Shown piece by piece: positions 1 through 64,000 of a DNA stretch of 64,000 bases. Made by a program: the position numbers and the translations under genes. Numbering within the stretch: position 1 is the first letter of the stretch; each line of letters opens with the position of its first letter. The DNA lies in assembly GCF_001544615.1 (NCBI RefSeq), contig NZ_FCNV02000007.1, positions 1 to 64,000 on the forward strand, read 5' to 3'. The DNA comes from Caballeronia concitans. Lineage in GTDB: Bacteria; Pseudomonadota; Gammaproteobacteria; Burkholderiales; Burkholderiaceae. The notes beneath the pieces are model-generated. The model searched no databases, had not been told where the DNA came from, and saw nothing but the letters and a program-made list of their open reading frames with translations.

Positions 1-63
1 GGCCTGGCGTCGCTGTGCATCGGCGGCGGCATGGGCGTCGCGCTGGCGCTCGAGCGTCCGTAA
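1..63 (+). CDS. phaA: acetyl-CoA acetyltransferase, C-terminal end (partial)
   Basis: Only the last 20 codons and a TAA stop are inside the window. They read as the glycine-rich thiolase C-terminus (GLASLCIGGGMGVALALER), which carries the conserved Cys-Ile-Gly-Gly-Gly of the second active-site cysteine. Thiolases of this type condense two acetyl-CoA into acetoacetyl-CoA in the cytoplasm. A PhaB-type reductase follows 128 bp downstream on the same strand, so this is very probably PhaA of the poly-3-hydroxybutyrate pathway. A BktB-type paralogue cannot be excluded from so short a piece. Confidence 0.85.
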   Translation, partial: GLASLCIGGGMGVALALERP

Positions 64-191
64 GGCGCGGCGAGCGTGCATCGAGCAAGGGCAGCATGAA
101 GTAAGCATCTCCCGGCGTCGCACAATAAAAAACAGTCGATGCGCCGCCGGGATTGAAACGAGTGGCAAGAACCTGAGAGAGGACTATTAGC

Positions 192-935
192 ATGACTAAG
201 CGAATTGCAGTTGTAACCGGTGGCATGGGCGGTCTGGGCGAAGCAATCAGCATCAAGCTGAACGACGCGGGTTTCGCCGTCGTCGTGACGCATTCGCCGG
301 GCAACACGATCGTGTCGGAGTGGCTCGCGCAGATGGATCGCGAGGGGCGCAACTTCCGTGCTTATCCGGTCGATGTCGCCGACTACGACGCCAGCCAGCA
401 CTGCATCGCGAAGATTCAACGCGAAGTCGGACCGATCGATATTCTCGTCAACAACGCGGGCATCACGCAGGACACGACGTTCAAGAAGATGACGAAGGTG
501 AACTGGGACGCCGTGTTGCGCACGAATCTCGATTCCGTGTTCAACATGACGAAGCCGGTCTGCGAAGAGATGGTCGCGCGCGGATGGGGCCGCATCATCA
601 ATATCTCGTCTGTGAACGGATCGAAAGGACAGATCGGCCAGACGAACTACTCGGCGGCCAAAGCGGGCATGCACGGCTTCACGAAGTCGCTCGCGCTCGA
701 AGTGGCGCGAAAGGGCGTGACGGTCAACACCATTTCGCCGGGCTATCTCGCGACCAAGATGGTGACTGCGATTCCGCAAGAGATCCTCGATTCGAAGATC
801 CTGCCGCAGATTCCCGCGGGTCGCCTGGGCAAGCCGGAAGAAGTGGCGGCGCTCGTCGCGTTCCTGTGCTCGGACGATGCGGGCTTCGTGACCGGCTCGA
901 ACATCGCGATCAACGGCGGTCAGCACATGCACTGA
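192..935 (+). CDS. phaB: acetoacetyl-CoA reductase (NADPH-dependent SDR)
   Basis: 247 aa, the usual PhaB length. It reduces acetoacetyl-CoA to (R)-3-hydroxybutyryl-CoA, the monomer for PHB synthase. The Rossmann motif is at residues 10-16 (GGMGGLG), NNAG is at 87-90, and the catalytic triad is Ser140, Tyr153 and Lys157 in the YSAAK context. These spacings match characterised PhaB enzymes. ATG 192 follows a GAGAGAGGA ribosome-binding site about 10 nt upstream. The gene lies downstream of the thiolase, as in phaCAB operons. The regulator phaR, which commonly follows phaB in this family, is not present on this side. Confidence 0.95.
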   Translation: MTKRIAVVTGGMGGLGEAISIKLNDAGFAVVVTHSPGNTIVSEWLAQMDREGRNFRAYPVDVADYDASQHCIAKIQREVGPIDILVNNAGITQDTTFKKMTKVNWDAVLRTNLDSVFNMTKPVCEEMVARGWGRIINISSVNGSKGQIGQTNYSAAKAGMHGFTKSLALEVARKGVTVNTISPGYLATKMVTAIPQEILDSKILPQIPAGRLGKPEEVAALVAFLCSDDAGFVTGSNIAINGGQHMH

Positions 936-1069
936 TGCACATGCGGCATTGAAGCCGCATCGCCGTATTCTCTTGGCAGCGCGGAGCGTTGGCTTCGCGC
1001 TGCGTCGTCAATTCACGAACGAACATCGCCGGCTGCGCGCGCAACGGCGCGTGCCGGCATCACTTCCAA

Positions 1070-1288
1070 ATGGACGATTCCTGCACGGGCGCACGCCCTT
1101 ATACCGTGAACCAACTCGACTCGGCCATCGCGCACCTCGAACAGGTGCTGAACCTCGATGGCGCGAACTCACTCTTTTCAAAAACCTACTGGCGCGCTCG
1201 CGTCGAACAGGCGATGTCGACGCCGGGAGTCATGCCGTCCCAGCATGCGCGGCTTCAACGGCTGATCGACCGGATCGAAACATCGTGA
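1070..1288 (+). CDS. small hypothetical protein
   Basis: A 72-residue reading from ATG 1070. The frame opens upstream at 989, but that N-terminal part looks like out-of-frame translation. The remainder is a plausible soluble helical protein (AIAHLEQVLNL, then ARLQRLIDRIE) without signal peptide or membrane segment. I do not recognise a domain. No good ribosome-binding site precedes ATG 1070, so coding status rests on the protein-like composition and its place between phaB and the lipoprotein gene. Confidence 0.45.
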   Translation: MDDSCTGARPYTVNQLDSAIAHLEQVLNLDGANSLFSKTYWRARVEQAMSTPGVMPSQHARLQRLIDRIETS

Positions 1289-1405
1289 AGCGTCATGACA
1301 GCGGCCGGCGCGCATCACGTGCGCCGATCGCTTTCGTATGATCCGTGAAGGAATTCGAGGACGGTTGTACCATGCGTCCCTTTCGAATTTCAGTTTCACG
1401 AACGC

Positions 1406-1735
1406 ATGATCGATCTCTTTACAAGCCGCACGATGAGTGCGTCGCTGCTGCTTTGCGCGCTCGCGGCGTGCAGCACCGCGAGCGAAATCACCGCTGGTCC
1501 GCAATCCGGCGTCTACAGCGTGACCGGCAAGGCGACCGGCACGCGCATGTCGTGGGTGACCGCGCGAAGCCGGGCGATGGACGCCGCCAACGATTACTGC
1601 AAGGAGCGCCAGCAACACGTTCTCGTGCGCTCGGAAAGCACGAGCGGCGTGCGATCGCTCGAAGAACAGACGTCCACCGTCAACTTCATTTGCGTGCCTG
1701 AATCGACGAGCGCGGCGAACGCAACCAGCGGCTGA
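1406..1735 (+). CDS. small putative lipoprotein
   Basis: 109 aa from ATG 1406, or 100 aa from ATG 1433. A short hydrophobic stretch ends in the lipobox-like LAAC (SLLLCALAAC), so the mature protein would start at that cysteine and be anchored to a membrane. The rest is polar, with two further cysteines that could form a disulphide in the periplasm. I do not recognise a characterised family. Which of the two starts is used is unclear; the shorter form gives a more typical signal peptide. Confidence 0.65.
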   Translation: MIDLFTSRTMSASLLLCALAACSTASEITAGPQSGVYSVTGKATGTRMSWVTARSRAMDAANDYCKERQQHVLVRSESTSGVRSLEEQTSTVNFICVPESTSAANATSG

Positions 1736-1743
1736 TCCGCGCG

Positions 1744-2037
1744 TTACTGACTCGCTCCTTGTCCGATGCCGGCCTTCTTCTGCGCGTTCTGTAAGTCCTG
1801 CGGATACGATGCATCGTCGCGACGCGCCGGGTTATAGCCTGCCGCTTCGAGCTTCTTCAGTTCGGCATTCTTCTTCGCGCGCGCCTCCTTGCGCGCGGCC
1901 TTCTTCTGCGCCTTCGTCTGTGGCGCCGCCTGCGTGGTGTCGCTCGCGTCCTGCGCATGCGATACCGGCGCGGCGGCGAGCGCGAACGCGGCCACGATCA
2001 TCGACACAGTGAGTTTCTTGCCAGTCAGTGCGTTCAT
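1744..2037 (-). CDS. DUF4148-like secreted small protein
   Basis: 97 aa. Residues 1-28 form a signal peptide ending near SHAQ. A very Lys/Ala-rich segment follows (about 40-66), then a LEAAGYNPARRDDASYP stretch that resembles the DUF4148 core common as multicopy periplasmic proteins in Burkholderiaceae. Function is unknown for the family. It is convergent with the upstream lipoprotein gene (8 bp between the stop codons). Confidence 0.7.
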   Translation of the reverse strand: MNALTGKKLTVSMIVAAFALAAAPVSHAQDASDTTQAAPQTKAQKKAARKEARAKKNAELKKLEAAGYNPARRDDASYPQDLQNAQKKAGIGQGASQ

Positions 2038-2170
2038 ATCCTCTCCACGAATTGGTTGATACGTCGCTGCGGGGCTGAACGATCATCAGGCGAAGCCGAT
2101 CGCCATCGACCGGCTGCATTCGCTGTTGCCCGTGCAAGCGCGGCGGCGAGTCTGACAAAAACGGCGCGCG

Positions 2171-3952
2171 TCAGATATTCAAGGCGCGCTTGTTCACCGC
2201 AAGCGCCGCTTCGCGCATCACTTCCGAGAGCGACGGATGCGGATGCGAAATGATGCCGATATCTTCCGACGCCGCCTTGAACTCCATCGCGACGACCGCC
2301 TCGGCGATCAGATCCGACGCGTTCGCCGAGATGATGTGAACGCCGAGAATCTCGTCGGTTTTCGCATCGGCGATGACCTTGATGAAGCCGTCCGTTTCGC
2401 CGATGCCGAGCGCGCGGCCGTTGGCCATCATCGGGAATTGGCCGCTCTTGAAATCGCGGCCTTCGGCCTTCAGCGCCTGCTCCGTCTGCCCGACCCACGC
2501 AATTTCCGGATGCGTGTAGATCACCCACGGAATGCAGTTGTAGTCGATATGCGGCTTCTGCCCGTCGATGATCTCCGCCACCAGCACGCCTTCGTCCTCG
2601 GCCTTGTGCGCGAGCATCGGGCCGCGCACGACATCGCCGATCGCGTAGACGTTCGGGACTTTCGTCGCGCAATGGCCATCGACGGGAATGAAGCCGCGCG
2701 CATCCACAGCCAGGCCGATCGAATCCAGCCCGAGATTGTCCGTGTTCGGCACGCGCCCGATGGAGACGATCAGCCGGTCCGATTCGAGCGTCTGCGCGCC
2801 GCCGTCCTTGTCGGTATAGGAAACGGACACGCCTTTATCCGACGACTCGACCTTCTCGATCTTCACGCCCAGATGAATGTTCAGCCCTTGCTTCTTGAAG
2901 AGCTTGGCGGCTTCTTTTTGCAGCGCCGCGTCCGTGGTGCCGAGGAAGTCGGGCAGCGCTTCGAGAATCGTCACGTCCGCGCCGAGCCTGCGCCACACCG
3001 ACCCGAGTTCCAGCCCGATCACGCCCGCGCCGATCACCGTCAGCTTCTTCGGCACGGAATCGAATGCGAGCGCGCCTTCGTTATCGGACACGATGCGGTT
3101 GTCAACAGGCACGTTCGGCAGATGCCGCGCCTTCGACCCCGTCGCGATGATCACATGCTTCGCGGTGTGGCTGCCGCTCGTGTCGCCGCCGCTCACGTCG
3201 ATGCGAAAATTGCCGCCGTCCTTGCCCGCGAGCTTGCCGTGGCCCTTGAGCCACGTAATCTTGTTTTTGCGAAAAAGAAACTCGACGCCGCCCGTGATCT
3301 TCTCGACGATCGCTTCCTTGCGGCCGATGAGTTTGCCGAGATCGAGACTCACCTTCTCAACGTTGACGCCGTGATCGCTTAAGTGCAGGCGCGCGTTCTC
3401 GAATTGCTCGGACGATGCGAGCAGCGCTTTCGACGGAATGCAGCCGACATTGAGACACGTGCCGCCGAGCTTCGGCTTGCCGGCCGGATTGATCCACTCT
3501 TCGACGCACGCCACCGACATGCCGAGTTGCGCGGCGCGAATCGCGGCGATGTATCCGCCGGGGCCGGCGCCGATCACGATGACATCGAAGTCGGCTTTTT
3601 CGGTGGAAGAGGAGGGCGCGGGCGAAGTCTGCGCGGCGGGTCTTTCAGGCGCGGCGGGCTTCGCTGCGGCAGGAGCAGGCGCGGAAGGAGTGGAAGGTGC
3701 AGCGGCTTTGGCGTCGGTGTCGATAGCGGCGAGCAGTTCATCGGCGTGAACGATATCGCCTTCCTGCTTCAGCACTTCCGCGAGCACGCCCGACGATGGC
3801 GCGGGCACTTCGAGCACGACCTTGTCGGTTTCGAGCTCGACGAGAATTTCGTCTTGCGTCACGGGGTCGCCCGCTTTCTTTTTCCACGGCAGCATGGTTG
3901 CTTCCGTGACGGACTCGGAAAGCTGCGGAACCTTGACTTCGACCCTGGCCAT
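2171..3952 (-). CDS. lpdA: dihydrolipoyl dehydrogenase (E3) with N-terminal lipoyl domain
   Basis: 593 aa, longer than the roughly 475 aa of plain E3 because of an extra N-terminal domain. Residues 1-76 are a biotinyl/lipoyl domain with the lipoylation lysine at 44 (ETDKV). An Ala/Pro-rich flexible linker covers about 80-118. The FAD site (GAGPGG) is at 128-133, the redox-active disulphide at Cys166/Cys171 (GGTCLNVGC), an NAD site (GAGVIG) follows, and the C-terminal catalytic HPHPSLSE is present. It reoxidises dihydrolipoamide of 2-oxoacid dehydrogenase complexes using NAD+. The AGGAGA ribosome-binding site fits ATG 3952. In related bacteria this architecture usually sits directly after aceE-aceF; here the neighbour upstream is a sugar-binding protein gene 115 bp away. 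Confidence 0.95.
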   Translation of the reverse strand: MARVEVKVPQLSESVTEATMLPWKKKAGDPVTQDEILVELETDKVVLEVPAPSSGVLAEVLKQEGDIVHADELLAAIDTDAKAAAPSTPSAPAPAAAKPAAPERPAAQTSPAPSSSTEKADFDVIVIGAGPGGYIAAIRAAQLGMSVACVEEWINPAGKPKLGGTCLNVGCIPSKALLASSEQFENARLHLSDHGVNVEKVSLDLGKLIGRKEAIVEKITGGVEFLFRKNKITWLKGHGKLAGKDGGNFRIDVSGGDTSGSHTAKHVIIATGSKARHLPNVPVDNRIVSDNEGALAFDSVPKKLTVIGAGVIGLELGSVWRRLGADVTILEALPDFLGTTDAALQKEAAKLFKKQGLNIHLGVKIEKVESSDKGVSVSYTDKDGGAQTLESDRLIVSIGRVPNTDNLGLDSIGLAVDARGFIPVDGHCATKVPNVYAIGDVVRGPMLAHKAEDEGVLVAEIIDGQKPHIDYNCIPWVIYTHPEIAWVGQTEQALKAEGRDFKSGQFPMMANGRALGIGETDGFIKVIADAKTDEILGVHIISANASDLIAEAVVAMEFKAASEDIGIISHPHPSLSEVMREAALAVNKRALNI

Positions 3953-4067
3953 TCAGTTTCTCCTGTGAGCGCTGCTTGCGATGGGACCGCGAGAAGCCAC
4001 AGGATACGCCGTGTGCCCGGCGGGCGTACGAAACGCCGCGCCCGCCGCGCATGCACGGCAAGACCGC

Positions 4068-5012
4068 TTAGTGCGGCGACGACCAGCCCTTGTAGCTGCC
4101 GACGTTTTCGCGCGTGACGAGCGTCGACGGCATCAGGATCATCGTGCTGCTCGGCTTCTGGCCGTTCATCAGGCCATAGCCGACGCTCACCGCCTGCTGC
4201 GCCATCGACCACGGGTCCTGGCTCGCGGACGCCTGGACGAGCGTGTCGCTCTTCAGGGCGGTTTCGATATCCGGCGCGCCGTCCACCGACGTGATCACGA
4301 TGTTCTTGCGCTGCAACTGCTTTGCTGCGAGATCGGTGCCGATGGCTTGCGGATCGTTGATCGCGAAGACGCCGTCGAGCTTGGGAAAGCGCGTGAGATA
4401 GCCCTGCATCGCGTTCATGCCGCCTTCGCGCGAGCCTTTCGCGTCCTGATCGTCGGACAGCACCTTGATGCCGGGATTCTTCGCGAGCACCGTCTTGCAG
4501 CCGTTCACGCGGTCGATCACCGCCGACACCTGCGGCCCGTTCTCGATCACCACGTTGCCCTTGCCGTTCAACTTCTTCGCGAGATAGTCGCACGCGAGTT
4601 CGCCCGCCTGCACGTTGTTCGTCTGCACGGTGGCGTCCGCGCCCGCCGCCGCGACATCGACCGCGACCACGACGATGCCCGCCGCCTTCGCCTTCTTGAT
4701 CGCCGGTTCGATGGCCTTCGGATCGACGGCGTTGATGAGGATCATGTCCACGTGCGCCGAGATGAAGTTGTCGATCTGCGTGAACTGCTTGTTCATGTCG
4801 TAATCGGACGATACCGACGTGACCTTCACGTTCGGATTGATCGTCTTGGCTTTCGCTTCCGCGCCCTTCGCAATGGTCACGAAGTACGGATTGCCGAGCG
4901 AGCCGACCGTGATGCCGATGGCCTTCAGCGGCTTGTCGGCGGCGTGGGCTGAAAGCGACATCGTGAATCCGAGCGCGAGTGCGACGCTCGCGAGTAGTTT
5001 CTTCTTGCGCAT
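4068..5012 (-). CDS. sugar ABC transporter periplasmic substrate-binding protein (RbsB-type)
   Basis: 314 aa. A cleavable signal peptide (residues 1-24, ending SAHAA) is followed by a type I periplasmic-binding fold (Peripla_BP_4). Typical stretches are the early GSLGNPYF, then IDNFISAHVDMILINAVDP, and a late VITSVDGAPD. It would capture a monosaccharide or polyol in the periplasm and pass it to the permease encoded 80 bp upstream in the same operon. GGAGA precedes the ATG. The sugar cannot be told from sequence. It is the last gene of the ROK-ATPase-permease-binding protein unit. Confidence 0.93.
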   Translation of the reverse strand: MRKKKLLASVALALGFTMSLSAHAADKPLKAIGITVGSLGNPYFVTIAKGAEAKAKTINPNVKVTSVSSDYDMNKQFTQIDNFISAHVDMILINAVDPKAIEPAIKKAKAAGIVVVAVDVAAAGADATVQTNNVQAGELACDYLAKKLNGKGNVVIENGPQVSAVIDRVNGCKTVLAKNPGIKVLSDDQDAKGSREGGMNAMQGYLTRFPKLDGVFAINDPQAIGTDLAAKQLQRKNIVITSVDGAPDIETALKSDTLVQASASQDPWSMAQQAVSVGYGLMNGQKPSSTMILMPSTLVTRENVGSYKGWSSPH

Positions 5013-5092
5013 GTTTGTTGTCTCCGGATGGGTCCGTTCGTGTTGGCCGGACGCGCGCGGACCTGCGCGCGCCCGGATGATGCAGATTCGGA

Positions 5093-6115
5093 TTACGTGC
5101 GCGCCGATCCGCGCTGGCGGTAACGATCGAGCGCCACCGCGCCGATGATCACGAGCCCCTTGATGATGTACTGCCAGATGTCCGACACGCCGAGCAGCAC
5201 AAGACCGTTCGAGAGCACCGCGATGATGAGCGCGCCCACCAGCGTGCCGACGATCGACCCGACGCCGCCGACGAAGCTCGTGCCGCCGAGAATGACCGCG
5301 GCGATGGCATCGAGTTCATAAGACTGGCCGAGTTGCAAACCGTTCGCCGCGTAGAGCCGCGCCGCCGACATCACCGCGCCGAGACCCGCGAGCAGGCCGG
5401 ACATCGCGTAGACGAACATCTGGATGCCCCACACCTTGATGCCCGAGAGACGGGCCGCTTCCGGATTGCCGCCGACCGAATAGATGCGCAGGCCGAGCAC
5501 CGTTCGCCGCAGGATGAACCACGAAATGATGACGACCGCGAGCGCGATGATGACGAGCCACGGCACACCGAGCACCGTTTCGTTGCCGATGAACGCGAAC
5601 GGCAGTTGCGGGTTGAAGATGGTCGTGTCGTGACCGATGAGCCGCGCAATGCCGCGCACGGCGGTGAGCGAGCCTAAGGTCACGATGAACGGCGGCAATT
5701 TCAGGAGCGCGATGAGCGCGCCGTTGATGACGCCGAATCCCAAACCGACCGCGAGCGCCGCCGGTACGCCGAGCCATCCCATGCCCGGCAGGTTCGATGC
5801 GAGCAGCGCCGTCACCGCCGCCGCCGACAGCACCGATCCCACCGACAGATCGATACCGCCCGTCAGAATCACGAAGGTCATGCCCGCCGCGAGCACGATG
5901 TTGATCGACGCCTGCTGCGTGACGATCGACATGTTCTGCAGGCTGAAGAAGCCGTCCGTGACGATGCCGAATCCGATGCACAGCAGAATCAGCACCGGCA
6001 GCATGCCGGCGGTGCGCATCAGCACCTGCATGCGTTCGCGATGTTCGATGCGCGTCTGGCGTTCGGCCACGCTCGGTGCGCCGACCTTGTCGTGCTGCTT
6101 GGTCAAGTTGCTCAT
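5093..6115 (-). CDS. sugar ABC transporter permease (RbsC-type)
   Basis: 340 aa, an inner-membrane permease of the ribose/xylose/galactose class with roughly 8-10 hydrophobic helices. It carries the family signature around the GGIDLSVGSV segment and the later AVILGGTSFVGGVGS segment. It starts 18 bp downstream of the ATPase stop, with a GGAGAGAG ribosome-binding site. It forms the membrane channel with the adjacent RbsA-like ATPase and receives substrate from the binding protein downstream. Substrate specificity is not visible. Confidence 0.94.
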   Translation of the reverse strand: MSNLTKQHDKVGAPSVAERQTRIEHRERMQVLMRTAGMLPVLILLCIGFGIVTDGFFSLQNMSIVTQQASINIVLAAGMTFVILTGGIDLSVGSVLSAAAVTALLASNLPGMGWLGVPAALAVGLGFGVINGALIALLKLPPFIVTLGSLTAVRGIARLIGHDTTIFNPQLPFAFIGNETVLGVPWLVIIALAVVIISWFILRRTVLGLRIYSVGGNPEAARLSGIKVWGIQMFVYAMSGLLAGLGAVMSAARLYAANGLQLGQSYELDAIAAVILGGTSFVGGVGSIVGTLVGALIIAVLSNGLVLLGVSDIWQYIIKGLVIIGAVALDRYRQRGSART

Positions 6116-6133
6116 GTCTCTCTCCGATATGTG

Positions 6134-7690
6134 CTATGCCGCCTGATCGAGCGCGGCCCGCGAGCCGGTCGCCAGTTCGATGATGCCTTCCTGCGAGATC
6201 GGCTTGCCCGAATGCCCGCCCAGCTCGCCCGCGATTTCGCCTTCGCGCATCACGAGCACGCGATCCGCCACGCCGATCACTTCAGGCAGTTCGCTCGATA
6301 TCACGATCACGCCGACGCCCGAGCGCGCGAGATCGTTGATGATTCGATAAATCTCCGACTTCGCGCCGATATCGACGCCGCGCGTGGGTTCGTCGAGGAT
6401 CAGCACGTGCGGGCGCGTTTCCAGCAGACGCGAAAGCAGCACCTTCTGCTGATTCCCGCCCGACAGCGCGCCCGCGTTCACGCGCGCGTTCGGCACGCGA
6501 ATCGACAGCGCGGCGATCGCGTCGCGCGCACGCGCATTGCCGCGCGCGATGTCCATCACGCCGGCTTTCGCATCGCGCCCGGCAACCGCGACGTTGATGT
6601 TGTCGCGCACGCTCATGTCGAGAAAAAGCCCCTGGCCCTTGCGGTCTTCGGTGAGATAGACGAGGCCCGCGTCGATGGCGTCGCGCGGCGTGCGCAGCTT
6701 GAGCGGCTTGCCGTGCATCGACACTTCGCCGCGCTTGCGTTCCTCCGCGCCGAAGATGAGGCGCGCGAGTTCCGTGCGTCCCGCGCCGACCAGTCCCGCG
6801 ATGCCGAGCACTTCGCCCGCGTGCAGATCGAGACTGCAGCCGCGCACGCGGTTGTCGTCGGCGATATCGCGCACGGACAGCACGACGTGGCCCGGATCGT
6901 AGGGCGCATGCTCCTTCTTGTAGAAGCCGGAGATGTCGCGGCCGACCATCATGCGCACGAGACTTTCGGCGGACAGTTCGTCACGCATCAACGTGCCGAC
7001 ATACGCGCCGTCGCGCAGCACGGAAACGCGGTCGCTCAACTCGTAGATTTCGGCCATCCGGTGGCTGATATAGATGATCGCGATGCCTTCCGCGCGCAGT
7101 TGCCGCACGAGTTCGAACAGGCGATCGGTTTCGCGCGAGGAGAGCGGCGTGGTCGGTTCGTCCATCACGAGGATGCGCGCCTTCGCATGCACCGCCCGCG
7201 CGATTTCGACGAGTTGCCGCTCCGCAATCGACAGATCGCCGACGAGCGTATGCGGCTTGAACGCCGCGCCCAGGCGCGTGAGCACGTCCAGACAGCCGCG
7301 CTCCATGCCCGCGCGATCCACCAATCGGCCGCGCCGCAGTTCGCGTCCGGCGTAGATGTTTTCCGCCACCGAGAGATTCGGCGCGAGGCTCAACTCCTGA
7401 TAGATCACGGCGACGCCGAGGGAACGTGCGGCGAGCGGTCCGTCGATGGTGACGGGCTGGCCGTCGATCAGAATCTGCCCGCCGGCGTCGGCCTGATACG
7501 CGCCGGACAGGATCTTCATGAGCGTGGACTTGCCCGCGCCGTTTTCGCCCATCAGCGAATGCACTTCGCCGGGATAGACGGACAGGCGCACGTCATTGAG
7601 CGCGCGCACGCCTGGAAACGTTTTGCTGATGCCGCGCATTTCGAGCAGCGGCGTGCCGGTGTGCGGCGATCCGGGGGATTCATGCGGCAT
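6134..7690 (-). CDS. sugar ABC transporter ATP-binding protein (RbsA-type, two ATPase domains)
   Basis: 518 aa with two fused ABC domains, as in RbsA/XylG/MglA. The first half has Walker [10 protein letters not shown], a signature-like LSIAERQ and Walker B ILVMDEPT. The second half has the divergent Walker [10 protein letters not shown] typical of this family, signature LSGGNQQK and Walker B VLILDEPT. The start overlaps the end of the ROK regulator gene by 11 bp, which suggests translational coupling. It energises import through the following permease. Confidence 0.95.
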
Positions 7691-8939
7691 GGTCGACCTC
7701 CTGCGATTTGACTGCCGCAGCGCGATGCAGCCCGACGCGCGGCGAGAAGTTGAAGAACATCGGCAGCGTGGCTGCGCCGATCGCGCCCGCGTCCGGGCCG
7801 AAACTGCCGCGCACGATGGCCGGCGTGCCGCGCGCTTCCGGCGCGTTGGCGGTCATCGTCGCGAAAAGACGTTGGATGATGCGGTCGAGCAGGCCGCCGT
7901 CGATATCGGCGTCGAGCACGACCATCGGCACGTCGAGCACGCAGAGCGCCGTGCGCAAGGCGGGCGCGAGCGCTTCGATGCAGTCGTCGATCCATTCGTC
8001 GACGGCGGGAAGACGCTGCTCGATGCACGCCTGCAAGTCGATGCGGTTGTCCGCCGGCGCGCCGCAATGGCGCAGATGCCGCGCGAGCGCATTGAGCGAG
8101 GCCCGCGCGAGCAGAATGTCCCACGCGCCCGGCGGCTGCGGCGCGGAGGGCAGGCGGCTCGGCGGCACGGGAATCACGCCGATGTCGCCCGCGTTGCCGG
8201 TCGCGCCGCGCAGACAGTCGCCGTCGATCGCGATGCCGCCGCCGATCGCCGAGCCGAGGAAAAGGTAGACGAAGTCGTCGCAGCGGCGTCCGTGGCCGTA
8301 GAACAGTTCGGCGGTCGCGGCGGCGTTGCCGTCGTTTTCGCCGAAGACGGGCAGGCCGATCGCGCGCGACAGCGCGGCGGGAAAGTCGGTTTCGTCCCAG
8401 GCGCGGAAGGTGTCGGCGCTGACGGTATCGGCGCTCACGCCCAGTTCGCGCAGCCAGCTGCCGAGGTTGTACGGCTGCGCGACGCCCACGCCCGTCAGCC
8501 GATCGCGCTCGGCGACGCTCAAGAGCCCGAGCATGCCGTCGATGTCGCGCTGAACGATTTCGAGCACGTCGGACGGATGCGGCAGCACGGTATCGATTGC
8601 GCTGCGGGCGAGCACTTCGCCTGCGAAATTGACGAGCACCGTCTCGATGCTCGTGCGATCCAGCCGCACGCCGATGCCGAACGCGCCGCGCGGGTCCAGC
8701 CGCAACATCGACGCGGGCTGGCCGCGCTGGCCGTCGAGCCGCCGTCCGGTGTATTCGATTAGACCCGCTTTCGCCAGCGAATCGACGATGCCGCCGACCG
8801 CCGTGCTCGTCAAATTGGCATGACGCGCCAGTTCGGCCTTGGATGCCGGTTCGGTGCGCCGCAGCGTCTGCAGAAGCAGACGCTCGTTGTAACGGCGCAC
8901 GGTTGCTGAATTGCTGCCTCTGCCGCTCGGGGATTTCAC
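7680..8939 (-). CDS. ROK-family transcriptional regulator
   Basis: 419 aa from a GTG start (8939) with CCGGAGA upstream. An N-terminal winged helix (about residues 12-70, with [22 protein letters not shown]) is followed by a ROK sugar-kinase-like domain with the FGIGVRLDR segment and the ROK ATP/sugar motif region near [12 protein letters not shown]. The usual Zn-binding CxCGxxGC cysteines are not seen; the segment after [12 protein letters not shown] lacks them, so this may be a sugar-responsive repressor without kinase activity. It is the first gene of the ABC operon and probably controls it. A 17-bp palindrome 42 bp upstream of its start is the likely operator. Confidence 0.9.
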
Positions 8940-8980
8940 GCGGTGTCTCCGGTGAGTGACCGTCGTCTGCGGCCATTAAT

Positions 8981-8997
8981 TAAATCAAGTTGATTTA
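8981..8997. promoter_or_regulatory. perfect 17-bp palindrome, candidate ROK operator
   Basis: The sequence TAAATCAAGTTGATTTA is a perfect inverted repeat (8-bp arms around a central G) inside an AT-rich island of otherwise GC-rich DNA. It lies 42 bp upstream of the ROK regulator start and in the divergent gap with msrC. Its position and symmetry suggest the binding site of the ROK repressor. This is inference; no binding evidence is available from sequence. Confidence 0.6.
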
Positions 8998-9172
8998 TTT
9001 AAAGACGACGGCGCCTCGATGTAAACGAGGGAAATCCCGAAGAGCGTTGCCGGACGCGGCGTACCGCGTTCTTGCAAACAGTACGCGACCCGGCTTGCAG
9101 ACGCCTTTCTGCCGCGCGAAACGCCGGAATCCGCGCTGTGCTATCGTCGATGAGACATTTTGAGACGCCGCC

Positions 9173-9673
9173 ATGTATACGATTTCAAACGCCGCGCATG
9201 CCACCAAGGCCGCGCAATACGACGACCTCTTGCAGCAGGCTCGCTCGCTGATTGGCGACGAAACCGATTTCATCGCGAACGCGGCGAATTTCGCGTCGCT
9301 CGTCTATCACACGCTGCCGGAGCTGAACTGGGCCGGCTTCTATCTCTTCGACGGCGACGAACTCGTCGTCGGCCCGTTCCAGGGCAAGCCCGCGTGCGTG
9401 CGGATCGCGCTCGGACGCGGCGTGTGCGGAACGGCGGCGCGCGATCGGAAAACGCAGGTCGTCCCGGATGTCGATGCGTTCCCCGGCCACATCGCGTGCG
9501 ATTCGACGTCGCGCTCGGAGATCGTCGTGCCGCTCGTGGCAAGCGATGGCACGCTCGTCGGCGTGTGGGACGTGGACAGCCCGCAGCCCGGCCGTTTCGA
9601 CGAAGAAGACGCGGCGGGGATGGAAGCGCTCTGTGCGGCGTTCATCGCACTGGCGTGGGAAGAACGTCACTAA
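9173..9673 (+). CDS. msrC: free methionine-(R)-sulfoxide reductase (GAF-domain fRMsr)
   Basis: 166 aa, a single GAF domain of the fRMsr type. The three conserved cysteines are present: one in QGKPACVRI, one in GRGVCGTAA and one in HIACDSTSRSE, the last being followed by the conserved SEIVVPL. The enzyme reduces free methionine-R-sulfoxide using thioredoxin and repairs oxidised methionine in the cytoplasm. It is divergent from the ROK/ABC operon and its length matches E. coli MsrC (about 165 aa). No strong ribosome-binding site is seen. Confidence 0.92.
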   Translation: MYTISNAAHATKAAQYDDLLQQARSLIGDETDFIANAANFASLVYHTLPELNWAGFYLFDGDELVVGPFQGKPACVRIALGRGVCGTAARDRKTQVVPDVDAFPGHIACDSTSRSEIVVPLVASDGTLVGVWDVDSPQPGRFDEEDAAGMEALCAAFIALAWEERH

Positions 9674-9736
9674 GCTTGAAGCCGCGCGCGTCTACGCGTC
9701 TACAATGGGCCGACCGCCAGTTCCCCGTCCGTCTCC

Positions 9737-10726
9737 ATGAGAAGTCCCGCCCGCCGTCGTCTGCTCGCCGCCTGCGCCCTGAGCGCGTGCGGACTCGCGG
9801 CCAGCCGATTCGCCGCCGCGCTGTCCGATGGCAAGGCGAGCGTCGCGCTCGTGATGAAGTCGCTCGGCGATCCGTTCGTCACCTCGATGATCGACGGCGC
9901 GAAGAATTACCAGCGGCATTACGCATCGCAACTCGATCTGACGACGCACGGCACGCTCACGGACAACGACGTCGCGGGGCAGGCGCGCATCATCGAATCG
10001 CTCATCGACGCGAAGACCAGCGCCATCGTCATCGCGCCGACGGATTCGAAGGCGCTCGTGCCGGTGGCCGCGAAGGCGATCGCGGCGGGCGTCATCGTGA
10101 TCGCCATCGACAATCCATTCGACGACGCCGCGCAGGAAGCCGCGCACGTGACGATTCCGTTCGTCGGCCCGGACAGCCGGCGCGGCGCGCGGCTCGTCGG
10201 CGCATATCTCGGCTCGAAGCTGAAACCGGGCGATGAAGTCGCGATCATCGAAGGACCGCCGAACGACCGCAACGCGCAGGAGCGCACCGTCGGCTTTCGC
10301 GAGGCGATGACCGCCGCACAGGCGCGCGTCACCGCGACCGATACCGGCGACTGGACCTTCGAGAGCGGCAAGTCGATCGCGCTGCAAATGCTCTACGCGC
10401 GCCCCGGCTTGCGCGGCATGCTGTGCGCGAACGACAACATCGCGATGGGCGCGATCGAAGCCATCCGCATCGCCGGCAAGAAAGGGCAGGTGCTCGTGAC
10501 GGGCTACAACAATATCGACGCCGTCCGGCCGATGCTCGACGACGGCCGCATGCTCGCGACCGTCGAGCAGTTCGGCGCGCGGCAGGCGGTGTTCGGGCTG
10601 GATGTCGCGGTGAAGGCGCTGGTCGAACGGCGGCGTCAGCGGGATTTGTCGCCGTTCATGGAAACGCCGGTGCAAGTGGTGACGAAAGCGGCGCCGACGC
10701 GCAATTTCGGGCTGGGCAAAGGCTGA
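9737..10726 (+). CDS. orphan sugar ABC-type substrate-binding protein
   Basis: 329 aa. The N-terminus (RRRLLAACALSAC) could act as a Tat-like signal or as a lipobox (LSAC), so it is exported or membrane-anchored. The mature part is a Peripla_BP_4 fold: SLGDPFVTSMIDGAKN near the start, IVIAPTDSKALVPVA, then CANDNIAMGAIEAIR and VTGYNNIDAVRPM. It resembles RbsB/XylF-type proteins but has no permease or ATPase gene beside it. It may share the ABC operon upstream or act as a sensor input. The XylX-like enzyme gene is immediately convergent (23 bp between stops), which fits a pentose or sugar-acid role. Confidence 0.88.
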   Translation: MRSPARRRLLAACALSACGLAASRFAAALSDGKASVALVMKSLGDPFVTSMIDGAKNYQRHYASQLDLTTHGTLTDNDVAGQARIIESLIDAKTSAIVIAPTDSKALVPVAAKAIAAGVIVIAIDNPFDDAAQEAAHVTIPFVGPDSRRGARLVGAYLGSKLKPGDEVAIIEGPPNDRNAQERTVGFREAMTAAQARVTATDTGDWTFESGKSIALQMLYARPGLRGMLCANDNIAMGAIEAIRIAGKKGQVLVTGYNNIDAVRPMLDDGRMLATVEQFGARQAVFGLDVAVKALVERRRQRDLSPFMETPVQVVTKAAPTRNFGLGKG

Positions 10727-10741
10727 ATAGCGGCTTTGCCC
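10714..10741. terminator. possible bidirectional hairpin between convergent genes
   Basis: GGGCAAAG (10714-10721) pairs with CTTTGCCC (10734-10741) across a 12-nt loop that includes the stop codon of the binding-protein gene. The 8-bp stem sits exactly between two convergent genes. It has no clear U-tract, so the terminator role is tentative. Confidence 0.35.
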
Positions 10742-10749
10742 AGCGGCGT

Positions 10750-11931
10750 TCACTCGGCCGCGAGCAGACCGCGCGCCGCCAGATTCCGGTACAACGCGCG
10801 CACGCCGAAGGTCCACGGTTCGATTTCGGTCGACAGTTGCACCGTGTTGACGAGCGCGCCGAGCGTCGGCGTGGAGATCGTCACGACATCGCCGAGATGA
10901 TGCGTGAAGCCGCCGCCTTCGGTATCGCGATCCTTGATCGGCGAGAACATCGTGCCGAGGAAGAGCACGAAGCCGTCCGGATATTGATGATGCGCGCCGT
11001 GCGTCTGCGCGACGAGATCGGCCGGGTCGCGGCTGATTTCGCTCATGTGGCTCACGCCTTCGAGCACGAAGTTATCGTCCGCGCCTTCGATGCGCAGCGA
11101 CAGGCTCGTGCCGCGCACCGTGTCGAGCGTGAAGGTGCTGTCGAAGAGACGCACGAACGGGCCGATGGAACACGACGCGTTGTTGTCCTTCGCCTTGCCG
11201 AGCAGAAGCGCGCTGCGGCCTTCGATATCGCGCAGGTTCACGTCGTTGCCGAGCGTTGCGCCGACGATCTCGCCGCGCGCGTTCACCGCCAGCACGATCT
11301 CCGGCTCCGGATTGTTCCATTGCGACGTCGGATACAGACCGACCGCCGCGCCGAAACCCACCGACGACATCGGCTGCGACTTCGAGAACACTTCCGCGTC
11401 CGGCCCGATGCCCACTTCCATGTATTGCGACCACGCGCCGCGACGTTCCAGCTCGGCCTTCAGCTTCATCGCCGCTTCCGAGCCGGGCTTGATCTTCGAG
11501 AGATCCGCGCCGATCAGCTTGTTGATGGTGTCGCGCACTTCCTGGGCTTTGCTCGCGTCGCCGCCCGCCTGCTCTTCGATCACGCGTTCCAGCAGGCTCA
11601 CCGCGAACGTGACGCCGCACGCCTTGACCGCCTGCACGTCGCACGGAGCGAGCAGGCGCGGGCTGCCGGCGGTCGAATCGAGCGTCGCCTGCAGCAGGTC
11701 CTGGACGGAACCGAGCGATTCGCCCGGCGCGTTGCGTGCGATATCGAGCGCGTCCGGACGATCGAAGAGATCGGCGGTCATCGGGGCGGCGCGCGTGATG
11801 TCGAACACTTCGCCATTGCGCACCGCGACGACGGCGGGACCATCGACGGGCGCGGGACGCCATACGCGGCCGATCAGCACGGCGTCGGCGAGGTCTTCGG
11901 GCAGGCAGGAGGCGATGGAGACGGGCTGCAT
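10750..11931 (-). CDS. fumarylacetoacetate-hydrolase family protein, XylX-like (sugar-acid dehydratase candidate)
   Basis: 393 aa from ATG 11931; the frame is open further upstream, but that part runs over the divergent promoter. The FAH fold is clear, with EVGIGPDAEVFSK, the metal-binding region near WNNPEPEIVL, then GNDVNLRDIEGRSALLLGKAKDNN. This layout and length resemble XylX of the oxidative (Weimberg-type) pentose pathway, which dehydrates 2-keto-3-deoxy-xylonate or -arabonate to 2-oxoglutarate semialdehyde. Assignment by recalled resemblance, so the precise substrate is open. It is divergent from an IclR regulator 124 bp away, its probable controller. Confidence 0.82.
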   Translation of the reverse strand: MQPVSIASCLPEDLADAVLIGRVWRPAPVDGPAVVAVRNGEVFDITRAAPMTADLFDRPDALDIARNAPGESLGSVQDLLQATLDSTAGSPRLLAPCDVQAVKACGVTFAVSLLERVIEEQAGGDASKAQEVRDTINKLIGADLSKIKPGSEAAMKLKAELERRGAWSQYMEVGIGPDAEVFSKSQPMSSVGFGAAVGLYPTSQWNNPEPEIVLAVNARGEIVGATLGNDVNLRDIEGRSALLLGKAKDNNASCSIGPFVRLFDSTFTLDTVRGTSLSLRIEGADDNFVLEGVSHMSEISRDPADLVAQTHGAHHQYPDGFVLFLGTMFSPIKDRDTEGGGFTHHLGDVVTISTPTLGALVNTVQLSTEIEPWTFGVRALYRNLAARGLLAAE

Positions 11932-11988
11932 GAGTGATTTACCGTGCGTCGGAAAAGGGAAATCGATCGTAGCTTGGGGCTGCGTGAC

Positions 11989-12024
11989 TGTCCATCGGGT
12001 TGCATGTTTGTCCAATATGCTGGA
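11989..12024. promoter_or_regulatory. candidate IclR operator region (TGTCCA repeats, TCCA-N6-TGGA)
   Basis: The divergent gap holds two TGTCCA direct repeats (11989-11994 and 12009-12014) exactly 20 bp apart. The second forms TCCAATATGCTGGA (12011-12024), a TCCA-N6-TGGA inverted repeat. It lies 32 bp before the IclR start. A related TCCA-N5-TGGA element lies before the cupin operon at 21018, which is also IclR-linked. Role inferred from position and symmetry only. Confidence 0.4.
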
Positions 12025-12055
12025 GCATCGTGCTTCTTTCAGATGACCGGCTCTC

Positions 12056-12802
12056 ATGGAAAAAGCCTACGACGTCCCCGCGCTGCGCCGCGCGAACGAC
12101 ATTCTCGAAGCGCTCGCCGCCGCCGCGAAACCGGTGCGCGCCGCGACGCTCGCGGAGCACACTGGTCTCTCGCGCAGCACGCTTTACCTGATGCTCGACA
12201 CGCTCGCGCGCATGCAGTGGATCGAGAAGCGCGACGACGGCTACGTGATCGGCGTCGGCCTCTTCGAACTCGGCAACGCCTACGTGCGGCACGACAAGCT
12301 GCAGGCGGCGTTTCGCGAGGGCGCGGGCGCGTTCATCAACCAGCACAACGAGGTCGTGCAGCTGGCGGTGCTCGACGGCGTGCAGGTGGTGTATGTCGCG
12401 CGCGAGGACGCGCATCGGCCGGTGCGGCTCGTATCGGATCTCGGCTCGCGGCTGCCCGCGCATTGCTGCGCGCTCGGCAAGGCGCTGCTCGCGGGATTGC
12501 CGGACGACGCGGTCATCGAGCGATTGCCCGAGCGCCTCGAAGCGGTGACGCCGCGAACCATCACGCGCCGCGCCGCGTTGCTGCGCGAACTGGCGTCGAT
12601 ACGCGTGAGCGGCCTTGCGGTCGAACGCGAGGAAGTCGCCGAAGGGCTCGCGTGCTTCGCGGCCTATGTCGGCACGACGCCGGCGGGCAAGCGCGTCGCG
12701 GTATCGACGAGCGTGCCCATCGGCCGGCTCGATGCCAGGCGCGAGAAGCAGATTTGCATCGGCATCGTGCAGCTCGCGGAGCAGTTGCAGCGGGCGTTGT
12801 GA
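12056..12802 (+). CDS. IclR-family transcriptional regulator
   Basis: 248 aa. N-terminal winged helix-turn-helix at about residues 8-65 (RANDILEALAAAAKPVRAATLAEHTGLSRSTLYLML split over two helices) and a C-terminal IclR effector domain with the characteristic LPAHCCALGKALLAGLPDD segment. Such regulators sense small acids or sugar-acid intermediates. It is transcribed divergently from the XylX-like gene and most probably regulates it and itself through the shared 124-bp gap. Confidence 0.92.
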   Translation: MEKAYDVPALRRANDILEALAAAAKPVRAATLAEHTGLSRSTLYLMLDTLARMQWIEKRDDGYVIGVGLFELGNAYVRHDKLQAAFREGAGAFINQHNEVVQLAVLDGVQVVYVAREDAHRPVRLVSDLGSRLPAHCCALGKALLAGLPDDAVIERLPERLEAVTPRTITRRAALLRELASIRVSGLAVEREEVAEGLACFAAYVGTTPAGKRVAVSTSVPIGRLDARREKQICIGIVQLAEQLQRAL

Positions 12803-12821
12803 ACCCCGCGTTGCAGGCCCA

Positions 12822-13304
12822 TCACGCCAACGCATGCGCTTCGGCTTCCTCATGGACTTCCCGCGCGCGATGTGCCGCGATCAGCACGTCGCAGCGCGCT
12901 TTTGCGCACACCACGTCGCGCAGGCGCTCGCGGCCGTGCGCCCAGCCGGAATCCGTCTCGCCGCCGAGCACGATGAGGTCCGCGCCCGTTTCGACTGCCG
13001 CCTTCGCGATGGCTTCGCCGACCGTCGCGCCCGGCGGCAGCGTCATGCTGATGCCGGTTCCGTCGATGCCCGCGCTCTCGATCTGCCGCACGCTATAGCG
13101 CGTGAGCGCGCGGGCGTGGTCGTCAATGAGCGCGGCCGTATCGCGCGTGTTGCAGTCGCCGGTGACGACCGCCCACCACGGCGTTTTATCGACGACATGC
13201 AGCGCGGTCAGCCGCGCGTTGCACTCGCGCGCGCGAGCGATGGCGGCGCAAAGGGCGCTCTGGCTGAGGCTCGTGCCTACCGCGACGAGAATGTGCTTAT
13301 ACAT
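12822..13304 (-). CDS. universal stress protein (UspA family)
   Basis: 160 aa from ATG 13304, which has GGAGG five bases upstream. The start MYKHILVAVGTS and the LTALHVVD strand are typical of UspA. The C-terminal DLIVLGGETDSGWAHGRERLRDVV aligns with the usual G-2x-G-9x-G(S/T) ATP-binding region, but the pattern is imperfect, so ATP binding is doubtful. A cytoplasmic stress-associated protein. It is convergent with the IclR gene. Confidence 0.88.
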   Translation of the reverse strand: MYKHILVAVGTSLSQSALCAAIARARECNARLTALHVVDKTPWWAVVTGDCNTRDTAALIDDHARALTRYSVRQIESAGIDGTGISMTLPPGATVGEAIAKAAVETGADLIVLGGETDSGWAHGRERLRDVVCAKARCDVLIAAHRAREVHEEAEAHALA

Positions 13305-13400
13305 GATGGCCTCCGGTTCGGATTGCCGCATCGGGATGAAAGCGGCATGGAGGCATGATCGGCGCGCAGAGTTAGCAGCAAATGAGGGTTCGGCGCGCAG

Positions 13401-13640
13401 TCATCGCCGCCGCTTCTTCCAGTCGTAACCGGCGGGCGGATCGGCCACGCCCGGCTTGCCGACCGACTGCGGATTCTCGCTGCACAGCGTGACGAAGCCG
13501 ATCGCATCGCCTTCGGCTTGCCGCTTTCGTAATTCTTCGGCGAAGCGCAAGGCGTCGCCGAGCGCGGTCGGATCGAATTTTCGGTGGCGCGCCTGGCTTT
13601 GCGCGCCGGGATCGCCATCGAGCCAGTAGACGACGAACAT
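13401..13640 (-). CDS. conserved-looking small hypothetical protein
   Basis: 79 aa, highly charged (MFVVYWLDGDPG at the start, a basic WKKRRR end). No signal peptide or membrane segment. GAGG lies about 9 nt upstream of the ATG. The hydrophobic first strand and the AEELRKRQAEGDAIGFVTL stretch suggest a small alpha/beta fold. No family recognised. It follows the direction of the neighbouring usp gene but is 96 bp upstream of it. Confidence 0.6.
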   Translation of the reverse strand: MFVVYWLDGDPGAQSQARHRKFDPTALGDALRFAEELRKRQAEGDAIGFVTLCSENPQSVGKPGVADPPAGYDWKKRRR

Positions 13641-13873
13641 CGTGTTGCCTCGCTATGTGGGAAGAACCGGCGACGCGCGCGGTCGTGCCCCGTCATGATC
13701 CGTTCCATTCGTGGTGCAAAAGCTTCGCAAAGTGTTCCTGCGATGCTCGCGTTCGGGCACCGGGTATTCCCGAAGTGCAAAGCGTGCGCCCCGCTTGCCG
13801 CCTGAGAATGCGCCGGGTGCTGCGGCGCGGTACACGGGTTGCTCGATACCACGGTCACTTCGAGGCCCACGAC

Positions 13874-14338
13874 ATGCAAACGATGCAACGACAGGCACAC
13901 ATCCCGGAAGAAGCCGTGTGGCAGATTCCCGTGCGCGCCGCCCACCACGATGAGCCGCGCGTACTCGTCGCCGACGACGATCTCGACGCCACCCGCGCGC
14001 TTTGTCTTGCGCTCGAAGACGCCGATTTCAGCGTGCGCGCCGTGCACACCGGCCTCGATGCGGTCACGCTCGCGCGCAAGTGGCGCCCCGGCGTGGTGCT
14101 GCTCGATCTGATGATGCCGCTCGGCGACGGTTGGGAAGCAGCGGAAGCAATCCGCGCGCTCGATCTTTCGATGATGCTCATCGCCCACACGGGCCGCACG
14201 TGCCCCGACGACCGGGCGCGCGCGCAGCGCACGGGCTTTAACGGCTATTTCATCAAACCGACGGAGCCGGAGCGCATGATCCACGTGATGCGCACGTATT
14301 TCGCGACGTACGAGCCGCATCGCGCGCGAGAATGTTGA
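13874..14338 (+). CDS. receiver-only response regulator
   Basis: 154 aa from ATG 13874 (an in-frame ATG also occurs at 13883). A single receiver domain covers about residues 28-145: acidic pocket VADDD near 32-36, phosphoacceptor Asp78 in VVLLDLMMP, Thr106 in AHTGR, and the conserved Lys128 in FIKPTEP. All key residues of a functional CheY-like receiver are present. There is no output domain and no histidine kinase gene nearby, so it is an orphan. The upstream open frame (from 13655) looks non-coding in composition. Confidence 0.85.
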   Translation: MQTMQRQAHIPEEAVWQIPVRAAHHDEPRVLVADDDLDATRALCLALEDADFSVRAVHTGLDAVTLARKWRPGVVLLDLMMPLGDGWEAAEAIRALDLSMMLIAHTGRTCPDDRARAQRTGFNGYFIKPTEPERMIHVMRTYFATYEPHRAREC

Positions 14339-14366
14339 TCGTAGGGCGGCGGGAAATTGCGCGCGT

Positions 14367-14789
14367 TCAGGCGTTGACGCGTCGCGCGGGAATATCGTCG
14401 ATGGCGACGGCAGTCTGTTCGGTCTCGCACTCGACGTGCTGTTTCAACACGTCATCCCAGTACTGGCAGTAGCCGGCCCAGAACGGCATCTGCGTCCGCG
14501 AGCAGGCATCGCTCGGCAGCGGATGCGGCAGCATGCGGCTCAGGCGGCCGACTTCCTTGCGCTTCCATTGCAGCAGCGCGCGCCGCGGGCCGCGGATTGC
14601 CGGACACAATTCGTTCATATGCGACACGGCGTGCCAAAAACCTTCGGCGGGGCGCGAGGCCATCGCCGTCAGAATGGCCGTGTTCGGGCGCGGTCCGCGT
14701 TCGTGACAAATGATCGCGCCGATTTGCCCGAGGATGAACATCGCTTTTTCGATAGATTGGTCGGCCGGCTGCTGCATGGCGTCCTTCAT
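14367..14789 (-). CDS. hypothetical protein
   Basis: 140 aa from ATG 14789. No signal peptide or obvious membrane helix. Tryptophan- and cysteine-containing middle part (ICHERGPRP, ELCPAIRGPRR, DACSRTQMPFWAGYCQYWDDVL) and an acidic end. No family recognised. It is preceded by an AT-rich stretch (14790-14990) that is unusual for this window and may hold its promoter. Convergent with the receiver gene. Confidence 0.6.
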   Translation of the reverse strand: MKDAMQQPADQSIEKAMFILGQIGAIICHERGPRPNTAILTAMASRPAEGFWHAVSHMNELCPAIRGPRRALLQWKRKEVGRLSRMLPHPLPSDACSRTQMPFWAGYCQYWDDVLKQHVECETEQTAVAIDDIPARRVNA

Positions 14790-14991
14790 TTTTGATGATC
14801 GTGTTTGGCGCGGGAGGGTGCTGCTTAAGCATCAACGAGAGCCGATGGAAGTCTCGCTTCCGTCGTTCTCGATATTGATACGTTGTTGCGCGACGCCATA
14901 AAGATACAGTATCGAAAATGCTTCGCACCGCCGATCGACAAAAATATACGTTTTTGAGATAGCGTGTCTGACGATGAGCCGGGAGAGCGCA
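14790..14991. other. AT-rich intergenic stretch
   Basis: About 200 bp between two minus-strand genes with clearly lower GC than its surroundings (for example AAAAATATACGTTTTTGAGATAG near 14940). I see no gene in it. It may carry the promoter of the 140-aa hypothetical gene. Confidence 0.5.
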
Positions 14992-15951
14992 TCAATCGCT
15001 GTCGATGCGCAGCACGTGCCGCTCGAACAACGCGCGGACGCCCTTGTGCACGACGTCGTCATCGCACGTCACGGCTGCGACGATGCGCTCTTCCGGCGCC
15101 ACGAAGATGAACTGCTCGCCGAATCCCGCCGCGAAGAAGTAGCGCGGCGCGATCCACCAGAGATAGCCATAGCGCGCGTCATGCATCGGCGGGCCGCCTT
15201 CGCTGTGAACGGACACGGCGTCGTCTATGAACGATGCATCGATGATCTGCCCGCCACGGTCGAGCATCAGCGTGGCGAGCTTCGCCATGTCGCGTGCGCG
15301 CAGCAGGAGGCCGCGTCCGGCGAAGGTGTGGCCGGCTTCATCGGCGATCCATTCGTAGCTGTCGATGCCGAGCGGCGCGAACAGCTTCTCGCGCACGTAC
15401 TGTTCGAGCGTCCGGCCGGCCACCGTTTCCACCGCGATGGAAAGCAGCTGCACCGCGTGCGTGTCGTAGACGAACTGCGTGCCGGGTGCATGCACGATGG
15501 GCCGCGACAGCACGAACGTCAGCCGGTCCTCGCCGCCCGCGAAGCGCTCGCACGGGCCGAGCACGCAATCGTCGATGGCGCCCTGATCCCACTCGAAGCC
15601 CGCCGTCATGTTCAGCAGATGCCGCAACGTGATGCTTCGCACGCGGTCGTCCAGCGCGGGGTTGCGCGCGGCGTCGATGAAGTCGCAGATGGGCGCATCG
15701 AGGCTCGGCAGCAATCCTTCGCCGAGCGCGATGCCGACCGCGAGTCCCACGACGCTCTTTGTCGCCGAGTTGATGTTTTCGAGCGTCTCGGGCGATGAAT
15801 CGTGCCGATAGTGTTCGAAAGCTAGCTGACCATCGCGTAAGACAACGAAAGTGCGTACCGCGCTGCCTTCGGCTTCGAGTGCGTGACGCAAGGCAGTGAA
15901 CGCATTATCCTGATGCCTGGCGCTTGATTCGTTTCTGGATTCTTTTTGCAT
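14992..15951 (-). CDS. serine hydrolase of the beta-lactamase/class C superfamily
   Basis: 319 aa from ATG 15951; the longer open frame to 16293 overlaps the divergent gene and looks spurious. The nucleophile motif SxxK is seen as SATK in NINSATKSVVGLAVG. The usual tyrosine motif appears as FVYDTHAVQL, where the third position is not the common Asn/Ser. A late YGYLWW plus AAGFGEQFIF resembles the C-terminal block of these enzymes. No convincing signal peptide with this start. Probable esterase, amidase or peptidase; true beta-lactamase activity is unlikely. Confidence 0.85.
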   Translation of the reverse strand: MQKESRNESSARHQDNAFTALRHALEAEGSAVRTFVVLRDGQLAFEHYRHDSSPETLENINSATKSVVGLAVGIALGEGLLPSLDAPICDFIDAARNPALDDRVRSITLRHLLNMTAGFEWDQGAIDDCVLGPCERFAGGEDRLTFVLSRPIVHAPGTQFVYDTHAVQLLSIAVETVAGRTLEQYVREKLFAPLGIDSYEWIADEAGHTFAGRGLLLRARDMAKLATLMLDRGGQIIDASFIDDAVSVHSEGGPPMHDARYGYLWWIAPRYFFAAGFGEQFIFVAPEERIVAAVTCDDDVVHKGVRALFERHVLRIDSD

Positions 15952-16033
15952 GAGCGTGAAGGAACGGAATAAGCAGGGAATCGAATAAGCAGGAAACCGA
16001 AGCAGTGGCCGCGGCGGGACCGGATCGTGCTTG

Positions 16034-17518
16034 ATGCGCAAGCAAGCCGGATGCCGCAGCCATCGATCGAAATCTATCAGGAACCCAACCGTGCCCGTTC
16101 GGCGACTCGCGACGCTGTGGCGTCTTGGCAGGGCATTCGTGCGTGAAAGCCGTTCGACGCAGGACGGCGCGTCGATGCAGCACGTCGCGCGTTTCTTCGC
16201 GCAGCACGGCGCGCGCGCCGCGCCGCTCAGCGCGGGCGTGCCGGCGCTCACGCAGTTGCCGCGCGTGCTGACGACGGTGTCGGGCGTGCTCACGCGTCAT
16301 CCGGCGCTGGCGGAAACGGCGGTGCGCGTGGCGTTGACCGAGATGGACGGCCTCTTCGCGTCCTATGATGCCGAGCAGTTCCGCGTGGCGTGCACGCTCG
16401 CGCTGGCCGCCGCGCCGCGCGCCGATATCGACGGCGTGAGCCTTGCGCCACTGCGCTCGGGTATCGCGGAGCAGACGCACGCGGCGCGCATCGCTGGCGT
16501 TCCGGTGCGCATCACGCTGCTGCGCGCCGATGCGCGCGAGGAATTGATCGACGATCTCGATCTCGCGCTCGCCGCCGCGCGCTTCGCGGAGCGGCGTTCG
16601 ACCACGGCGCGCGAACTGCATGCGGCCGAATGCGTGCGCCTTGCACGCGAGAACGTCGATTCGATGATCGACCTCCGCCAGCGCGCCGCTGATCAAAGCT
16701 ATCTGCGTTACCGTCTGCGCGACGACGACCGCATCGCCGTGCCCGAAGTGCTCTGGGATTTCTGCAGCGACGCGATCTTGACGACGCGCGCGATCGATAC
16801 CGTGCCGCTCGCCGACGCGCACGCGCTCGCATCGCACGGTTTGCAACAGGCGGATCTCGTCGCGACGCTCATCGAAGCGTTCTTCGAAATGGCGCTCGGC
16901 CAGGGTTTCTATCACGCGGGACTGGACGCGGCGGGCGCGCGCGTGAGCATCGAGCCGGGGACGTTCGGGCAGATCGTGCTCGAAGCCGATAACCCGATGA
17001 CCTTCTTCGCCGCGCACGAGCGCGAGTTCATGGTGGGCGTGTCGAATGCTTTGCTCGACGGCGATCACAAGGCGGCGGCGCGCACGCATCTCGAGCACGG
17101 GCGGCCGGACGCGCACGCGGCGCATCACGAGGTGCGCGTGGAAGCGACGTATCGGCGGGAGGCGGAGCGGTTCTCGTCGCCGCAAGCGTGCCGGGCGACG
17201 AACGTGTCGCATCTCTTCGGCGCGATCGGCGCGGCGCCCGCCGAGCATAAGTTCAGCGCGGCGCACGGGCGGATTGCGTCGCGAGCCGTGATGCTCTCGC
17301 GTTCGATGGAAACGATCGAGCGCATGGCGCACGCCGTCGCGCCGGATGTCGATGTGTGGGTGATCGCGCGTCGCGTGATTGCGCGGCTCGCGGCGGACCA
17401 GTTCGGCTTGCACGGCCTCGTCGCGCATCTCGCGCGTGAAGCGACGCACTGGCCGCACATGCTGCCGCGCTTGCCGACGCTCATCGCCAAGCGCGCGGGC
17501 GCCGCGCAAAGCGGGTAG
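16034..17518 (+). CDS. UbiB/ABC1-like protein with degenerate kinase motifs
   Basis: 494 aa from ATG 16034 (TTG 16031 and ATG 16175 are alternatives). It aligns along its length with UbiB/ABC1 proteins: PLRSGIAEQTHAARIAG against the PLASASIAQVH loop, DLRQRAADQSYLRYRL against the helix before VPEVYWD-like VPEVLWD, then ERIDGIPL-like TRAIDTVPLAD and the late helices. Yet the catalytic set is gone. The ATP lysine of VxKVxRP is Thr, the HADxHPGN loop reads HAGLDAAG, and the DFG Asp is Thr (TFG). The KxGQ region is not recognisable. So it is probably a pseudokinase. UbiB itself supports ubiquinone synthesis; this one cannot be assumed to. Confidence 0.75.
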   Translation: MRKQAGCRSHRSKSIRNPTVPVRRLATLWRLGRAFVRESRSTQDGASMQHVARFFAQHGARAAPLSAGVPALTQLPRVLTTVSGVLTRHPALAETAVRVALTEMDGLFASYDAEQFRVACTLALAAAPRADIDGVSLAPLRSGIAEQTHAARIAGVPVRITLLRADAREELIDDLDLALAAARFAERRSTTARELHAAECVRLARENVDSMIDLRQRAADQSYLRYRLRDDDRIAVPEVLWDFCSDAILTTRAIDTVPLADAHALASHGLQQADLVATLIEAFFEMALGQGFYHAGLDAAGARVSIEPGTFGQIVLEADNPMTFFAAHEREFMVGVSNALLDGDHKAAARTHLEHGRPDAHAAHHEVRVEATYRREAERFSSPQACRATNVSHLFGAIGAAPAEHKFSAAHGRIASRAVMLSRSMETIERMAHAVAPDVDVWVIARRVIARLAADQFGLHGLVAHLAREATHWPHMLPRLPTLIAKRAGAAQSG

Positions 17519-17533
17519 GTATCGTCACGCGCT

Positions 17534-18334
17534 TTAAGCGCGCGTGCCCGGACTCATGCGCTCCGCGATCGCGCGGCACGCTTCGCAGAGCGGTGCGACG
17601 TAGGTTTCCATCGGCGTTTCGCTCTTGCGGAACAACGGAATGCTGACGCTCACGCAGCCGAGCGTCGCGCCGTTCGCTCCCACGATCGCGCTGCCGTAGC
17701 AGAAAATCTGCGCTTCGTTTTCTTCGCGATCTTCCGCATAACCGCGCGCCTGGCAGGCATCGAGTTCGGCGTCGAGCGCGCTTCGCTCGATGATCGTATT
17801 CGGCGTGAAGCGCTCGAACGCGATGCCGTGCAGCAGCGCATCGCGCTCGGCGCGTGGCCGCGTCGACAGATACGCCTTGCCGACGGAACTCGAATACAGC
17901 GTGACGCGCGTGCCGATGCGCGAGGCCATCCGCACGGCATGCGGGCTTTCGAGCTTTTCGACGTACACCATTTCCGCGCCGCTGCGCACGGCGAGGTGCA
18001 CCGTTTCCTGCGTGACGTCGCGCAAGGTTTGCAACGCGTCGGCGGCGGCGATGCGCAAGTCCGACCGCTCCCAGCTCCGGCTCGCGAGCGACATCAGGCG
18101 CGGACCGAGCGCGTAGCAGCCGCCGCGCGCGCTTTCCGTGACGAGGCCTTCCGCCATGAGCGCGCCGACGATGCGGTACACCGTCGGGCGCGGATAGCAG
18201 CTCGCCGTGACGAGACGCGCGATGCTCGGCGGTTCGGCGGCATCGGCGATCAACTGAAGCACCGCCATGAACTTCGAGAAGGCTGCGGTGCCGGTGGCCT
18301 TGGCGGCGTCGAGAGAAGCGGGATCGATGGACAT
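17534..18334 (-). CDS. IclR-family transcriptional regulator
   Basis: 266 aa from ATG 18334; the frame continues upstream into the SDR gene but without protein character. N-terminal winged helix at about residues 18-80 (FSKFMAVLQLIADAAEPPSIARL then PRPTVYRIVGALMAEG) and a C-terminal IclR effector domain (ETVHLAVRSGAEMVYVEKLES, GKAYLSTRPRAERD). It is the last gene of a cupin-MFS-SDR-IclR unit, 29 bp after the SDR stop, and probably controls that operon. Confidence 0.92.
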   Translation of the reverse strand: MSIDPASLDAAKATGTAAFSKFMAVLQLIADAAEPPSIARLVTASCYPRPTVYRIVGALMAEGLVTESARGGCYALGPRLMSLASRSWERSDLRIAAADALQTLRDVTQETVHLAVRSGAEMVYVEKLESPHAVRMASRIGTRVTLYSSSVGKAYLSTRPRAERDALLHGIAFERFTPNTIIERSALDAELDACQARGYAEDREENEAQIFCYGSAIVGANGATLGCVSVSIPLFRKSETPMETYVAPLCEACRAIAERMSPGTRA

Positions 18335-18363
18335 GGCTTGCGAGGTGAGGTCGACGCCCGAAT

Positions 18364-19089
18364 TTACGCGACCAGATAGCCGCCGTCGACCGGCACGATC
18401 GCGCCCGTCATGAACGACGCCGCCGGCGACGCCAGAAACGCGACCACGCGCGCGACGTCTTCTGGCAAGCCCCAGCGCTTCATCGGCGTGCGATCGAGAA
18501 TGGCCTGCGAGCGGCCGCCGTCGTCCTGAAGCGCCTGCGTGAGCGGCGTCGCGATCCAGCCGGGCGCGACCGCGTTCACGCGAATGCCGTCCGCCGCATA
18601 CGCGATGGCGAGCGACTTCGTCAGTTGCGCGACCCCGCCCTTGCTCGCGCTGTACGCGGGCACGAGGCCGCCGCCGAAGAACGTCAGCATCGACGCGGTG
18701 TTCACGATCGTGCCGCCCGTTTTCGCGAGCAACGGACGCGCGGCGGCGCACATGCGCATCGTGCCGTTCAGATTGACGGCGATCACGCGCTCGAACGTCT
18801 CGATGTCGTGCTCGTCGCCGCGCTTGATCATGCCCGCGCAGTTGACGAGCACGTCGAGCGTCTCGAGGCGCGCGAAGAGATCGGCGGTGCTCGCGGCATC
18901 GGCGACATCGAGCGCGGCCACTTCGATGCCACGGAGCGCGTCGCGTTGCGCATCGGTCGGCGCGATGCCGGCGGCGATCACGCGCGCGCCGAGCGCCGCG
19001 AACTGCTGCGCGATGCCCGCGCCGATGCCTTGTGTGCCGCCGGTCACGACGACGGTCTTGCCCTTGAAGAGATCAGCTTGAAAAGTCAT
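18364..19089 (-). CDS. SDR-family oxidoreductase
   Basis: 241 aa from ATG 19089, a classical short-chain dehydrogenase. Cofactor motif TGGTQGIG near residues 15-22, NCAG in place of NNAG, active-site Ser in NTASML and the YSASKGG tyrosine/lysine pair, and a C-terminal FMTGAIVPVDGGY. It would oxidise or reduce a hydroxyl/keto group of a small substrate. It begins 11 bp after the MFS gene, so it is co-transcribed with the transporter and the cupin gene. Confidence 0.93.
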   Translation of the reverse strand: MTFQADLFKGKTVVVTGGTQGIGAGIAQQFAALGARVIAAGIAPTDAQRDALRGIEVAALDVADAASTADLFARLETLDVLVNCAGMIKRGDEHDIETFERVIAVNLNGTMRMCAAARPLLAKTGGTIVNTASMLTFFGGGLVPAYSASKGGVAQLTKSLAIAYAADGIRVNAVAPGWIATPLTQALQDDGGRSQAILDRTPMKRWGLPEDVARVVAFLASPAASFMTGAIVPVDGGYLVA

Positions 19090-19100
19090 GTCTGCGAGCC

Positions 19101-20402
19101 TCAAACGACGGGAACGGGCGACGCGTTTTGCTCGGTATCCTGAATCGGCGTGCGGACGACGAACATATAGACGAGCGCAGCCGCGAACGCGACGGCGGCG
19201 GAGATCAGGAACGCGTTCACGAACGAGTGTGTCTTGTCGACGACGAGCCCGGTGATGAACGGCGCGAACGAGCCGCCGAAGTAACCGCCGAAGTTCTGAA
19301 TGCTGCCGAGCGACGCGACCATGTGGCGCGGAGCCGCCACCGACACGAGCGCCCATGCCGCGCCGCTCGCCATGTTGACGAAAAACATCGCGGCGGAAAG
19401 ATAGACGATCGCGAGCGTCAGGTTCGGCGTGAACGCGGCCGGCACGGTGAAGAGCGCCGCGCCGATGAGACCGGAGCAGATCGGCCACTTGCGGCTGCGG
19501 ATCGGGGCGACGCCGCGCGCCATCAGGCCATCGGCGATGAAGCCCGACGACAGCATGCCGAGCGTGCCCGCGAGATAGGGAATCGATACGATCCAGCCCG
19601 TCTTCGCGATGGTCAGATGCCGCTCATGTTCCAGATACGCGGGCAGCCACGTCAGATACAGCCACACCATGTAGATGACGCCCATGAAGCCGAAGATCAT
19701 GCCCCAGGTCGTCGCCTTGCCGAACAGACCGCGCCACTCCGCGAAGCTCATGTTGCGTTCCGCGCGCTGTGCCGGTTCGCCTTCGGTCAGGTGCGCGAGT
19801 TCCTGCGGTTCGAGCGCGACATCCTTGCGATTGCGATAAACGATATACCAGCCGATCGCCACCGCGATACCGAGCACGCCCATGATGACGAACATGTTGC
19901 GCCAGCCGAACGAGAGCAGCAGCACGGTGAGGATCGGCGGCGCGAGCGCGGGTCCGATCGTCGATGACGTGACGAAGATGCCCGTCGGCTTGCCGCGTTC
20001 GCGCTGCGCGAACCATTCCGAGACCACTTTCGCGCCGGCCGGAAACTGCGGCGCCTCGCCGATGCCGAGCGCGACGCGGGCGAACAGGAACTGCTGCAGG
20101 TTCGTCACGAGGCCGCCGAACAACTGCGCGACGGACCACACGAACATGCCGAGGCCGAGCATGATGCGCGCGCCGAATCGATCGAGCATCACGCCGATGG
20201 GCAACTGCGAGAACGCATACGCGAACGAGAACGCGGAGAGCAGCAAGCCCATCTGCGAAGCGGACAAGCCGAGTTCCTGCGTGACCGAATGATTGGCGAT
20301 GGACAGCGTGCTGCGGTCCAGATAATTCACGATCCCGGCGAGCGTCAGGAACGTGAGCGCGACCCATTGAATGCGCTTGAGGCGCGGCGATTTGCTCTGC
20401 AT
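19101..20402 (-). CDS. MFS transporter, anion:cation symporter type (GudP/ExuT-like)
   Basis: 433 aa with about 12 predicted membrane helices. The first loop motif LDRFGARIMLG and the N-terminal VNYLDRSTLSIAN are typical of the ACS family that imports hexuronates, galactarate/glucarate or aromatic acids. GGAGGAGA precedes the ATG. Its operon partners are a cupin oxygenase-like gene upstream and an SDR downstream, so the substrate is probably an organic acid processed by these enzymes. Confidence 0.9.
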   Translation of the reverse strand: MQSKSPRLKRIQWVALTFLTLAGIVNYLDRSTLSIANHSVTQELGLSASQMGLLLSAFSFAYAFSQLPIGVMLDRFGARIMLGLGMFVWSVAQLFGGLVTNLQQFLFARVALGIGEAPQFPAGAKVVSEWFAQRERGKPTGIFVTSSTIGPALAPPILTVLLLSFGWRNMFVIMGVLGIAVAIGWYIVYRNRKDVALEPQELAHLTEGEPAQRAERNMSFAEWRGLFGKATTWGMIFGFMGVIYMVWLYLTWLPAYLEHERHLTIAKTGWIVSIPYLAGTLGMLSSGFIADGLMARGVAPIRSRKWPICSGLIGAALFTVPAAFTPNLTLAIVYLSAAMFFVNMASGAAWALVSVAAPRHMVASLGSIQNFGGYFGGSFAPFITGLVVDKTHSFVNAFLISAAVAFAAALVYMFVVRTPIQDTEQNASPVPVV

Positions 20403-20476
20403 GTTGTCTCCTCCGAAGTCGCTTCGATGAGGCTTCGGTGTGGTTTATCGAATGCTTTGTTCGAGCCGGGCGGCGA

Positions 20477-21004
20477 TTAACGGATGAACTGATCGACGAA
20501 ATCCGCGCCCAGGCCGACCGCCTCGTAATGCTTGCGGCACATGTCCACCTTGGTGAACACGTCTTCGTAGCCGGTGTAGTTGCCGTAGGGATCGCAATAG
20601 AACATCACGCCGTTCACCTGGAAGTACGTGATCATCTCTTCGACGTCTTCCGGCACGTAGAGCGTGTGCGTTTCGCCGGGCGGCTCGAAGACATAGCTGC
20701 CTTCGGTCGCGACCCAGTCGTGTTCGAGATAACGCCAGCGGCCCTTCAGCACCATGCCGTGCACCGCTTGCGGATGACGATGCCGCGACAGCACGCCGGA
20801 CTTGCGCACGCGCAGCAGGTTCATCCAGTAGCCGGTGGAGACGTTCAGGCAGAGCGGGCGAAACCACACGTTTTCGGCTTGCGGCACCCACTCGCGCTCG
20901 TCCGTGGGAATGGCGTTCCCGATGACGATTTCCTTCTGCGCTTCCTTGGGATTGGGATACTGATACGGCGTCATGGCGTCCGCCGTGGGTTTGGGCGCGG
21001 GCAT
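20477..21004 (-). CDS. cupin protein of the 2,4'-dihydroxyacetophenone dioxygenase family
   Basis: 175 aa from ATG 21004, chosen because AAAGGAGA lies 4 bp upstream; an in-frame ATG at 21022 has no such site. A single cupin domain: the metal-binding motif is around SRHRHPQAVHGMVLKGRW and the second around PGETHTLYVPEDVEEMITYF. The family includes the non-haem iron enzyme that cleaves 2,4'-dihydroxyacetophenone, but many members are uncharacterised. First gene of the operon with MFS, SDR and IclR, behind an AT-rich palindromic promoter. Confidence 0.85.
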   Translation of the reverse strand: MPAPKPTADAMTPYQYPNPKEAQKEIVIGNAIPTDEREWVPQAENVWFRPLCLNVSTGYWMNLLRVRKSGVLSRHRHPQAVHGMVLKGRWRYLEHDWVATEGSYVFEPPGETHTLYVPEDVEEMITYFQVNGVMFYCDPYGNYTGYEDVFTKVDMCRKHYEAVGLGADFVDQFIR

Positions 21005-21015
21005 CGCGTCTCCTT

Positions 21016-21052
21016 TGTCCATATTGTGGATTAATGAATCAAATTATGGACA
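21016..21052. promoter_or_regulatory. nested palindromes upstream of the cupin operon, candidate IclR operator
   Basis: TGTCCATA (21016-21023) is mirrored by TATGGACA (21045-21052). Within this, TCCATATTGTGGA (21018-21030) is a TCCA-N5-TGGA repeat and GATT-AATG-AATC (21029-21040) another small palindrome. The element begins 11 bp upstream of the cupin ATG and overlaps where a repressor would block initiation. The TTGTCCA/TAT core resembles the motif before the other IclR gene at 12009. Role inferred. Confidence 0.5.
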
Positions 21053-21111
21053 GATGTTCGCGCCAGCTTTCGTGATTGTCAAGATTTGCAACAGTCAGGG
21101 AAAACGCGAAC

Positions 21112-21146
21112 AAAAAAAGGCGGGTCCGAATCCGGACCCGCCTTTT
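21112..21146 (-). terminator. rho-independent terminator of the cyo operon
   Basis: GGCGGGTCCG (21119-21128) and CGGACCCGCC (21133-21142) form a perfect 10-bp GC stem with a 4-nt loop. Seven A residues at 21112-21118 give a U-tract on minus-strand transcripts. It lies 46 bp after the cyoD stop, and A:T pairs extend the stem. A TTTT follows on the other side, so it may also act on plus-strand transcription. Confidence 0.9.
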
Positions 21147-21191
21147 CGTGCCGATGAATCGGCTAAAGCGACTTGCTTAACGACTTGCTGC

Positions 21192-21524
21192 TTAACGCGC
21201 CATCATGAGCATGTGGACGTTATGCATGACCCACACCGTGCCGACGATGATCACGAGCGACATGATGATCGTGTAGGCAAAGGACATGGCGTTCCAGCGT
21301 TGTTCCTTCGACGAGTTCACGTGCAGGAAGAACACCACGTGCACGACGACCTGAACCGCCGCCAGCACCGCTAGCCACACGAGCCCTTGCTCGCCCGACA
21401 GCTTGCCGGCGGTCACGAGCCAGAACGATGCCACCGTGAGAACGACAGCCAGCACGAAGCCGATCAGATATCCGCCCACGGTGACGTGCGGAATATCGCT
21501 ATGCGTTGTATGCGTATGTGCCAT
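21192..21524 (-). CDS. cyoD: cytochrome o ubiquinol oxidase subunit IV
   Basis: 110 aa from ATG 21524, which overlaps the cyoC stop by one base (TAATG). Three membrane helices (about residues 18-38, 47-67 and 81-101), with the VGFVL/HVVFFLHVNSSKEQRWN pattern typical of CyoD. Small subunit that assists assembly of the cytochrome bo3 oxidase in the inner membrane. Last gene of the operon, followed by a strong terminator. Confidence 0.95.
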   Translation of the reverse strand: MAHTHTTHSDIPHVTVGGYLIGFVLAVVLTVASFWLVTAGKLSGEQGLVWLAVLAAVQVVVHVVFFLHVNSSKEQRWNAMSFAYTIIMSLVIIVGTVWVMHNVHMLMMAR

Positions 21525-22129
21525 TAGACGACGCTCGCAAGGTAGACGAAGGAGAACACGCAGATCCAGACGATGTCGAGGAAGTGCCAGAAGAGGCTGA
21601 GGCAGGCGAGCCGGCGCAGTTCGCGTTCGCCCAGAGCCGGCTTCTTCATCATCTGCACGGCGAGCACGACGAGCCACACCATGCCGAGCGTGACGTGCAG
21701 GCCGTGCGTGCCGACCAGCGTGAAGAACGCCGACCAGAACGCGCTGCGCTGCGGACCCGCGCCTTCAGCCACGAGATGCGCGAATTCCTGCAGTTCGAAG
21801 CACAGGAAGCCCGCGCCCAGCAGAAACGTGACGGCCAGCCACAGCAGCACGTCGCCCTTCTTCTGGCGATGCGCGGAGATCATCGCGAAGCCGAACGTCA
21901 AGCTGCTCGTGAGCAGCAGGCCGGTTTCGATCCCGACATCGCTCAGCTTGAACAGGTCTTTCGCCGTGGGACCGCCCGCGAACTGACTCGCAAACATCGC
22001 GAACGTCGCGAAGAGGGAAGCGAACAGCAGGCAGTCGGTCATCAGGTAGGACCAGAAGCCGAATACCGAATGCGACGGCTGGTGCTCGTGCTCGTGCGCG
22101 TGTTGCGCGGAAAGTGTCGATTGCGACAT
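21524..22129 (-). CDS. cyoC: cytochrome o ubiquinol oxidase subunit III
   Basis: 201 aa with five membrane helices. The start has a His/Glu-rich stretch (HAHEHEHQPSHSVFGFW). The conserved FELQEF and GTHGLHVTLGMVWL segments are those of subunit III. It stabilises subunit I of the bo3 oxidase. The ATG lies immediately after the cyoB stop codon and its own stop overlaps the cyoD start. Confidence 0.96.
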   Translation of the reverse strand: MSQSTLSAQHAHEHEHQPSHSVFGFWSYLMTDCLLFASLFATFAMFASQFAGGPTAKDLFKLSDVGIETGLLLTSSLTFGFAMISAHRQKKGDVLLWLAVTFLLGAGFLCFELQEFAHLVAEGAGPQRSAFWSAFFTLVGTHGLHVTLGMVWLVVLAVQMMKKPALGERELRRLACLSLFWHFLDIVWICVFSFVYLASVV

Positions 22130-24139
22130 TTACAGAACCTCCAGTTCCATTTCGCGGCCCGCGCCTGCCTTGGCCGGGGCCTTCGGCGGACGGTTGCGCT
22201 CTTCGGTCGCCTTCACGGTGGCGGCGGGGATGATGTAGCCAGCGTTTTCCGCGAAGCTGTAGCCGATGACGACCGCCGCCGCGCCGATCAGACCGGCGAT
22301 AGCCAGCCACCAGATGTGCCAGATCGCCGCGAAACCGAGAGCCAGCGCGAACACGCCGACCAGGAAGCCCGCGCTCGTGTTCGACGGCATATGAATGTCG
22401 CGCAGCGGACGCGTCTCTACGCGGCCCGTTTCTTTCGCGTTCGCGAAGTCGTCGAGCTCACGAACGGCCGGGACGTGCGCGAAGTTGTAGACCGGCGGCG
22501 GCGAGCTGATCGACCATTCGAGCGTGCGGCCATCCCACGGGTCGCCCGTGACGTCGCGATAAGCCGGCTGGTTGCGGCGAATCACGCTCACCACGATCTG
22601 CGCGACCTGGAACACCACGCCCAGCGCGATGATGCCCACGCCGCATGCAGCGACGACCAGGTACGGCTGCCATGCGGGGTTGTCGTAGTGCTGCAGACGG
22701 CGCGTCATGCCCATGAAACCGAGGATGTAGATCGGCACGAACGCAACGAAGAAGCCCACGAACCAGCAGATGAACGCGTTGCGGCCGAGCTTTTCGTCGA
22801 GCTTGAAGCCGAACACCTTCGGCCACCAGTACTGCACGCCCGCGAAGTAGCCGAACACCACGCCGCCGATGATCGCGTTATGGAAGTGAGCGATCAGGAA
22901 CAGCGAGTTGTGCAGCACGAAGTCCGCGCCCGGAATGGCGAGCATCACGCCCGTCATGCCGCCGAGCGTAAAGGTGATGATGAAGCCGACGGTCCAGAGA
23001 ACCGGCGTGGTGAACTGCACGCGGCCGCGGTACATCGTGAACAGCCAGTTGAAGATCTTCACGCCCGTGGGAATGGAGATGATCATGGTCATGATGCCGA
23101 AGAAGGCATTGACGTTCGCGCCCGAGCCCATCGTGAAGAAGTGGTGCGCCCACACGAGGAACGACAGAACCATGATGCAGCACGTTGCCCACACCATCGT
23201 CTTGTAGCCGAAGAGCGGCTTCTTCGAGAACGTCGACACGACTTCCGAGTAGATGCCGAACGCCGGAAGAACCAGGATGTAGACCTCGGGGTGACCCCAG
23301 GCCCAGATCAGGTTCAGGTAGACCATCGGGTTGCCGCCGCCGTCATTCGTGAAGAAGTGCATGCCGAGGTAACGGTCCAGGCCGAGCAGCGCGAGCGCGA
23401 CGGTCAGGATCGGGAACGTCGCCATGATCAGCACGTTCGAGCAGAACGCCGTCCACGTGAACACGGGCAGCTTCATCCACGTCATGCCGGGTGCGCGCAT
23501 CTTCACGATGGTCACGAAGAAGTTCACGCCGGTCAGAAGCGTGCCGACACCGGACAACTGCAGCGCCCAGATGTAGTAATCCACGCCGACGCCCGGGCTG
23601 AACTGCGTCTCGGAGAGCGGCGGATACGCGAGCCAGCCGGTCGTCGAGAACTCGCCGATGAACAGCGACAGGTTGATCAGGATAGCGGCCATGGCCGTCA
23701 TCCAGAACGAGAGCGAGTTGATGAACGGGAACGCAACGTCGCGCGCGCCGATTTGCAGCGGCACCACGAGGTTGAAGAACGCCACGAGCAGGGCCATCGC
23801 CATGAAGAAGATCATGATGGTGCCGTGCGCCGTGAAGATCTGGTCGAAGTGATGCGGCGGCAGATAGCCGGGCGCGTCCATCGCGAGCGCCTGCTGCGCG
23901 CGCATCATGACGGCGTCGGCGAAACCCCGCACGAGCATCAGCCCGGCGACGACCAGATACATGATGCCGATGCGCTTGTGGTCGGTCGACGTCAGGTACT
24001 CGCGCCAGAGCCAGCCCCATTTTCCGAACTTCGTGAGAGCGGCGACCGTACCGAGCGCGAGGATCGCCATGAGGACGGTCGCCCCCATGATGATCGGCTC
24101 GTGATACGGGATCGCCTCAAGCGTTAATTTGCCGAACAT
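22130..24139 (-). CDS. cyoB: cytochrome o ubiquinol oxidase subunit I
   Basis: 669 aa, the expected length. Haem-copper oxidase subunit I that reduces O2 to water with electrons from ubiquinol and pumps protons. Visible ligands and channels include the early [10 protein letters not shown] haem ligand region, [22 protein letters not shown] (CuB His and K-channel), WAHHFFT (CuB histidines) and the late LFLIAHFHN haem ligands. It starts 3 bp after the cyoA stop codon, so the pair is tightly coupled. Confidence 0.98.
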
Positions 24140-24142
24140 GGC

Positions 24143-25030
24143 TTACCCCTTGGTTACACAATTCGCACCAACGGCAACATTCCCGTTGTTGTACTTGCCG
24201 ACGATGTTGTTGAAGAGCTTCGGATCGACGGTGGAGAAGTAGCGCACCGCCACCTTCTGGCTCGGACGCGCGACGCCTGCGTAGACGTTCATGTCGAGGC
24301 CTTCCGGCGCGGTCTTGACCTTCTGGACCCACGAATCGAAGTCAGCCTGCGACATGGCGAGCGCGCGGAACTTCATGTCGGAGAAGCCTGCGCCGCTGTA
24401 GTTGGCCGAGATGCCCGCGTAGTCGCCCGCGTGATCGGCGAGCAGATGCAGTTGCGTCTGCATGCCGGCCATCGCGTAGATCTGGCCGCCGAGTTGCGGG
24501 ATGAAGAACGAGTTCATCACCGAGTCCGAGGTGATGCGGAAGTTGACCGGCGTGCCGACCGGGAACGCGAGCTGGTTGACCGAAGCGACGCCCAGATCCG
24601 GATAGATGAAGAGCCACTTCCAGTCGAGCGCCACGACTTCGACGTTGATGGGCTTCACGTTCTCGACGTTGATGGGCTTGTACGGGTCGAGTTCGTGCGA
24701 GGTCCGCCACGTCAGCATGCCGAGATACAGGATGATGGCCGCCGGAATGGCCCACACCACGACCTCGATGGCCGTCGAGTGCGCCCATTTCGGCGCGTAG
24801 GTCGCGTTCTTGTTGGATGCGCGATAGCGCCAGGCGAAGATCAGGGTGAGCAGGATCACCGGAACGACGACGAGGAGCATCGTGTAAGTCGCGGTGGCGA
24901 TGAGCGAGCTTTCCGCTACGCCGATCACGCCTTTCGAATCGAGCACCTCGAGTTTGCATCCCGAGAGACAGACACTGGCCAACAAACCCGATAACAATGG
25001 CGCTGCTAAACGGTGAGTATTTTCATTCAT
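24143..25030 (-). CDS. cyoA: cytochrome o ubiquinol oxidase subunit II
   Basis: 295 aa. Lipoprotein signal ending at LSGC (about residues 22-25), two membrane helices (about 41-63 and 85-107) and a periplasmic cupredoxin domain. The CuA cysteine ligands are absent, as expected for a quinol oxidase; the domain keeps SVNQLAFPVGTPVNFRITSDSVMNSFFIPQLGGQIYAM-type features in shorter pieces. First gene of cyoABCD, with its promoter in the 419-bp gap upstream. Confidence 0.96.
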   Translation of the reverse strand: MNENTHRLAAPLLSGLLASVCLSGCKLEVLDSKGVIGVAESSLIATATYTMLLVVVPVILLTLIFAWRYRASNKNATYAPKWAHSTAIEVVVWAIPAAIILYLGMLTWRTSHELDPYKPINVENVKPINVEVVALDWKWLFIYPDLGVASVNQLAFPVGTPVNFRITSDSVMNSFFIPQLGGQIYAMAGMQTQLHLLADHAGDYAGISANYSGAGFSDMKFRALAMSQADFDSWVQKVKTAPEGLDMNVYAGVARPSQKVAVRYFSTVDPKLFNNIVGKYNNGNVAVGANCVTKG

Positions 25031-25449
25031 TGCATTCGCTGGTTTTTTGGATCGAAGCGTCCTGGGAAGAACGCCGTTTCACGGCGTTGCGCCGCGACGC
25101 GATGATGCCACGCGAGATTTATCGCGATATTGCGAAAGTATGGAATTTGGTCTCAAAAGACGCGATTGCGACGCTGTGTCGCGCACGTTCAATCGTCTCG
25201 AGAAGTCGTATGGAAAACAGTGACTTTTGTGAACTCATTATTTTGACGGGGCCGCGCGCAGTTGGGGAGTGCGTATGAAACACACTCTTTGCGATGTATC
25301 AATTTTTTGCATCGGTGCAGACTTCTATTACGTGTTTCGTCAAATCATGTGGCGACGCCTTTTCGAATGAGTCTGAGCCGTCAAAATGTGAAAGCCGGTG
25401 TGGCTCATTCTGGCGAGTTATCCGGTTTTTAATGACCAATATCAAAGAA
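25031..25449. other. 419-bp divergent intergenic region upstream of cyoA
   Basis: No convincing gene. A 93-codon frame on the plus strand (24997-25278) starts inside cyoA and lacks a ribosome-binding site. The region is richer in A/T than its flanks and should hold the cyo promoter and that of the plus-strand periplasmic protein gene. I could not name a specific operator. Confidence 0.6.
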
Positions 25450-26184
25450 ATGAAAAAGAAGCTATTCATTGCGGCTGCCATTCTGGTAATGCCGATGCTC
25501 GCTCGCGCCGCTTGCGAGGACATGATGACGGGGTGGATGACCAAGCTGCATCCGGAGCGCTCCGTCGATACCGAACGCAGCGCGTGCAAGGCGTGGCCCG
25601 CGAATCCGCAACTGACGCTCGCGGCGATCACGCTGCCCCACGACGATCAATCCGCCGCGGTGGATCTCGAAGTGCTCGTCGCGGATAGCGCGTCGGGGGC
25701 GATCGTCGCGCATCTGTATCGTCCGAACGCGATCACGGACGATGCAATCCGCTTCTCGGACATCGCGATCGATACGGCGCGCTATCAGCTCACGCCGGCG
25801 ATCCGCGCGTTCGGCGTGCGCGTGAGTCATGAGGGGGCGTCGCGTGCGAATCCGTATGGCGAGACGTCGCTGAGCCTTTACGTGCTCGAAGGCGACACGT
25901 TGCGGCCGGTGCTCGACTCGATCGCGGTCGATCACGCGACTGGCGAATGGAACACGCAATGCGAAGGCTCCTACGACTCGACCACCCGAACCATCGCGAT
26001 GGGCCCCGCCGGCCGCGATGGCTACGCATCGCTGAAGATCGCGGAAAAGACCGTGCGCAGCGACACGCGCATGGTGAAAGACGAATGCGTCAGCAAGAGC
26101 GCCGCGCCGAAGCAGTCGAATGTCACGCTCGAATACCGCAATGGGCGATACAGCGTGCCGAAGAGCATGCAGGCCGGCAGCTAA
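25450..26184 (+). CDS. periplasmic protein of unknown function
   Basis: 244 aa from ATG 25450; the upstream in-frame extension lacks protein character. The MKKKLFIAAAILVMPMLARA signal peptide (residues 1-20) predicts export. The mature protein has early cysteines (Cys22, Cys43) and later ones (around WNTQCEGSYDS and MVKDECVSKS) that could form disulphides. The central AVDLEVLVADSASGAIVAHLY and AFGVRVSHEG strands recall a conserved periplasmic family in Pseudomonas and Burkholderia (PA3715-like), which I recall only loosely. Not part of a visible operon. Confidence 0.75.
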   Translation: MKKKLFIAAAILVMPMLARAACEDMMTGWMTKLHPERSVDTERSACKAWPANPQLTLAAITLPHDDQSAAVDLEVLVADSASGAIVAHLYRPNAITDDAIRFSDIAIDTARYQLTPAIRAFGVRVSHEGASRANPYGETSLSLYVLEGDTLRPVLDSIAVDHATGEWNTQCEGSYDSTTRTIAMGPAGRDGYASLKIAEKTVRSDTRMVKDECVSKSAAPKQSNVTLEYRNGRYSVPKSMQAGS

Positions 26185-26318
26185 CCGCTAACCACGAGCG
26201 CGCCGACTACTCCTTTCTGACTAGCGGCTAACCGTCGCGCTCCTCCGCCCGGCGGATAGTCGCCCAACCTCGCGCTCCCTATCCTCGCGATGAAACCTTT
26301 CATCACGAGGACAGGACG

Positions 26319-27137
26319 ATGAGCGTCGTCAACTCACCCGCGGCATCGTCGGTCACGGCCGACACCACTGCCTGGCGCGTGCTCTCCGCGAGCACGTTCG
26401 CGTTCAACATCTGCTTCGCGGTCTGGATGATGTTCGCGATTCTCGGCATTCCACTGAAGCAGCAGCTTCATCTCACCGACACCGAATTCGGCCTCATCGC
26501 CGCCACGCCCGTGCTGACGGGATCGCTTGCGCGCGTGCCGCTCGGCATCTGGACCGATCGCCACGGCGGACGCATCGTTTTCTTCTGCACGATGGCGGTC
26601 ACCATCGTGCCGATATGGCTCATCGCGTATGCCACCGCGTTCTGGCAATTCCTCGTGCTCGGGCTATTCGTCGGCATTGCGGGCGGATCGTTCTCGGTCG
26701 GAACGCCCTGTGTCGCGCGATGGTTTCCGAAGGCGCGACAGGGCCTCGCGATGGGTGTCTTCGGCGCGGGCAACTCGGGCGCCGCGTTGAACAAGTTCGT
26801 CGCGCCGGTGTTGATGCTCGCGGCCGGCACGTGGGCCATCGTGCCGAGGGTCTATTCCATTCTTCAGGAAGCGCTCTCGAACGTGCGCAAGCATGCAGAG
26901 GCGCGTCACGTGAATGTGACGATCGTCAACGATAGTGGATTCAGTCTCTTGGTCGAGGACGACGGCCTGGGCTACGATCCCGGCGATATGGGCTTCCTCG
27001 ACGAAAGGCACGTCGGTTTTCACATCATGCGCGAGCGAGCGGAGCGGCTCTCGGCCAGGCTTCAACTGACCGGGTCGCCCAGGCGCGGTGCGCGCGTCGA
27101 ACTCATTCTGCCAACTCATGCGCGTCAGGCGGTCTGA
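26319..27137 (+). pseudogene. narK'-'narX in-frame deletion fusion (nitrate transporter N-half joined to sensor kinase ATPase)
   Basis: 272 aa in one open frame made of two unrelated proteins. Residues 1 to about 175 are the first half of a NarK-type MFS nitrate/nitrite transporter: five to six helices, GIWTDRHGGRIVFF loop, and the NarK signature stretch GNSGAALNKFVAPVL. From about residue 178 it becomes the C-terminal HATPase domain of a NarX-type kinase: N-box ILQEALSNVRKHAEA, G1 box EDDGLGYDP, and HVGFHIMRERAERL. The transporter's second half and the kinase's sensor, HAMP and histidine-phosphorylation regions are missing. The NarL regulator gene follows 36 bp on. This is what a deletion from narK to narX, removing the reductase genes, would leave. 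Confidence 0.9.
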
Positions 27138-27173
27138 CGCGCGCACGGCATTCGCCGTCCGGGGATCTTCATC

Positions 27174-27860
27174 ATGACCATCCGCATTCTGCTCATCGAC
27201 GACCACACGCTGTTCCGGTCGGGCGTGCACGCGCTGTTGCAACGCACGCCGGATTTCGAGGTCGTCGGCGAAGCAGCGGATGGACACGAAGGCATCAAAC
27301 GGGCGAAGCAGTTCTGCCCGGACGTCATCCTGCTCGACATCAACATGCCGGGGCTTTCCGGCCTGGAAACGCTGCGGCTGCTCGTGCAGGACGTGCCTCG
27401 GGCGGCCGTGGTCATGCTGACGGTGTCCGAGGACGTGGAGGAATTGTCGGTCGCGCTGCGTGACGGCGCGTGCGGCTTTCTGCTGAAGAACATCGAGGCG
27501 GACACGCTCGCCGCGGCCATCCGTAAGGCGGCGGCGGGTCGGCCCGTGATTGCCGACGACATGACCGCGAAGCTCGTCGCGAGCATGCGCCGCCCGGCCG
27601 CGCAGACGGATGTTGCGCCGGCCGCGAATGCGTCGGTGGCGGCGTCCAATCCGCTCACCTCGCGCGAACGCGACATCATCCGCGAACTGTCTCGCGGCGC
27701 GAGCAACAAGGAAATCGCGCGCACGCTGTCGCTCGCGGAAAGCACCGTCAAGATCCACGTGCGCAACATCCTGCGCAAGCTGAATTTCACGAGCCGCGTC
27801 CAGGTCGCGCTCTATGCAGCCGGGCGCGATGCTGCGTCCGTTCTCACCGAATCCATTTGA
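27174..27860 (+). CDS. narL: NarL-type two-component response regulator
   Basis: 228 aa. Receiver domain at residues 1-120 with acidic pair IDDH near 8-11, phosphoacceptor Asp in VILLDINMPG (about 56), TVSED and the conserved lysine in GFLLKNIEAD. A GerE/LuxR helix-turn-helix covers about 160-222 (LTSRERDIIRELSRGASNKEIARTL and STVKIHVRNILRKL). Intact in all visible key residues. Its partner kinase gene immediately upstream survives only as a fused ATPase fragment, so it may be unphosphorylated or serve another kinase. Confidence 0.92.
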   Translation: MTIRILLIDDHTLFRSGVHALLQRTPDFEVVGEAADGHEGIKRAKQFCPDVILLDINMPGLSGLETLRLLVQDVPRAAVVMLTVSEDVEELSVALRDGACGFLLKNIEADTLAAAIRKAAAGRPVIADDMTAKLVASMRRPAAQTDVAPAANASVAASNPLTSRERDIIRELSRGASNKEIARTLSLAESTVKIHVRNILRKLNFTSRVQVALYAAGRDAASVLTESI

Positions 27861-27912
27861 ACGCCGCCGATGCCCCGAACGGGCCACGCGCGCGTCATTC
27901 GCCAGTCAGATC

Positions 27913-29121
27913 ATGAATCGAAACCACGCTGAAACCTCAATCTCTTCGACGTCCGCACTTCATGGCTTCGCGCCGCTGACGATTCGCGGGCGCAGCCTGC
28001 TGCCCATCGTGCAGGGCGGCATGGGAGTCGGCATCTCCGCGCATCGGCTGGCGGGAAGCGTCGCGCGCGAAGGCGCCGTCGGAACGATCGCGAGCATCGA
28101 CTTGCGTCATCATCACGCGGACCTGACCGCCGCGTGCAAGGCCGATCCGTCGCGCGAAACGCTCGAGCAGGCGAATCTCACGGCGCTCGCGCGCGAGATC
28201 CGCAGCGCGAAGGCGTTGTCGGAAGGGCGCGGCATGATCGCCGTCAACGTGATGAAAGCGGTCAGCGCGCACGCCGACTACGTGCGCGTGGCCTGCGACG
28301 AAGGCGCGGACGCCATCGTGATGGGCGCGGGCCTGCCGCTCGACCTGCCCGATCTGACCGAAGGCCGCGACATCGCGCTGATCCCGATTCTCTCCGACAG
28401 CCGCGGCGTCAATCTCGTCCTCAAGAAGTGGATGAAGAAGGGGCGCTTGCCGGACGCCATCGTGATCGAGCATCCTGCGCACGCGGGCGGACATCTCGGC
28501 GTGACGGACGTATCGGACATGAACAACGAGCGCTTCGGATTCGCGCGCGTGCTCGAAGAACTGGAGACGGTGTTCAAGACGCTCGGCATCACGAGAGCGG
28601 ACGTGCCGGTGATCGTCGCGGGCGGCATCAACAGTCACGAAGCGGTGCGCACGTGGCTCGCGGCGGGCGCGAACGGCGTGCAGATCGGCACGCCATTTGC
28701 CGTCACCGAGGAAGGCGACGCGCATCCGGAGTTCAAGCGCGTGCTCGTGGAAGCCACGCCGGACGATATCGTCGAGTTCATCAGCGTGACCGGGCTGCCC
28801 GCGCGCGCGGTCAAGACGCCGTGGCTCACGCGTTATCTGCGCAACGAAGAACGCATTCGCACCAAGATCGGCGCGCGCAAGCAGACGTGCCCGACCGCAC
28901 TCGAATGCCTGAGCGTGTGCGGTTTGCGCGATGGCATCGAGAAGTTCGGCCACTTCTGCATCGATACGCGGCTCGCGGCGGCGCTGCGCGGCGATGTCGG
29001 CAACGGACTCTTTTTCCGTGGCCGCGAGAAACTGCCGTTCGGCGCGGCGATTCGCAGCGTGCGCGAGTTGATCGAACTGCTGCTGACCGGTACGACGAAA
29101 GCGGCCGCCGCCGGCTGCTGA
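27913..29121 (+). CDS. nitronate monooxygenase-like FMN protein (nar-cluster type)
   Basis: 402 aa from ATG 27913, 52 bp after narL. A TIM-barrel flavoprotein: PIVQGGMGVGISAHRLAGSVA at the start, DAIVMGAGLP, EHPAHAGGHLG with the conserved His region, VIVAGGINSHE and ANGVQIGTPFAVTEE for phosphate binding. It has a C-terminal extension with clustered cysteines (CPTALECLSVCG and later GHFCID), absent from the shorter homologue at 49115. Such a gene is often found beside narXL; its reaction there is not established. Possible metal or disulphide role for the cysteines. Confidence 0.82.
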   Translation: MNRNHAETSISSTSALHGFAPLTIRGRSLLPIVQGGMGVGISAHRLAGSVAREGAVGTIASIDLRHHHADLTAACKADPSRETLEQANLTALAREIRSAKALSEGRGMIAVNVMKAVSAHADYVRVACDEGADAIVMGAGLPLDLPDLTEGRDIALIPILSDSRGVNLVLKKWMKKGRLPDAIVIEHPAHAGGHLGVTDVSDMNNERFGFARVLEELETVFKTLGITRADVPVIVAGGINSHEAVRTWLAAGANGVQIGTPFAVTEEGDAHPEFKRVLVEATPDDIVEFISVTGLPARAVKTPWLTRYLRNEERIRTKIGARKQTCPTALECLSVCGLRDGIEKFGHFCIDTRLAAALRGDVGNGLFFRGREKLPFGAAIRSVRELIELLLTGTTKAAAAGC

Positions 29122-29194
29122 ATCGAATTCGGTGGATCGTTGGTTGCCCGCCAGCCTCCTACGCTAAGGGCGATCAACAAAGAACCACGACGTC

Positions 29195-29413
29195 ATGGCC
29201 AAACGATTCCCTCTGCATCCGAAGCATCCGGAACGCAATTGCTGGGGCTGCGACCACCATTGCGCGGCGAACGCCATGCGCTGCGGCAACGGATCGAACC
29301 GCACGCAACATCCGGCCGAATTGATGGGCGACGACTGGTACACGTTCGGCGATTGGGGCTTCGAAGTCGCCGACGACGCAACGTCGATCGAGACGTCAGC
29401 CACCAAGTCGTAA
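29195..29413 (+). CDS. DUF3079-family small protein
   Basis: 72 aa with four cysteines in the order C-x2-C-x3-C-x6-C (NCWGCDHHCAANAMRCGNG) plus adjacent histidines, suggesting metal binding. It ends in GDDWYTFGDWGFEV and an acidic tail. This matches DUF3079, a family of unknown function in beta-proteobacteria. Monocistronic between the NMO-like gene and a hypothetical gene. Confidence 0.85.
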   Translation: MAKRFPLHPKHPERNCWGCDHHCAANAMRCGNGSNRTQHPAELMGDDWYTFGDWGFEVADDATSIETSATKS

Positions 29414-29526
29414 CGCGTTTCGAAACAGACTGAACGCAAAAGCGTACTGCGTATTCGGTCTACTCCTACGCGGCCGCCCGAACGCGCTGCCTAGAATGGG
29501 ACAACTCAAATCACCGCGTTGTCACC

Positions 29527-29958
29527 ATGCCCATGAAGCTCGAATTCGAAACACCGGAAGGCCGTCTTTCGCTGCGCGTCGACGATGTCCAGTTCGTGGC
29601 CTACGACGCCGCCGAAACCTCGATGCGATCCATGTACACGTTCGTCGAGCGCATGCGTGACATGGGCCTCGGCGGTCTCGCCGAGACGCATGCGCGGCTG
29701 CTTGCACAGAACCGCGTCAACGTGATGGAACTGCGCGAAGCACACGACGACGCGCAAACGCTGCTCGCGTGCGGCGCGGTCGGCGACGCGATGGACGACA
29801 CGATCTTGCCAAGGCTCGCGATATTGCGGGAGAACATCGGAGAGACGCATCGGCAGATGCGCGCGAGCGTCGACCGGCTGGCCGCATTGTCGGCGGCGTG
29901 CCATCGCGCATTGAGCCAGATTCCCGGTTACAGGCCGCCGAAGTCCGCGCGCGGTTGA
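29527..29958 (+). CDS. hypothetical alpha-helical protein
   Basis: 143 aa, mostly helical by composition, with a short beta start (MKLEFETPEGRLSLRVDDVQFV). No signal peptide or membrane segment. ATG 29527; a second ATG at 29533. A promoter-like TAGAAT (29492-29497) lies 30 bp upstream. I do not recognise a family. Convergent with the next gene, 13 bp between stops. Confidence 0.65.
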   Translation: MPMKLEFETPEGRLSLRVDDVQFVAYDAAETSMRSMYTFVERMRDMGLGGLAETHARLLAQNRVNVMELREAHDDAQTLLACGAVGDAMDDTILPRLAILRENIGETHRQMRASVDRLAALSAACHRALSQIPGYRPPKSARG

Positions 29959-29971
29959 AGAAGCCGAACCG

Positions 29972-30274
29972 TCAGCCGCCGGAGTACTTTCGCAACAGCG
30001 CGTTGACATCGATGCGCTGTCCTTGCAGCAAGAGCAGCCGCGCATGCAACACGAGATTCTCAATCAGAAGCAGCGCGGTCGTGAGCATGTAAGTGAGATT
30101 GACATCGCCGGCGTTCAGGCCGCTCGCCTGCAGATTACGATGTTTCTCCAGTAACGAAGTCAACACCAGACTGCGCAGTTCCGGTTCGCCGAACGGCAAA
30201 TCGCCGTAATCGACGGGATCTTCACGTTCGAGTTCCGCGAGCAGGCCCGTCAATTCGCTGATGGTCACTTCCAT
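29972..30274 (-). CDS. hypothetical small helical protein
   Basis: 100 aa with an acidic N-terminus (LAELEREDPVDYGDLPFGEPE) and a hydrophobic helix (about residues 64-86, MLTTALLLIENLVLHARLLLL) that could be a coiled-coil or membrane-associated. GGAGACGTC lies upstream of ATG 30274. No known family recognised. Confidence 0.65.
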   Translation of the reverse strand: MEVTISELTGLLAELEREDPVDYGDLPFGEPELRSLVLTSLLEKHRNLQASGLNAGDVNLTYMLTTALLLIENLVLHARLLLLQGQRIDVNALLRKYSGG

Positions 30275-30402
30275 GACGTCTCCGGCGTGAGGTTGCGTGG
30301 ACGGTGAACAGCGCCTTCATGATGCCACGGGAACGCCCGCGGCAGCGTCGCGAGACGCGGCGTACACTGAATCGTCGACAATTTCCGCAGACGATCCGCA
30401 CG

Positions 30403-30723
30403 ATGGCCAGGCGCGCGACCGAACCGTGGTATCACCCGCCGCAGGAAGAAGTCTGCGCGCTATGCGGCCGTCCGGTGCCGCCGTCCGAACGCGACTTGCA
30501 TCACCTCGTGCCGAAGTCGCAGGGCGGACGCGAGACGGCGGTGTTTCATCGTATCTGTCATCGGCAATTGCATGCGTTGTTCAGCGAAAAGCAACTCGCG
30601 CAGCAGTTTTCGACCGTCGAAGCGCTGCTCGCGGACGATCAGGTGCGCGGCTTCGTCGAATGGGTAAAGACGAAGCCGAACGGGTCCTATCAGCGCACGC
30701 GGCGTTCCTCGCGCAAGCCGTAG
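30403..30723 (+). CDS. HNH-type nuclease-like protein
   Basis: 106 aa from ATG 30403. It has the Cys pair CALCGRP, then DLHHLVPKSQGG (the first His pair of the HNH/treble-clef motif) and RICHRQLHALF, which provides the third histidine and a cysteine. So a zinc-bound HNH fold is likely. No restriction or CRISPR partner nearby. The last 34 bp overlap the 3' end of the convergent gene at 30690. Function of stand-alone members is unclear. Confidence 0.8.
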   Translation: MARRATEPWYHPPQEEVCALCGRPVPPSERDLHHLVPKSQGGRETAVFHRICHRQLHALFSEKQLAQQFSTVEALLADDQVRGFVEWVKTKPNGSYQRTRRSSRKP

Positions 30724-31022
30724 CCGCGCGGTTCCGGTGCGCTCCATCGCGCGCGCGGAACGTCTTTCTTCAGCGCCGACATGCCGAAGCGCTGCATGAC
30801 GTAGCTCTCCAGCACGAGATACAGATCCGCTTCGCGCGCGCGGGTGCCCCATCGGCTATTGCCCGCGACGGACGCCACCGTGAACCACGAGTGCGGCGGA
30901 AAAAGCTCGACGCGCAGCACGTCGCGTTCCAGAATCCTGAGCCGCCCGGTATCGGGATGAAATTCCGCCGTGACGGTGCCTTCCGGTAAATCGATGCTCA
31001 CCCTCGTTGCATTCGCCTGCAT
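30690..31022 (-). CDS. hypothetical protein
   Basis: 110 aa from ATG 31022 with GAGGGCGAG upstream; the longer frame to 31265 extends into non-coding DNA. The middle is a beta-rich region (ATRVSIDLPEGTVTAEFHPDTGRL) followed by FPPHSWFTVASVAGNS. The C-terminus is basic. Overlaps the convergent HNH gene by 34 bp. No family recognised with confidence. Confidence 0.6.
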   Translation of the reverse strand: MQANATRVSIDLPEGTVTAEFHPDTGRLRILERDVLRVELFPPHSWFTVASVAGNSRWGTRAREADLYLVLESYVMQRFGMSALKKDVPRARWSAPEPRGYGLREERRVR

Positions 31023-31386
31023 GATCTCGCCCTCTCTTTGGTTCCGATACGCTAGTCGCGCGTCTGTGACGACGTTATGACCGACGTTCGCTCTCGAATA
31101 GTCCTGCTCATGGAGGGCTCCAGAAAGAGGCCGCCCGCGGTTCAAGCAGAGATATTCTGATAGGCATACAGTAACGAGAGTCCGCGCCGACGCCGAAGTA
31201 TCGGCAGCATCGGCTATCAAGCCCAAACGGACGCAAAGCGTGCTGGCGAACGTTGGCCTTCGCACATAAAATGCCGCGCCTCAGGCAGCCACGCACCTGA
31301 TTCAGCCGCGCTTTCCTCTCGCGTTTTCCAACGCGTGAAGGCGCGGTTGCATGTCCTTACATCAAAATCAAAGAGGGAAATCGTTC
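31023..31386. other. 364-bp divergent intergenic region
   Basis: Between the minus-strand hypothetical and the alcohol dehydrogenase gene. No gene seen. A CATAAAAT (31264-31271) is a possible minus-10 box for the dehydrogenase about 120 bp upstream of its start. No further regulatory element recognised. Confidence 0.5.
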
Positions 31387-32445
31387 ATGTTGAAAGCGTA
31401 TTCGTATGCAGCGTCCGCAGCCGACAAGCCGCTCGGTCCGCTCGAAATTCAGCGCCGCGATGTCGGCCCGAACGACGTGCGCATCGACATTCTGTTTTGC
31501 GGCGTCTGCCATTCCGATCTGCACATGGCGCGCAACGAATGGGGCGGCACGAACTATCCGATCGTGCCGGGCCATGAGATCGTCGGTCGCGTGTCCGAAG
31601 TCGGATCGGACGTAACGAAGTTCAAGGCGGGCGACCTCGCGGGCGTCGGCTGCATGGTGGATTCGTGTCGCGTTTGCGATGCCTGCAAGGAAGGTCTCGA
31701 ACAGTATTGCGAAAGTCCCGAGAGCTTCACGCAAACCTACAACTCGCCGGACAAGAAGACGGGCGGCGTGACCTATGGCGGCTATTCGACGTCGGTCGTC
31801 GTCGATGAAGCGTTCACGCTGCGCATTCCCGAGAATCTCGAACTGGCCGCGGTCGCGCCGCTGCTGTGCGCGGGCATCACGACGTATTCGCCGCTGCGCC
31901 ACTGGAACGTGAAGCCGGGCGACAAGGTCGGCATCGTGGGCCTGGGCGGACTCGGGCATATGGGCGTGAAGATCGCGGCGGCGATGGGCGCGCATGTCGT
32001 GCTCTTCACCACGTCGCCGAACAAGATCGACGATGCGAAGCGTCTGGGCGCGAGCGAAGTAGTCGTGTCGAAGGATCCGGACCAGATGGCCGCGCACGCG
32101 AACAGCTTCGATTTCATCCTGAACACGGTGGCGGCGTCGCATAACCTCGATCAGTTCATTGCGCTGCTCAAGCGCGATGCCACGATGACGCTGGTGGGCG
32201 CGCCGGAGCATCCGCATCCGTCGCCTTCGGTGATGAACATGATCTTCAAGCGCCGCTCGCTGGCCGGTTCGCTGATCGGCGGCATTGCGGAGACGCAGGA
32301 AATGCTCGACTTCTGCGGCAAGCACGGCATCACGTCCGACATCGAAATGATCCGCATGGACGAGGTCAACACGGCGTACGAGCGCATGCTGAAGAGCGAC
32401 GTGAAGTATCGCTTCGTGATCGATATGGCGACGATGGAGCGGTAA
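31387..32445 (+). CDS. yahK: zinc-dependent NAD(P)H alcohol dehydrogenase (YahK/CAD type)
   Basis: 352 aa from ATG 31387; the in-frame start at 31351 extends into leader sequence. AGAGGGA lies upstream. Catalytic zinc ligands are in GVCHSDLH and GHEIVGRV, and the structural zinc cysteines in MVDSCRVCDACKEGLEQYC. The cofactor site is VGLGGLGHMGVKIA. The sequence closely follows E. coli YahK (LLCAGITTYSPLRHW, SFDFILNTVAA, MIKRR/IGGI.ETQEMLDF). It reduces a broad range of aldehydes to alcohols, probably as detoxification. Monocistronic, followed by a GC hairpin. Confidence 0.93.
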   Translation: MLKAYSYAASAADKPLGPLEIQRRDVGPNDVRIDILFCGVCHSDLHMARNEWGGTNYPIVPGHEIVGRVSEVGSDVTKFKAGDLAGVGCMVDSCRVCDACKEGLEQYCESPESFTQTYNSPDKKTGGVTYGGYSTSVVVDEAFTLRIPENLELAAVAPLLCAGITTYSPLRHWNVKPGDKVGIVGLGGLGHMGVKIAAAMGAHVVLFTTSPNKIDDAKRLGASEVVVSKDPDQMAAHANSFDFILNTVAASHNLDQFIALLKRDATMTLVGAPEHPHPSPSVMNMIFKRRSLAGSLIGGIAETQEMLDFCGKHGITSDIEMIRMDEVNTAYERMLKSDVKYRFVIDMATMER

Positions 32446-32467
32446 GCGCTTTTGTTCGGCGGCGCGC

Positions 32468-32498
32468 GGCGGGCCGGCTGAAGCCGAGGCGGCCCGCC
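32468..32498 (+). terminator. GC-rich hairpin after the alcohol dehydrogenase gene
   Basis: GGCGGGCCG (32468-32476) pairs with CGGCCCGCC (32490-32498) over a 13-nt loop, 22 bp past the stop codon. There is no U-tract directly after, so intrinsic termination is possible but unproven. Confidence 0.5.
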
Positions 32499-32595
32499 CG
32501 CCGCCGCTTGCAACAAACTGTCCTTCGGCTTGCTGACGAATGGGAAGGCGACGCAGAATCGAAAACTGCCTCGCCAATTTTCCATCGAGCATGCC

Positions 32596-33933
32596 ATGAC
32601 GACGAAGCTCATCAGTTTCTTCGCAGTCCGTGACGCGCACGCGTCTTTCGAGAATCATCGGCGCTATTGCGCGAGGCGCGGCTACGCGCACGAATATGTC
32701 GATGCGAGCGGTATCGGCTGGACGCATCTGCGCACGGTGCTGAAGTATCAGACGCTGCTGCGCAGGCTGCGCGCATCGGCTGAAGGCGATCTCGTGCTGC
32801 TGCTCACGCAGGACTGTCTGATCGTGCGCGACATCGCGTGCGAAGCGTTGCTCGGTGCGGGCCGCGACCATATCACCGTGTCGATGGGCGATGCAGAGAC
32901 CGACACCGTCATCGGCGCATTCCAGTTGTGGCGCAACACGGCGGCATCGCGAGAAGCGGTGGAGCGCCTGTGCGCGCGTGCGAAATTCGGTGCGTCGGCC
33001 GCGAGCGAATCGGAACTGCTGCGCGCGACGTCGCCGTTCGGATACATGGCGTGCTTCGACGGCGTGCATCCGGTGACGCCCGCCGCGTGGCATATCGATC
33101 CGACGTGGACGCAATGGCGCGCGTTCACCATCGCGCTCGCCGATATTCCCGATGCGCCGCCCAATCAGCCCGTCCACGCCGATCTGCGCGATCTCTTCGC
33201 AGAGCACATCAACGATTGCCAGTCTAGAGCGCGGCCTTATCTGAGTCTGCCGCCGCCGTCCGCGCCGAATTCCGCCGAATCTGCCTACGAGGCGCTGAAC
33301 CCCGACGCGCCTGTCGCGCTCGTCATGCTCTATACGCCGAACATCCGCGCGTACGGCGAGATCGCGGAGCGCAACCTGCGCCGATATTGCGCGCGACACG
33401 GCTACGCGCTGCATTTATATCGCGACGTGCCATCCGATGCCGGTCACGGCGCGAGCGGCAACTGGCTGAAGCCGTGGGTGCTGCGACGTCATTTGCCGTC
33501 GCATGAGTGGGTCTTCTGGATCGATGCCGACGTGCTCGTGATCGACCAATCGATGCCGCTCGACACATTGCTCGCGAATCGCGATCGCGTGATCGCAATG
33601 GACATGAGCTGGCAGTTCAACTCGGGCATCATGGGCTTTCGACGCACGCAAGCCAATCTCGACGTGCTCGCGGAAGTGGAAGAGGCGATCGGCGGCGTGG
33701 CGGATAAGTCATCGACTTACGCGAGCGGCGGCGATCAGGAAGCGTTCATCAAGGTGCTGACGCGGCACGGCATGGCAAGCGACGCGGACCTTATCGACTG
33801 CATCACGCTGAACACGCCATATCAGCTTCAGCGACCCGACAGCTTCATGGTTCACTACATGCACATGTGGCCGTCGCTGCGCGCGCTGGCGATGCATTGC
33901 GGCGATCTCGCGAGCCAGATAAACGAAAGGTAA
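32596..33933 (+). CDS. glycosyltransferase-like protein with a duplicated domain
   Basis: 445 aa from ATG 32596. The second half (about 239-430) resembles GT34-type galactosyl/mannosyltransferases: VALVMLYTPN, the YCARHGYALHLYRD strand, KPWVLRRHLP, the metal-binding DAD at 310-312 (WIDADVLVID) and FNSGIMGFR. The first half (about 4-110) repeats the pattern (RRYCARRGYAHEYVD, LKYQTLLRRL) but has TQDC where DAD should be, so it is probably non-catalytic. No signal peptide. Stand-alone gene; the acceptor is unknown. A cell-surface or solute glycosylation role is only a guess. Confidence 0.75.
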   Translation: MTTKLISFFAVRDAHASFENHRRYCARRGYAHEYVDASGIGWTHLRTVLKYQTLLRRLRASAEGDLVLLLTQDCLIVRDIACEALLGAGRDHITVSMGDAETDTVIGAFQLWRNTAASREAVERLCARAKFGASAASESELLRATSPFGYMACFDGVHPVTPAAWHIDPTWTQWRAFTIALADIPDAPPNQPVHADLRDLFAEHINDCQSRARPYLSLPPPSAPNSAESAYEALNPDAPVALVMLYTPNIRAYGEIAERNLRRYCARHGYALHLYRDVPSDAGHGASGNWLKPWVLRRHLPSHEWVFWIDADVLVIDQSMPLDTLLANRDRVIAMDMSWQFNSGIMGFRRTQANLDVLAEVEEAIGGVADKSSTYASGGDQEAFIKVLTRHGMASDADLIDCITLNTPYQLQRPDSFMVHYMHMWPSLRALAMHCGDLASQINER

Positions 33934-34071
33934 ATGTAATGCGTCCGCGTTTGCTGCGACGCAAAAGGCTGAAAAGCCTAGAGAACCTAGTCGTAACTGC
34001 GGCTTTCGGTCAACTGTCGGGGACCGCGCGTGAAGTAAAATGCGAACCTCATTCCACGATAAAACGGACGC

Positions 34072-34419
34072 ATGTTGCGTAAGGCCTGGCGCGGGGAAGA
34101 ACGGTTCTGGAAAGTCTGGTGGCTGCTGGGCCTGCCGCTGCACCTCGCATGGTGGGCGGTGTATCTGTACCTCTGGGGCACCGGCGTCTCGCCCGAATCG
34201 TTCCTCTTGATCACCATCTGGTTCTGGCCCGGCATGCTGGGCCTGTTCGCGGCCTGCGCGGCGCTGTACCTCGCGTGGTGCACGGCGGCGTGGCGATGCT
34301 CCGGCAATGTCGATCGCCGCATGTGGACCTATGTCGCGCGCGTGCTGATCGGCGTCGGCCTTGGGTCGTTTCTCACCGAATGCGTGCTGATTCTCGCCGC
34401 GCCGTTCGTTTCGGGTTGA
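34072..34419 (+). CDS. small integral membrane protein
   Basis: 115 aa with three hydrophobic helices (about residues 16-36, 45-69 and 87-111) and a basic, tryptophan-rich N-terminus (KAWRGEERFWKVWWLLG). Inner-membrane location is likely. No family recognised and no clear ribosome-binding site. It stands between the glycosyltransferase-like gene and the dehydratase gene. Confidence 0.7.
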   Translation: MLRKAWRGEERFWKVWWLLGLPLHLAWWAVYLYLWGTGVSPESFLLITIWFWPGMLGLFAACAALYLAWCTAAWRCSGNVDRRMWTYVARVLIGVGLGSFLTECVLILAAPFVSG

Positions 34420-34543
34420 CGCGCCGATCGCCTTCATCTGTCTCACCCCAAGTAAGCGTTCTCGTAAAAGCCCCAAGCGACGGTGCGCGATGACATCGCT
34501 ACCATCACGCACATCCAGACGGTAACGTGAAGGGAGACGTCGC

Positions 34544-36289
<1,746 letters not shown>

Positions 36290-36302
36290 ACGAATATCGA
36301 CC

Positions 36303-37034
36303 ATGACGACTCAAGACATCGCCGTTTCGGATGAAACGCTCGACCTGCTGCGCGGCGTCAGCACGGCAACCCTCACCACGCAGCTTTTCAAGCGCGGTCT
36401 GCGCAACGTGTTCCTGCAAGGCGTCGCGCCGCTCGTGAAGCCCGCGAAAGGCGCGCCGAATCTCGTCGGGCCGGCGTTCACGCTGCGCAACATTCCGGCG
36501 CGCGAGGACATCGATCAATTGAGCGTGTTTCAGAATCCCGATCACCCGCAGCGCAAGGCCGTCGAAAGCGCGCCGCCGGGCAGCGTGCTCGTGCAGGATT
36601 GCCGAGGCGATCGCACGGTGGCGTCGACCGGTTCGATTCTCACGACGCGCCTCAAGGTGCGCGGCGTCGCGGGCATGGTGTCGGACGGCTGCGTGCGCGA
36701 TAGCGGCACCATCGGCGATATCGGCCTGCCGCTCTTCTGCGCGGGCGCGAGCGCGCCGCTGAACCTCGCGAAGCATCACGCGGTGGATATGAACGTGCCG
36801 ATCGCGTGCGGCGGCGTGGCGGTGTATCCGGGCGATATCGTCGTCGGCGACGTGGACGGCGTCGTGATCGTGCCGCGTCACATGGCCGAGCAGGTCGCGA
36901 AGGACGCCGCCGAGCAGGAACGGCTGGAAGCGTTCATCGCCGAGCGCGTGGAAGCGGGCGCGGTGCTGCGCGGCACGTATCCGCCGAACGACGAAACACT
37001 CGCGGCCTACGCGAAGTGGCGCGAACAGAATTGA
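36303..37034 (+). CDS. RraA-like / HMG-type aldolase family protein
   Basis: 243 aa, 13 bp downstream of the dehydratase gene and co-directional. RraA-fold pattern: GVSTATLTTQLFKRGL, GPAFTLRNIP, VLVQDCRGDRTVASTGSILTTRL split by the GVAGMVSDGCVRDS active-site region, and IACGGVAVYPGDIVVGDVDGVVIVP. Proteins of this kind can be metal-dependent aldolases or decarboxylases for keto acids. Partnered with a sugar-acid dehydratase, it may cleave the 2-keto-3-deoxy acid product. RNase E regulation is unlikely. Ends one base before the convergent nudC stop. Confidence 0.85.
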   Translation: MTTQDIAVSDETLDLLRGVSTATLTTQLFKRGLRNVFLQGVAPLVKPAKGAPNLVGPAFTLRNIPAREDIDQLSVFQNPDHPQRKAVESAPPGSVLVQDCRGDRTVASTGSILTTRLKVRGVAGMVSDGCVRDSGTIGDIGLPLFCAGASAPLNLAKHHAVDMNVPIACGGVAVYPGDIVVGDVDGVVIVPRHMAEQVAKDAAEQERLEAFIAERVEAGAVLRGTYPPNDETLAAYAKWREQN

Positions 37035-37976
37035 TCATTCGCCCTGCACGAACGCCTTCAACAAGTGATGCGCGATGGCGAACGGCTTCGGCGCTGAAAG
37101 CCCGTCGGCGTGCGTGCCGTCGAGCATCGCGGCGGCTTCGGCGCGCGTGAACCAGCGTGCGTCTTCTAGCTCGTTTTGATCGATGGCGATCTCCGTCCCG
37201 CCCGCGCGCGCGAAGCAGCCGATCATCAGCGACGACGGAAACGGCCACGGCTGCGACGCGAAATAGCGCACGTCCGCGCAGCGGATGCCCGCCTCCTCCA
37301 GCACCTCGCGATACACCGCGTGCTCGATCGTCTCGCCCGGCTCGATGAAGCCCGCGAGCGCCGAGTACATGCCCGGCGCGAATTGCGGCTGCCGGCCCAG
37401 CAGGCAGCGGTCGCCATCGGTGACGAGCATGATGACGACCGGATCGACGCGCGGAAAATGCTGCGCGCGGCAGTTGCCGCAGATGCGCCGCCAGCCCGCG
37501 CCTGCGTCGTCGGTCGGATGGCCGCAGTTCGCGCAGAAGCGATGCCGCGTGTGCCAGTCGAGCATCGAACGCGCTTCGCCGAGCGCGCTGACGATCGGCG
37601 CCGCGACGAGACCCTGCATCGCGATGGGCCGCAGTTCGACCGCTTCCACCGGCACGCCGTCGAGCGCGCTGGCGGCGGCTTCGGCGGTGGCGTCGAACGT
37701 GGAGGCGAAGAGCGCGCGTTCATCGGCATCGCGGCCGAGCAGCACCGTTTGGCGCGGCACGCCGAGCTTCGCGGCTTCGTCGGCATCGAAAAGTGCATCG
37801 AAACTCGCCTCGCCGCCCGCCGTGCGCTTCACCAGCGGCACGTTGCCGACAAAGAGAAGGAAGCGCGTGGCGGCATCGTCGCGCAGACGGGCGACGAACG
37901 CGGCGTCATCGCGTTTCTCGGACATGCGGTCGAGCGGGTCGAATGTGAAACCGATGGTTTGGGGCAACGTGGGCAT
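37035..37976 (-). CDS. nudC: NAD(+) diphosphatase (NADH pyrophosphatase)
   Basis: 313 aa. Zinc ribbon with four cysteines (FCANCGHPTDDAG, ICGNC), Nudix box GFIEPGETIEHAVYREVLEEAGI and the SQPWPFPSSLM signature that identifies NudC rather than other Nudix enzymes. It hydrolyses NADH and NAD caps of RNA to NMN(H) and AMP. Monocistronic, minus strand. Confidence 0.95.
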   Translation of the reverse strand: MPTLPQTIGFTFDPLDRMSEKRDDAAFVARLRDDAATRFLLFVGNVPLVKRTAGGEASFDALFDADEAAKLGVPRQTVLLGRDADERALFASTFDATAEAAASALDGVPVEAVELRPIAMQGLVAAPIVSALGEARSMLDWHTRHRFCANCGHPTDDAGAGWRRICGNCRAQHFPRVDPVVIMLVTDGDRCLLGRQPQFAPGMYSALAGFIEPGETIEHAVYREVLEEAGIRCADVRYFASQPWPFPSSLMIGCFARAGGTEIAIDQNELEDARWFTRAEAAAMLDGTHADGLSAPKPFAIAHHLLKAFVQGE

Positions 37977-38148
37977 GATGGCTGGAAAGTGGCGTCGGCG
38001 CGGGAAAGGCCAGCGAGCATCCTAGCGAAGTTGGCGCATCCTTGCTGACGGAGCCGAGACAACCGATGCCTTTCGGATTTTTCCAGTGGCGGCGGCCTTA
38101 GGACGACTTCTAAAGTTTCATTCCTGCCATTCGAACAAGGAGAGACTC

Positions 38149-38490
38149 ATGGGGCCGAATGTGACGGTATCGGTGAACGAAAAAGGCCACGCGGTGGTGA
38201 CGCACGCGATGCCGCTCGTCGATTACTGCGTGCATCGTGCGCAAACGCTGCGTGCGATGGTCGAGGCGCTGAGCGCCGCGAAATTTGCCGGCGACGGCGG
38301 GTGCGCCGCGTCGTCGGCGCTGGCGAAACCGTTGATGGAACTGATCCGCACGCAGGTCAGTGAACTCGAGCCGCTTTTCAAGACGCTCGATCAGCGCGCG
38401 TACGAGAAAGGTTTCGAGGACGCGAGGATCGTGGGCGGCACGAAGCGTGGCCAGCTCGAATCCGTGAAGGATCCGGTCGTCGCCGCCTGA
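38149..38490 (+). CDS. hypothetical protein
   Basis: 113 aa from ATG 38149, with AAGGAGA 6 bp upstream, a strong ribosome-binding site. Largely helical (VDYCVHRAQTLRAMVEALSAAKFAG, PLMELIRTQVSELEPLFKTLDQRAYEKGFEDAR). No signal peptide. No family recognised. Its stop lies in a hairpin shared with the convergent pseudo-receiver gene. Confidence 0.7.
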   Translation: MGPNVTVSVNEKGHAVVTHAMPLVDYCVHRAQTLRAMVEALSAAKFAGDGGCAASSALAKPLMELIRTQVSELEPLFKTLDQRAYEKGFEDARIVGGTKRGQLESVKDPVVAA

Positions 38491-38505
38491 GGGCGCGGAC
38501 CATTT

Positions 38506-38537
38506 CACCGCGATGCGCCGGAGAGCGCATCGCGGTG
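38506..38537. terminator. hairpin between convergent genes
   Basis: CACCGCGATGCGC (38506-38518) pairs with GCGCATCGCGGTG (38525-38537) over a 6-nt loop, a 13-bp perfect stem in the 52-bp gap between two convergent stop codons. No U-tract on either side, so the action may be rho-assisted or only structural. Confidence 0.55.
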
Positions 38538-38542
38538 GAACG

Positions 38543-39070
38543 TCAGCTTTTCGCGCTGAACGGCTTTACGCTCACGCGCACATCGCCGTATGTCGCGGTC
38601 GCGCTGAACGCCTGGCGGACGGGCGGATCATCGCTCGATTCGAGGCAAGCCGCGATGCGGCGCGAAACCAGCCCCGTCACCCCCGACAGCACGCGATCGC
38701 AAATGCGCCCGAACTCGCGCAACTCGTCCCGCGTACTCGCGATGCCCGCCGCGCCCGCGCGCTGCATCGCCCGCAACGTGCGCGCGCCGGTGTCCGCCGT
38801 GAGGACGACGACCGGCGTCTCCGGATGGCGCTGACGCAGCAGGCACAGCAGCTCGACACTGTCGTCGCTGGCGGGCGCGTTTGCATCGAGCGCGCCGCCG
38901 ATCACGATGATGTCGCCCGTCGTGTCCTGAAGCTTCGCGAGCAATTCCTCCGTGCTCGAAGCGCTCGCCGCGATGCTGTAGCGCCCACGCGCGCCGAACC
39001 AGTTTTGCAGTCCCGCGACGATCACGGGTTGCCCGTCTGCAACGACGAGTCTTATCTTTTCTGTACGCAC
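38543..39070 (-). CDS. RcsB-like pseudo-receiver protein lacking phosphoacceptor and DNA-binding domain
   Basis: 175 aa from GTG 39070 with GAGGG upstream. It keeps the receiver framework (KIRLVVADGQPVIVAGL, TPVVVLTADTGARTLRAMQRAGAAGI), close to the RcsB/NarL type. But the phosphoacceptor Asp is replaced: IIVIGGALDAN has Gly58 where Asp is expected, and the conserved Lys is not present in the GIASTR strand. After residue 145 the protein ends without the GerE helix-turn-helix. So it is a truncated pseudo-receiver, perhaps an interaction module. The frame extends further upstream to 39202 but without a convincing start. Confidence 0.7.
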   Translation of the reverse strand: MRTEKIRLVVADGQPVIVAGLQNWFGARGRYSIAASASSTEELLAKLQDTTGDIIVIGGALDANAPASDDSVELLCLLRQRHPETPVVVLTADTGARTLRAMQRAGAAGIASTRDELREFGRICDRVLSGVTGLVSRRIAACLESSDDPPVRQAFSATATYGDVRVSVKPFSAKS

Positions 39071-39335
39071 CAATTTTTCCCTCGACCGTAGGAAGGTTGG
39101 AATTCCGGCCGCGCGATTCTTCGACCGCCTCGTGCCGGAACTCGTCACGGTAGCAAACGCGCGCGCCGCCGACAATCGAATGAAGAATGCATCCGGTTTC
39201 ATCCTTTAACCGTTGCCTTGCATGACGAAATGTTGCCGGTCGGCTTCACGACTTGTCGATTCACCGTGACGCCGATCGTCGTCAATAGCCGATACAACTG
39301 ATATCAGTAAAACAACCCGTCCGGAGGCCGAAACG

Positions 39336-39995
39336 ATGAGTCTCATGCTCTACGCCCACCCGTTTTCGTCGTACTGTCAGAAGGTGCTGGTCGCGTTGTA
39401 CGAGAACGGCACGCCGTTCGAATGGCGGCCGCTCACGCCGGAAACGCCGCAATCCATGCGCGAACTCGCCGAATTCTGGCCGATGAAGCGCTTTCCCGTG
39501 CTCGTCGACGACGGCAGGCCGGTGATGGAAGCGACGGTCATCATCGAATATCTCGGGCTATTTCATCCCGGCCCGGTGCGGCTGATTCCCGACGATCCGC
39601 GCTCCGCGCTCGACGTGCGCTGGATGGATCGGTTCTTTGACAACTACATCTCGACGCCGCAGCAGAAAATCGTCGCCGATTCGATGCGGCCCGCCGATGA
39701 ACGCGATGCGCGCGGCGTCGCCGATGCCCGCGCGATGCTCGACACGGCGTACGCGTACCTCGACCGCCTGATGGCCGCGCGCGAATGGGCGGCGGGCGAC
39801 ACGTTCAGCCTCGCCGACTGCGCCGCCGCGCCGTTCCTGTTCTACGCGGACTGGTCGCATCGCATCGGGGAGGCGCATGCCAACGTGATCGCCTACCGCA
39901 AGCGGCTGCTGGCGCGGCCGTCGTTCGCGCGCGCGGTGGACGAGGCGCGGCCGTATCGGCGATTGTTTCCGCTCGGCGCGCCCGATCGCGACTGA
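39336..39995 (+). CDS. glutathione S-transferase family protein
   Basis: 219 aa, GGAGG upstream of ATG 39336. N-terminal thioredoxin-like GST domain with SSYCQKVLVALYENG (active site Ser/Cys region), KRFPVLVDDGRPVMEATVIIEYL (glutathione-binding), and a C-terminal helical domain (DTFSLADCAAAPFLFYADW). Cytosolic conjugation or reduction of electrophiles. It is followed 22 bp later by a DUF899 gene, likely co-transcribed. Confidence 0.93.
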   Translation: MSLMLYAHPFSSYCQKVLVALYENGTPFEWRPLTPETPQSMRELAEFWPMKRFPVLVDDGRPVMEATVIIEYLGLFHPGPVRLIPDDPRSALDVRWMDRFFDNYISTPQQKIVADSMRPADERDARGVADARAMLDTAYAYLDRLMAAREWAAGDTFSLADCAAAPFLFYADWSHRIGEAHANVIAYRKRLLARPSFARAVDEARPYRRLFPLGAPDRD

Positions 39996-40017
39996 CGTTT
40001 CTCAAAGGAGCACACGC

Positions 40018-40725
40018 ATGGCATCGACACCTTCACTGATTCCCGCCGCCGAACTCGCGACGCGGGCCACGATGACCTTCCCGAACGAGAGCGCGGAGTA
40101 TCGCCGCGCGCGCATCGCGCTGCTGGCCGAGGAGATCGAGTTGCGGCGGCATATCGAGCGCGTCGCGCGGATGCGGCGCGCGCTGCCGCCCGGCGGCGAA
40201 GTCACGGGCGATTATCTGTTCGAGAGCGAGAGCGGTCCCGTCGATTTCGCCGGTCTCTTCGGCGACCGGCAAACGCTCGTCACGTATAGCTACATGTTCG
40301 GGCCGCAACGCGAGCGGCCGTGTCCGATGTGCACGTCGCTTTTGTCGGCCTGGGAAGGCGAGGCGCGCGACATCGAACAGCGCGTGGCGCTCGCGGTGAT
40401 CGCGCGCTCGCCGATCGAAAAACTCGTCGCGTTCAAGAAAGAGCGCGGCTGGCGCGATCTCAAGCTGTACAGCGACACGAACGGGCACTTCAGCCGCGAC
40501 TATCACGCGATTTCGAAAGAAGGCGGCGACGAACCCGCGCTCAACGTGTTCACGCGGCGCGACGGCGTGATCCGTCATTTCTGGAGCGGCGAGATGGATT
40601 TCGCGACCGCCGATCCGGGCGAAGATCCGCGCGGCGCGCCCGACCCGATGCCGCTCTGGACCGTGCTCGACATGACGCCGGAAGGTCGCGGTTCGAACTG
40701 GTATCCGAAGCTGGATTATTCCTAA
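40018..40725 (+). CDS. DUF899 thioredoxin-like protein
   Basis: 235 aa, AAAGGAG 7 bp upstream of the ATG. The family pattern is clear: LRRHIERVARMRRALPPGGEV, SGPVDFAGLFGDRQTLVTYSYMFGP, then CPMCTSLLSAWEG and a middle VIARSPIEKLVAFKKERGW. The CPMC pair resembles a thioredoxin-like redox site. Function unknown. Probable operon with the GST gene. Confidence 0.88.
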   Translation: MASTPSLIPAAELATRATMTFPNESAEYRRARIALLAEEIELRRHIERVARMRRALPPGGEVTGDYLFESESGPVDFAGLFGDRQTLVTYSYMFGPQRERPCPMCTSLLSAWEGEARDIEQRVALAVIARSPIEKLVAFKKERGWRDLKLYSDTNGHFSRDYHAISKEGGDEPALNVFTRRDGVIRHFWSGEMDFATADPGEDPRGAPDPMPLWTVLDMTPEGRGSNWYPKLDYS

Positions 40726-40846
40726 AAGCGCGTTACTTCTGTCAACTTGAGTCATATCTCCGCCCGGGTGGTCAACTTCTGCCCGGGAGCAGCGTTATGG
40801 GCGAGCCGTTTCGCGGTGAATCGGTATTTCGTGGAGAAGTTCGCTC

Positions 40847-41524
40847 ATGGTTGCAAACGCATTCATCCGACGCGCGCGGGTCGCGGGACTCGCCTCCGTC
40901 GGCGCGGTGGTCGTGCTCAATGGATGCGCGGCGCAGCGGCTCGTCACGCCGACCGCGCCCATGAAGCCGCAGGAAGCGCCTCGCGACGAGCCGCCGCAAG
41001 CGGAGGCGGCAACGGCTTCTCCGGCCGATGCTTCGGCTCCGGTGGCTCCGGAGGCATTGGAAAGCGCCGGGTCGCCGATTGAAGCCGAAGCGGCGTCGAA
41101 GCCGTCGCAGGTCGGCGAGGCGTCGTACTACAGCAGCAAGTTTCAGGGACGCCGCACGGCGAGCGGCGAGCGATACGACATGCACGCGCTGACCGCGGCG
41201 CATCGCACGTTGCCGCTCGGATCGTATGTGCGCGTGAGCAATCTCTCGAAGACGCGCTCGGTGGTCGTGCGCATCAACGATCGCGGGCCGTTCGTGAAGG
41301 GACGCATGATCGATCTGTCGTTCGCCGCCGCGAGCGTGCTCGGCCTGCAGCATGCGGGGCGCGCGCGCGTGGTGCTCGAACCGGTCGAGCGCATATCGCT
41401 GACACTCGCGCAACCGGGCGCCGCGCCCGCCCGGCCGCACGTTCATCGCGTGAAAACGAAAGCCAGGCCCATGAAACTGCATCTCGCGCATTCCCGGCAT
41501 CACGCGGCGCGGCTGCACGCGTAA
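40847..41524 (+). CDS. rlpA: septal ring lytic transglycosylase RlpA-family lipoprotein
   Basis: 225 aa. Lipoprotein signal ending at LNGC (about residues 24-27). A Pro/Glu/Ala-rich linker (about 35-85) leads to a double-psi beta-barrel domain (about 87-190): GEASYYSSKFQGRRTASGE, HRTLPLGSYVRVSN, VVRINDRGPFV and IDLSFAAASVLG, with the conserved Asp in the NDRGPF motif. It cleaves peptidoglycan and acts at the septum. It lacks a C-terminal SPOR domain, so it may not localise by denuded glycan. Confidence 0.9.
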   Translation: MVANAFIRRARVAGLASVGAVVVLNGCAAQRLVTPTAPMKPQEAPRDEPPQAEAATASPADASAPVAPEALESAGSPIEAEAASKPSQVGEASYYSSKFQGRRTASGERYDMHALTAAHRTLPLGSYVRVSNLSKTRSVVVRINDRGPFVKGRMIDLSFAAASVLGLQHAGRARVVLEPVERISLTLAQPGAAPARPHVHRVKTKARPMKLHLAHSRHHAARLHA

Positions 41525-41609
41525 GCGGAAGCGAAGCAATTTCACCGGACGGATACAATGCGGCGACGCGCATCACGGCGCGCCTTCGCCGAGTCATCCG
41601 ATCCGACAC

Positions 41610-42671
41610 ATGAATTCATCGCCCCGGGCCTTTCTTCTCGGCCCGCTCCTGAAAAGCGTTTCGCGGTCTTTCTATCTGACGCTGCGCATCCTGCCGCCCG
41701 CGATGCGCGATCCCATCGGCCTCGCCTATCTGCTCGCGCGCGCGGCGGACACCATCGCCGATACATCGCTCATTCCGCCCGGACGCCGCCTGAATCTGCT
41801 GCTTGCGCTGCGCGCGCAAGTGAACGGCGAGCCGGACGACGGCGCGCTCGGGCGTATCGCGGGCGAAGTGGCGGGGCAGCAGGCGCAGCCGGACGAGCGC
41901 GTGCTGCTCGAATCGCTCGGTCCGGCGCTTTCCATTCTCTCCGAGCTTTCCGCCGCCGACCGCGCCGCCGTGCGCGAGATCGTGACCACGCTCAGCACCG
42001 GCATGGAGTTCGATCTCCGCACGTTCCCCGACGAAACCTCCGGCGATATCGCCGCGCTCGCCAGATTCGACGAACTCGACCGCTACACGTATCTCGTCGC
42101 GGGATGCGTCGGCGAGTTCTGGACGAAGATGACCTACGCGCACATGCCCGGCACGCTCGCGGCCGCGCCCGACGCGATGCTCGCGCTCGGCGTGCGCTTC
42201 GGCCAGGCGCTGCAGATGACCAACGTGCTGCGCGATTGCGCACGCGATCTGCGCATCGGCCGATGCTATTTGCCCGCCGACATGCTCGCGCGTCATGGGC
42301 TCGCGCCGCGCGATCTGCTCGCGGCGGATGCGTCGTCGCGTGCGCGGCCCGTGCTCGCCGAACTGCTGCGCGCGACGCTCCCGCTATTCCAGGACGCGCT
42401 CGATTACACGCTCGCGATTCCGTCGGGCGCGGTGCGTCTGCGGCTCGCGTGCCTGTGGCCGATCATGATCGGACTCGACACGCTCGTGCTGCTCGCGCGC
42501 AACGACGCGTGGCTCGACCCGGCGCGCATCTCCAAGATCCGCCGCAACGACGTGTACCGCATCATGGCCGTGTCGATGCCGCTCGTCGCGTCGAACGGCA
42601 TGGTGCGCGCGTGGGCGTCGCGCCGGATGAAGGCGATCGAATCCGCCTTCAGCGACGTAATTCCGCGATAA
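41610..42671 (+). CDS. squalene/phytoene synthase family protein (stand-alone)
   Basis: 353 aa. Head-to-head prenyl synthase fold with the first aspartate region ARAADTIAD and second region QMTNVLRDCARDLR, plus RSFYLTLRILPP at the start. It would condense two prenyl diphosphates in the membrane interface. No hpnC/hpnD/hpnE or carotenoid genes are visible nearby, so the product (squalene, phytoene or another) is unknown. The 3' end overlaps the convergent LysR gene by 23 bp. Confidence 0.88.
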   Translation: MNSSPRAFLLGPLLKSVSRSFYLTLRILPPAMRDPIGLAYLLARAADTIADTSLIPPGRRLNLLLALRAQVNGEPDDGALGRIAGEVAGQQAQPDERVLLESLGPALSILSELSAADRAAVREIVTTLSTGMEFDLRTFPDETSGDIAALARFDELDRYTYLVAGCVGEFWTKMTYAHMPGTLAAAPDAMLALGVRFGQALQMTNVLRDCARDLRIGRCYLPADMLARHGLAPRDLLAADASSRARPVLAELLRATLPLFQDALDYTLAIPSGAVRLRLACLWPIMIGLDTLVLLARNDAWLDPARISKIRRNDVYRIMAVSMPLVASNGMVRAWASRRMKAIESAFSDVIPR

Positions 42672-43500
42672 TCCGCTCGGCCAGAAAATCGCAAGGCGGC
42701 CGTTGCGACGCGGCGCTGCGCGCGAGCACGACTTCGAGCGCGGCGATTTCCGGCAGCCCTTGCGCCTGCCCGAGCAGCGTGAAGTGCGAAGGCACCGCGC
42801 ATTTCGCGAGCGGCGTGACGGCGAGTCCGGCTTCGGCCATCGTCAAGAGACCGAGCAGGCTCGGACTCTCGTACGACGTGCGATAGCCGATGCGCGCGCG
42901 CTCCAGGCTCCGAATGGCGTTCTCGCGCGCGACGCTGCCCGGCAGGAACACCGCGATCGGCAGCGGCCGCTCGCGCCAGATATCCGTTGCGCCGGGCGCG
43001 GCGGCCCAGACCATCGGTTCGTGGCGCAGGAATTCGCCGGAAATGCCTTTGACGCGCGTCGCGCAGACGAGATCGACGTCGCCGTCTTTCAGCATCGGCG
43101 CGAGCGCGGCGCTCGGCAATCCGACGACCTGAATCTCCACCTTCGGATACGTCGCCGAGAACTTCTTGAGAATGGGCGGAAAGAGCGACGACGCGTAGTC
43201 GTCCGGCACGCCGATCACCACGCGCCCGGTCACGTCAGGCCGCACGACGGCAGCCCACGCTTCGTCGCGCAGCGCGATCATGCGGCGCGCGTAGGCGAGC
43301 AGCACTTCGCCGTCCTGCGTCGGCACCACGCTGCGCGGCTTGCGCACGAAAAGCGCCTTGCCGAGCGCGGTTTCCAGCGTCTTGATCTGCATGCTCACCG
43401 CCGATTGCGAGCGATGCACCAGCCCCGCCGCGCGGCTGATGCTGCCGGTATCGGCGACGGCGATGATCATCGAGAGAACGTCGAGGTCGAGGGCTTTCAT
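42649..43500 (-). CDS. LysR-family transcriptional regulator
   Basis: 283 aa from ATG 43500. LysR helix-turn-helix at residues 5-63 (SMIIAVADTGSISRAAGLVHRSQSAVSMQIKTLE), then a co-inducer-binding domain (VIGVPDDYASSLFPPILKKFS). Divergent from an alpha/beta hydrolase gene with a 104-bp gap holding a palindromic T-N11-A site, so it probably controls that gene. Confidence 0.92.
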   Translation of the reverse strand: MKALDLDVLSMIIAVADTGSISRAAGLVHRSQSAVSMQIKTLETALGKALFVRKPRSVVPTQDGEVLLAYARRMIALRDEAWAAVVRPDVTGRVVIGVPDDYASSLFPPILKKFSATYPKVEIQVVGLPSAALAPMLKDGDVDLVCATRVKGISGEFLRHEPMVWAAAPGATDIWRERPLPIAVFLPGSVARENAIRSLERARIGYRTSYESPSLLGLLTMAEAGLAVTPLAKCAVPSHFTLLGQAQGLPEIAALEVVLARSAASQRPPCDFLAERIIAELRR

Positions 43501-43519
43501 GGTTCGGCGAATGCTGGTA

Positions 43520-43532
43520 TCAGAAAATCTGA
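43520..43532. promoter_or_regulatory. LysR-type operator candidate (TCAGA-N3-TCTGA)
   Basis: TCAGAAAATCTGA is a perfect 13-bp inverted repeat that fits the T-N11-A LysR box. It is 20 bp upstream of the LysR start and 73 bp upstream of the divergent hydrolase start, inside the shared AT-richer gap. Role inferred from pattern and position. Confidence 0.6.
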
Positions 43533-43604
43533 ACGATCCTATCAATATTATGCGATTTTCTTTTGGATTCGCGCGCGGCATAGTGCCGGAAAAGGAGTTC
43601 ACCG

Positions 43605-44474
43605 ATGAACGCGCGTACCGATCCCGCTGTCCTCGCCGCCGTGCAAGCCATGCCTGAGCCGTCGTTTGCGACGACCGCATCGGGCATTTCCGTCCCTTAC
43701 GTCGAGTGCGGCGATGGCGAGCCGCTCGTGTTCGTGCACGGGTCGCTTTGCGACTACCGCTACTGGGACGCGCAACTCGCGCCGCTCGGCAAGCACTTCC
43801 GCGCGATCGCGCCGAGCCTGAGCCACTACTGGCCCGCCGTCGATGCGTTCGTGCAGGGCGAGTTCAGCGTGCAGGCGCACGTCGCCGAGATGGCCGAGTT
43901 CATCGTCGCGATGGACCTCGCGCCGGTTCATCTCGTCGGGCATTCGCGCGGCGGCTGCATCGCGTTTCATCTGGCGCGCGAGTATCCGCGCCTCGTCAAG
44001 ACGCTGACGCTCGCGGACCCCGGCGGTCCGCTGCAGACATCGCCACAGGCAACGCCGGCCGCGCTGCCGCCCGCGACGAACGCGCTGCGTGCGCGCGTCG
44101 CGGAACTCATCGAACAGGGCGATCTGGACGCGGGCCTCGAAATGTTCGTCGATTCGGTCAGCATGCCGGGGTTCTGGCGCAAGAGCACCGAGAGTTTTCG
44201 CCGGATGGCGCTCGACAACGCGCTCACGCTGCCGAAGCAATTCCGCGATCCGTTGCCCGCGTACACCCGCGAGGCCGCGCGCGACATCAAGTGCCGCACG
44301 CTGCTCATCGACGGCCAGAAAAGTCCGCGCATGTTCCGCAACAACGTCGAAAAGCTCGTGGAGTGGATCGAGTTCGCCGAGCGGCAGACCATCGCGGGGG
44401 CATCGCACGGAATGAATGCGGCGAGTCCCGGCGCCTTCAATCGCGCAGTGCTGAGCTTCGCGGGCGCGTGGTGA
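43605..44474 (+). CDS. alpha/beta hydrolase
   Basis: 289 aa, AAGGAG before ATG 43605. Nucleophile elbow GHSRGG (HLVGHSRGGCIAFHL), oxyanion region FVHGSLCDYRYW and a C-terminal catalytic histidine in GASHGMN. Probably hydrolyses a small ester, lactone or halo-compound. Divergent from the LysR regulator. Not part of a longer operon. Confidence 0.92.
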   Translation: MNARTDPAVLAAVQAMPEPSFATTASGISVPYVECGDGEPLVFVHGSLCDYRYWDAQLAPLGKHFRAIAPSLSHYWPAVDAFVQGEFSVQAHVAEMAEFIVAMDLAPVHLVGHSRGGCIAFHLAREYPRLVKTLTLADPGGPLQTSPQATPAALPPATNALRARVAELIEQGDLDAGLEMFVDSVSMPGFWRKSTESFRRMALDNALTLPKQFRDPLPAYTREAARDIKCRTLLIDGQKSPRMFRNNVEKLVEWIEFAERQTIAGASHGMNAASPGAFNRAVLSFAGAW

Positions 44475-44620
44475 TCATCGCGAAACGAACGGTCATGCTT
44501 TAGGCGCGTCGTGCGCATCTTTTCGTCCGACTTTTTCGAGACGTGTTGTGACCGCACAACCGAAAGCATGCGGCGCGCGGGCTAACATCGTTGCCAACTC
44601 ATTGCCTGCGAGAGGCACTT

Positions 44621-44953
44621 GTGAGCACCGGCCACGACGATCTCGACGCATGGAAGCGCCAGCGCACGGTCACGCTGGCGTTAGAACTGGCCGATAGCGG
44701 CCGCTGCGAGAACTTCGGCGACATCGCCTACGCGCTGCAATTCGAGCGCGGCCTCGCGACCACCCTCATCGACGATCCCGACATGCGCCGCCAGCTCAAC
44801 GAGCGATGCGCCAACGCCCGCGAGAGCGCATCCGCCGAAACGCCGCCAGGCGCCGTCATTCCAGATAATGCGCCTTCGTTCTTTCGCCGCGCCGCATCCG
44901 CGCTGTGGCGATCCGGCTCGCCCGTCGCCGAACTCGATTCCGCCGCATCCTGA
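44621..44953 (+). CDS. hypothetical protein
   Basis: 110 aa from GTG 44621 with GAGAGG upstream; an in-frame TTG at 44591 is less likely. N-terminal helical segment (DLDAWKRQRTVTLALELADSGRCENFGDIAYALQFERGL) and a less ordered C-terminus (SASAETPPGAVIPD). No family recognised. Confidence 0.6.
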   Translation: MSTGHDDLDAWKRQRTVTLALELADSGRCENFGDIAYALQFERGLATTLIDDPDMRRQLNERCANARESASAETPPGAVIPDNAPSFFRRAASALWRSGSPVAELDSAAS

Positions 44954-45110
44954 TCGTATTTACGTCGTTCAAAGACAAATCGCCGGGCAAATGGCGGATT
45001 TGCACGAGAGTCGCGCGCGTCAAAACCATTAAACTTGAGAAAGTTGAACCAGAAGCCCGGATCGTGCCAAGCGCGCGTTCCGGCGTTTGAACTTTGAGGA
45101 GGAATTGCTC

Positions 45111-46007
45111 GTGGCTAACGAAAAAATGCTGGCGCAGATGGCGGAGAAGCAGGGTTTCATCGCCGCTCTGGATCAAAGCGGCGGTTCGACACCCGGCGCG
45201 CTGCGCCAATATGGCATTGCCGACGACGCCTATAACGGCGAAGCCGAAATGTTCGCGTTGATGCATGAAATGCGCGTTCGCATCATGACCGCGCCGGCCT
45301 TCACGGGCGAAAAGGTCATCGGCGCGATTCTGTTCGAACGCACGATGGACGGCGAAGCCGAAGGCAAGCCGGTGCCGACGTTCCTGTGGGAAGACCGCGG
45401 CGTCGTGCCGTTCCTGAAGGTCGATAAAGGTCTCGAAGCCGAAGCCGACGGCGTGCAGATGATGAAGCCGATTCCCGGCCTCGACGCGCTCCTGCAACGC
45501 GCGGCGAAGCTCGGCGTGTTCGGCACGAAGATGCGCTCGGTGATTCATCAGGCGTCGGAGAAGGGCATCGCGGCGGTGGTGAAGCAGCAGATCGAAGTGG
45601 GCGAGCAGATCATCGCGCAAGGCCTCGTGCCGATTCTCGAACCGGAAGTCTCGATCAAGAGCCCGGACAAGAAGGGCGCGGAAAAGATTCTGCGCGACGA
45701 GCTGCTGAAGGGCCTCGACGCGCTGCCCGAATCGAGCCGCGTGATGATCAAGCTGACCATTCCGGACGAAGCGGATTTCTATCGCCCGCTGATCGAGCAT
45801 CCGCGCGTCGTGCGCGTGGTGGCGCTGTCGGGCGGGTACACGCGTACCGACGCGTGCAAGCGCCTCGCCGAAAACCACGGCATGATCGCGAGCTTTTCGC
45901 GTGCGCTCATCAACGAGCTGAAAAAGTCGATGAGCGATAGCGAATTCAATTCCACGCTCGCGAAATCGATCGACGAGATTTACGAGGCATCGGTCGAGAA
46001 GGTTTAA
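45111..46007 (+). CDS. fda: class I fructose-bisphosphate aldolase
   Basis: 298 aa from GTG 45111, preceded by a full AGGAGG 8 bp upstream. It matches the Schiff-base (class I) Fda family: GFIAALDQSGGSTPGAL, FERTMDGEAEG, FLKVDKGLEAEADGVQMMKPI with the conserved lysine, GTKMRSVIHQASEKGI, PEVSIKSPDKKGAEKI and VVRVVALSGGYTR. It interconverts fructose-1,6-bisphosphate with DHAP and GAP in glycolysis/gluconeogenesis. Monocistronic, followed by a 10-bp hairpin. Confidence 0.95.
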   Translation: MANEKMLAQMAEKQGFIAALDQSGGSTPGALRQYGIADDAYNGEAEMFALMHEMRVRIMTAPAFTGEKVIGAILFERTMDGEAEGKPVPTFLWEDRGVVPFLKVDKGLEAEADGVQMMKPIPGLDALLQRAAKLGVFGTKMRSVIHQASEKGIAAVVKQQIEVGEQIIAQGLVPILEPEVSIKSPDKKGAEKILRDELLKGLDALPESSRVMIKLTIPDEADFYRPLIEHPRVVRVVALSGGYTRTDACKRLAENHGMIASFSRALINELKKSMSDSEFNSTLAKSIDEIYEASVEKV

Positions 46008-46015
46008 GCGTTAAT

Positions 46016-46046
46016 CGCGTGCGCCGGATAATTTCGGGCGCACGCG
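46016..46046 (+). terminator. hairpin after the fructose-bisphosphate aldolase gene
   Basis: CGCGTGCGCC (46016-46025) pairs perfectly with GGCGCACGCG (46037-46046) over an 11-nt loop, 9 bp past the stop codon. Only TATC follows, so a U-tract is lacking. Position suggests transcription termination. Confidence 0.5.
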
Positions 46047-46223
46047 TATCGGCGTGTAAAGCGCTCAAAACGGCGCTTCAGAGATTCAACCTCTTATCCG
46101 CGTCGCCAATCCATCGGATTATTGATTGGGGTTTGTCTGCTTCAATCGCGCGCTGCCCGCTTTCTATACTGATGCCACTGACATCCGAACGGCGAGCAAG
46201 CCGTATCAATAGCGGCACCCATC

Positions 46224-46448
46224 ATGCGCGAACTGGCCTGGCAGATATGTATTTCGGTATCCTTTTTATCTGCGATAGTCATGCTCGCATGCACGATCAC
46301 CACTTACCTCGATCTCTGGCAATTTCACGGCGATGCCGCGCGCCATGACGAACCCATGCGCTTTCGTATTCTGCGCTCCACCTGGTTCTTTTATTTCAGC
46401 GCCGGCACTTGCCTGACAGCCGTGCTGGGCCTGCTTTGCGTCACATAG
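46224..46448 (+). CDS. small membrane protein
   Basis: 74 aa with two hydrophobic helices (about residues 6-29 and 52-72, FYFSAGTCLTAVLGLLCVT) joined by a short polar loop. No recognised family and only weak upstream ribosome-binding sequence. Overlapped by nothing; stops 4 bp before the stop of the convergent LysR gene. Confidence 0.55.
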   Translation: MRELAWQICISVSFLSAIVMLACTITTYLDLWQFHGDAARHDEPMRFRILRSTWFFYFSAGTCLTAVLGLLCVT

Positions 46449-46451
46449 AAA

Positions 46452-47393
46452 TTACAGCGGAAATCCGCCCGCGAACGCCTCGCGCAAATATCCGATGAAG
46501 AGCGCGACCGCGCGCGGCACATGCGGCGCATACGGCCGCACGACATAGAGCTGATCCGCGAACGCGCCCACCGGACGCCAGTCCGGCAGCAACACCACGA
46601 GCTTGCCCGCCTGCACGGCCGCCTGCGCGCTGAAGTCGGGCAAGAGTGCGATGCCGAGATCGTCGAGCGCCGCATCGCGAAGCAACTCGCTGTTGTTCGC
46701 GGAAAACGCGCCGTTGACCGCGAGCGTGTACGGCCCCGATGCCGTCTTGCGCGCGCCCTTGCGCACGAACGACCAGATGCTCGCCGCCTGCGTGCGCGGA
46801 TAGAACAGGCAATCGTGGACGGCGAGGTCCGCGGGCGTCATGGGCGTGCCGCGCCGCTTCAGGTAAGCGCGCGTCGCGACGATGACCGAGTACGTATCGC
46901 ACAGCTTCCATGCGACGTGCGTCTCCGGCGCCTGCGCGCTGTGGCGGATGGCGAGATCGAAGCCTTCGGTGGCAATCGACGTGAGCCGGTCCGATGCCTC
47001 CAGTTGCACCCGCACTTCGGGATGCGCATGCAGAAAACCCGCGAGCTTCGGCGTCAATTGCTGGCGCGCGAACGCCACCGGCGCGGTCACGCGAATCATT
47101 CCGCGCGCGACGCCCGCCATCTCCCGCACGCCGGAAAAGCTCGCGGCGATATGCTCGTACTGCTCGCGCGTTTCATCGACGAGACGCCGGCCCGCCTCCG
47201 TGAAGCGCACGCTGCGCGTCGTGCGCGTGACGAGCGGAACGCCCGCCGCGCGCTCCAGTTCGGCGATGCGCTGGCTCATCGCCGCCTTGCTGACCCCCAG
47301 CCGCGCCGCCGCCGCCGTGTAGCTGCCCTGCTCGGCGAGCACGGTCAGCCAGTGCAGATGCGTCCACAGCGCTTCGATCTTTTGCTCGTCCAT
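46452..47393 (-). CDS. LysR-family transcriptional regulator
   Basis: 313 aa from ATG 47393. Helix-turn-helix at residues 8-66 (WLTVLAEQGSYTAAAARLGVSKAAMSQRIAELE) followed by the effector domain (MIRVTAPVAFARQQLTPKLAGFLHAHPEV). CrgA/DsdC-type subgroup by its length and start. Divergent from mmsA by 121 bp and probably controls it. Confidence 0.92.
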   Translation of the reverse strand: MDEQKIEALWTHLHWLTVLAEQGSYTAAAARLGVSKAAMSQRIAELERAAGVPLVTRTTRSVRFTEAGRRLVDETREQYEHIAASFSGVREMAGVARGMIRVTAPVAFARQQLTPKLAGFLHAHPEVRVQLEASDRLTSIATEGFDLAIRHSAQAPETHVAWKLCDTYSVIVATRAYLKRRGTPMTPADLAVHDCLFYPRTQAASIWSFVRKGARKTASGPYTLAVNGAFSANNSELLRDAALDDLGIALLPDFSAQAAVQAGKLVVLLPDWRPVGAFADQLYVVRPYAPHVPRAVALFIGYLREAFAGGFPL

Positions 47394-47399
47394 GTACAG

Positions 47400-47428
47400 A
47401 TTGTTTGCCGATATGAACAATGAGTTCA
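47400..47428. promoter_or_regulatory. LysR operator candidate between LysR gene and mmsA
   Basis: ATTGTT (47400-47405) is mirrored by AACAAT (47416-47421) with a 10-bp spacer. An overlapping TGAAC-N5-GTTCA palindrome runs from 47414 to 47428. The pair begins 7 bp upstream of the LysR start, matching autoregulation, and lies about 90 bp before mmsA. Confidence 0.5.
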
Positions 47429-47514
47429 ATCATAGCGTCTTTGCGCTGCCCGAAACGCTTCCTAAACTGACGACATTACCAGTTCGATAGCCCAACATTC
47501 CGCAGACGGGAGAC

Positions 47515-49029
47515 ATGATGCAAGCATTCAGCGATACGGCCGACGTCGTCCACTACATTCACGGCAAGCGCGTGAACGGTTCGGGCACGCGCTCGCAGCC
47601 GATTTTCAACCCCGCGACGGGCGAGCGTCCGCGCAAGCTCGTGCTCGGCGAAGCCGCTGATGTCGAAGCCGCCGTCGCGAGCGCGAAGGCCGCGTTTCCC
47701 GCCTGGCGCGACCTGCCGCCGCTGCGCCGCGCGCGCGTCATGCAACGCTTCCTCGAACTGATCAATCAGCATCGCGACGAACTCGCCGCGATCATCACCG
47801 CCGAGCACGGCAAGGTGTTCACGGACGCGCAAGGCGAAGTGTCGCGCGGCATCGACGTGATCGAGTTCGCCTGCGGCATTCCGCAACTGCTCAAGGGCGA
47901 TTACACCGAGCAGGTTTCCACGGGCATCGACAACTGGACGACGCGTCAGCCGCTCGGCATCGTCGCGGGCATCACGCCGTTCAACTTCCCGTGCATGGTG
48001 CCGTGCTGGATGTTCCCCGTCGCGATTGCCGCGGGCAACGCGTTCATCCTGAAGCCGAGCGAGCGCGATCCGTCGGCGTCGCTCTTCATGGCGGATCTGC
48101 TCAAGAAAGCGGGCCTGCCCGATGGCATTTTCAACGTCGTGCAGGGCGACAAGGTCGTCGTCGATGCGCTGCTCGAACATCCGGAAGTGCGCGCGATCAG
48201 CTTTGTCGGCTCGACGCCGATCGCCAACTACATCTACGAAACCGGCGCGAAGCACGGCAAGCGCGTGCAGGCGCTCGGCGGCGCGAAGAACCATATGGTC
48301 GTGATGCCGGACGCCGACATCGACCAGACCATCGACGCGCTGATCGGCGCGGGCTACGGTTCGGCCGGCGAGCGCTGCATGGCGATCTCGGTCGCGGTGC
48401 TCGTGGGCGATGTCGCCGACAAGATCGTGCCGCGTCTCGCGGAGCGCGCGCGTCAGCTCGTCGTGAAGAACGGCATGGAGCTGGACGCGGAAATGGGCCC
48501 GATCGTCACGCGCGCCGCGCTGGAGCGCATCGAAGGCTATATCGCGATGGGTGTCGATGAAGGCGCGCAACTCGTCGTCGATGGACGCGGCCTGAAGGTC
48601 CCGGGACACGAAGACGGCTTTTTCACCGGCGGCACGCTGTTCGACCGCGTGACCCCGAACATGCGCATCTACAAGGAAGAGATTTTCGGACCGGTGCTCG
48701 CGTGCGTGCGCGTGAAGGACTTCGCGGAAGCCGTCGATCTCGTCAACGCGCACGAGTTCGGCAACGGCGTGGCATGCTATACGCGCGACGGTCATATCGC
48801 GCGTGAATTCGGCCGACGCATCGAAGTGGGCATGGTCGGCATCAACGTGCCGATTCCGGTGCCGATGGCATGGCACGGCTTCGGCGGCTGGAAGCGCTCG
48901 CTCTTCGGCGACATGCACGCTTACGGCGAAGAAGGCGTGCGCTTCTACACGAAGCAGAAGTCCATCATGCAGCGTTGGCCCGAGAGCACGGAGAAGGGCG
49001 CGGAGTTCGTGATGCCGACGTCGAAGTAA
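47515..49029 (+). CDS. mmsA: CoA-acylating methylmalonate-semialdehyde dehydrogenase
   Basis: 504 aa. Aldehyde-dehydrogenase superfamily with the MmsA pattern: [55 protein letters not shown] and the catalytic Cys in [13 protein letters not shown]. It converts (methyl)malonate semialdehyde plus CoA to propionyl- or acetyl-CoA in valine and myo-inositol catabolism. Two consecutive ATGs; GGGAG lies before the first. Divergent from LysR. No valine-degradation partner genes follow, only a nitronate monooxygenase. Confidence 0.94.
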
Positions 49030-49050
49030 GCGCGCCGCGTAGAAAGGTGA

Positions 49051-49081
49051 CGCCCGCTTCTCCGCGATGGAGAAGCGGGCG
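49051..49081 (+). terminator. hairpin after mmsA
   Basis: CGCCCGCTTCTCC (49051-49063) pairs with GGAGAAGCGGGCG (49069-49081), a perfect 13-bp stem with 5-nt loop, 21 bp past the mmsA stop. It lacks a U-tract but is stable enough to terminate or to protect the 3' end. Confidence 0.6.
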
Positions 49082-49114
49082 TCGTGCGTTGAGCCCTTGA
49101 AACAGGACACTTTC

Positions 49115-50206
49115 ATGATCAACAGCTTGATGAAATCGCTCGGCATCGCGAAGCCGATCATTCAGGCGCCGATGGCAGGCGTCAGCACGCCCGCGCTCGC
49201 GGCGGCGGTATCGAACGCGGGCGGGCTCGGCTCGCTCGGCGTCGGCGCGATGAACGCCGAAGCCGCGCGCAAGACGATCCGCGAGACGCGCGCGCTCACC
49301 GACAAGCCGTTCAACATCAACGTGTTCTGCCATCGGCCGGCACAGGCGAACGCGGCAATCGAAAAAGCGTGGACGGACTGGCTCGCGCCGCTCTTCGCGC
49401 AATACGACGCGAAGCCGCCGCAAACGCTCGGCGAAATCTATACGAGCTTCGTCGTGGACAAGGACATGCTCGACGTCTTTCTCGAAGAGAAGCCGGCGAT
49501 CGTGAGCTTTCACTTCGGCTTGCCGTCGAACGAGACGATCGATGCGTTGCGGCGCGCGGGCATCACGCTGATCGCATCGGCGACGAACGTGCGCGAAGCC
49601 GAAACGCTCGCGTCGGCGGGCATGGATGCGATCGTCGCGCAGGGCATCGAGGCGGGCGGTCATCGCGGCGTCTTCGATCCCGATGCCGACGACGATCATC
49701 TCGGCGTGTTCGCGCTCACGCGCCTCTTTGCGCGCAAGTTCGACATTCCGGTGATCGCGGCGGGCGGCATCATGGACGGCGCGGGCATCGCGGCGGCGCT
49801 CGCGTTGGGCGCGCAGGCGGCGCAACTGGGCACGGCGTTCGTGCCGTGCGCGGAGACATCGATCGATGCGGGCTATCGTCGCGCGATTCTGAGCGATGCC
49901 GCGAACCATACGACGTTCACATCGGCGATCTCAGGGCGCATGGCGCGCGGGCTCGTCAACAAGTTCACGGACCTCGGCCGCCGCGTCGATGCGCCGCGGA
50001 ATCCCGACTACCCCATCACCTACGACGCGGGCAAGGCGCTGCACGCGGCGGCCAAGGCGAAGGGCGACTTCGGCTACGGCGCGCAATGGGCGGGGCAGGC
50101 GGCGGCGCTCGCCCGCGAAATGCCCGCAGCCGAACTGATGGCGCGGCTCGTCGCGGAGCTGGACGAAAGCATCGCCGCGCTCGCGCGCTATTCGAGCGCG
50201 GGCTAG
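49115..50206 (+). CDS. nitronate monooxygenase
   Basis: 363 aa from ATG 49115. FMN TIM barrel: [23 protein letters not shown] start, [52 protein letters not shown] with the catalytic-type histidine, and [30 protein letters not shown] for phosphate. Oxidises alkyl nitronates such as propionate 3-nitronate. Class I-like by the motif set. It lies behind mmsA after a hairpin and is probably separate. Confidence 0.92.
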
Positions 50207-50210
50207 CGAA

Positions 50211-52517
50211 TCACGGCGCCGATGCAGGCGCCTCGCTCGCCGCATCGGAAGCCGTGGGCAAGAGCGGCGGCATTGTCTGGAACACCGGCGGCTGCTGCGG
50301 CGCTTCTTCCGTCACCTGCGCTTCCGGCTCGGCGGGCGCACGCTTCACGCGCACCGGCTTTTGCGTGGCCGTTTGGCCCGGCTTCGGCGCAGTCGGCTTC
50401 GATGACTTACCGAACGTCTGGTCGATCCAGTCGCGCAAGCGCGTGACCGCCGTTTGCCATGCGCCCGGCGGCGCTTGCAGGTCGAAGCGCGCGCGTGCAT
50501 CGATCAGATGCGAACGCAACGCGCGTTGCGTGAAGTCGCCGACCATCGGCAACGCGCTATGCGCGCCTTGTCCCCAGTAATCGCTGCGCAAGGTGACGCG
50601 GCTATCGTTGAAGCCGACCCACGCGCCCGCCACCAGTTGCGGATGCATCAGGATGAACCAGCCGTCCGCGTTGTCCTGCGTCGTGCCGGTCTTGCCCGCG
50701 ACATCGGCGCGAATGCCGAAGCGCGTGCGAATGGTCGAGCCGGTGCCGCGATTCACCACGTCGCGCATCACGTCGATGAGCTTGTGCGCCGCATCGACGG
50801 ATAACGCGCGTTCGGGCGTGCTGTCGAACTGCGCGAGCACGTCGCCCTGCCGGTTCTCGATGCGCGTGACGAGCAGCGGTTCCATGTAGTTGCCGTCGTT
50901 CGCGATGCTCCCGTACGCCGACACCATCTCCTTCAGCGTGACCGGGCTGGTGCCGAGCGCAAGCGACGGCACTTCGTCGAGCGGACTTTCGCGCACGCCC
51001 ATGTTGCGTGCGAGCCGGGCGACGCGCGCCGGGCCCACGGTCTGCATCAATTGCGCGGTGATGCGGTTCTTCGAATACGCGATGCCGTCGCGCAAGCTGA
51101 CCGGGCGGCCGCTCGGCGGCGCTTCGTCGGTCGGATGCCAGGTTTCGTTGCCGGCCACGGGAATGGTGACGTCCTGATCGATGAACGTGTCGGTCGGCAT
51201 CGCGCCGCGCTCGAAGGCCGCGCCGTACACGAAGGGCTTGAACGTCGAGCCGGGCTGACGGCGCGCCTGCTGAACGTGATCGAACGGGTCCTGCGTGAAG
51301 TCGCGGCTGCCGACCCACGCCTTGATCTGACCGTTGCGCGGATCGAGCGCGAGAAACGCGGCCTGCACGCGCGTCTTGTTTTCGCAGACCGTCCGCATGA
51401 AACTGCGATCCGCGACGAGATGCTTCAGGGCATCCGCATCGTTCGCGCCGGCATCGCGGGCCGCGCGATACTCGCCCGTCTCGCGGACGAACGCACGCGC
51501 GAGATCCCCGTTCGCATTCGCGCAGCCGCCGCGCCCGCCCCACGCGGCATTCGCGATCGACTGCAACTGATTGCCCTGCCACATCAGCGATTGCATCGCC
51601 ATCGACTGAAGGCGCGAATCGATCGTCGTGCGCACGAGGAGGCCATCGGAATAGATATTGAAGTCGTGGTCGTCGGCCCATGCAATCAGCCATTTGCGCA
51701 ACTGCTGCGCGAAATGCGGCGCGCGTCCCGGCTCTTCCGTCTGCCGCTCGAAGTCGATGCGCAGCGGACGCTTCTTCAGCGCGTCGAGCGTCGCGGGCGC
51801 GAGATGACCGAAGCGCACCATCTGCCCGAGCACGATGTTGCGCCTGTCCAGCGCGCGCTCGGGATTGATGACCGGGTTGTAATAGCTATTGCCCTTCAAC
51901 ATGCCGATGAGCGTCGCGCTTTCGAGCACGTCGAGCTGACCGGCGGATCTGCCGAAGTACGTGCGCGCGGCCATTTCGATGCCATACGCGTTGTAGAGAA
52001 ACGGCACCGTGTTCAAGTACGTTTCGAGAATCTCGTCCTTCGAATAGACGGCTTCGATCTTGAACGCGGTGATCGCTTCCTTCAGCTTGCGCGTGAGCGT
52101 TTGCGAGCGGCCGACTTCATCGGGATAAAGATTGCGTGCGAGCTGCTGCGTGAGCGTGGAACCGCCCTGACGATTGCCCGAGAACGTATGCAGCGCCGCC
52201 GATGCCGTGCGCCGCCAGTCGATGCCGTGATGCTCGTGGAAGCGCCGGTCTTCGGTGGCGATGAGCGCATCGACCACGTTCGGCGAAATCTGCTTCAGGC
52301 TCACCCATTCGCGATGCGTCGGCTTGAACTCGGCGAGCAGCTTGCCATCGGCGGAATAGATCTGCGCGGGTTGATCGACCTTGGCTTTGCGGATATCGCG
52401 GATGCCCGGCGTGAACGGAATCAGCACGATCACGTAAAGCAGGCACAACGCGGGCAGCAAGAGCAGTGTGCGGGGCCGCAGATGCGGACGCAGCCGGACC
52501 GCCAGTAGGGAGAGCAT
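50211..52517 (-). CDS. bifunctional penicillin-binding protein 1A-type (class A PBP)
   Basis: 768 aa from ATG 52517; an in-frame TTG at 52553 would add 12 residues and neither has a clear ribosome-binding site. Short cytoplasmic tail and one membrane helix (about residues 16-38 of this form), then a GT51 glycosyltransferase domain (EDRRFHEHHGID, GGSTLTQQLARNLYP, KDEILETYLN) and a transpeptidase domain with STFK (PGSTFKPF), SKN and KTGTT. The C-terminus (about 60 residues) is Pro/Ala/Lys-rich. It polymerises and cross-links peptidoglycan at the inner membrane. Length and motif order fit PBP1A/1C-like enzymes. Confidence 0.94.
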   Translation of the reverse strand: MLSLLAVRLRPHLRPRTLLLLPALCLLYVIVLIPFTPGIRDIRKAKVDQPAQIYSADGKLLAEFKPTHREWVSLKQISPNVVDALIATEDRRFHEHHGIDWRRTASAALHTFSGNRQGGSTLTQQLARNLYPDEVGRSQTLTRKLKEAITAFKIEAVYSKDEILETYLNTVPFLYNAYGIEMAARTYFGRSAGQLDVLESATLIGMLKGNSYYNPVINPERALDRRNIVLGQMVRFGHLAPATLDALKKRPLRIDFERQTEEPGRAPHFAQQLRKWLIAWADDHDFNIYSDGLLVRTTIDSRLQSMAMQSLMWQGNQLQSIANAAWGGRGGCANANGDLARAFVRETGEYRAARDAGANDADALKHLVADRSFMRTVCENKTRVQAAFLALDPRNGQIKAWVGSRDFTQDPFDHVQQARRQPGSTFKPFVYGAAFERGAMPTDTFIDQDVTIPVAGNETWHPTDEAPPSGRPVSLRDGIAYSKNRITAQLMQTVGPARVARLARNMGVRESPLDEVPSLALGTSPVTLKEMVSAYGSIANDGNYMEPLLVTRIENRQGDVLAQFDSTPERALSVDAAHKLIDVMRDVVNRGTGSTIRTRFGIRADVAGKTGTTQDNADGWFILMHPQLVAGAWVGFNDSRVTLRSDYWGQGAHSALPMVGDFTQRALRSHLIDARARFDLQAPPGAWQTAVTRLRDWIDQTFGKSSKPTAPKPGQTATQKPVRVKRAPAEPEAQVTEEAPQQPPVFQTMPPLLPTASDAASEAPASAP

Positions 52518-52646
52518 CGCTCGCGCGATGGCTTTGAATTCGGACGCGGTCAAAACGAAACGGCGGGGCCGGGCAGGGAAAAGACTGCATCGTAACGCAT
52601 CTTTACGAATTCCCTGCCGATACCGCCCCGCGCGTTTATCGCGACG

Positions 52647-52988
52647 TCATGCCTTGCGGACGAACTCGGATTTCAGGCTCATCGCGCCGAAACCGTCGAT
52701 CTTGCAGTCGATGTCGTGGTCGCTATCGACGAGCCGGATGTTCTTTACCTTCGTGCCCATCTTGACGACGCCGCCCGAGCCTTTCAGCTTCAGGTCCTTG
52801 ATGACGGTGACCGTATCGCCGTCCTGAAGCATGTTGCCGGCCGAATCGCGATACACCTTCGCGGCGGTGTCGACGGCGGCGTCCGCTTGCGCGGTCCATT
52901 CATGCGCGCATTCGGGGCAGACGTACGCGCCGCCGTCCTCGTAGGTGAATTCGGAATGGCATTGCGGGCAGGGAGGCAGGGCGCTCAT
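52647..52988 (-). CDS. phnA: zinc-ribbon protein PhnA/YjdM family
   Basis: 113 aa from ATG 52988. N-terminal zinc ribbon [21 protein letters not shown] with two CxxC pairs, followed by the PhnA domain ([33 protein letters not shown]). Despite the name, the link with alkylphosphonate use is weak in the family. Small cytoplasmic protein; no operon partner. Confidence 0.92.
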
Positions 52989-53078
52989 CGGTAATCCTGT
53001 GTTGCTGGGTGAAAGCGCGAGAGTATAGCGCCGCGCGCCTGCGCCTTTTTTGTTGCGCTTACTTGCGCTCATTTGCGC

Positions 53079-54551
53079 TTACGTGCCGGCGCTATCGCCT
53101 GATTGCCAGCCGAGCCCGAGGCTCTTCTGCAAGGAGACGAAGTCCTTCAGCAATTCCGCCTGCGCCGCGACCACGTCCTCTTGCGCGGCGAATTGCGTGC
53201 GCTGCGCATCTAGCAGGTCGATCAACGTCGATACCCCCGCCGTGTAGCGCTGACGCACGAGCGTCGCCGAGCGCTCCGACGACGCCTGCACCAACTGCAG
53301 CCGCACGACATGCTCGCGCTGGTTGCCGTATCGCGAGAGCGACGAATTCGCGTCTTTCAGCGCGGCGAGCACGGACTTTTCATAGCGCGCTTCGGCTTCG
53401 TCGCGCGATGCCTTCGCGGCATCGACACTGGCCGCTGTGCGCCCGAAATCGAACACGTTCCATTGCAGATACGGCACGCCCACCCACGAGAAGTTCTGCT
53501 TGCGCAAAAGATGGCCGGGGTCCGATGCGGAGAAACCGATATCGCCGAGCAGCGACACCTTCGGGAAATAATCCGCGATGTGCTCGCCGATCTGCGCATT
53601 GCTCGATGCGAGCCTGCGTTCAGCCGCGCGAATGTCGGGGCGTTGCTGGAGCATCGTCGCGGGATCGGTGATGGATACCGAAGCGGGCAGCGCCGGCAGC
53701 GGCGCTGACGGCGCGAGTTCGGCATCGAGTGCGCCGGGCGCGCGGCCCGTCAGCACGGCGAGTTGATCGAGCGAATCGGTGATCTGCACCTGCAACGGCA
53801 CGAGCGTCGCGCGCGTGCTGTTGACCTGCGTGCTGAGACGTTCGACATCGACTTCCGCCGCCGTGCCGCGCGCGCGCCGCTGCTCGGTGAGCGTGAGCAT
53901 CTGTTGCTGATAATCGGCGGTGCGTTGCGCGAGCGCGAGACGCGCCTGCTGATCGCGCAGATCGATATATGCCGAAGCCACTTCCGCCGCGAGCGACACT
54001 TGCGTGTCCGAAAGATCGGCTTGCACGGCATCCGCTTCGCCCGATGCCGCTTCGATCGCGCGCCGCGTGCCGCCGAAAAGATCGATTTCCCACGAGGCAT
54101 CGAAGCCCACGGTGTAGAAATCGACGGGGCCGCGACCGCCGGAACCATCCGATTGCCCGAAGATCGCCGTATCGGGCGAGCGCATGCGCAACGCAGCCGC
54201 GGACGCCGACACCTTCGGCAACGCATTGGCCCGCTCGCCGCGCAATTGCGAACGCGCCTGACGCAAGCGCGCCTGCGCCATCTTGAGGTCGGGATTGTGC
54301 GCCAGGGCCGCTTCGATCAGCGCGTTCAGTTGCGGATCGCCGAGCGCGGTCCACCATGCAGCGGGCGCGTGCGTGGCCACGACACCCTGAATCGGCGCGC
54401 GCACGAACGCGCCGCTTTTCACGGAGTCGGCGGCGACAGCCGGCGCGCCGCGATAGTCGGGGCCGACGGTGCATGCAGCGAGCGCCAATGCCGCGAGCGG
54501 CAACAGGCGAGTGAAGCGAAAGTAGCGTGATGACATCTTCGAATGATTCAT
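53079..54551 (-). CDS. RND/MFS efflux outer-membrane factor lipoprotein (NodT family)
   Basis: 490 aa. Lipobox LALAAC (about residues 21-26) after a basic start. Two OEP repeats (TolC-like): AAWWTALGDPQLNALIEAAL, NPDLKMAQARLRQARSQL and the second-half equivalents, then TRRAIEAASGEADAVQADLSDTQ and ISDQQARLAL-type coiled coils. It forms the outer-membrane channel for the HlyD/EmrB system encoded upstream; it starts 4 bp after the EmrB-like stop. Confidence 0.93.
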   Translation of the reverse strand: MNHSKMSSRYFRFTRLLPLAALALAACTVGPDYRGAPAVAADSVKSGAFVRAPIQGVVATHAPAAWWTALGDPQLNALIEAALAHNPDLKMAQARLRQARSQLRGERANALPKVSASAAALRMRSPDTAIFGQSDGSGGRGPVDFYTVGFDASWEIDLFGGTRRAIEAASGEADAVQADLSDTQVSLAAEVASAYIDLRDQQARLALAQRTADYQQQMLTLTEQRRARGTAAEVDVERLSTQVNSTRATLVPLQVQITDSLDQLAVLTGRAPGALDAELAPSAPLPALPASVSITDPATMLQQRPDIRAAERRLASSNAQIGEHIADYFPKVSLLGDIGFSASDPGHLLRKQNFSWVGVPYLQWNVFDFGRTAASVDAAKASRDEAEARYEKSVLAALKDANSSLSRYGNQREHVVRLQLVQASSERSATLVRQRYTAGVSTLIDLLDAQRTQFAAQEDVVAAQAELLKDFVSLQKSLGLGWQSGDSAGT

Positions 54552-54555
54552 GGCG

Positions 54556-56127
54556 TCAGTGTCCGGCGGACGGCATTTCGCCGGGCTGGGGCGCGGGCGT
54601 CTTCAGAAGCAGCGCGAGCGGCAGGCACGCGAGAAGCGCGATAGCGAGTACATAAAACGTCTCCGAGTAAGTCATGACGATGGCTTGCTGGCCGATCTGC
54701 ATCGACAACTGGCCGAGCGCCTGGAGCTTCGCGTGCGCCATGTCGCCGGTCTGCGCGAAGAAGCTGGCGGCGCTGCCGGCAATGCGTTCCTGACCGATGA
54801 TCGAATTCGCTGTCACCGATTCACGGATGGCCGCCGCGTGAAAGTCGTTGCGCCGGTCGATGACCGTGCCGAGAATCGCGAGCCCCACGGAGCCGCCGAG
54901 ATTGCGCGCCATGTTGTAGAGACCGGCGGCATCGCCCGATTCTTCGCGCGAAACCGCCGCCATCGACGCCTGATTGAGCGGCATCATCGCGAGCATCTGG
55001 CCGAAGCCGCGCAGGATTTGCGACCAGAAGAAGTCGTGTCCGACGCTTTGCGCGGTCAGCGAGATGTCGAGCAGACAGCTCGCCGCGAAGCAGAGCAGCC
55101 CGGAGATGACGAGGAAACGCGAATCGACCTTGCCGAGCAGACGCGGCAGCACAGGCATGATGAGAAACGCGGGCACGCCGGAAATCAGCATGATCGAGCC
55201 GGATTGAAACGCGTTATAGCCCGCGACGATGGAGAGGAATTGCGGCAACAGGAACGACACGCAATAGAGCCCCGCGCCGACCGCGAACACGATGAGAATG
55301 ACGCTCGCATAACGCAGATTGCGCAAGAGCGAGAGCCGCACGATAGGCTGCTTCGCGACGAACTGCGACACCGCGATCAGGATGAAGCCGAACACGGTCA
55401 CGCATGTGAGCGTCACGATTTCATGCGATTCGAACCACTGATTGCGCTGGCCTTCTTCGAGCACGACCGTGAGCGAACTCAGGCCGATGGCCAGTCCCGC
55501 AATGCCGATCCAGTCCGCCTTGAAGAACGCTTCCCAATGCGGCTTGTCGGCGGGCAGGCCGCTCAAGAGCAGCGCGGCGAGCGCAATGCCCACGGGCAAG
55601 TTGATGAAGAAGCACCACGACCACGAGATGTTCTCCGCGAGCCAGCCGCCGAGCACGGGACCGAGCAGCGGCCCGAGCAGCACGATCAGCCCGAAGATGG
55701 TCATGCCGACCGGCATCTGCTGGCGCGGCAGCCGCGTGCGGATGATGGTCTGCGCGGTCGGGATCATCGCGCCGCCGGTGAAGCCCTGGCCGATGCGGCC
55801 CGCGACCATCATCGGCAGCGAATGGGAGAGGCCGCACATCACCGAGAAGAGCGTGAAGAGCACCGCGTTGCCGAGCAGGAAATTGCGCAGCCCGAACACG
55901 CGCGTGAGCCACGCGGCGAGCGGAATCATCACGATTTCCGACATCAGATAGCCCGTTGAAATCCACGTGCCTTCGGTGCCGGTCGCGCCGATTTCGCCCT
56001 GAATCTGCGGCAGCGCCGAGTTGGTGATGGAGATGTCGAGGGTGGCCATCAACGCGCCGAGCGCGCCCGCCGTGACGGCGATCCAGTCGGTGGCGCTCGC
56101 GCGGGCTTGCGCGTTCGCGTCAGTCAT
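54556..56127 (-). CDS. emrB: DHA2-family drug efflux MFS transporter (EmrB/QacA type)
   Basis: 523 aa from ATG 56127, overlapping the HlyD-type gene by 8 bp. About 14 membrane helices. Motif C-like GGAMIPTAQTIIRT and loop WLTRVFGLRNFLLGNAVLF, plus GPLLGPVLGGWLAENISWSWCFFINLPVG, are typical of EmrB. It exports hydrophobic compounds with the membrane-fusion protein upstream and the outer-membrane factor downstream. The operon is divergent from a TetR regulator. Confidence 0.93.
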   Translation of the reverse strand: MTDANAQARASATDWIAVTAGALGALMATLDISITNSALPQIQGEIGATGTEGTWISTGYLMSEIVMIPLAAWLTRVFGLRNFLLGNAVLFTLFSVMCGLSHSLPMMVAGRIGQGFTGGAMIPTAQTIIRTRLPRQQMPVGMTIFGLIVLLGPLLGPVLGGWLAENISWSWCFFINLPVGIALAALLLSGLPADKPHWEAFFKADWIGIAGLAIGLSSLTVVLEEGQRNQWFESHEIVTLTCVTVFGFILIAVSQFVAKQPIVRLSLLRNLRYASVILIVFAVGAGLYCVSFLLPQFLSIVAGYNAFQSGSIMLISGVPAFLIMPVLPRLLGKVDSRFLVISGLLCFAASCLLDISLTAQSVGHDFFWSQILRGFGQMLAMMPLNQASMAAVSREESGDAAGLYNMARNLGGSVGLAILGTVIDRRNDFHAAAIRESVTANSIIGQERIAGSAASFFAQTGDMAHAKLQALGQLSMQIGQQAIVMTYSETFYVLAIALLACLPLALLLKTPAPQPGEMPSAGH

Positions 56128-57247
56128 GGCGGTTTTCAGCGGCGATGCGCTTGCTTTGATCGGTGGCGGATTTCGTATCGACATCGACGGTCACGGACAG
56201 CCCCGGCAACAGCACCTTGCGCGTTTCCGGCCCCGTGTCGACGCGAATGCGCACCGGCACGCGCTGCACGATCTTCGTGAAGTTGCCGGTGGCGTTCTCG
56301 GGCGGCAGAAGCGCGAACTCCGCGCCCGTGCCCGGCGAAAAGCTCTCGACGACGCCATGCAGGTCCGTGCCCTTGAGCGCATCCACATGCAGCGTCGCCG
56401 GCTGGCCGACACGCATGCGGCCCACCTGCGTTTCCTTGAAGTTAGCTTCGAGATACACGGTCTGCACGGGCACGACCGTCATCAGCCGCGTGCCGGGCTG
56501 CACGAACTGGCCGACGCGCACCGAGCGGTCGCCCACGCGACCCGCGAGCGGGCTGTAGAGCGTGGTGTCGCTGAAATCGAGTTTCGACTGGTTCAACTGC
56601 GCCTGCGCCGCTTCCAGTTGCGCGCGCGCCTGCGCGATCTGCGCTTCGGTCGCGCCGATCTGCGTCGCGGCGGAGCGGGCCGCGGCCTGATTCGCGGCGA
56701 GCGTGGCGCGGGCCTGATCGCGCGTGCTCACGAGGCTCGCGAGACGCTCCGCGCTTTCCGCGCCGGTCGCGACGAGCGGACGATAGCGGGTCACGTCGTC
56801 CTCCGCGTGCTGCAGGCTCACGCGCGAGACTTCGGCTTGCGCCTTCGCCTGATCCGCGTTGGCCTGCTGCTGCCTGACTTCGGCTTCGGCGCGCTGGATG
56901 TCGGCGGCGCGGGCATCGAGCGTGGCCTTGGCCTGATCGAGCGATGCCTGATACTGCCGCGTGTCGAGCCGCGCGAGCGGGGCGCCGGCGGCGACGGCCT
57001 GATTGTCCTCGACGAGCACCTCGGTCACGTAGCCGCTCACTTTCGGCGCGATGGTCACGCTGTCGGCCTTGAGATACGCGTCGTCCGTGCTTTCGATGAA
57101 TCGTCCGACGGTCCACCACCGGACGCCCCACGCCACCGCGACCACGGCCGCGACGAGGCCCACGATAATGAGCAAGCGCCGCCGCGACGGTTTGCGTTGG
57201 GTGGTGACAGTGGAATTGCCGCCTTCTGCGGGCGCTGCAACGGACAT
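56120..57247 (-). CDS. emrA: HlyD-family membrane-fusion protein (EmrA type)
   Basis: 375 aa from ATG 57247 with GGAGAA upstream; the longer frame starts inside the promoter. One N-terminal membrane helix (about 25-45), a lipoyl/barrel-sandwich region (YVTEVLVEDNQAVAAGAPLARLDTR), a long coiled coil (about 95-200, Ala/Gln-rich), and DTTLYSPLAGRVGDRSVRVGQFV. It links EmrB to the outer-membrane factor. First gene of the operon, 8-bp overlap with emrB. Confidence 0.93.
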   Translation of the reverse strand: MSVAAPAEGGNSTVTTQRKPSRRRLLIIVGLVAAVVAVAWGVRWWTVGRFIESTDDAYLKADSVTIAPKVSGYVTEVLVEDNQAVAAGAPLARLDTRQYQASLDQAKATLDARAADIQRAEAEVRQQQANADQAKAQAEVSRVSLQHAEDDVTRYRPLVATGAESAERLASLVSTRDQARATLAANQAAARSAATQIGATEAQIAQARAQLEAAQAQLNQSKLDFSDTTLYSPLAGRVGDRSVRVGQFVQPGTRLMTVVPVQTVYLEANFKETQVGRMRVGQPATLHVDALKGTDLHGVVESFSPGTGAEFALLPPENATGNFTKIVQRVPVRIRVDTGPETRKVLLPGLSVTVDVDTKSATDQSKRIAAENRHD

Positions 57248-57352
57248 GTTTTCTCCGAGGAATGGGGCGAGCCGCGCGCGCGGCGGCTCGATGAATGCGT
57301 GCGGGGAGCGTTGCAAGCGCGTGTTTTCAAGCACGATGCGACGCTCGCCAAA

Positions 57353-57399
57353 CTAGACGATGTCGTCTAGTATGCACGAGTCTAGACGGGAGCGTCTAG
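57353..57399. promoter_or_regulatory. two TetR-type operators (CTAGAC(G)-N-(C)GTCTAG) between efflux operon and regulator
   Basis: CTAGACGA-TG-TCGTCTAG (57353-57370) and CTAGACG-GGAG-CGTCTAG (57382-57399) are two 18-bp palindromes, 29 bp apart centre to centre. They lie in the divergent promoter region 24 bp or more before the TetR start. Both share CTAGACG/CGTCTAG arms, as expected for repeated binding by one dimer-type regulator. Function inferred from symmetry, copy number and position. Confidence 0.8.
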
Positions 57400-57422
57400 T
57401 TTGATCAGACAATGGACACGAG

Positions 57423-58082
57423 ATGACGAAGCACCGCGACGACGACACCTCTCAACACGACTCGGAGCGCACCACCGCCGCGCGATCCCCGTTGCAGGCG
57501 CGCGGCCGTGCGCGCATCGAGGCGGTGCTCGACGCGACGGCTGAACTGATCGTGGAAAAGGGCCTCGCGGGCGTGACGATGCATGGCGTCGCGCGGCGCG
57601 CCGAGACGCCCATCGGTTCGATGTATCACTTCTTTCCGGACCGCGAGAGCCTGCTTTCCGCGTTGTGGGATCGCCACATGGCGGCGACCGGCGAGATCGA
57701 CGACGAACTCGGCCAGATCGATATCGAAACGTGGCGCGCGTTGTCGTCCGAGGCGGTGATCGATCGCTTGATGACGCCCTACATCACGTATCTGGAGCAG
57801 AATCCCGACTGCCTGATCCTGATGACCGTGATGCCCCATGACGACAACAAGAAGCGCGAGCCCGGCACGCTGCGAAAAGTCGTGGATGCGCGCATGCCCA
57901 ACGTGAAGGCTGCGGAGCGCGCGCTCTATGTGGAGATTTTGAGGGCGCTCGCGAGCGGATCGCTTGCCATCAAGCTGCGTCCCGCAATGGGCGATGTTCA
58001 ACTCGCCAGACGTTACCTGCGCGAGGTGAAGCGCGCGCTGGCCGCGTATCTCGCGGCGGTGGAGGCGTCGGTGCTCGGCTGA
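57423..58082 (+). CDS. TetR/AcrR-family transcriptional regulator
   Basis: 219 aa. N-terminal helix-turn-helix at about residues 25-75 (RIEAVLDATAELIVEKGLAGVTMHGVARRAETPIGSMYHFFPDRESLLSAL split in parts). The C-terminal domain (helical ligand-binding) is less conserved. Divergent from the efflux operon; the two palindromes in the 175-bp gap are its probable operators. It likely represses the pump until a drug binds. Confidence 0.93.
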   Translation: MTKHRDDDTSQHDSERTTAARSPLQARGRARIEAVLDATAELIVEKGLAGVTMHGVARRAETPIGSMYHFFPDRESLLSALWDRHMAATGEIDDELGQIDIETWRALSSEAVIDRLMTPYITYLEQNPDCLILMTVMPHDDNKKREPGTLRKVVDARMPNVKAAERALYVEILRALASGSLAIKLRPAMGDVQLARRYLREVKRALAAYLAAVEASVLG

Positions 58083-58306
58083 CGTCGTCCGCGCACGGCG
58101 AGTGTGCGCCCCGTTTCGGACCGAATAAAGATCAATACAAAATGCTTTCTATTTCGGGCGGCGCAGCTATCGATTAGGCGTGCGAGGGTTTACACGAAAC
58201 AGACAACGCTCGTGCTATCAACTAAGGCATCCTATCTTGTTAGGCAGCGATCGATTTTCGTGCGTCACTCGTGTAGTCAAATCGTATTTACATCGGGAGA
58301 ATCGCC

Positions 58307-59041
58307 ATGCGTATGATCGCTTGTCACACGCTCTTTGCCGGACTCTGTATCGCGCTTGCTTCGCCGCTGACTCACGCCCATTCATACGATAACGACGACA
58401 ATTCCTCTGGCCGATGCACGCTGCCGCAAGGCACGGTGTCGCTCGTCGAGAAACAACTCTACACGGTGGTCAATCTCGGCGACGGCAACGGCGGCATCTT
58501 CAAGCCGAATCGGATGTGGGCGGCCATCGTGGATCGGCAAGGTCATCTCTGCTCCGTCATCAAGACCGGCGATGCATGGCCCGGCAGCCGCGCCATCGCC
58601 ATCGCGAAGGCCTACACCGCGAACGGCTTCAGCAACGACGCGCTCGCGCTTTCCACGGCGAATCTTTATGCAGCCACGCAGCCGGGCGGATCCTTGTATG
58701 GGCTGAACAATTCGAATCCCTTCGATGCCCGCTTCCTCGAACAGGGCACCGGCATCGGGCGCACGCTGGGCGGCGTCATCACGTTCGGCGGCGGCGTCGC
58801 GCTCTATGCGGGCGGCAAGGTGATCGGCGGGCTGGGCGTCAGCGGCGACAGCGCATGCGCCGATCACGCCATCGCGTACCGCATGCGCAAGCTCGCGGGT
58901 CTCGGCGGCGTGCCGGCCGGTCAGGGTCCGGGCAATACCGACAACATCATCTATTCGACGGGCGCATCGCCGATGGGATTCGAGCACCCGCACTGCTTCC
59001 CGACCGATCTCTCCGCGAGCAAGATCGAGTCGGTGCGATAA
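58307..59041 (+). CDS. secreted HbpS/GlcG-like heme-binding domain protein
   Basis: 244 aa with a signal peptide (residues 1-24, SPLTHAH). The mature part has the GlcG/HbpS pattern: MWAAIVDRQGHLCSVIKTGDAWPGSRAIAIAKAYTANGFS, LYGLNNSNPFDARFLEQGTGIG, GGVITFGGGVALYAGGKVIGGLGVSGDSACADHAIAYRMRK in pieces. Family members bind haem or act in oxidative stress; some lie near glycolate genes. Cysteines near the start and end could form disulphides. GGGAGA precedes the ATG. Confidence 0.85.
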   Translation: MRMIACHTLFAGLCIALASPLTHAHSYDNDDNSSGRCTLPQGTVSLVEKQLYTVVNLGDGNGGIFKPNRMWAAIVDRQGHLCSVIKTGDAWPGSRAIAIAKAYTANGFSNDALALSTANLYAATQPGGSLYGLNNSNPFDARFLEQGTGIGRTLGGVITFGGGVALYAGGKVIGGLGVSGDSACADHAIAYRMRKLAGLGGVPAGQGPGNTDNIIYSTGASPMGFEHPHCFPTDLSASKIESVR

Positions 59042-59053
59042 AGCGGTTCACTC

Positions 59054-59079
59054 CATCGAGGGCCGCTGAGCCCTCGATG
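59054..59079 (+). terminator. hairpin after the HbpS-like gene
   Basis: CATCGAGGGC (59054-59063) pairs with GCCCTCGATG (59070-59079) over a 6-nt loop, 12 bp past the stop codon. A 10-bp perfect stem. No U-tract follows. Confidence 0.55.
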
Positions 59080-59301
59080 TCCAGCAGCCGGTAAAATGCT
59101 GCGCCCGCCGTCATTCAGGCCCGCGCCGCGCGACACCCGCGCGCGCCGGCGTCACGGACGGGCATGCGCCCCACGAAGGCAAGCCTGCGTCATTCTCTTC
59201 GACCACGAGCCGCATCATCGACGGCTGACGGGTCGTGAAGCCGTTCGCCACGCGCCACGGTTTCGACCATCACACGACACGACATACGAGGAACGCTTCA
59301 C

Positions 59302-60261
59302 ATGCTTGCCCGCATCACCCGTCTTTTTCCGCTTTGGGCCGTTATCGTTTCGATCGCCGCTTATTTGTCGCCTGCATCAGTCACCGGCATTGCCCCGCAC
59401 GTCACGACGTTGCTCACCATCATCATGCTGTCGATGGGCGTCACGCTTTCCATCGACGATTTCCGCCGCGTCTTCACGCGCCCCGCGCCCGTCATCGCGG
59501 GCATCGTGCTGCATTACCTCGTGATGCCGCTCGCGGCCTGGGTCATCGCGAAGGCGTTGCGCATGCCGCCCGATCTGACGGCGGGCATGGTGCTGGTCGG
59601 CAGCGTCGCGAGCGGGACCGCGTCGAACGTGATGATCTATCTCGCGCGCGGCGACGTGGCGTTGTCCGTCACCATCAGCGCGCTGTCCACGCTCGTCGGC
59701 GTGTTCGCGACGCCGCTGCTCACGCGCCTTTATGTCGATGCGTCCATCGTCGTCGATGTCCACGGCATGCTGATGAGCATTCTGCAGATCGTCGCGCTGC
59801 CGATCGTCGTCGGGCTGATCGTGAATCACTTCTTCGGCAAGTTCGTGCGCAGGATCGAATGGCTGCTGCCGCTAATCTCGATGGTGTCGATTCTCCTGAT
59901 CATCGCGGCGGTGGTCGGCGGCACGCAGAAGAGCATCGCGTCGGTGGGCATGGTGGTCGCGCTGGGCGTGGTGCTGCATAACGGCATCGGCTTGCTCGGC
60001 GGCTACTGGGGCGGCCGTCTGCTCGGCTTCGATGAAGCCGTTTGCCGCACGCTCGCGATCGAAGTCGGCATGCAGAACTCGGGTCTCGCCGCGACGCTCG
60101 GCAAGCTGTATTTCACGCCGATCGCCGCGCTGCCCGGTGCGCTGTTCTCCGTCTGGCACAACCTGTCGGGTTCGGTGCTCGCGGGTTACTGGGCGGGACG
60201 TCCGGCGAAAGGCGCGACGCGCGACGCCGATGCTTCGGGCGTCGCCGCGCGGCAAGGCTGA
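59302..60261 (+). CDS. bile acid:sodium symporter (BASS) family transporter
   Basis: 319 aa with nine to ten hydrophobic helices. Family pattern: [49 protein letters not shown], and the late [24 protein letters not shown], which carries the Na+ site ESGxQN-like motif. Probable sodium-coupled organic anion uptake. GAGGAACGC lies upstream of the ATG; GGTAAAATGC near 59091 may be a minus-10 element. Convergent with the HIT gene. Confidence 0.92.
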
Positions 60262-60275
60262 ACGCGGATCGAGCA

Positions 60276-60304
60276 GCGGGGCGCTCAGTGGCCGAGCGCC
60301 CCGC
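60276..60304. terminator. bidirectional hairpin between symporter and HIT genes
   Basis: GCGGGGCGCTC (60276-60286) pairs with GAGCGCCCCGC (60294-60304), an 11-bp perfect stem with a 7-nt loop. It overlaps the 3' end of the HIT gene and follows the symporter stop by 14 bp. No U-tract. Confidence 0.55.
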
Positions 60305-60707
60305 GAATGCGTTCCGCCTGCGCTTCGAGCGTCGCATCGTCGGCGCGCACGCGGGCATGTTGCTTCAGCGGCGCGTCGTGCCAGCGCGGGATGATATGAA
60401 AATGGATGTGCGGCACGGTCTGGCCCGCCGCCTCGCCGTTGAACTGCGCGATCAGCATGCCGTCGGGCTGCAGGGCATCGCGCACCGCCGCCGCCACGCG
60501 CTTCACCTCGCGCATGCATTCGGCGAGCGCGGCATCGGAGACATCGTGAATCGTCGATGCTGCTTCTCTCGGAATGACGAGCACGTGTCCGTCCGATTGC
60601 GGCATCACATCCATGAAGGCGAGCGTGTGCGCCGTTTCGCTCACCTTGATGCACGGCAGTTCGCTGCGAAGAATGCGGGCGAAGATATTGTTCGGGTCAT
60701 AGTTCAT
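60285..60707 (-). CDS. HIT-family protein
   Basis: 140 aa from ATG 60707. The histidine triad is HIHFHIIP near residue 98, after the FNGEAAGQTVPHIHF segment, and the N-terminal NNIFARILRSELPCIKV is typical of Hint/Fhit-like proteins. Nucleotide phosphoramidase or hydrolase in the cytoplasm. Monocistronic. Confidence 0.93.
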   Translation of the reverse strand: MNYDPNNIFARILRSELPCIKVSETAHTLAFMDVMPQSDGHVLVIPREAASTIHDVSDAALAECMREVKRVAAAVRDALQPDGMLIAQFNGEAAGQTVPHIHFHIIPRWHDAPLKQHARVRADDATLEAQAERIRGALGH

Positions 60708-60795
60708 GGGCGGCTCCGTTGCCAAGAATTCGACGATGCCAAGTGTAGGGTCTTCCATGCACGGCCACGCGTTTTTCGCTTAGAATGCGCCCTTC

Positions 60796-60853
60796 TGGAG
60801 ATGGCATTCCTCCAAACAACCGCCGGCTGTCCTGCCGGCTGATGATGCCTACG
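60796..60853 (+). ncRNA. fluoride riboswitch (crcB motif)
   Basis: The core reads GGAGATGGCATTCCTCC, then AAACAACCGCCGGC, a GCCGGC-type pairing and GATGATGCCTACGAG. This is the crcB/fluoride riboswitch consensus (GGxGATGGxxTTCCxCC, AACCGC, GCTGATGATGCCTAC), with its stem P1 and pseudoknot elements. It lies about 80 bp upstream of a CLC-F-type fluoride exporter, the expected target. Fluoride binding should raise expression. Alternative readings are unlikely given motif and context. Confidence 0.88.
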
Positions 60854-60857
60854 AGTT

Positions 60858-60908
60858 CCTGAGCGCAGGAGGTCGTGGGCCGTCCAAAGCGGCGTCCTGC
60901 CGCTCAGG
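60858..60908 (+). promoter_or_regulatory. expression-platform hairpin of the fluoride riboswitch
   Basis: CCTGAGCGCAGGA (from 60858) can pair with TCCTG-C-CGCTCAGG (ending at 60908), a 13-bp stem with one bulged C, followed by TTTGATG. An AGGAGG lies inside the hairpin but 60 nt from the start codon, so it is unlikely to be the ribosome-binding site. This stem may act as the terminator that the riboswitch controls. Confidence 0.5.
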
Positions 60909-60935
60909 TTTGATGTTCAGTCAAATCTGCCAATC

Positions 60936-62243
60936 ATGAAGCGTCTTCTTTCCATCGGGCATGTCGAGCAATTCGCCATGGCGCCGCATTTCGTGCGCTG
61001 GCTCGCGCTGTCTTCCGTGCTGGGCGTGCTCGCGGGGTCCGCGTCGGCATTCTTTCTCTATTCGCTCGATGCCGCCACGAACACGCGCATCGCGCATCCG
61101 TGGCTTCTGTGGCTGCTGCCCGTCGCGGGGCTCGTCACGGGCTGGGTGTATCAGCGCATCGGCAAGCCGGTGGAGGGCGGCAACAATCTGCTGATCGACG
61201 AAATCCACGATCCACGCAAGATCGTGCCCGCGCGCATGGGGCCGCTCGTGCTCGCGGCGACCGTCGTGACGCATCTGTTCGGCGGATCGGCGGGCCGCGA
61301 AGGGACGGCCGTGCAGATGGGCGGCGCGCTCGCCGATCGCGTCACGCAATTCTTCCGGCTCGGCAGCGACGACCGCCGCATCCTGCTGATGGGCGGCATC
61401 GCGGCGGGCTTTTCGTCGGTGTTCGGCACGCCGCTCGCCGGCGCGATCTTCGGTCTCGAAGTGCTCGCAATAGGCCGCCTGCGCTACGACGCGCTGCTGG
61501 CTTGCGTCGCGTCGTCCATCGTCGCCGATGAAACGTGCAGGCTCTGGGCCGTCCATCACACGGCGTATGCGGTGCCCTTCGTTCCGCCGGTGAGCGCGAT
61601 GGGCTTAGGCTCGGCGGTGCTGGCGGGCGTGGCGTTCGGCGTGGTCGGCATGCTGTTCGCCGATACGACGCACGCGCTGTCCGCGTTCATCAAGCGCCGC
61701 ATCGCGTGGGCGCCGATGCGGCCGTTCGCGGGCGGCGTGGTCGTCGCCGTGTGCGCGACGCTCCTGAACACGCCGCAGTTTCTCGGCCTCGGCATTCCGA
61801 CCATCGAAGCGGCGTTTCGCGGCGATCTGCCGGTCTACGATTTCGCCGGCAAGTTCGCGTTCACCGTGGTCACGCTGGCATCGGGCTTCAAGGGCGGCGA
61901 AGTCACGCCGCTGTTCTATATCGGCGCGACGCTCGGCAACGCGCTCGGTCAGGTGCTCGCGCTGCCGGTTCCGGTGCTGGCCGCGCTCGGGTTCGTGGCG
62001 GTGTTCGCGGGCGCGGCCAATACGCCGATCGCATCCACGGTCATGGCGATGGAGCTTTTCGGCACGCATATCGGCGTCTATGCCGCCGTGGCGTGCGTCG
62101 TCAGTTATCTGTTTTCGGGCCACACGGGCATTTATCGGGCGCAGCGCGTGGGGCAGGCGAAACATCGGCGGTTGCCGGAAGACATTCGCCTTGCCGATGT
62201 CGCCGCGTTTCGCAAGCGCGGGCAGGCAGACGAGCGTTCGTGA
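60936..62243 (+). CDS. CLC-F type fluoride/proton antiporter (chloride-channel family)
   Basis: 435 aa with about 10-12 membrane segments. The selectivity regions differ from Cl- CLCs in the way known for fluoride exporters: GGNNLLIDEI replaces the GSGIP loop, and GREGTAVQMGGA has Thr where Cl- CLCs have Pro. The fourth region is FKGGEVTPLFYIGATLG. Exports toxic fluoride in exchange for protons. It is preceded by a fluoride riboswitch, which supports the assignment strongly. Followed by a Bcr-type transporter. Confidence 0.92.
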   Translation: MKRLLSIGHVEQFAMAPHFVRWLALSSVLGVLAGSASAFFLYSLDAATNTRIAHPWLLWLLPVAGLVTGWVYQRIGKPVEGGNNLLIDEIHDPRKIVPARMGPLVLAATVVTHLFGGSAGREGTAVQMGGALADRVTQFFRLGSDDRRILLMGGIAAGFSSVFGTPLAGAIFGLEVLAIGRLRYDALLACVASSIVADETCRLWAVHHTAYAVPFVPPVSAMGLGSAVLAGVAFGVVGMLFADTTHALSAFIKRRIAWAPMRPFAGGVVVAVCATLLNTPQFLGLGIPTIEAAFRGDLPVYDFAGKFAFTVVTLASGFKGGEVTPLFYIGATLGNALGQVLALPVPVLAALGFVAVFAGAANTPIASTVMAMELFGTHIGVYAAVACVVSYLFSGHTGIYRAQRVGQAKHRRLPEDIRLADVAAFRKRGQADERS

Positions 62244-62360
62244 GCGCGACCGCACGCCTTTGCCCGATGACAGGCAAAATACGCGGTTCAATCCCTGAAC
62301 GCTGCCTTCGATCTTCGGACCGGCCGATGCTCATTGAGCGCATCGGCGCTCTCGCCCTTT

Positions 62361-63614
62361 ATGAACCCTGCCAACCCCGACCGCTCTTTTGCCGCCGTGC
62401 GCGAATCGAATTCGCCGCGCTTTCTGCTGTTCCTCGTCTGCTTCTTCGCGTCCGCCGGGCAACTCGCGATCGACATCTATGTGCCCGCGCTGCCCGCGAT
62501 GGCGCGTTACTTCGCGACATCGCCGCAGGCCATTCAGTCGAGCGTGTCGGGTTACATGGCCGCGTATGCGCTCGGCCAGCTCATCTTCGGCCCGGTCGCC
62601 GATGCGTATGGCCGCAAGCGCGTGCTCGCGTTCGGGCTCGTGATCTTCACGCTCGGCTGCCTGCTTTCGCTCGCCGCGACGAACCTCGAAACGTTCCTGC
62701 TCGCGCGATGCATGCAGGGCTTCGGCATCGCGACGACCAATCTGCTCGCGAAAACCATCATCACCGATTCGTTCGCCGGACAAGCGCTGATGCACGCGTT
62801 CACGTACATGTCGATTGCGTGGGGTCTCGCGCCGATCATCGCGCCCGTGATCGGCGCGCACTTGCAGGAGTGGCTCGGCTGGAAGTCGTGCCTCGTGTTC
62901 CTGCTGCTGTATTCGATCGTGATGTGGTTCCTCGTCTGGCGATACCGCGAGACCTTGCCGCGGCCCGTTCATCTCGCGCCGCGCACGCTCGTCACGAATG
63001 CGGGCAAGGTGCTGTCGAGTCCGGTGTTTCAGAGCTGCTTCCTGGCGCAAGGGCTGTGCTACAGCATCCTGCTCGTGTTCAATGTCGTCGGCCCGTTCAT
63101 GGTGCAGAACACGCTGCACAAGCCGCCGACTTACTTCGGCTATCTCGCGCTCGGCATCGGGCTCGCATACTTTCTCGGCGGCCTCTCGAACCGCGTGCAT
63201 GGTCCGCGTCTGCCGAGCGCGGAGCGGCGGCTCCGCATCGGGGCGTGCACGATGGCGGTCACGTCCGTCGTGATGCTGCTGCTTGCGCTGACGGTGGGCT
63301 TGCGCGTGTGGACGCTCGCGACGCCGGTGCTCGTGATGGGCTTCTGCGCCGGCGCGATGTATCCGACGCTGATGGCGAAGGGCAATTCGCTGTTCCCGCA
63401 CATCGCCGGGCTGACGAGCGCGATTCTCGGCTGCGCGTTGCTGCTGGTGTCGTCGTTGATGATGGGCCTCGCGGGCTTCGTGTCGGTGCAGGTGCTGACG
63501 CCGCTGGCGGTGTTCTTCGTGCTGCTGGCGTTCACCGTCGTCGGCATGGTGACGAAGCTGTTGCGGCATCTGGAGCAGGCTGCGCCCGATGCCGTCGCGC
63601 GGCGAGCGGGCTGA
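62361..63614 (+). CDS. Bcr/CflA-family drug-resistance MFS transporter
   Basis: 417 aa from ATG 62361 (a TTG at 62334 is an alternative). About 12 membrane segments. The DHA1 motif A is GPVADAYGRKRVLAFGLV and the start DIYVPALPAMARYF is the Bcr signature. Exports a range of small molecules such as bicyclomycin, or dipeptides. It lies 117 bp after the CLC-F gene and could be co-transcribed. Confidence 0.92.
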   Translation: MNPANPDRSFAAVRESNSPRFLLFLVCFFASAGQLAIDIYVPALPAMARYFATSPQAIQSSVSGYMAAYALGQLIFGPVADAYGRKRVLAFGLVIFTLGCLLSLAATNLETFLLARCMQGFGIATTNLLAKTIITDSFAGQALMHAFTYMSIAWGLAPIIAPVIGAHLQEWLGWKSCLVFLLLYSIVMWFLVWRYRETLPRPVHLAPRTLVTNAGKVLSSPVFQSCFLAQGLCYSILLVFNVVGPFMVQNTLHKPPTYFGYLALGIGLAYFLGGLSNRVHGPRLPSAERRLRIGACTMAVTSVVMLLLALTVGLRVWTLATPVLVMGFCAGAMYPTLMAKGNSLFPHIAGLTSAILGCALLLVSSLMMGLAGFVSVQVLTPLAVFFVLLAFTVVGMVTKLLRHLEQAAPDAVARRAG

Positions 63615-63623
63615 ACGCCACGA

Positions 63624-64000
63624 TCACTCCGCCGCGAGCGCGTATCGCCGGCAATGCTCCAGATAACCGACCTCGTGACTGCCCACCAGCTCGACGATGC
63701 TGCTCCACAGCCATAACGGCGCATCGATCGATTTGGGCTTCGTGCGCTTGAGTTCGGCGAGCCAGCTTCGACGCGTCGCCTTGTCCATCTGGCGCGCGTG
63801 CGCCTGGCCGACGACGAACGCCAGATAGCGCGCCACTTCCATCGCTTCCGCTTCGCCAATCTGCTCGATCTCGAGCTTGAGGTCTTGCGGCAAGAGTTCG
63901 CGCAAGACCACGGGCTTGCCCTGCATGGTGGCGGCCAGCATGCGCTCGCCCAGATGCGGCGACAACGCGCGCGCGCCCGCGACGACGCGCTCGGCATTGT
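63624..64000 (-). CDS. DUF2252-family protein, C-terminal end (partial)
   Basis: The reading frame enters from the right edge and ends at 63624; the N-terminal part is outside the window. The visible 124 residues read NAERVVAGARALSPHLGERM, VVLRELLPQDLKLEIEQIG, ARYLAFVVGQAHARQMD and APLWLWSSIVELVGSHEVGYLEHCRRYAL, typical of the DUF2252 C-terminus. The family looks like a distant phosphotransferase-type fold but its function is not established. Ten bases separate its stop from that of the convergent Bcr-type gene. Confidence 0.85.
   Translation of the reverse strand, partial: NAERVVAGARALSPHLGERMLAATMQGKPVVLRELLPQDLKLEIEQIGEAEAMEVARYLAFVVGQAHARQMDKATRRSWLAELKRTKPKSIDAPLWLWSSIVELVGSHEVGYLEHCRRYALAAE

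Follow-up and report, generated by a model that had tools for sequence, protein, structure and literature searches.

How a single reading frame can begin as a nitrate transporter and end as the ATPase domain of a sensor kinase, and why the cut that made it ended where it did, are the questions raised by a locus of Caballeronia concitans, a soil- and insect-associated bacterium. The locus lies in a stretch of 64,000 nucleotides (the window). Judging from comparisons with related genomes, it is likely that one deletion of about 10.5 kb produced a fusion without function, and that a putative promoter inside narX, serving narL and the adjacent NMO-family gene, halted further decay of the operon.

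Origin of the narK1'-'narX fusion

The fusion ORF (Table 1) contains neither stop nor frameshift. Residues 20-168 match NarK (TIGR00886, E 6.7e-40), under the whole-protein cut-off of the model because only a fragment of the protein is present, and HATPase_c (PF02518) covers residues 176-266 at 42.5 bits, above its cut-off of 26.4. The latter is the sole NarX domain, as a domain search of the ORF at E 0.01 found none of the HisKA type. Alignment to relatives resolves the ORF into NarK residues 1-181 joined in frame to NarX residues 542-633 and sets the switch at codons 180-181, inside the region (near residues 175-180, about 26841-26861) where an initial annotation, made from the letters alone, had placed it. 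With 181 of 421 residues, the NarK part falls short of a full-length transporter; the NarX part lacks the sensor part and the domain with the phosphorylatable histidine and hence does not amount to a functional sensor kinase. The annotation had rightly described a putative product without that histidine, followed by an intact NarL, which has receiver and GerE domains. Its view of NarL as an orphan regulator agrees with the assembly, where, apart from the fusion piece, no other NarX exceeds 33% identity.

In G064, the nearest of the relatives examined, this locus is longer by 10,538 bp, which comprise the rest of narK1, narK2, narGHJI and most of narX. Relative to C. grimmiae Lep1A1, identity is 88% for NarK1 residues 1-181 and 90% for NarX residues 542-633; downstream, NarL (87%), NMO (93%), DUF3079 (85%) and a hypothetical gene (86%) follow in unchanged order. 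The left flank is also that of C. grimmiae, with cyoA and the PA3715-family gene upstream, an extra DUF2167 gene upstream in Lep1A1 being found in neither the window nor G064. The C. concitans parts are orthologues of the NarK-narGHJI-NarXL locus of C. grimmiae and other Caballeronia, but narK2, narGHJI and the NarX sensor and dimerisation parts are missing. Relatives hold both parts as separate genes at one locus, and in C. concitans one frame spans the junction. At the sequence level, the comparison shows a single deletion of about 10.5 kb that put narX codon 542 directly after narK1 codon 181, with loss of narK2 and narGHJI and retention of narL and NMO. A deletion of this kind, keeping frame and taking out the remainder of narK, the genes for nitrate reductase and the sensor half of narX, had been proposed in the initial annotation, which left the loss of narK2 unmentioned. 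Its statement that narK, narGHJI and narX-narL lie together, made for many Burkholderia, holds for the intact locus of G064, the relatives being Caballeronia and not Burkholderia sensu stricto. The microhomology check that it advised gave the 3 bp CAT on both sides in G064. As a common mechanism microhomology was rejected: it amounts to 3 bp in G000, is not clear in G005 and is about 5 bp in C. zhejiangensis A33_M4_a, and so constitutes no rule.

Fusion of distant gene fragments in frame by deletion is described in an excerpt of a preprint by Kaul et al. 2026 (PMC12803068), which presents narX of M. tuberculosis as what is left of an operon for nitrate reduction. As far as that excerpt goes, the C. 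concitans case is alike in its distant fragments fused in frame by deletion and differs in the genes and genus, in being confined to one species and in a border that coincides with a candidate promoter; the two narX genes share a name and encode different proteins.

Table 1. Positions in the window of the fusion ORF, its neighbours and candidate regulatory sites
Feature	Position	Strand	Details and basis
cyoA, left flank, syntenic	24143..25030	-	ORF list, synteny
PA3715-family gene, left flank, syntenic	25294..26184	+	Profile match, synteny
Possible NarL 7-2-7 site	26208..26223	+	Upstream of narK1; TACTCCTT common to 5/7 aligned genomes
narK1'-'narX fusion ORF	26319..27137	+	272 codons, single open frame; ORF list, profile matches, synteny
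Deletion junction	26858..26860	+	CAT common to narK and narX sides of G064
Palindrome TGACGATCGTCA, inferred operator	26917..26928	+	Sequence comparison
Inferred -35, TGGTCG here (TTGTCG in most relatives)	26950..26955	+	Alignment
Inferred -10, TACGAT	26973..26978	+	Alignment
narL, intact response regulator gene	27174..27860	+	ORF list, domains, synteny
NMO-family gene (PF03060)	27913..29121	+	Start 27913 from synteny; ORF as listed begins 27814

Loss of the nar operon in the genus

An NMO match was found in 46 of 58 genomes of the genus. The clade set comprises the 30 genomes with NMO identity of at least 83% in matches spanning no fewer than 388 of the 402 residues, G065 being set aside for its partial match (82%). 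In the other 15 the NMO is more distant (72-79%; partial in G008) and lies at loci other than narXL. The link between NMO and nar clusters drawn in the annotation therefore holds for this clade, where NMO adjoins narXL, but not for those 15 genomes.

Half of the clade (15/30) has narG over the cut-off; the remaining 15, the window included, are without it. Keepers were defined by narG alone, whatever the state of the other nar genes, and in one of them, G081, the frames of narK1 and narH are broken and narG carries a stop. Another, G077 (L138, about 16025), has a narX without residues 263-438 and with a changed frame while its narGHJI looks whole; thus, the sensor can decay first. Other sequence, about 17 kb long, interrupts the narG of G020 (C27:138926-156233).

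Loss-only parsimony on an rpoB tree of 43 of the 58 genomes gave 12 losses, 10 with nodes below 70 collapsed and 8 with nodes below 90 collapsed, counts that assume this single-gene tree and no regain, and in which four reduced or symbiont-like ingroup genomes without narG (G018, G026, G035, G065) are scored as lost. Losses sit among keepers with rpoB support of 100: G000 beside G064, G011 beside G004, and G066 with G009 and G081. A narG tree of the 15 keepers recovers the same two subclades as rpoB, with G004 placed elsewhere and a distance correlation of 0.75; some regain is possible, since this tree departs from rpoB in places. As read from these genomes, the nar operon has been lost repeatedly in the genus, with differing junctions. 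This repeated loss, and the candidate promoter overlapping the kept end of narX (below), go beyond the initial annotation. No mention of nar loss in Caballeronia, of a promoter inside narX or of a link between NMO and narL was found among the best-matching literature titles and abstract openings.

On plasmid p1 of C. zhejiangensis A33_M4_a (L239, about 7060-7080), a deletion of 3,025 bp has joined narG, up to residue 453, to narH, from residue 221 onwards, with narX, narL and NMO kept and flanks 99.96-100% identical to G017. So fresh a deletion suggests that the process of operon loss is still running.

The right border of the scars and a candidate promoter inside narX

Of the 15 nar-less genomes, 10 gave tblastn matches to pieces of narX or narL, and blastn added G066 and G068; G071, G014 and G015 had no piece that blastn recognised. 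The left partners of these pieces are narK1 at codon 181 (G000) or codon 247 (G005), early narK1 pieces (G067), the narK leader (G021) and the narK2 end (G073, G078). The left edge in G066, G011, G068 and G001 is at 3607-3611 of L043, which by eye looks like the stop of an upstream gene resembling an ABC transporter subunit, and in G076, G078 and G073 it falls within about 14 bp of the hyp1 end. G005 (L040, 6580-8080) carries a second narK1-narX deletion, of 10,211 bp and with other breakpoints, together with a 332-bp deletion within narL. In G001 (L042, about 6620-7430), narX residues 383-579, with one stop in the alignment, run straight into narL residues 114-220.

Retention across the 15 nar-less genomes is 12.4-13.0/15 at -1000 to -900 from NMO and 3.2-5.0/15 at -800 to -475, in a profile that includes scattered weak matches further upstream because the threshold was E 0.01. 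The C. concitans cut ended 57 bp upstream of the element that most nar-less relatives keep upstream of NMO; its position is probably no accident.

The kept narX piece, 26917-26978 in the fusion, spans about 62 bp and consists of TGACGATCGTCA, 21 bp, TTGTCG, 17 bp and TACGAT, that is, a palindrome with the core TGAC-N4-GTCA followed by weak promoter-like hexamers. The palindrome is exact in all 15 narG-bearing clade genomes and in 13 of the 15 nar-less ones, the altered forms being TGAAGATCGTCA (G078) and TGACAAACATCA (G066). It lies 93-185 bp upstream of NMO in G071, G014 and G015, whose blocks were found through the motif itself (chance in 300 bp, 0.3-0.7% each); in G015 the hexamers are not recognisable. 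The full pattern with exact TTGTCG occurs in 19 of the 58 genomes, once each and at this locus only. Eleven of the 30 clade genomes fall outside it, among them the window, because its -35 is TGGTCG, as in G064 and G072. The palindrome was found neither in narX of the other Caballeronia clade (0/12; a 13th genome, G013, lay outside the coverage), nor in 16 more distant narX rows and B. ubonensis narX, nor upstream of NMO in 16 other genomes, including G065, where NMO lies in three frames. Palindrome, -35 and -10 are all kept in the nar-less strain Sq4a, which was added afterwards, and all present in C. zhejiangensis A33_M4_a, which keeps narX. Neither case is independent, Sq4a being close to G073 and G078 (95% in NMO) and A33_M4_a nearly identical to G017. 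By eye, the other Caballeronia clade (L168-L173, L175-L178, L180) shows a recurring GTCGAACTTG-TTGATAAA-CGCAA-like stretch upstream of NMO, perhaps a different operator.

The geometry of the narX palindrome fits the CRP/FNR family. Half-site and 4-bp spacing are the same as in operators of this family such as that of HcpR, whose cyanobacterial consensus is given as TTGACnnnnGTCAA in the excerpted part of PMC1274295. The left half is mostly GTGAC, however, and the FNR/DNR form TTGATnnnnATCAA is absent. The putative centre near -62 would be a class I activator position.

Match to the consensus in 13 nar-less genomes (G000 and G005 left out) is 0.98 for the operator, a figure that comes partly from selection because in 11 of them the palindrome served to position the block. 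It is 0.91 for the -35, 0.77 for the -10, 0.69 for the linker and 0.70 for the spacer (hexamers versus linkers in the 13 scars, p 0.0011). The -10 figure scores G001 and G068, which have 18-bp spacing, as shifted; with that spacing disallowed, retention of the -10 barely exceeds that of the spacer. Among 22 placements the hexamer pair ranks first, narrowly (0.84 versus 0.83). Scanned with strict settings, 26200-28000 yielded no promoter, and a scan of the same interval gave one terminator-like site, inside narL and within chance. Genome-wide, a regulon search with TTGACN4GTCAA returned 6 sites against 4 control hits, which is no signal.

A rival account is a neutral scar: deletion ends would fall anywhere, and what survives of narX would be no more than the stretch of a decaying gene that is best conserved and therefore picked up by searches. 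The piece does encode the conserved ATP-binding region, local alignments begin where conservation is highest, and -10 and spacer are kept to a similar degree. However, circular shifts of each genome's kept pieces reached the retention peak with its adjacent dip in 0 of 20,000 trials, both with all 15 genomes and with a reduced set of 11. The spacer, moreover, encodes the DDGxG box, and its match at codon positions 1-2 drops from 1.00 in keepers to 0.755 in scars, whereas in the same comparison the operator (0.97) and the -35 (0.90) hold and the -10 falls to 0.75; in G068 the elements remain though the linker has changed. The letters of the operator and the -35 persist without coding constraint, those of the -10 less clearly. 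A neutral scar is thus an unlikely explanation.

The favoured reading is that narX codons of about 561-581 contain a putative promoter for narL-NMO. A regulator, perhaps a CRP/FNR-type activator, would bind TGAC-N4-GTCA, some 62 bp before the start, and support the weak TTGTCG-N17-TACGAT promoter. With NMO under selection, surviving deletions would end upstream of the element, and later erosion would remove the remaining sequence up to it; the C. concitans fusion would represent a young stage of this repeated process. It seems moderately likely that codons of the narX ATPase domain hold a regulated narL-NMO promoter, probably served by a protein of the CRP/FNR type, that this promoter has set the right border of at least eight independent losses of the operon in one clade, and that the scars amount to a natural footprinting experiment, exposing regulatory DNA concealed within a coding sequence. 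The loss of an operon is usually taken for unconstrained decay, but in this clade losses that differ in age have a right border in common and one small element is kept. Were the promoter real, hidden promoters could be found from scars alone, the leftover kinase fragment would be explained, and the NMO-family enzyme would be what selection protects once nitrate respiration goes.

The similar right edges, like the disagreement of the narG and rpoB trees on G004, could also stem from a single ancestral deletion with a common right border, after which interspecies recombination restored the operon repeatedly. This is improbable given how widely the left partners vary (narK1 codon 181, codon 247, narK leader, narK2 end, ends of upstream genes), and the narK and narX pieces of the window have their closest counterparts in C. 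grimmiae, the sister of C. concitans on the rpoB tree.

Fate of the putative fused protein

In pairwise comparison with G064, the narK part has a dN/dS of 0.10 and the narX part one of 0.13, compared with 0.14 for narL, 0.07 for NMO and 0.14 for cyoA. With values like those of its neighbours and an unbroken frame, the deletion looks young. A full-length match to the fusion was found in 1 of the 58 genus genomes, the window itself; elsewhere the narK and narX pieces lie apart, or a genome has just one or neither (E 1e-20). The widespread occurrence of the same protein that would have spoken against a local scar was therefore not seen within this set. On the reading preferred here, a transporter part followed by an ATPase domain without a phosphorylatable histidine would have no function and would look intact only through the youth of the event; the deletion-born protein itself is probably an accident.

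Alternatively, the fusion might be a new functional protein, for instance a membrane-tethered ATPase domain that modulates NarL. The stop-free frame, the dN/dS of both parts and the possible NarL site still present upstream would suit such a role, but the absence of a HisKA domain, the merely partial transporter and the restriction to one genome argue against it. So does the lean of polarised amino-acid changes towards the window branch (18/49, against 10/36 on the G064 branch; raw counts, two parts together), and a functional fusion is accordingly very improbable. Assembly collapse of an intact locus, a danger flagged in the annotation, was rejected and is scarcely credible: although the assembly is a draft in 47 contigs (6.17 Mb, 99.97% complete), its best narG match scores 44.6 bits against a cut-off of 1084, its sole NarX-like piece above 33% identity is that of the fusion, and a comparable scar stands in the complete plasmid record of Sq4a.

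The possible NarL site upstream of narK1 (Table 1) was matched to the NarL 7-2-7 consensus. A search of the 180 bp that precede narK1 in 7 genomes found no FNR-like sites. A palindrome-like TCCGCC-CGGCGGATA at about 26246-26260, also upstream of narK1, is kept in 7 aligned genomes. At Rfam gathering scores no known structured RNA was found at the narX block, the sole listing being a fluoride riboswitch elsewhere in the window (RF01734, 51.4 bits; 60788-60858, + strand).
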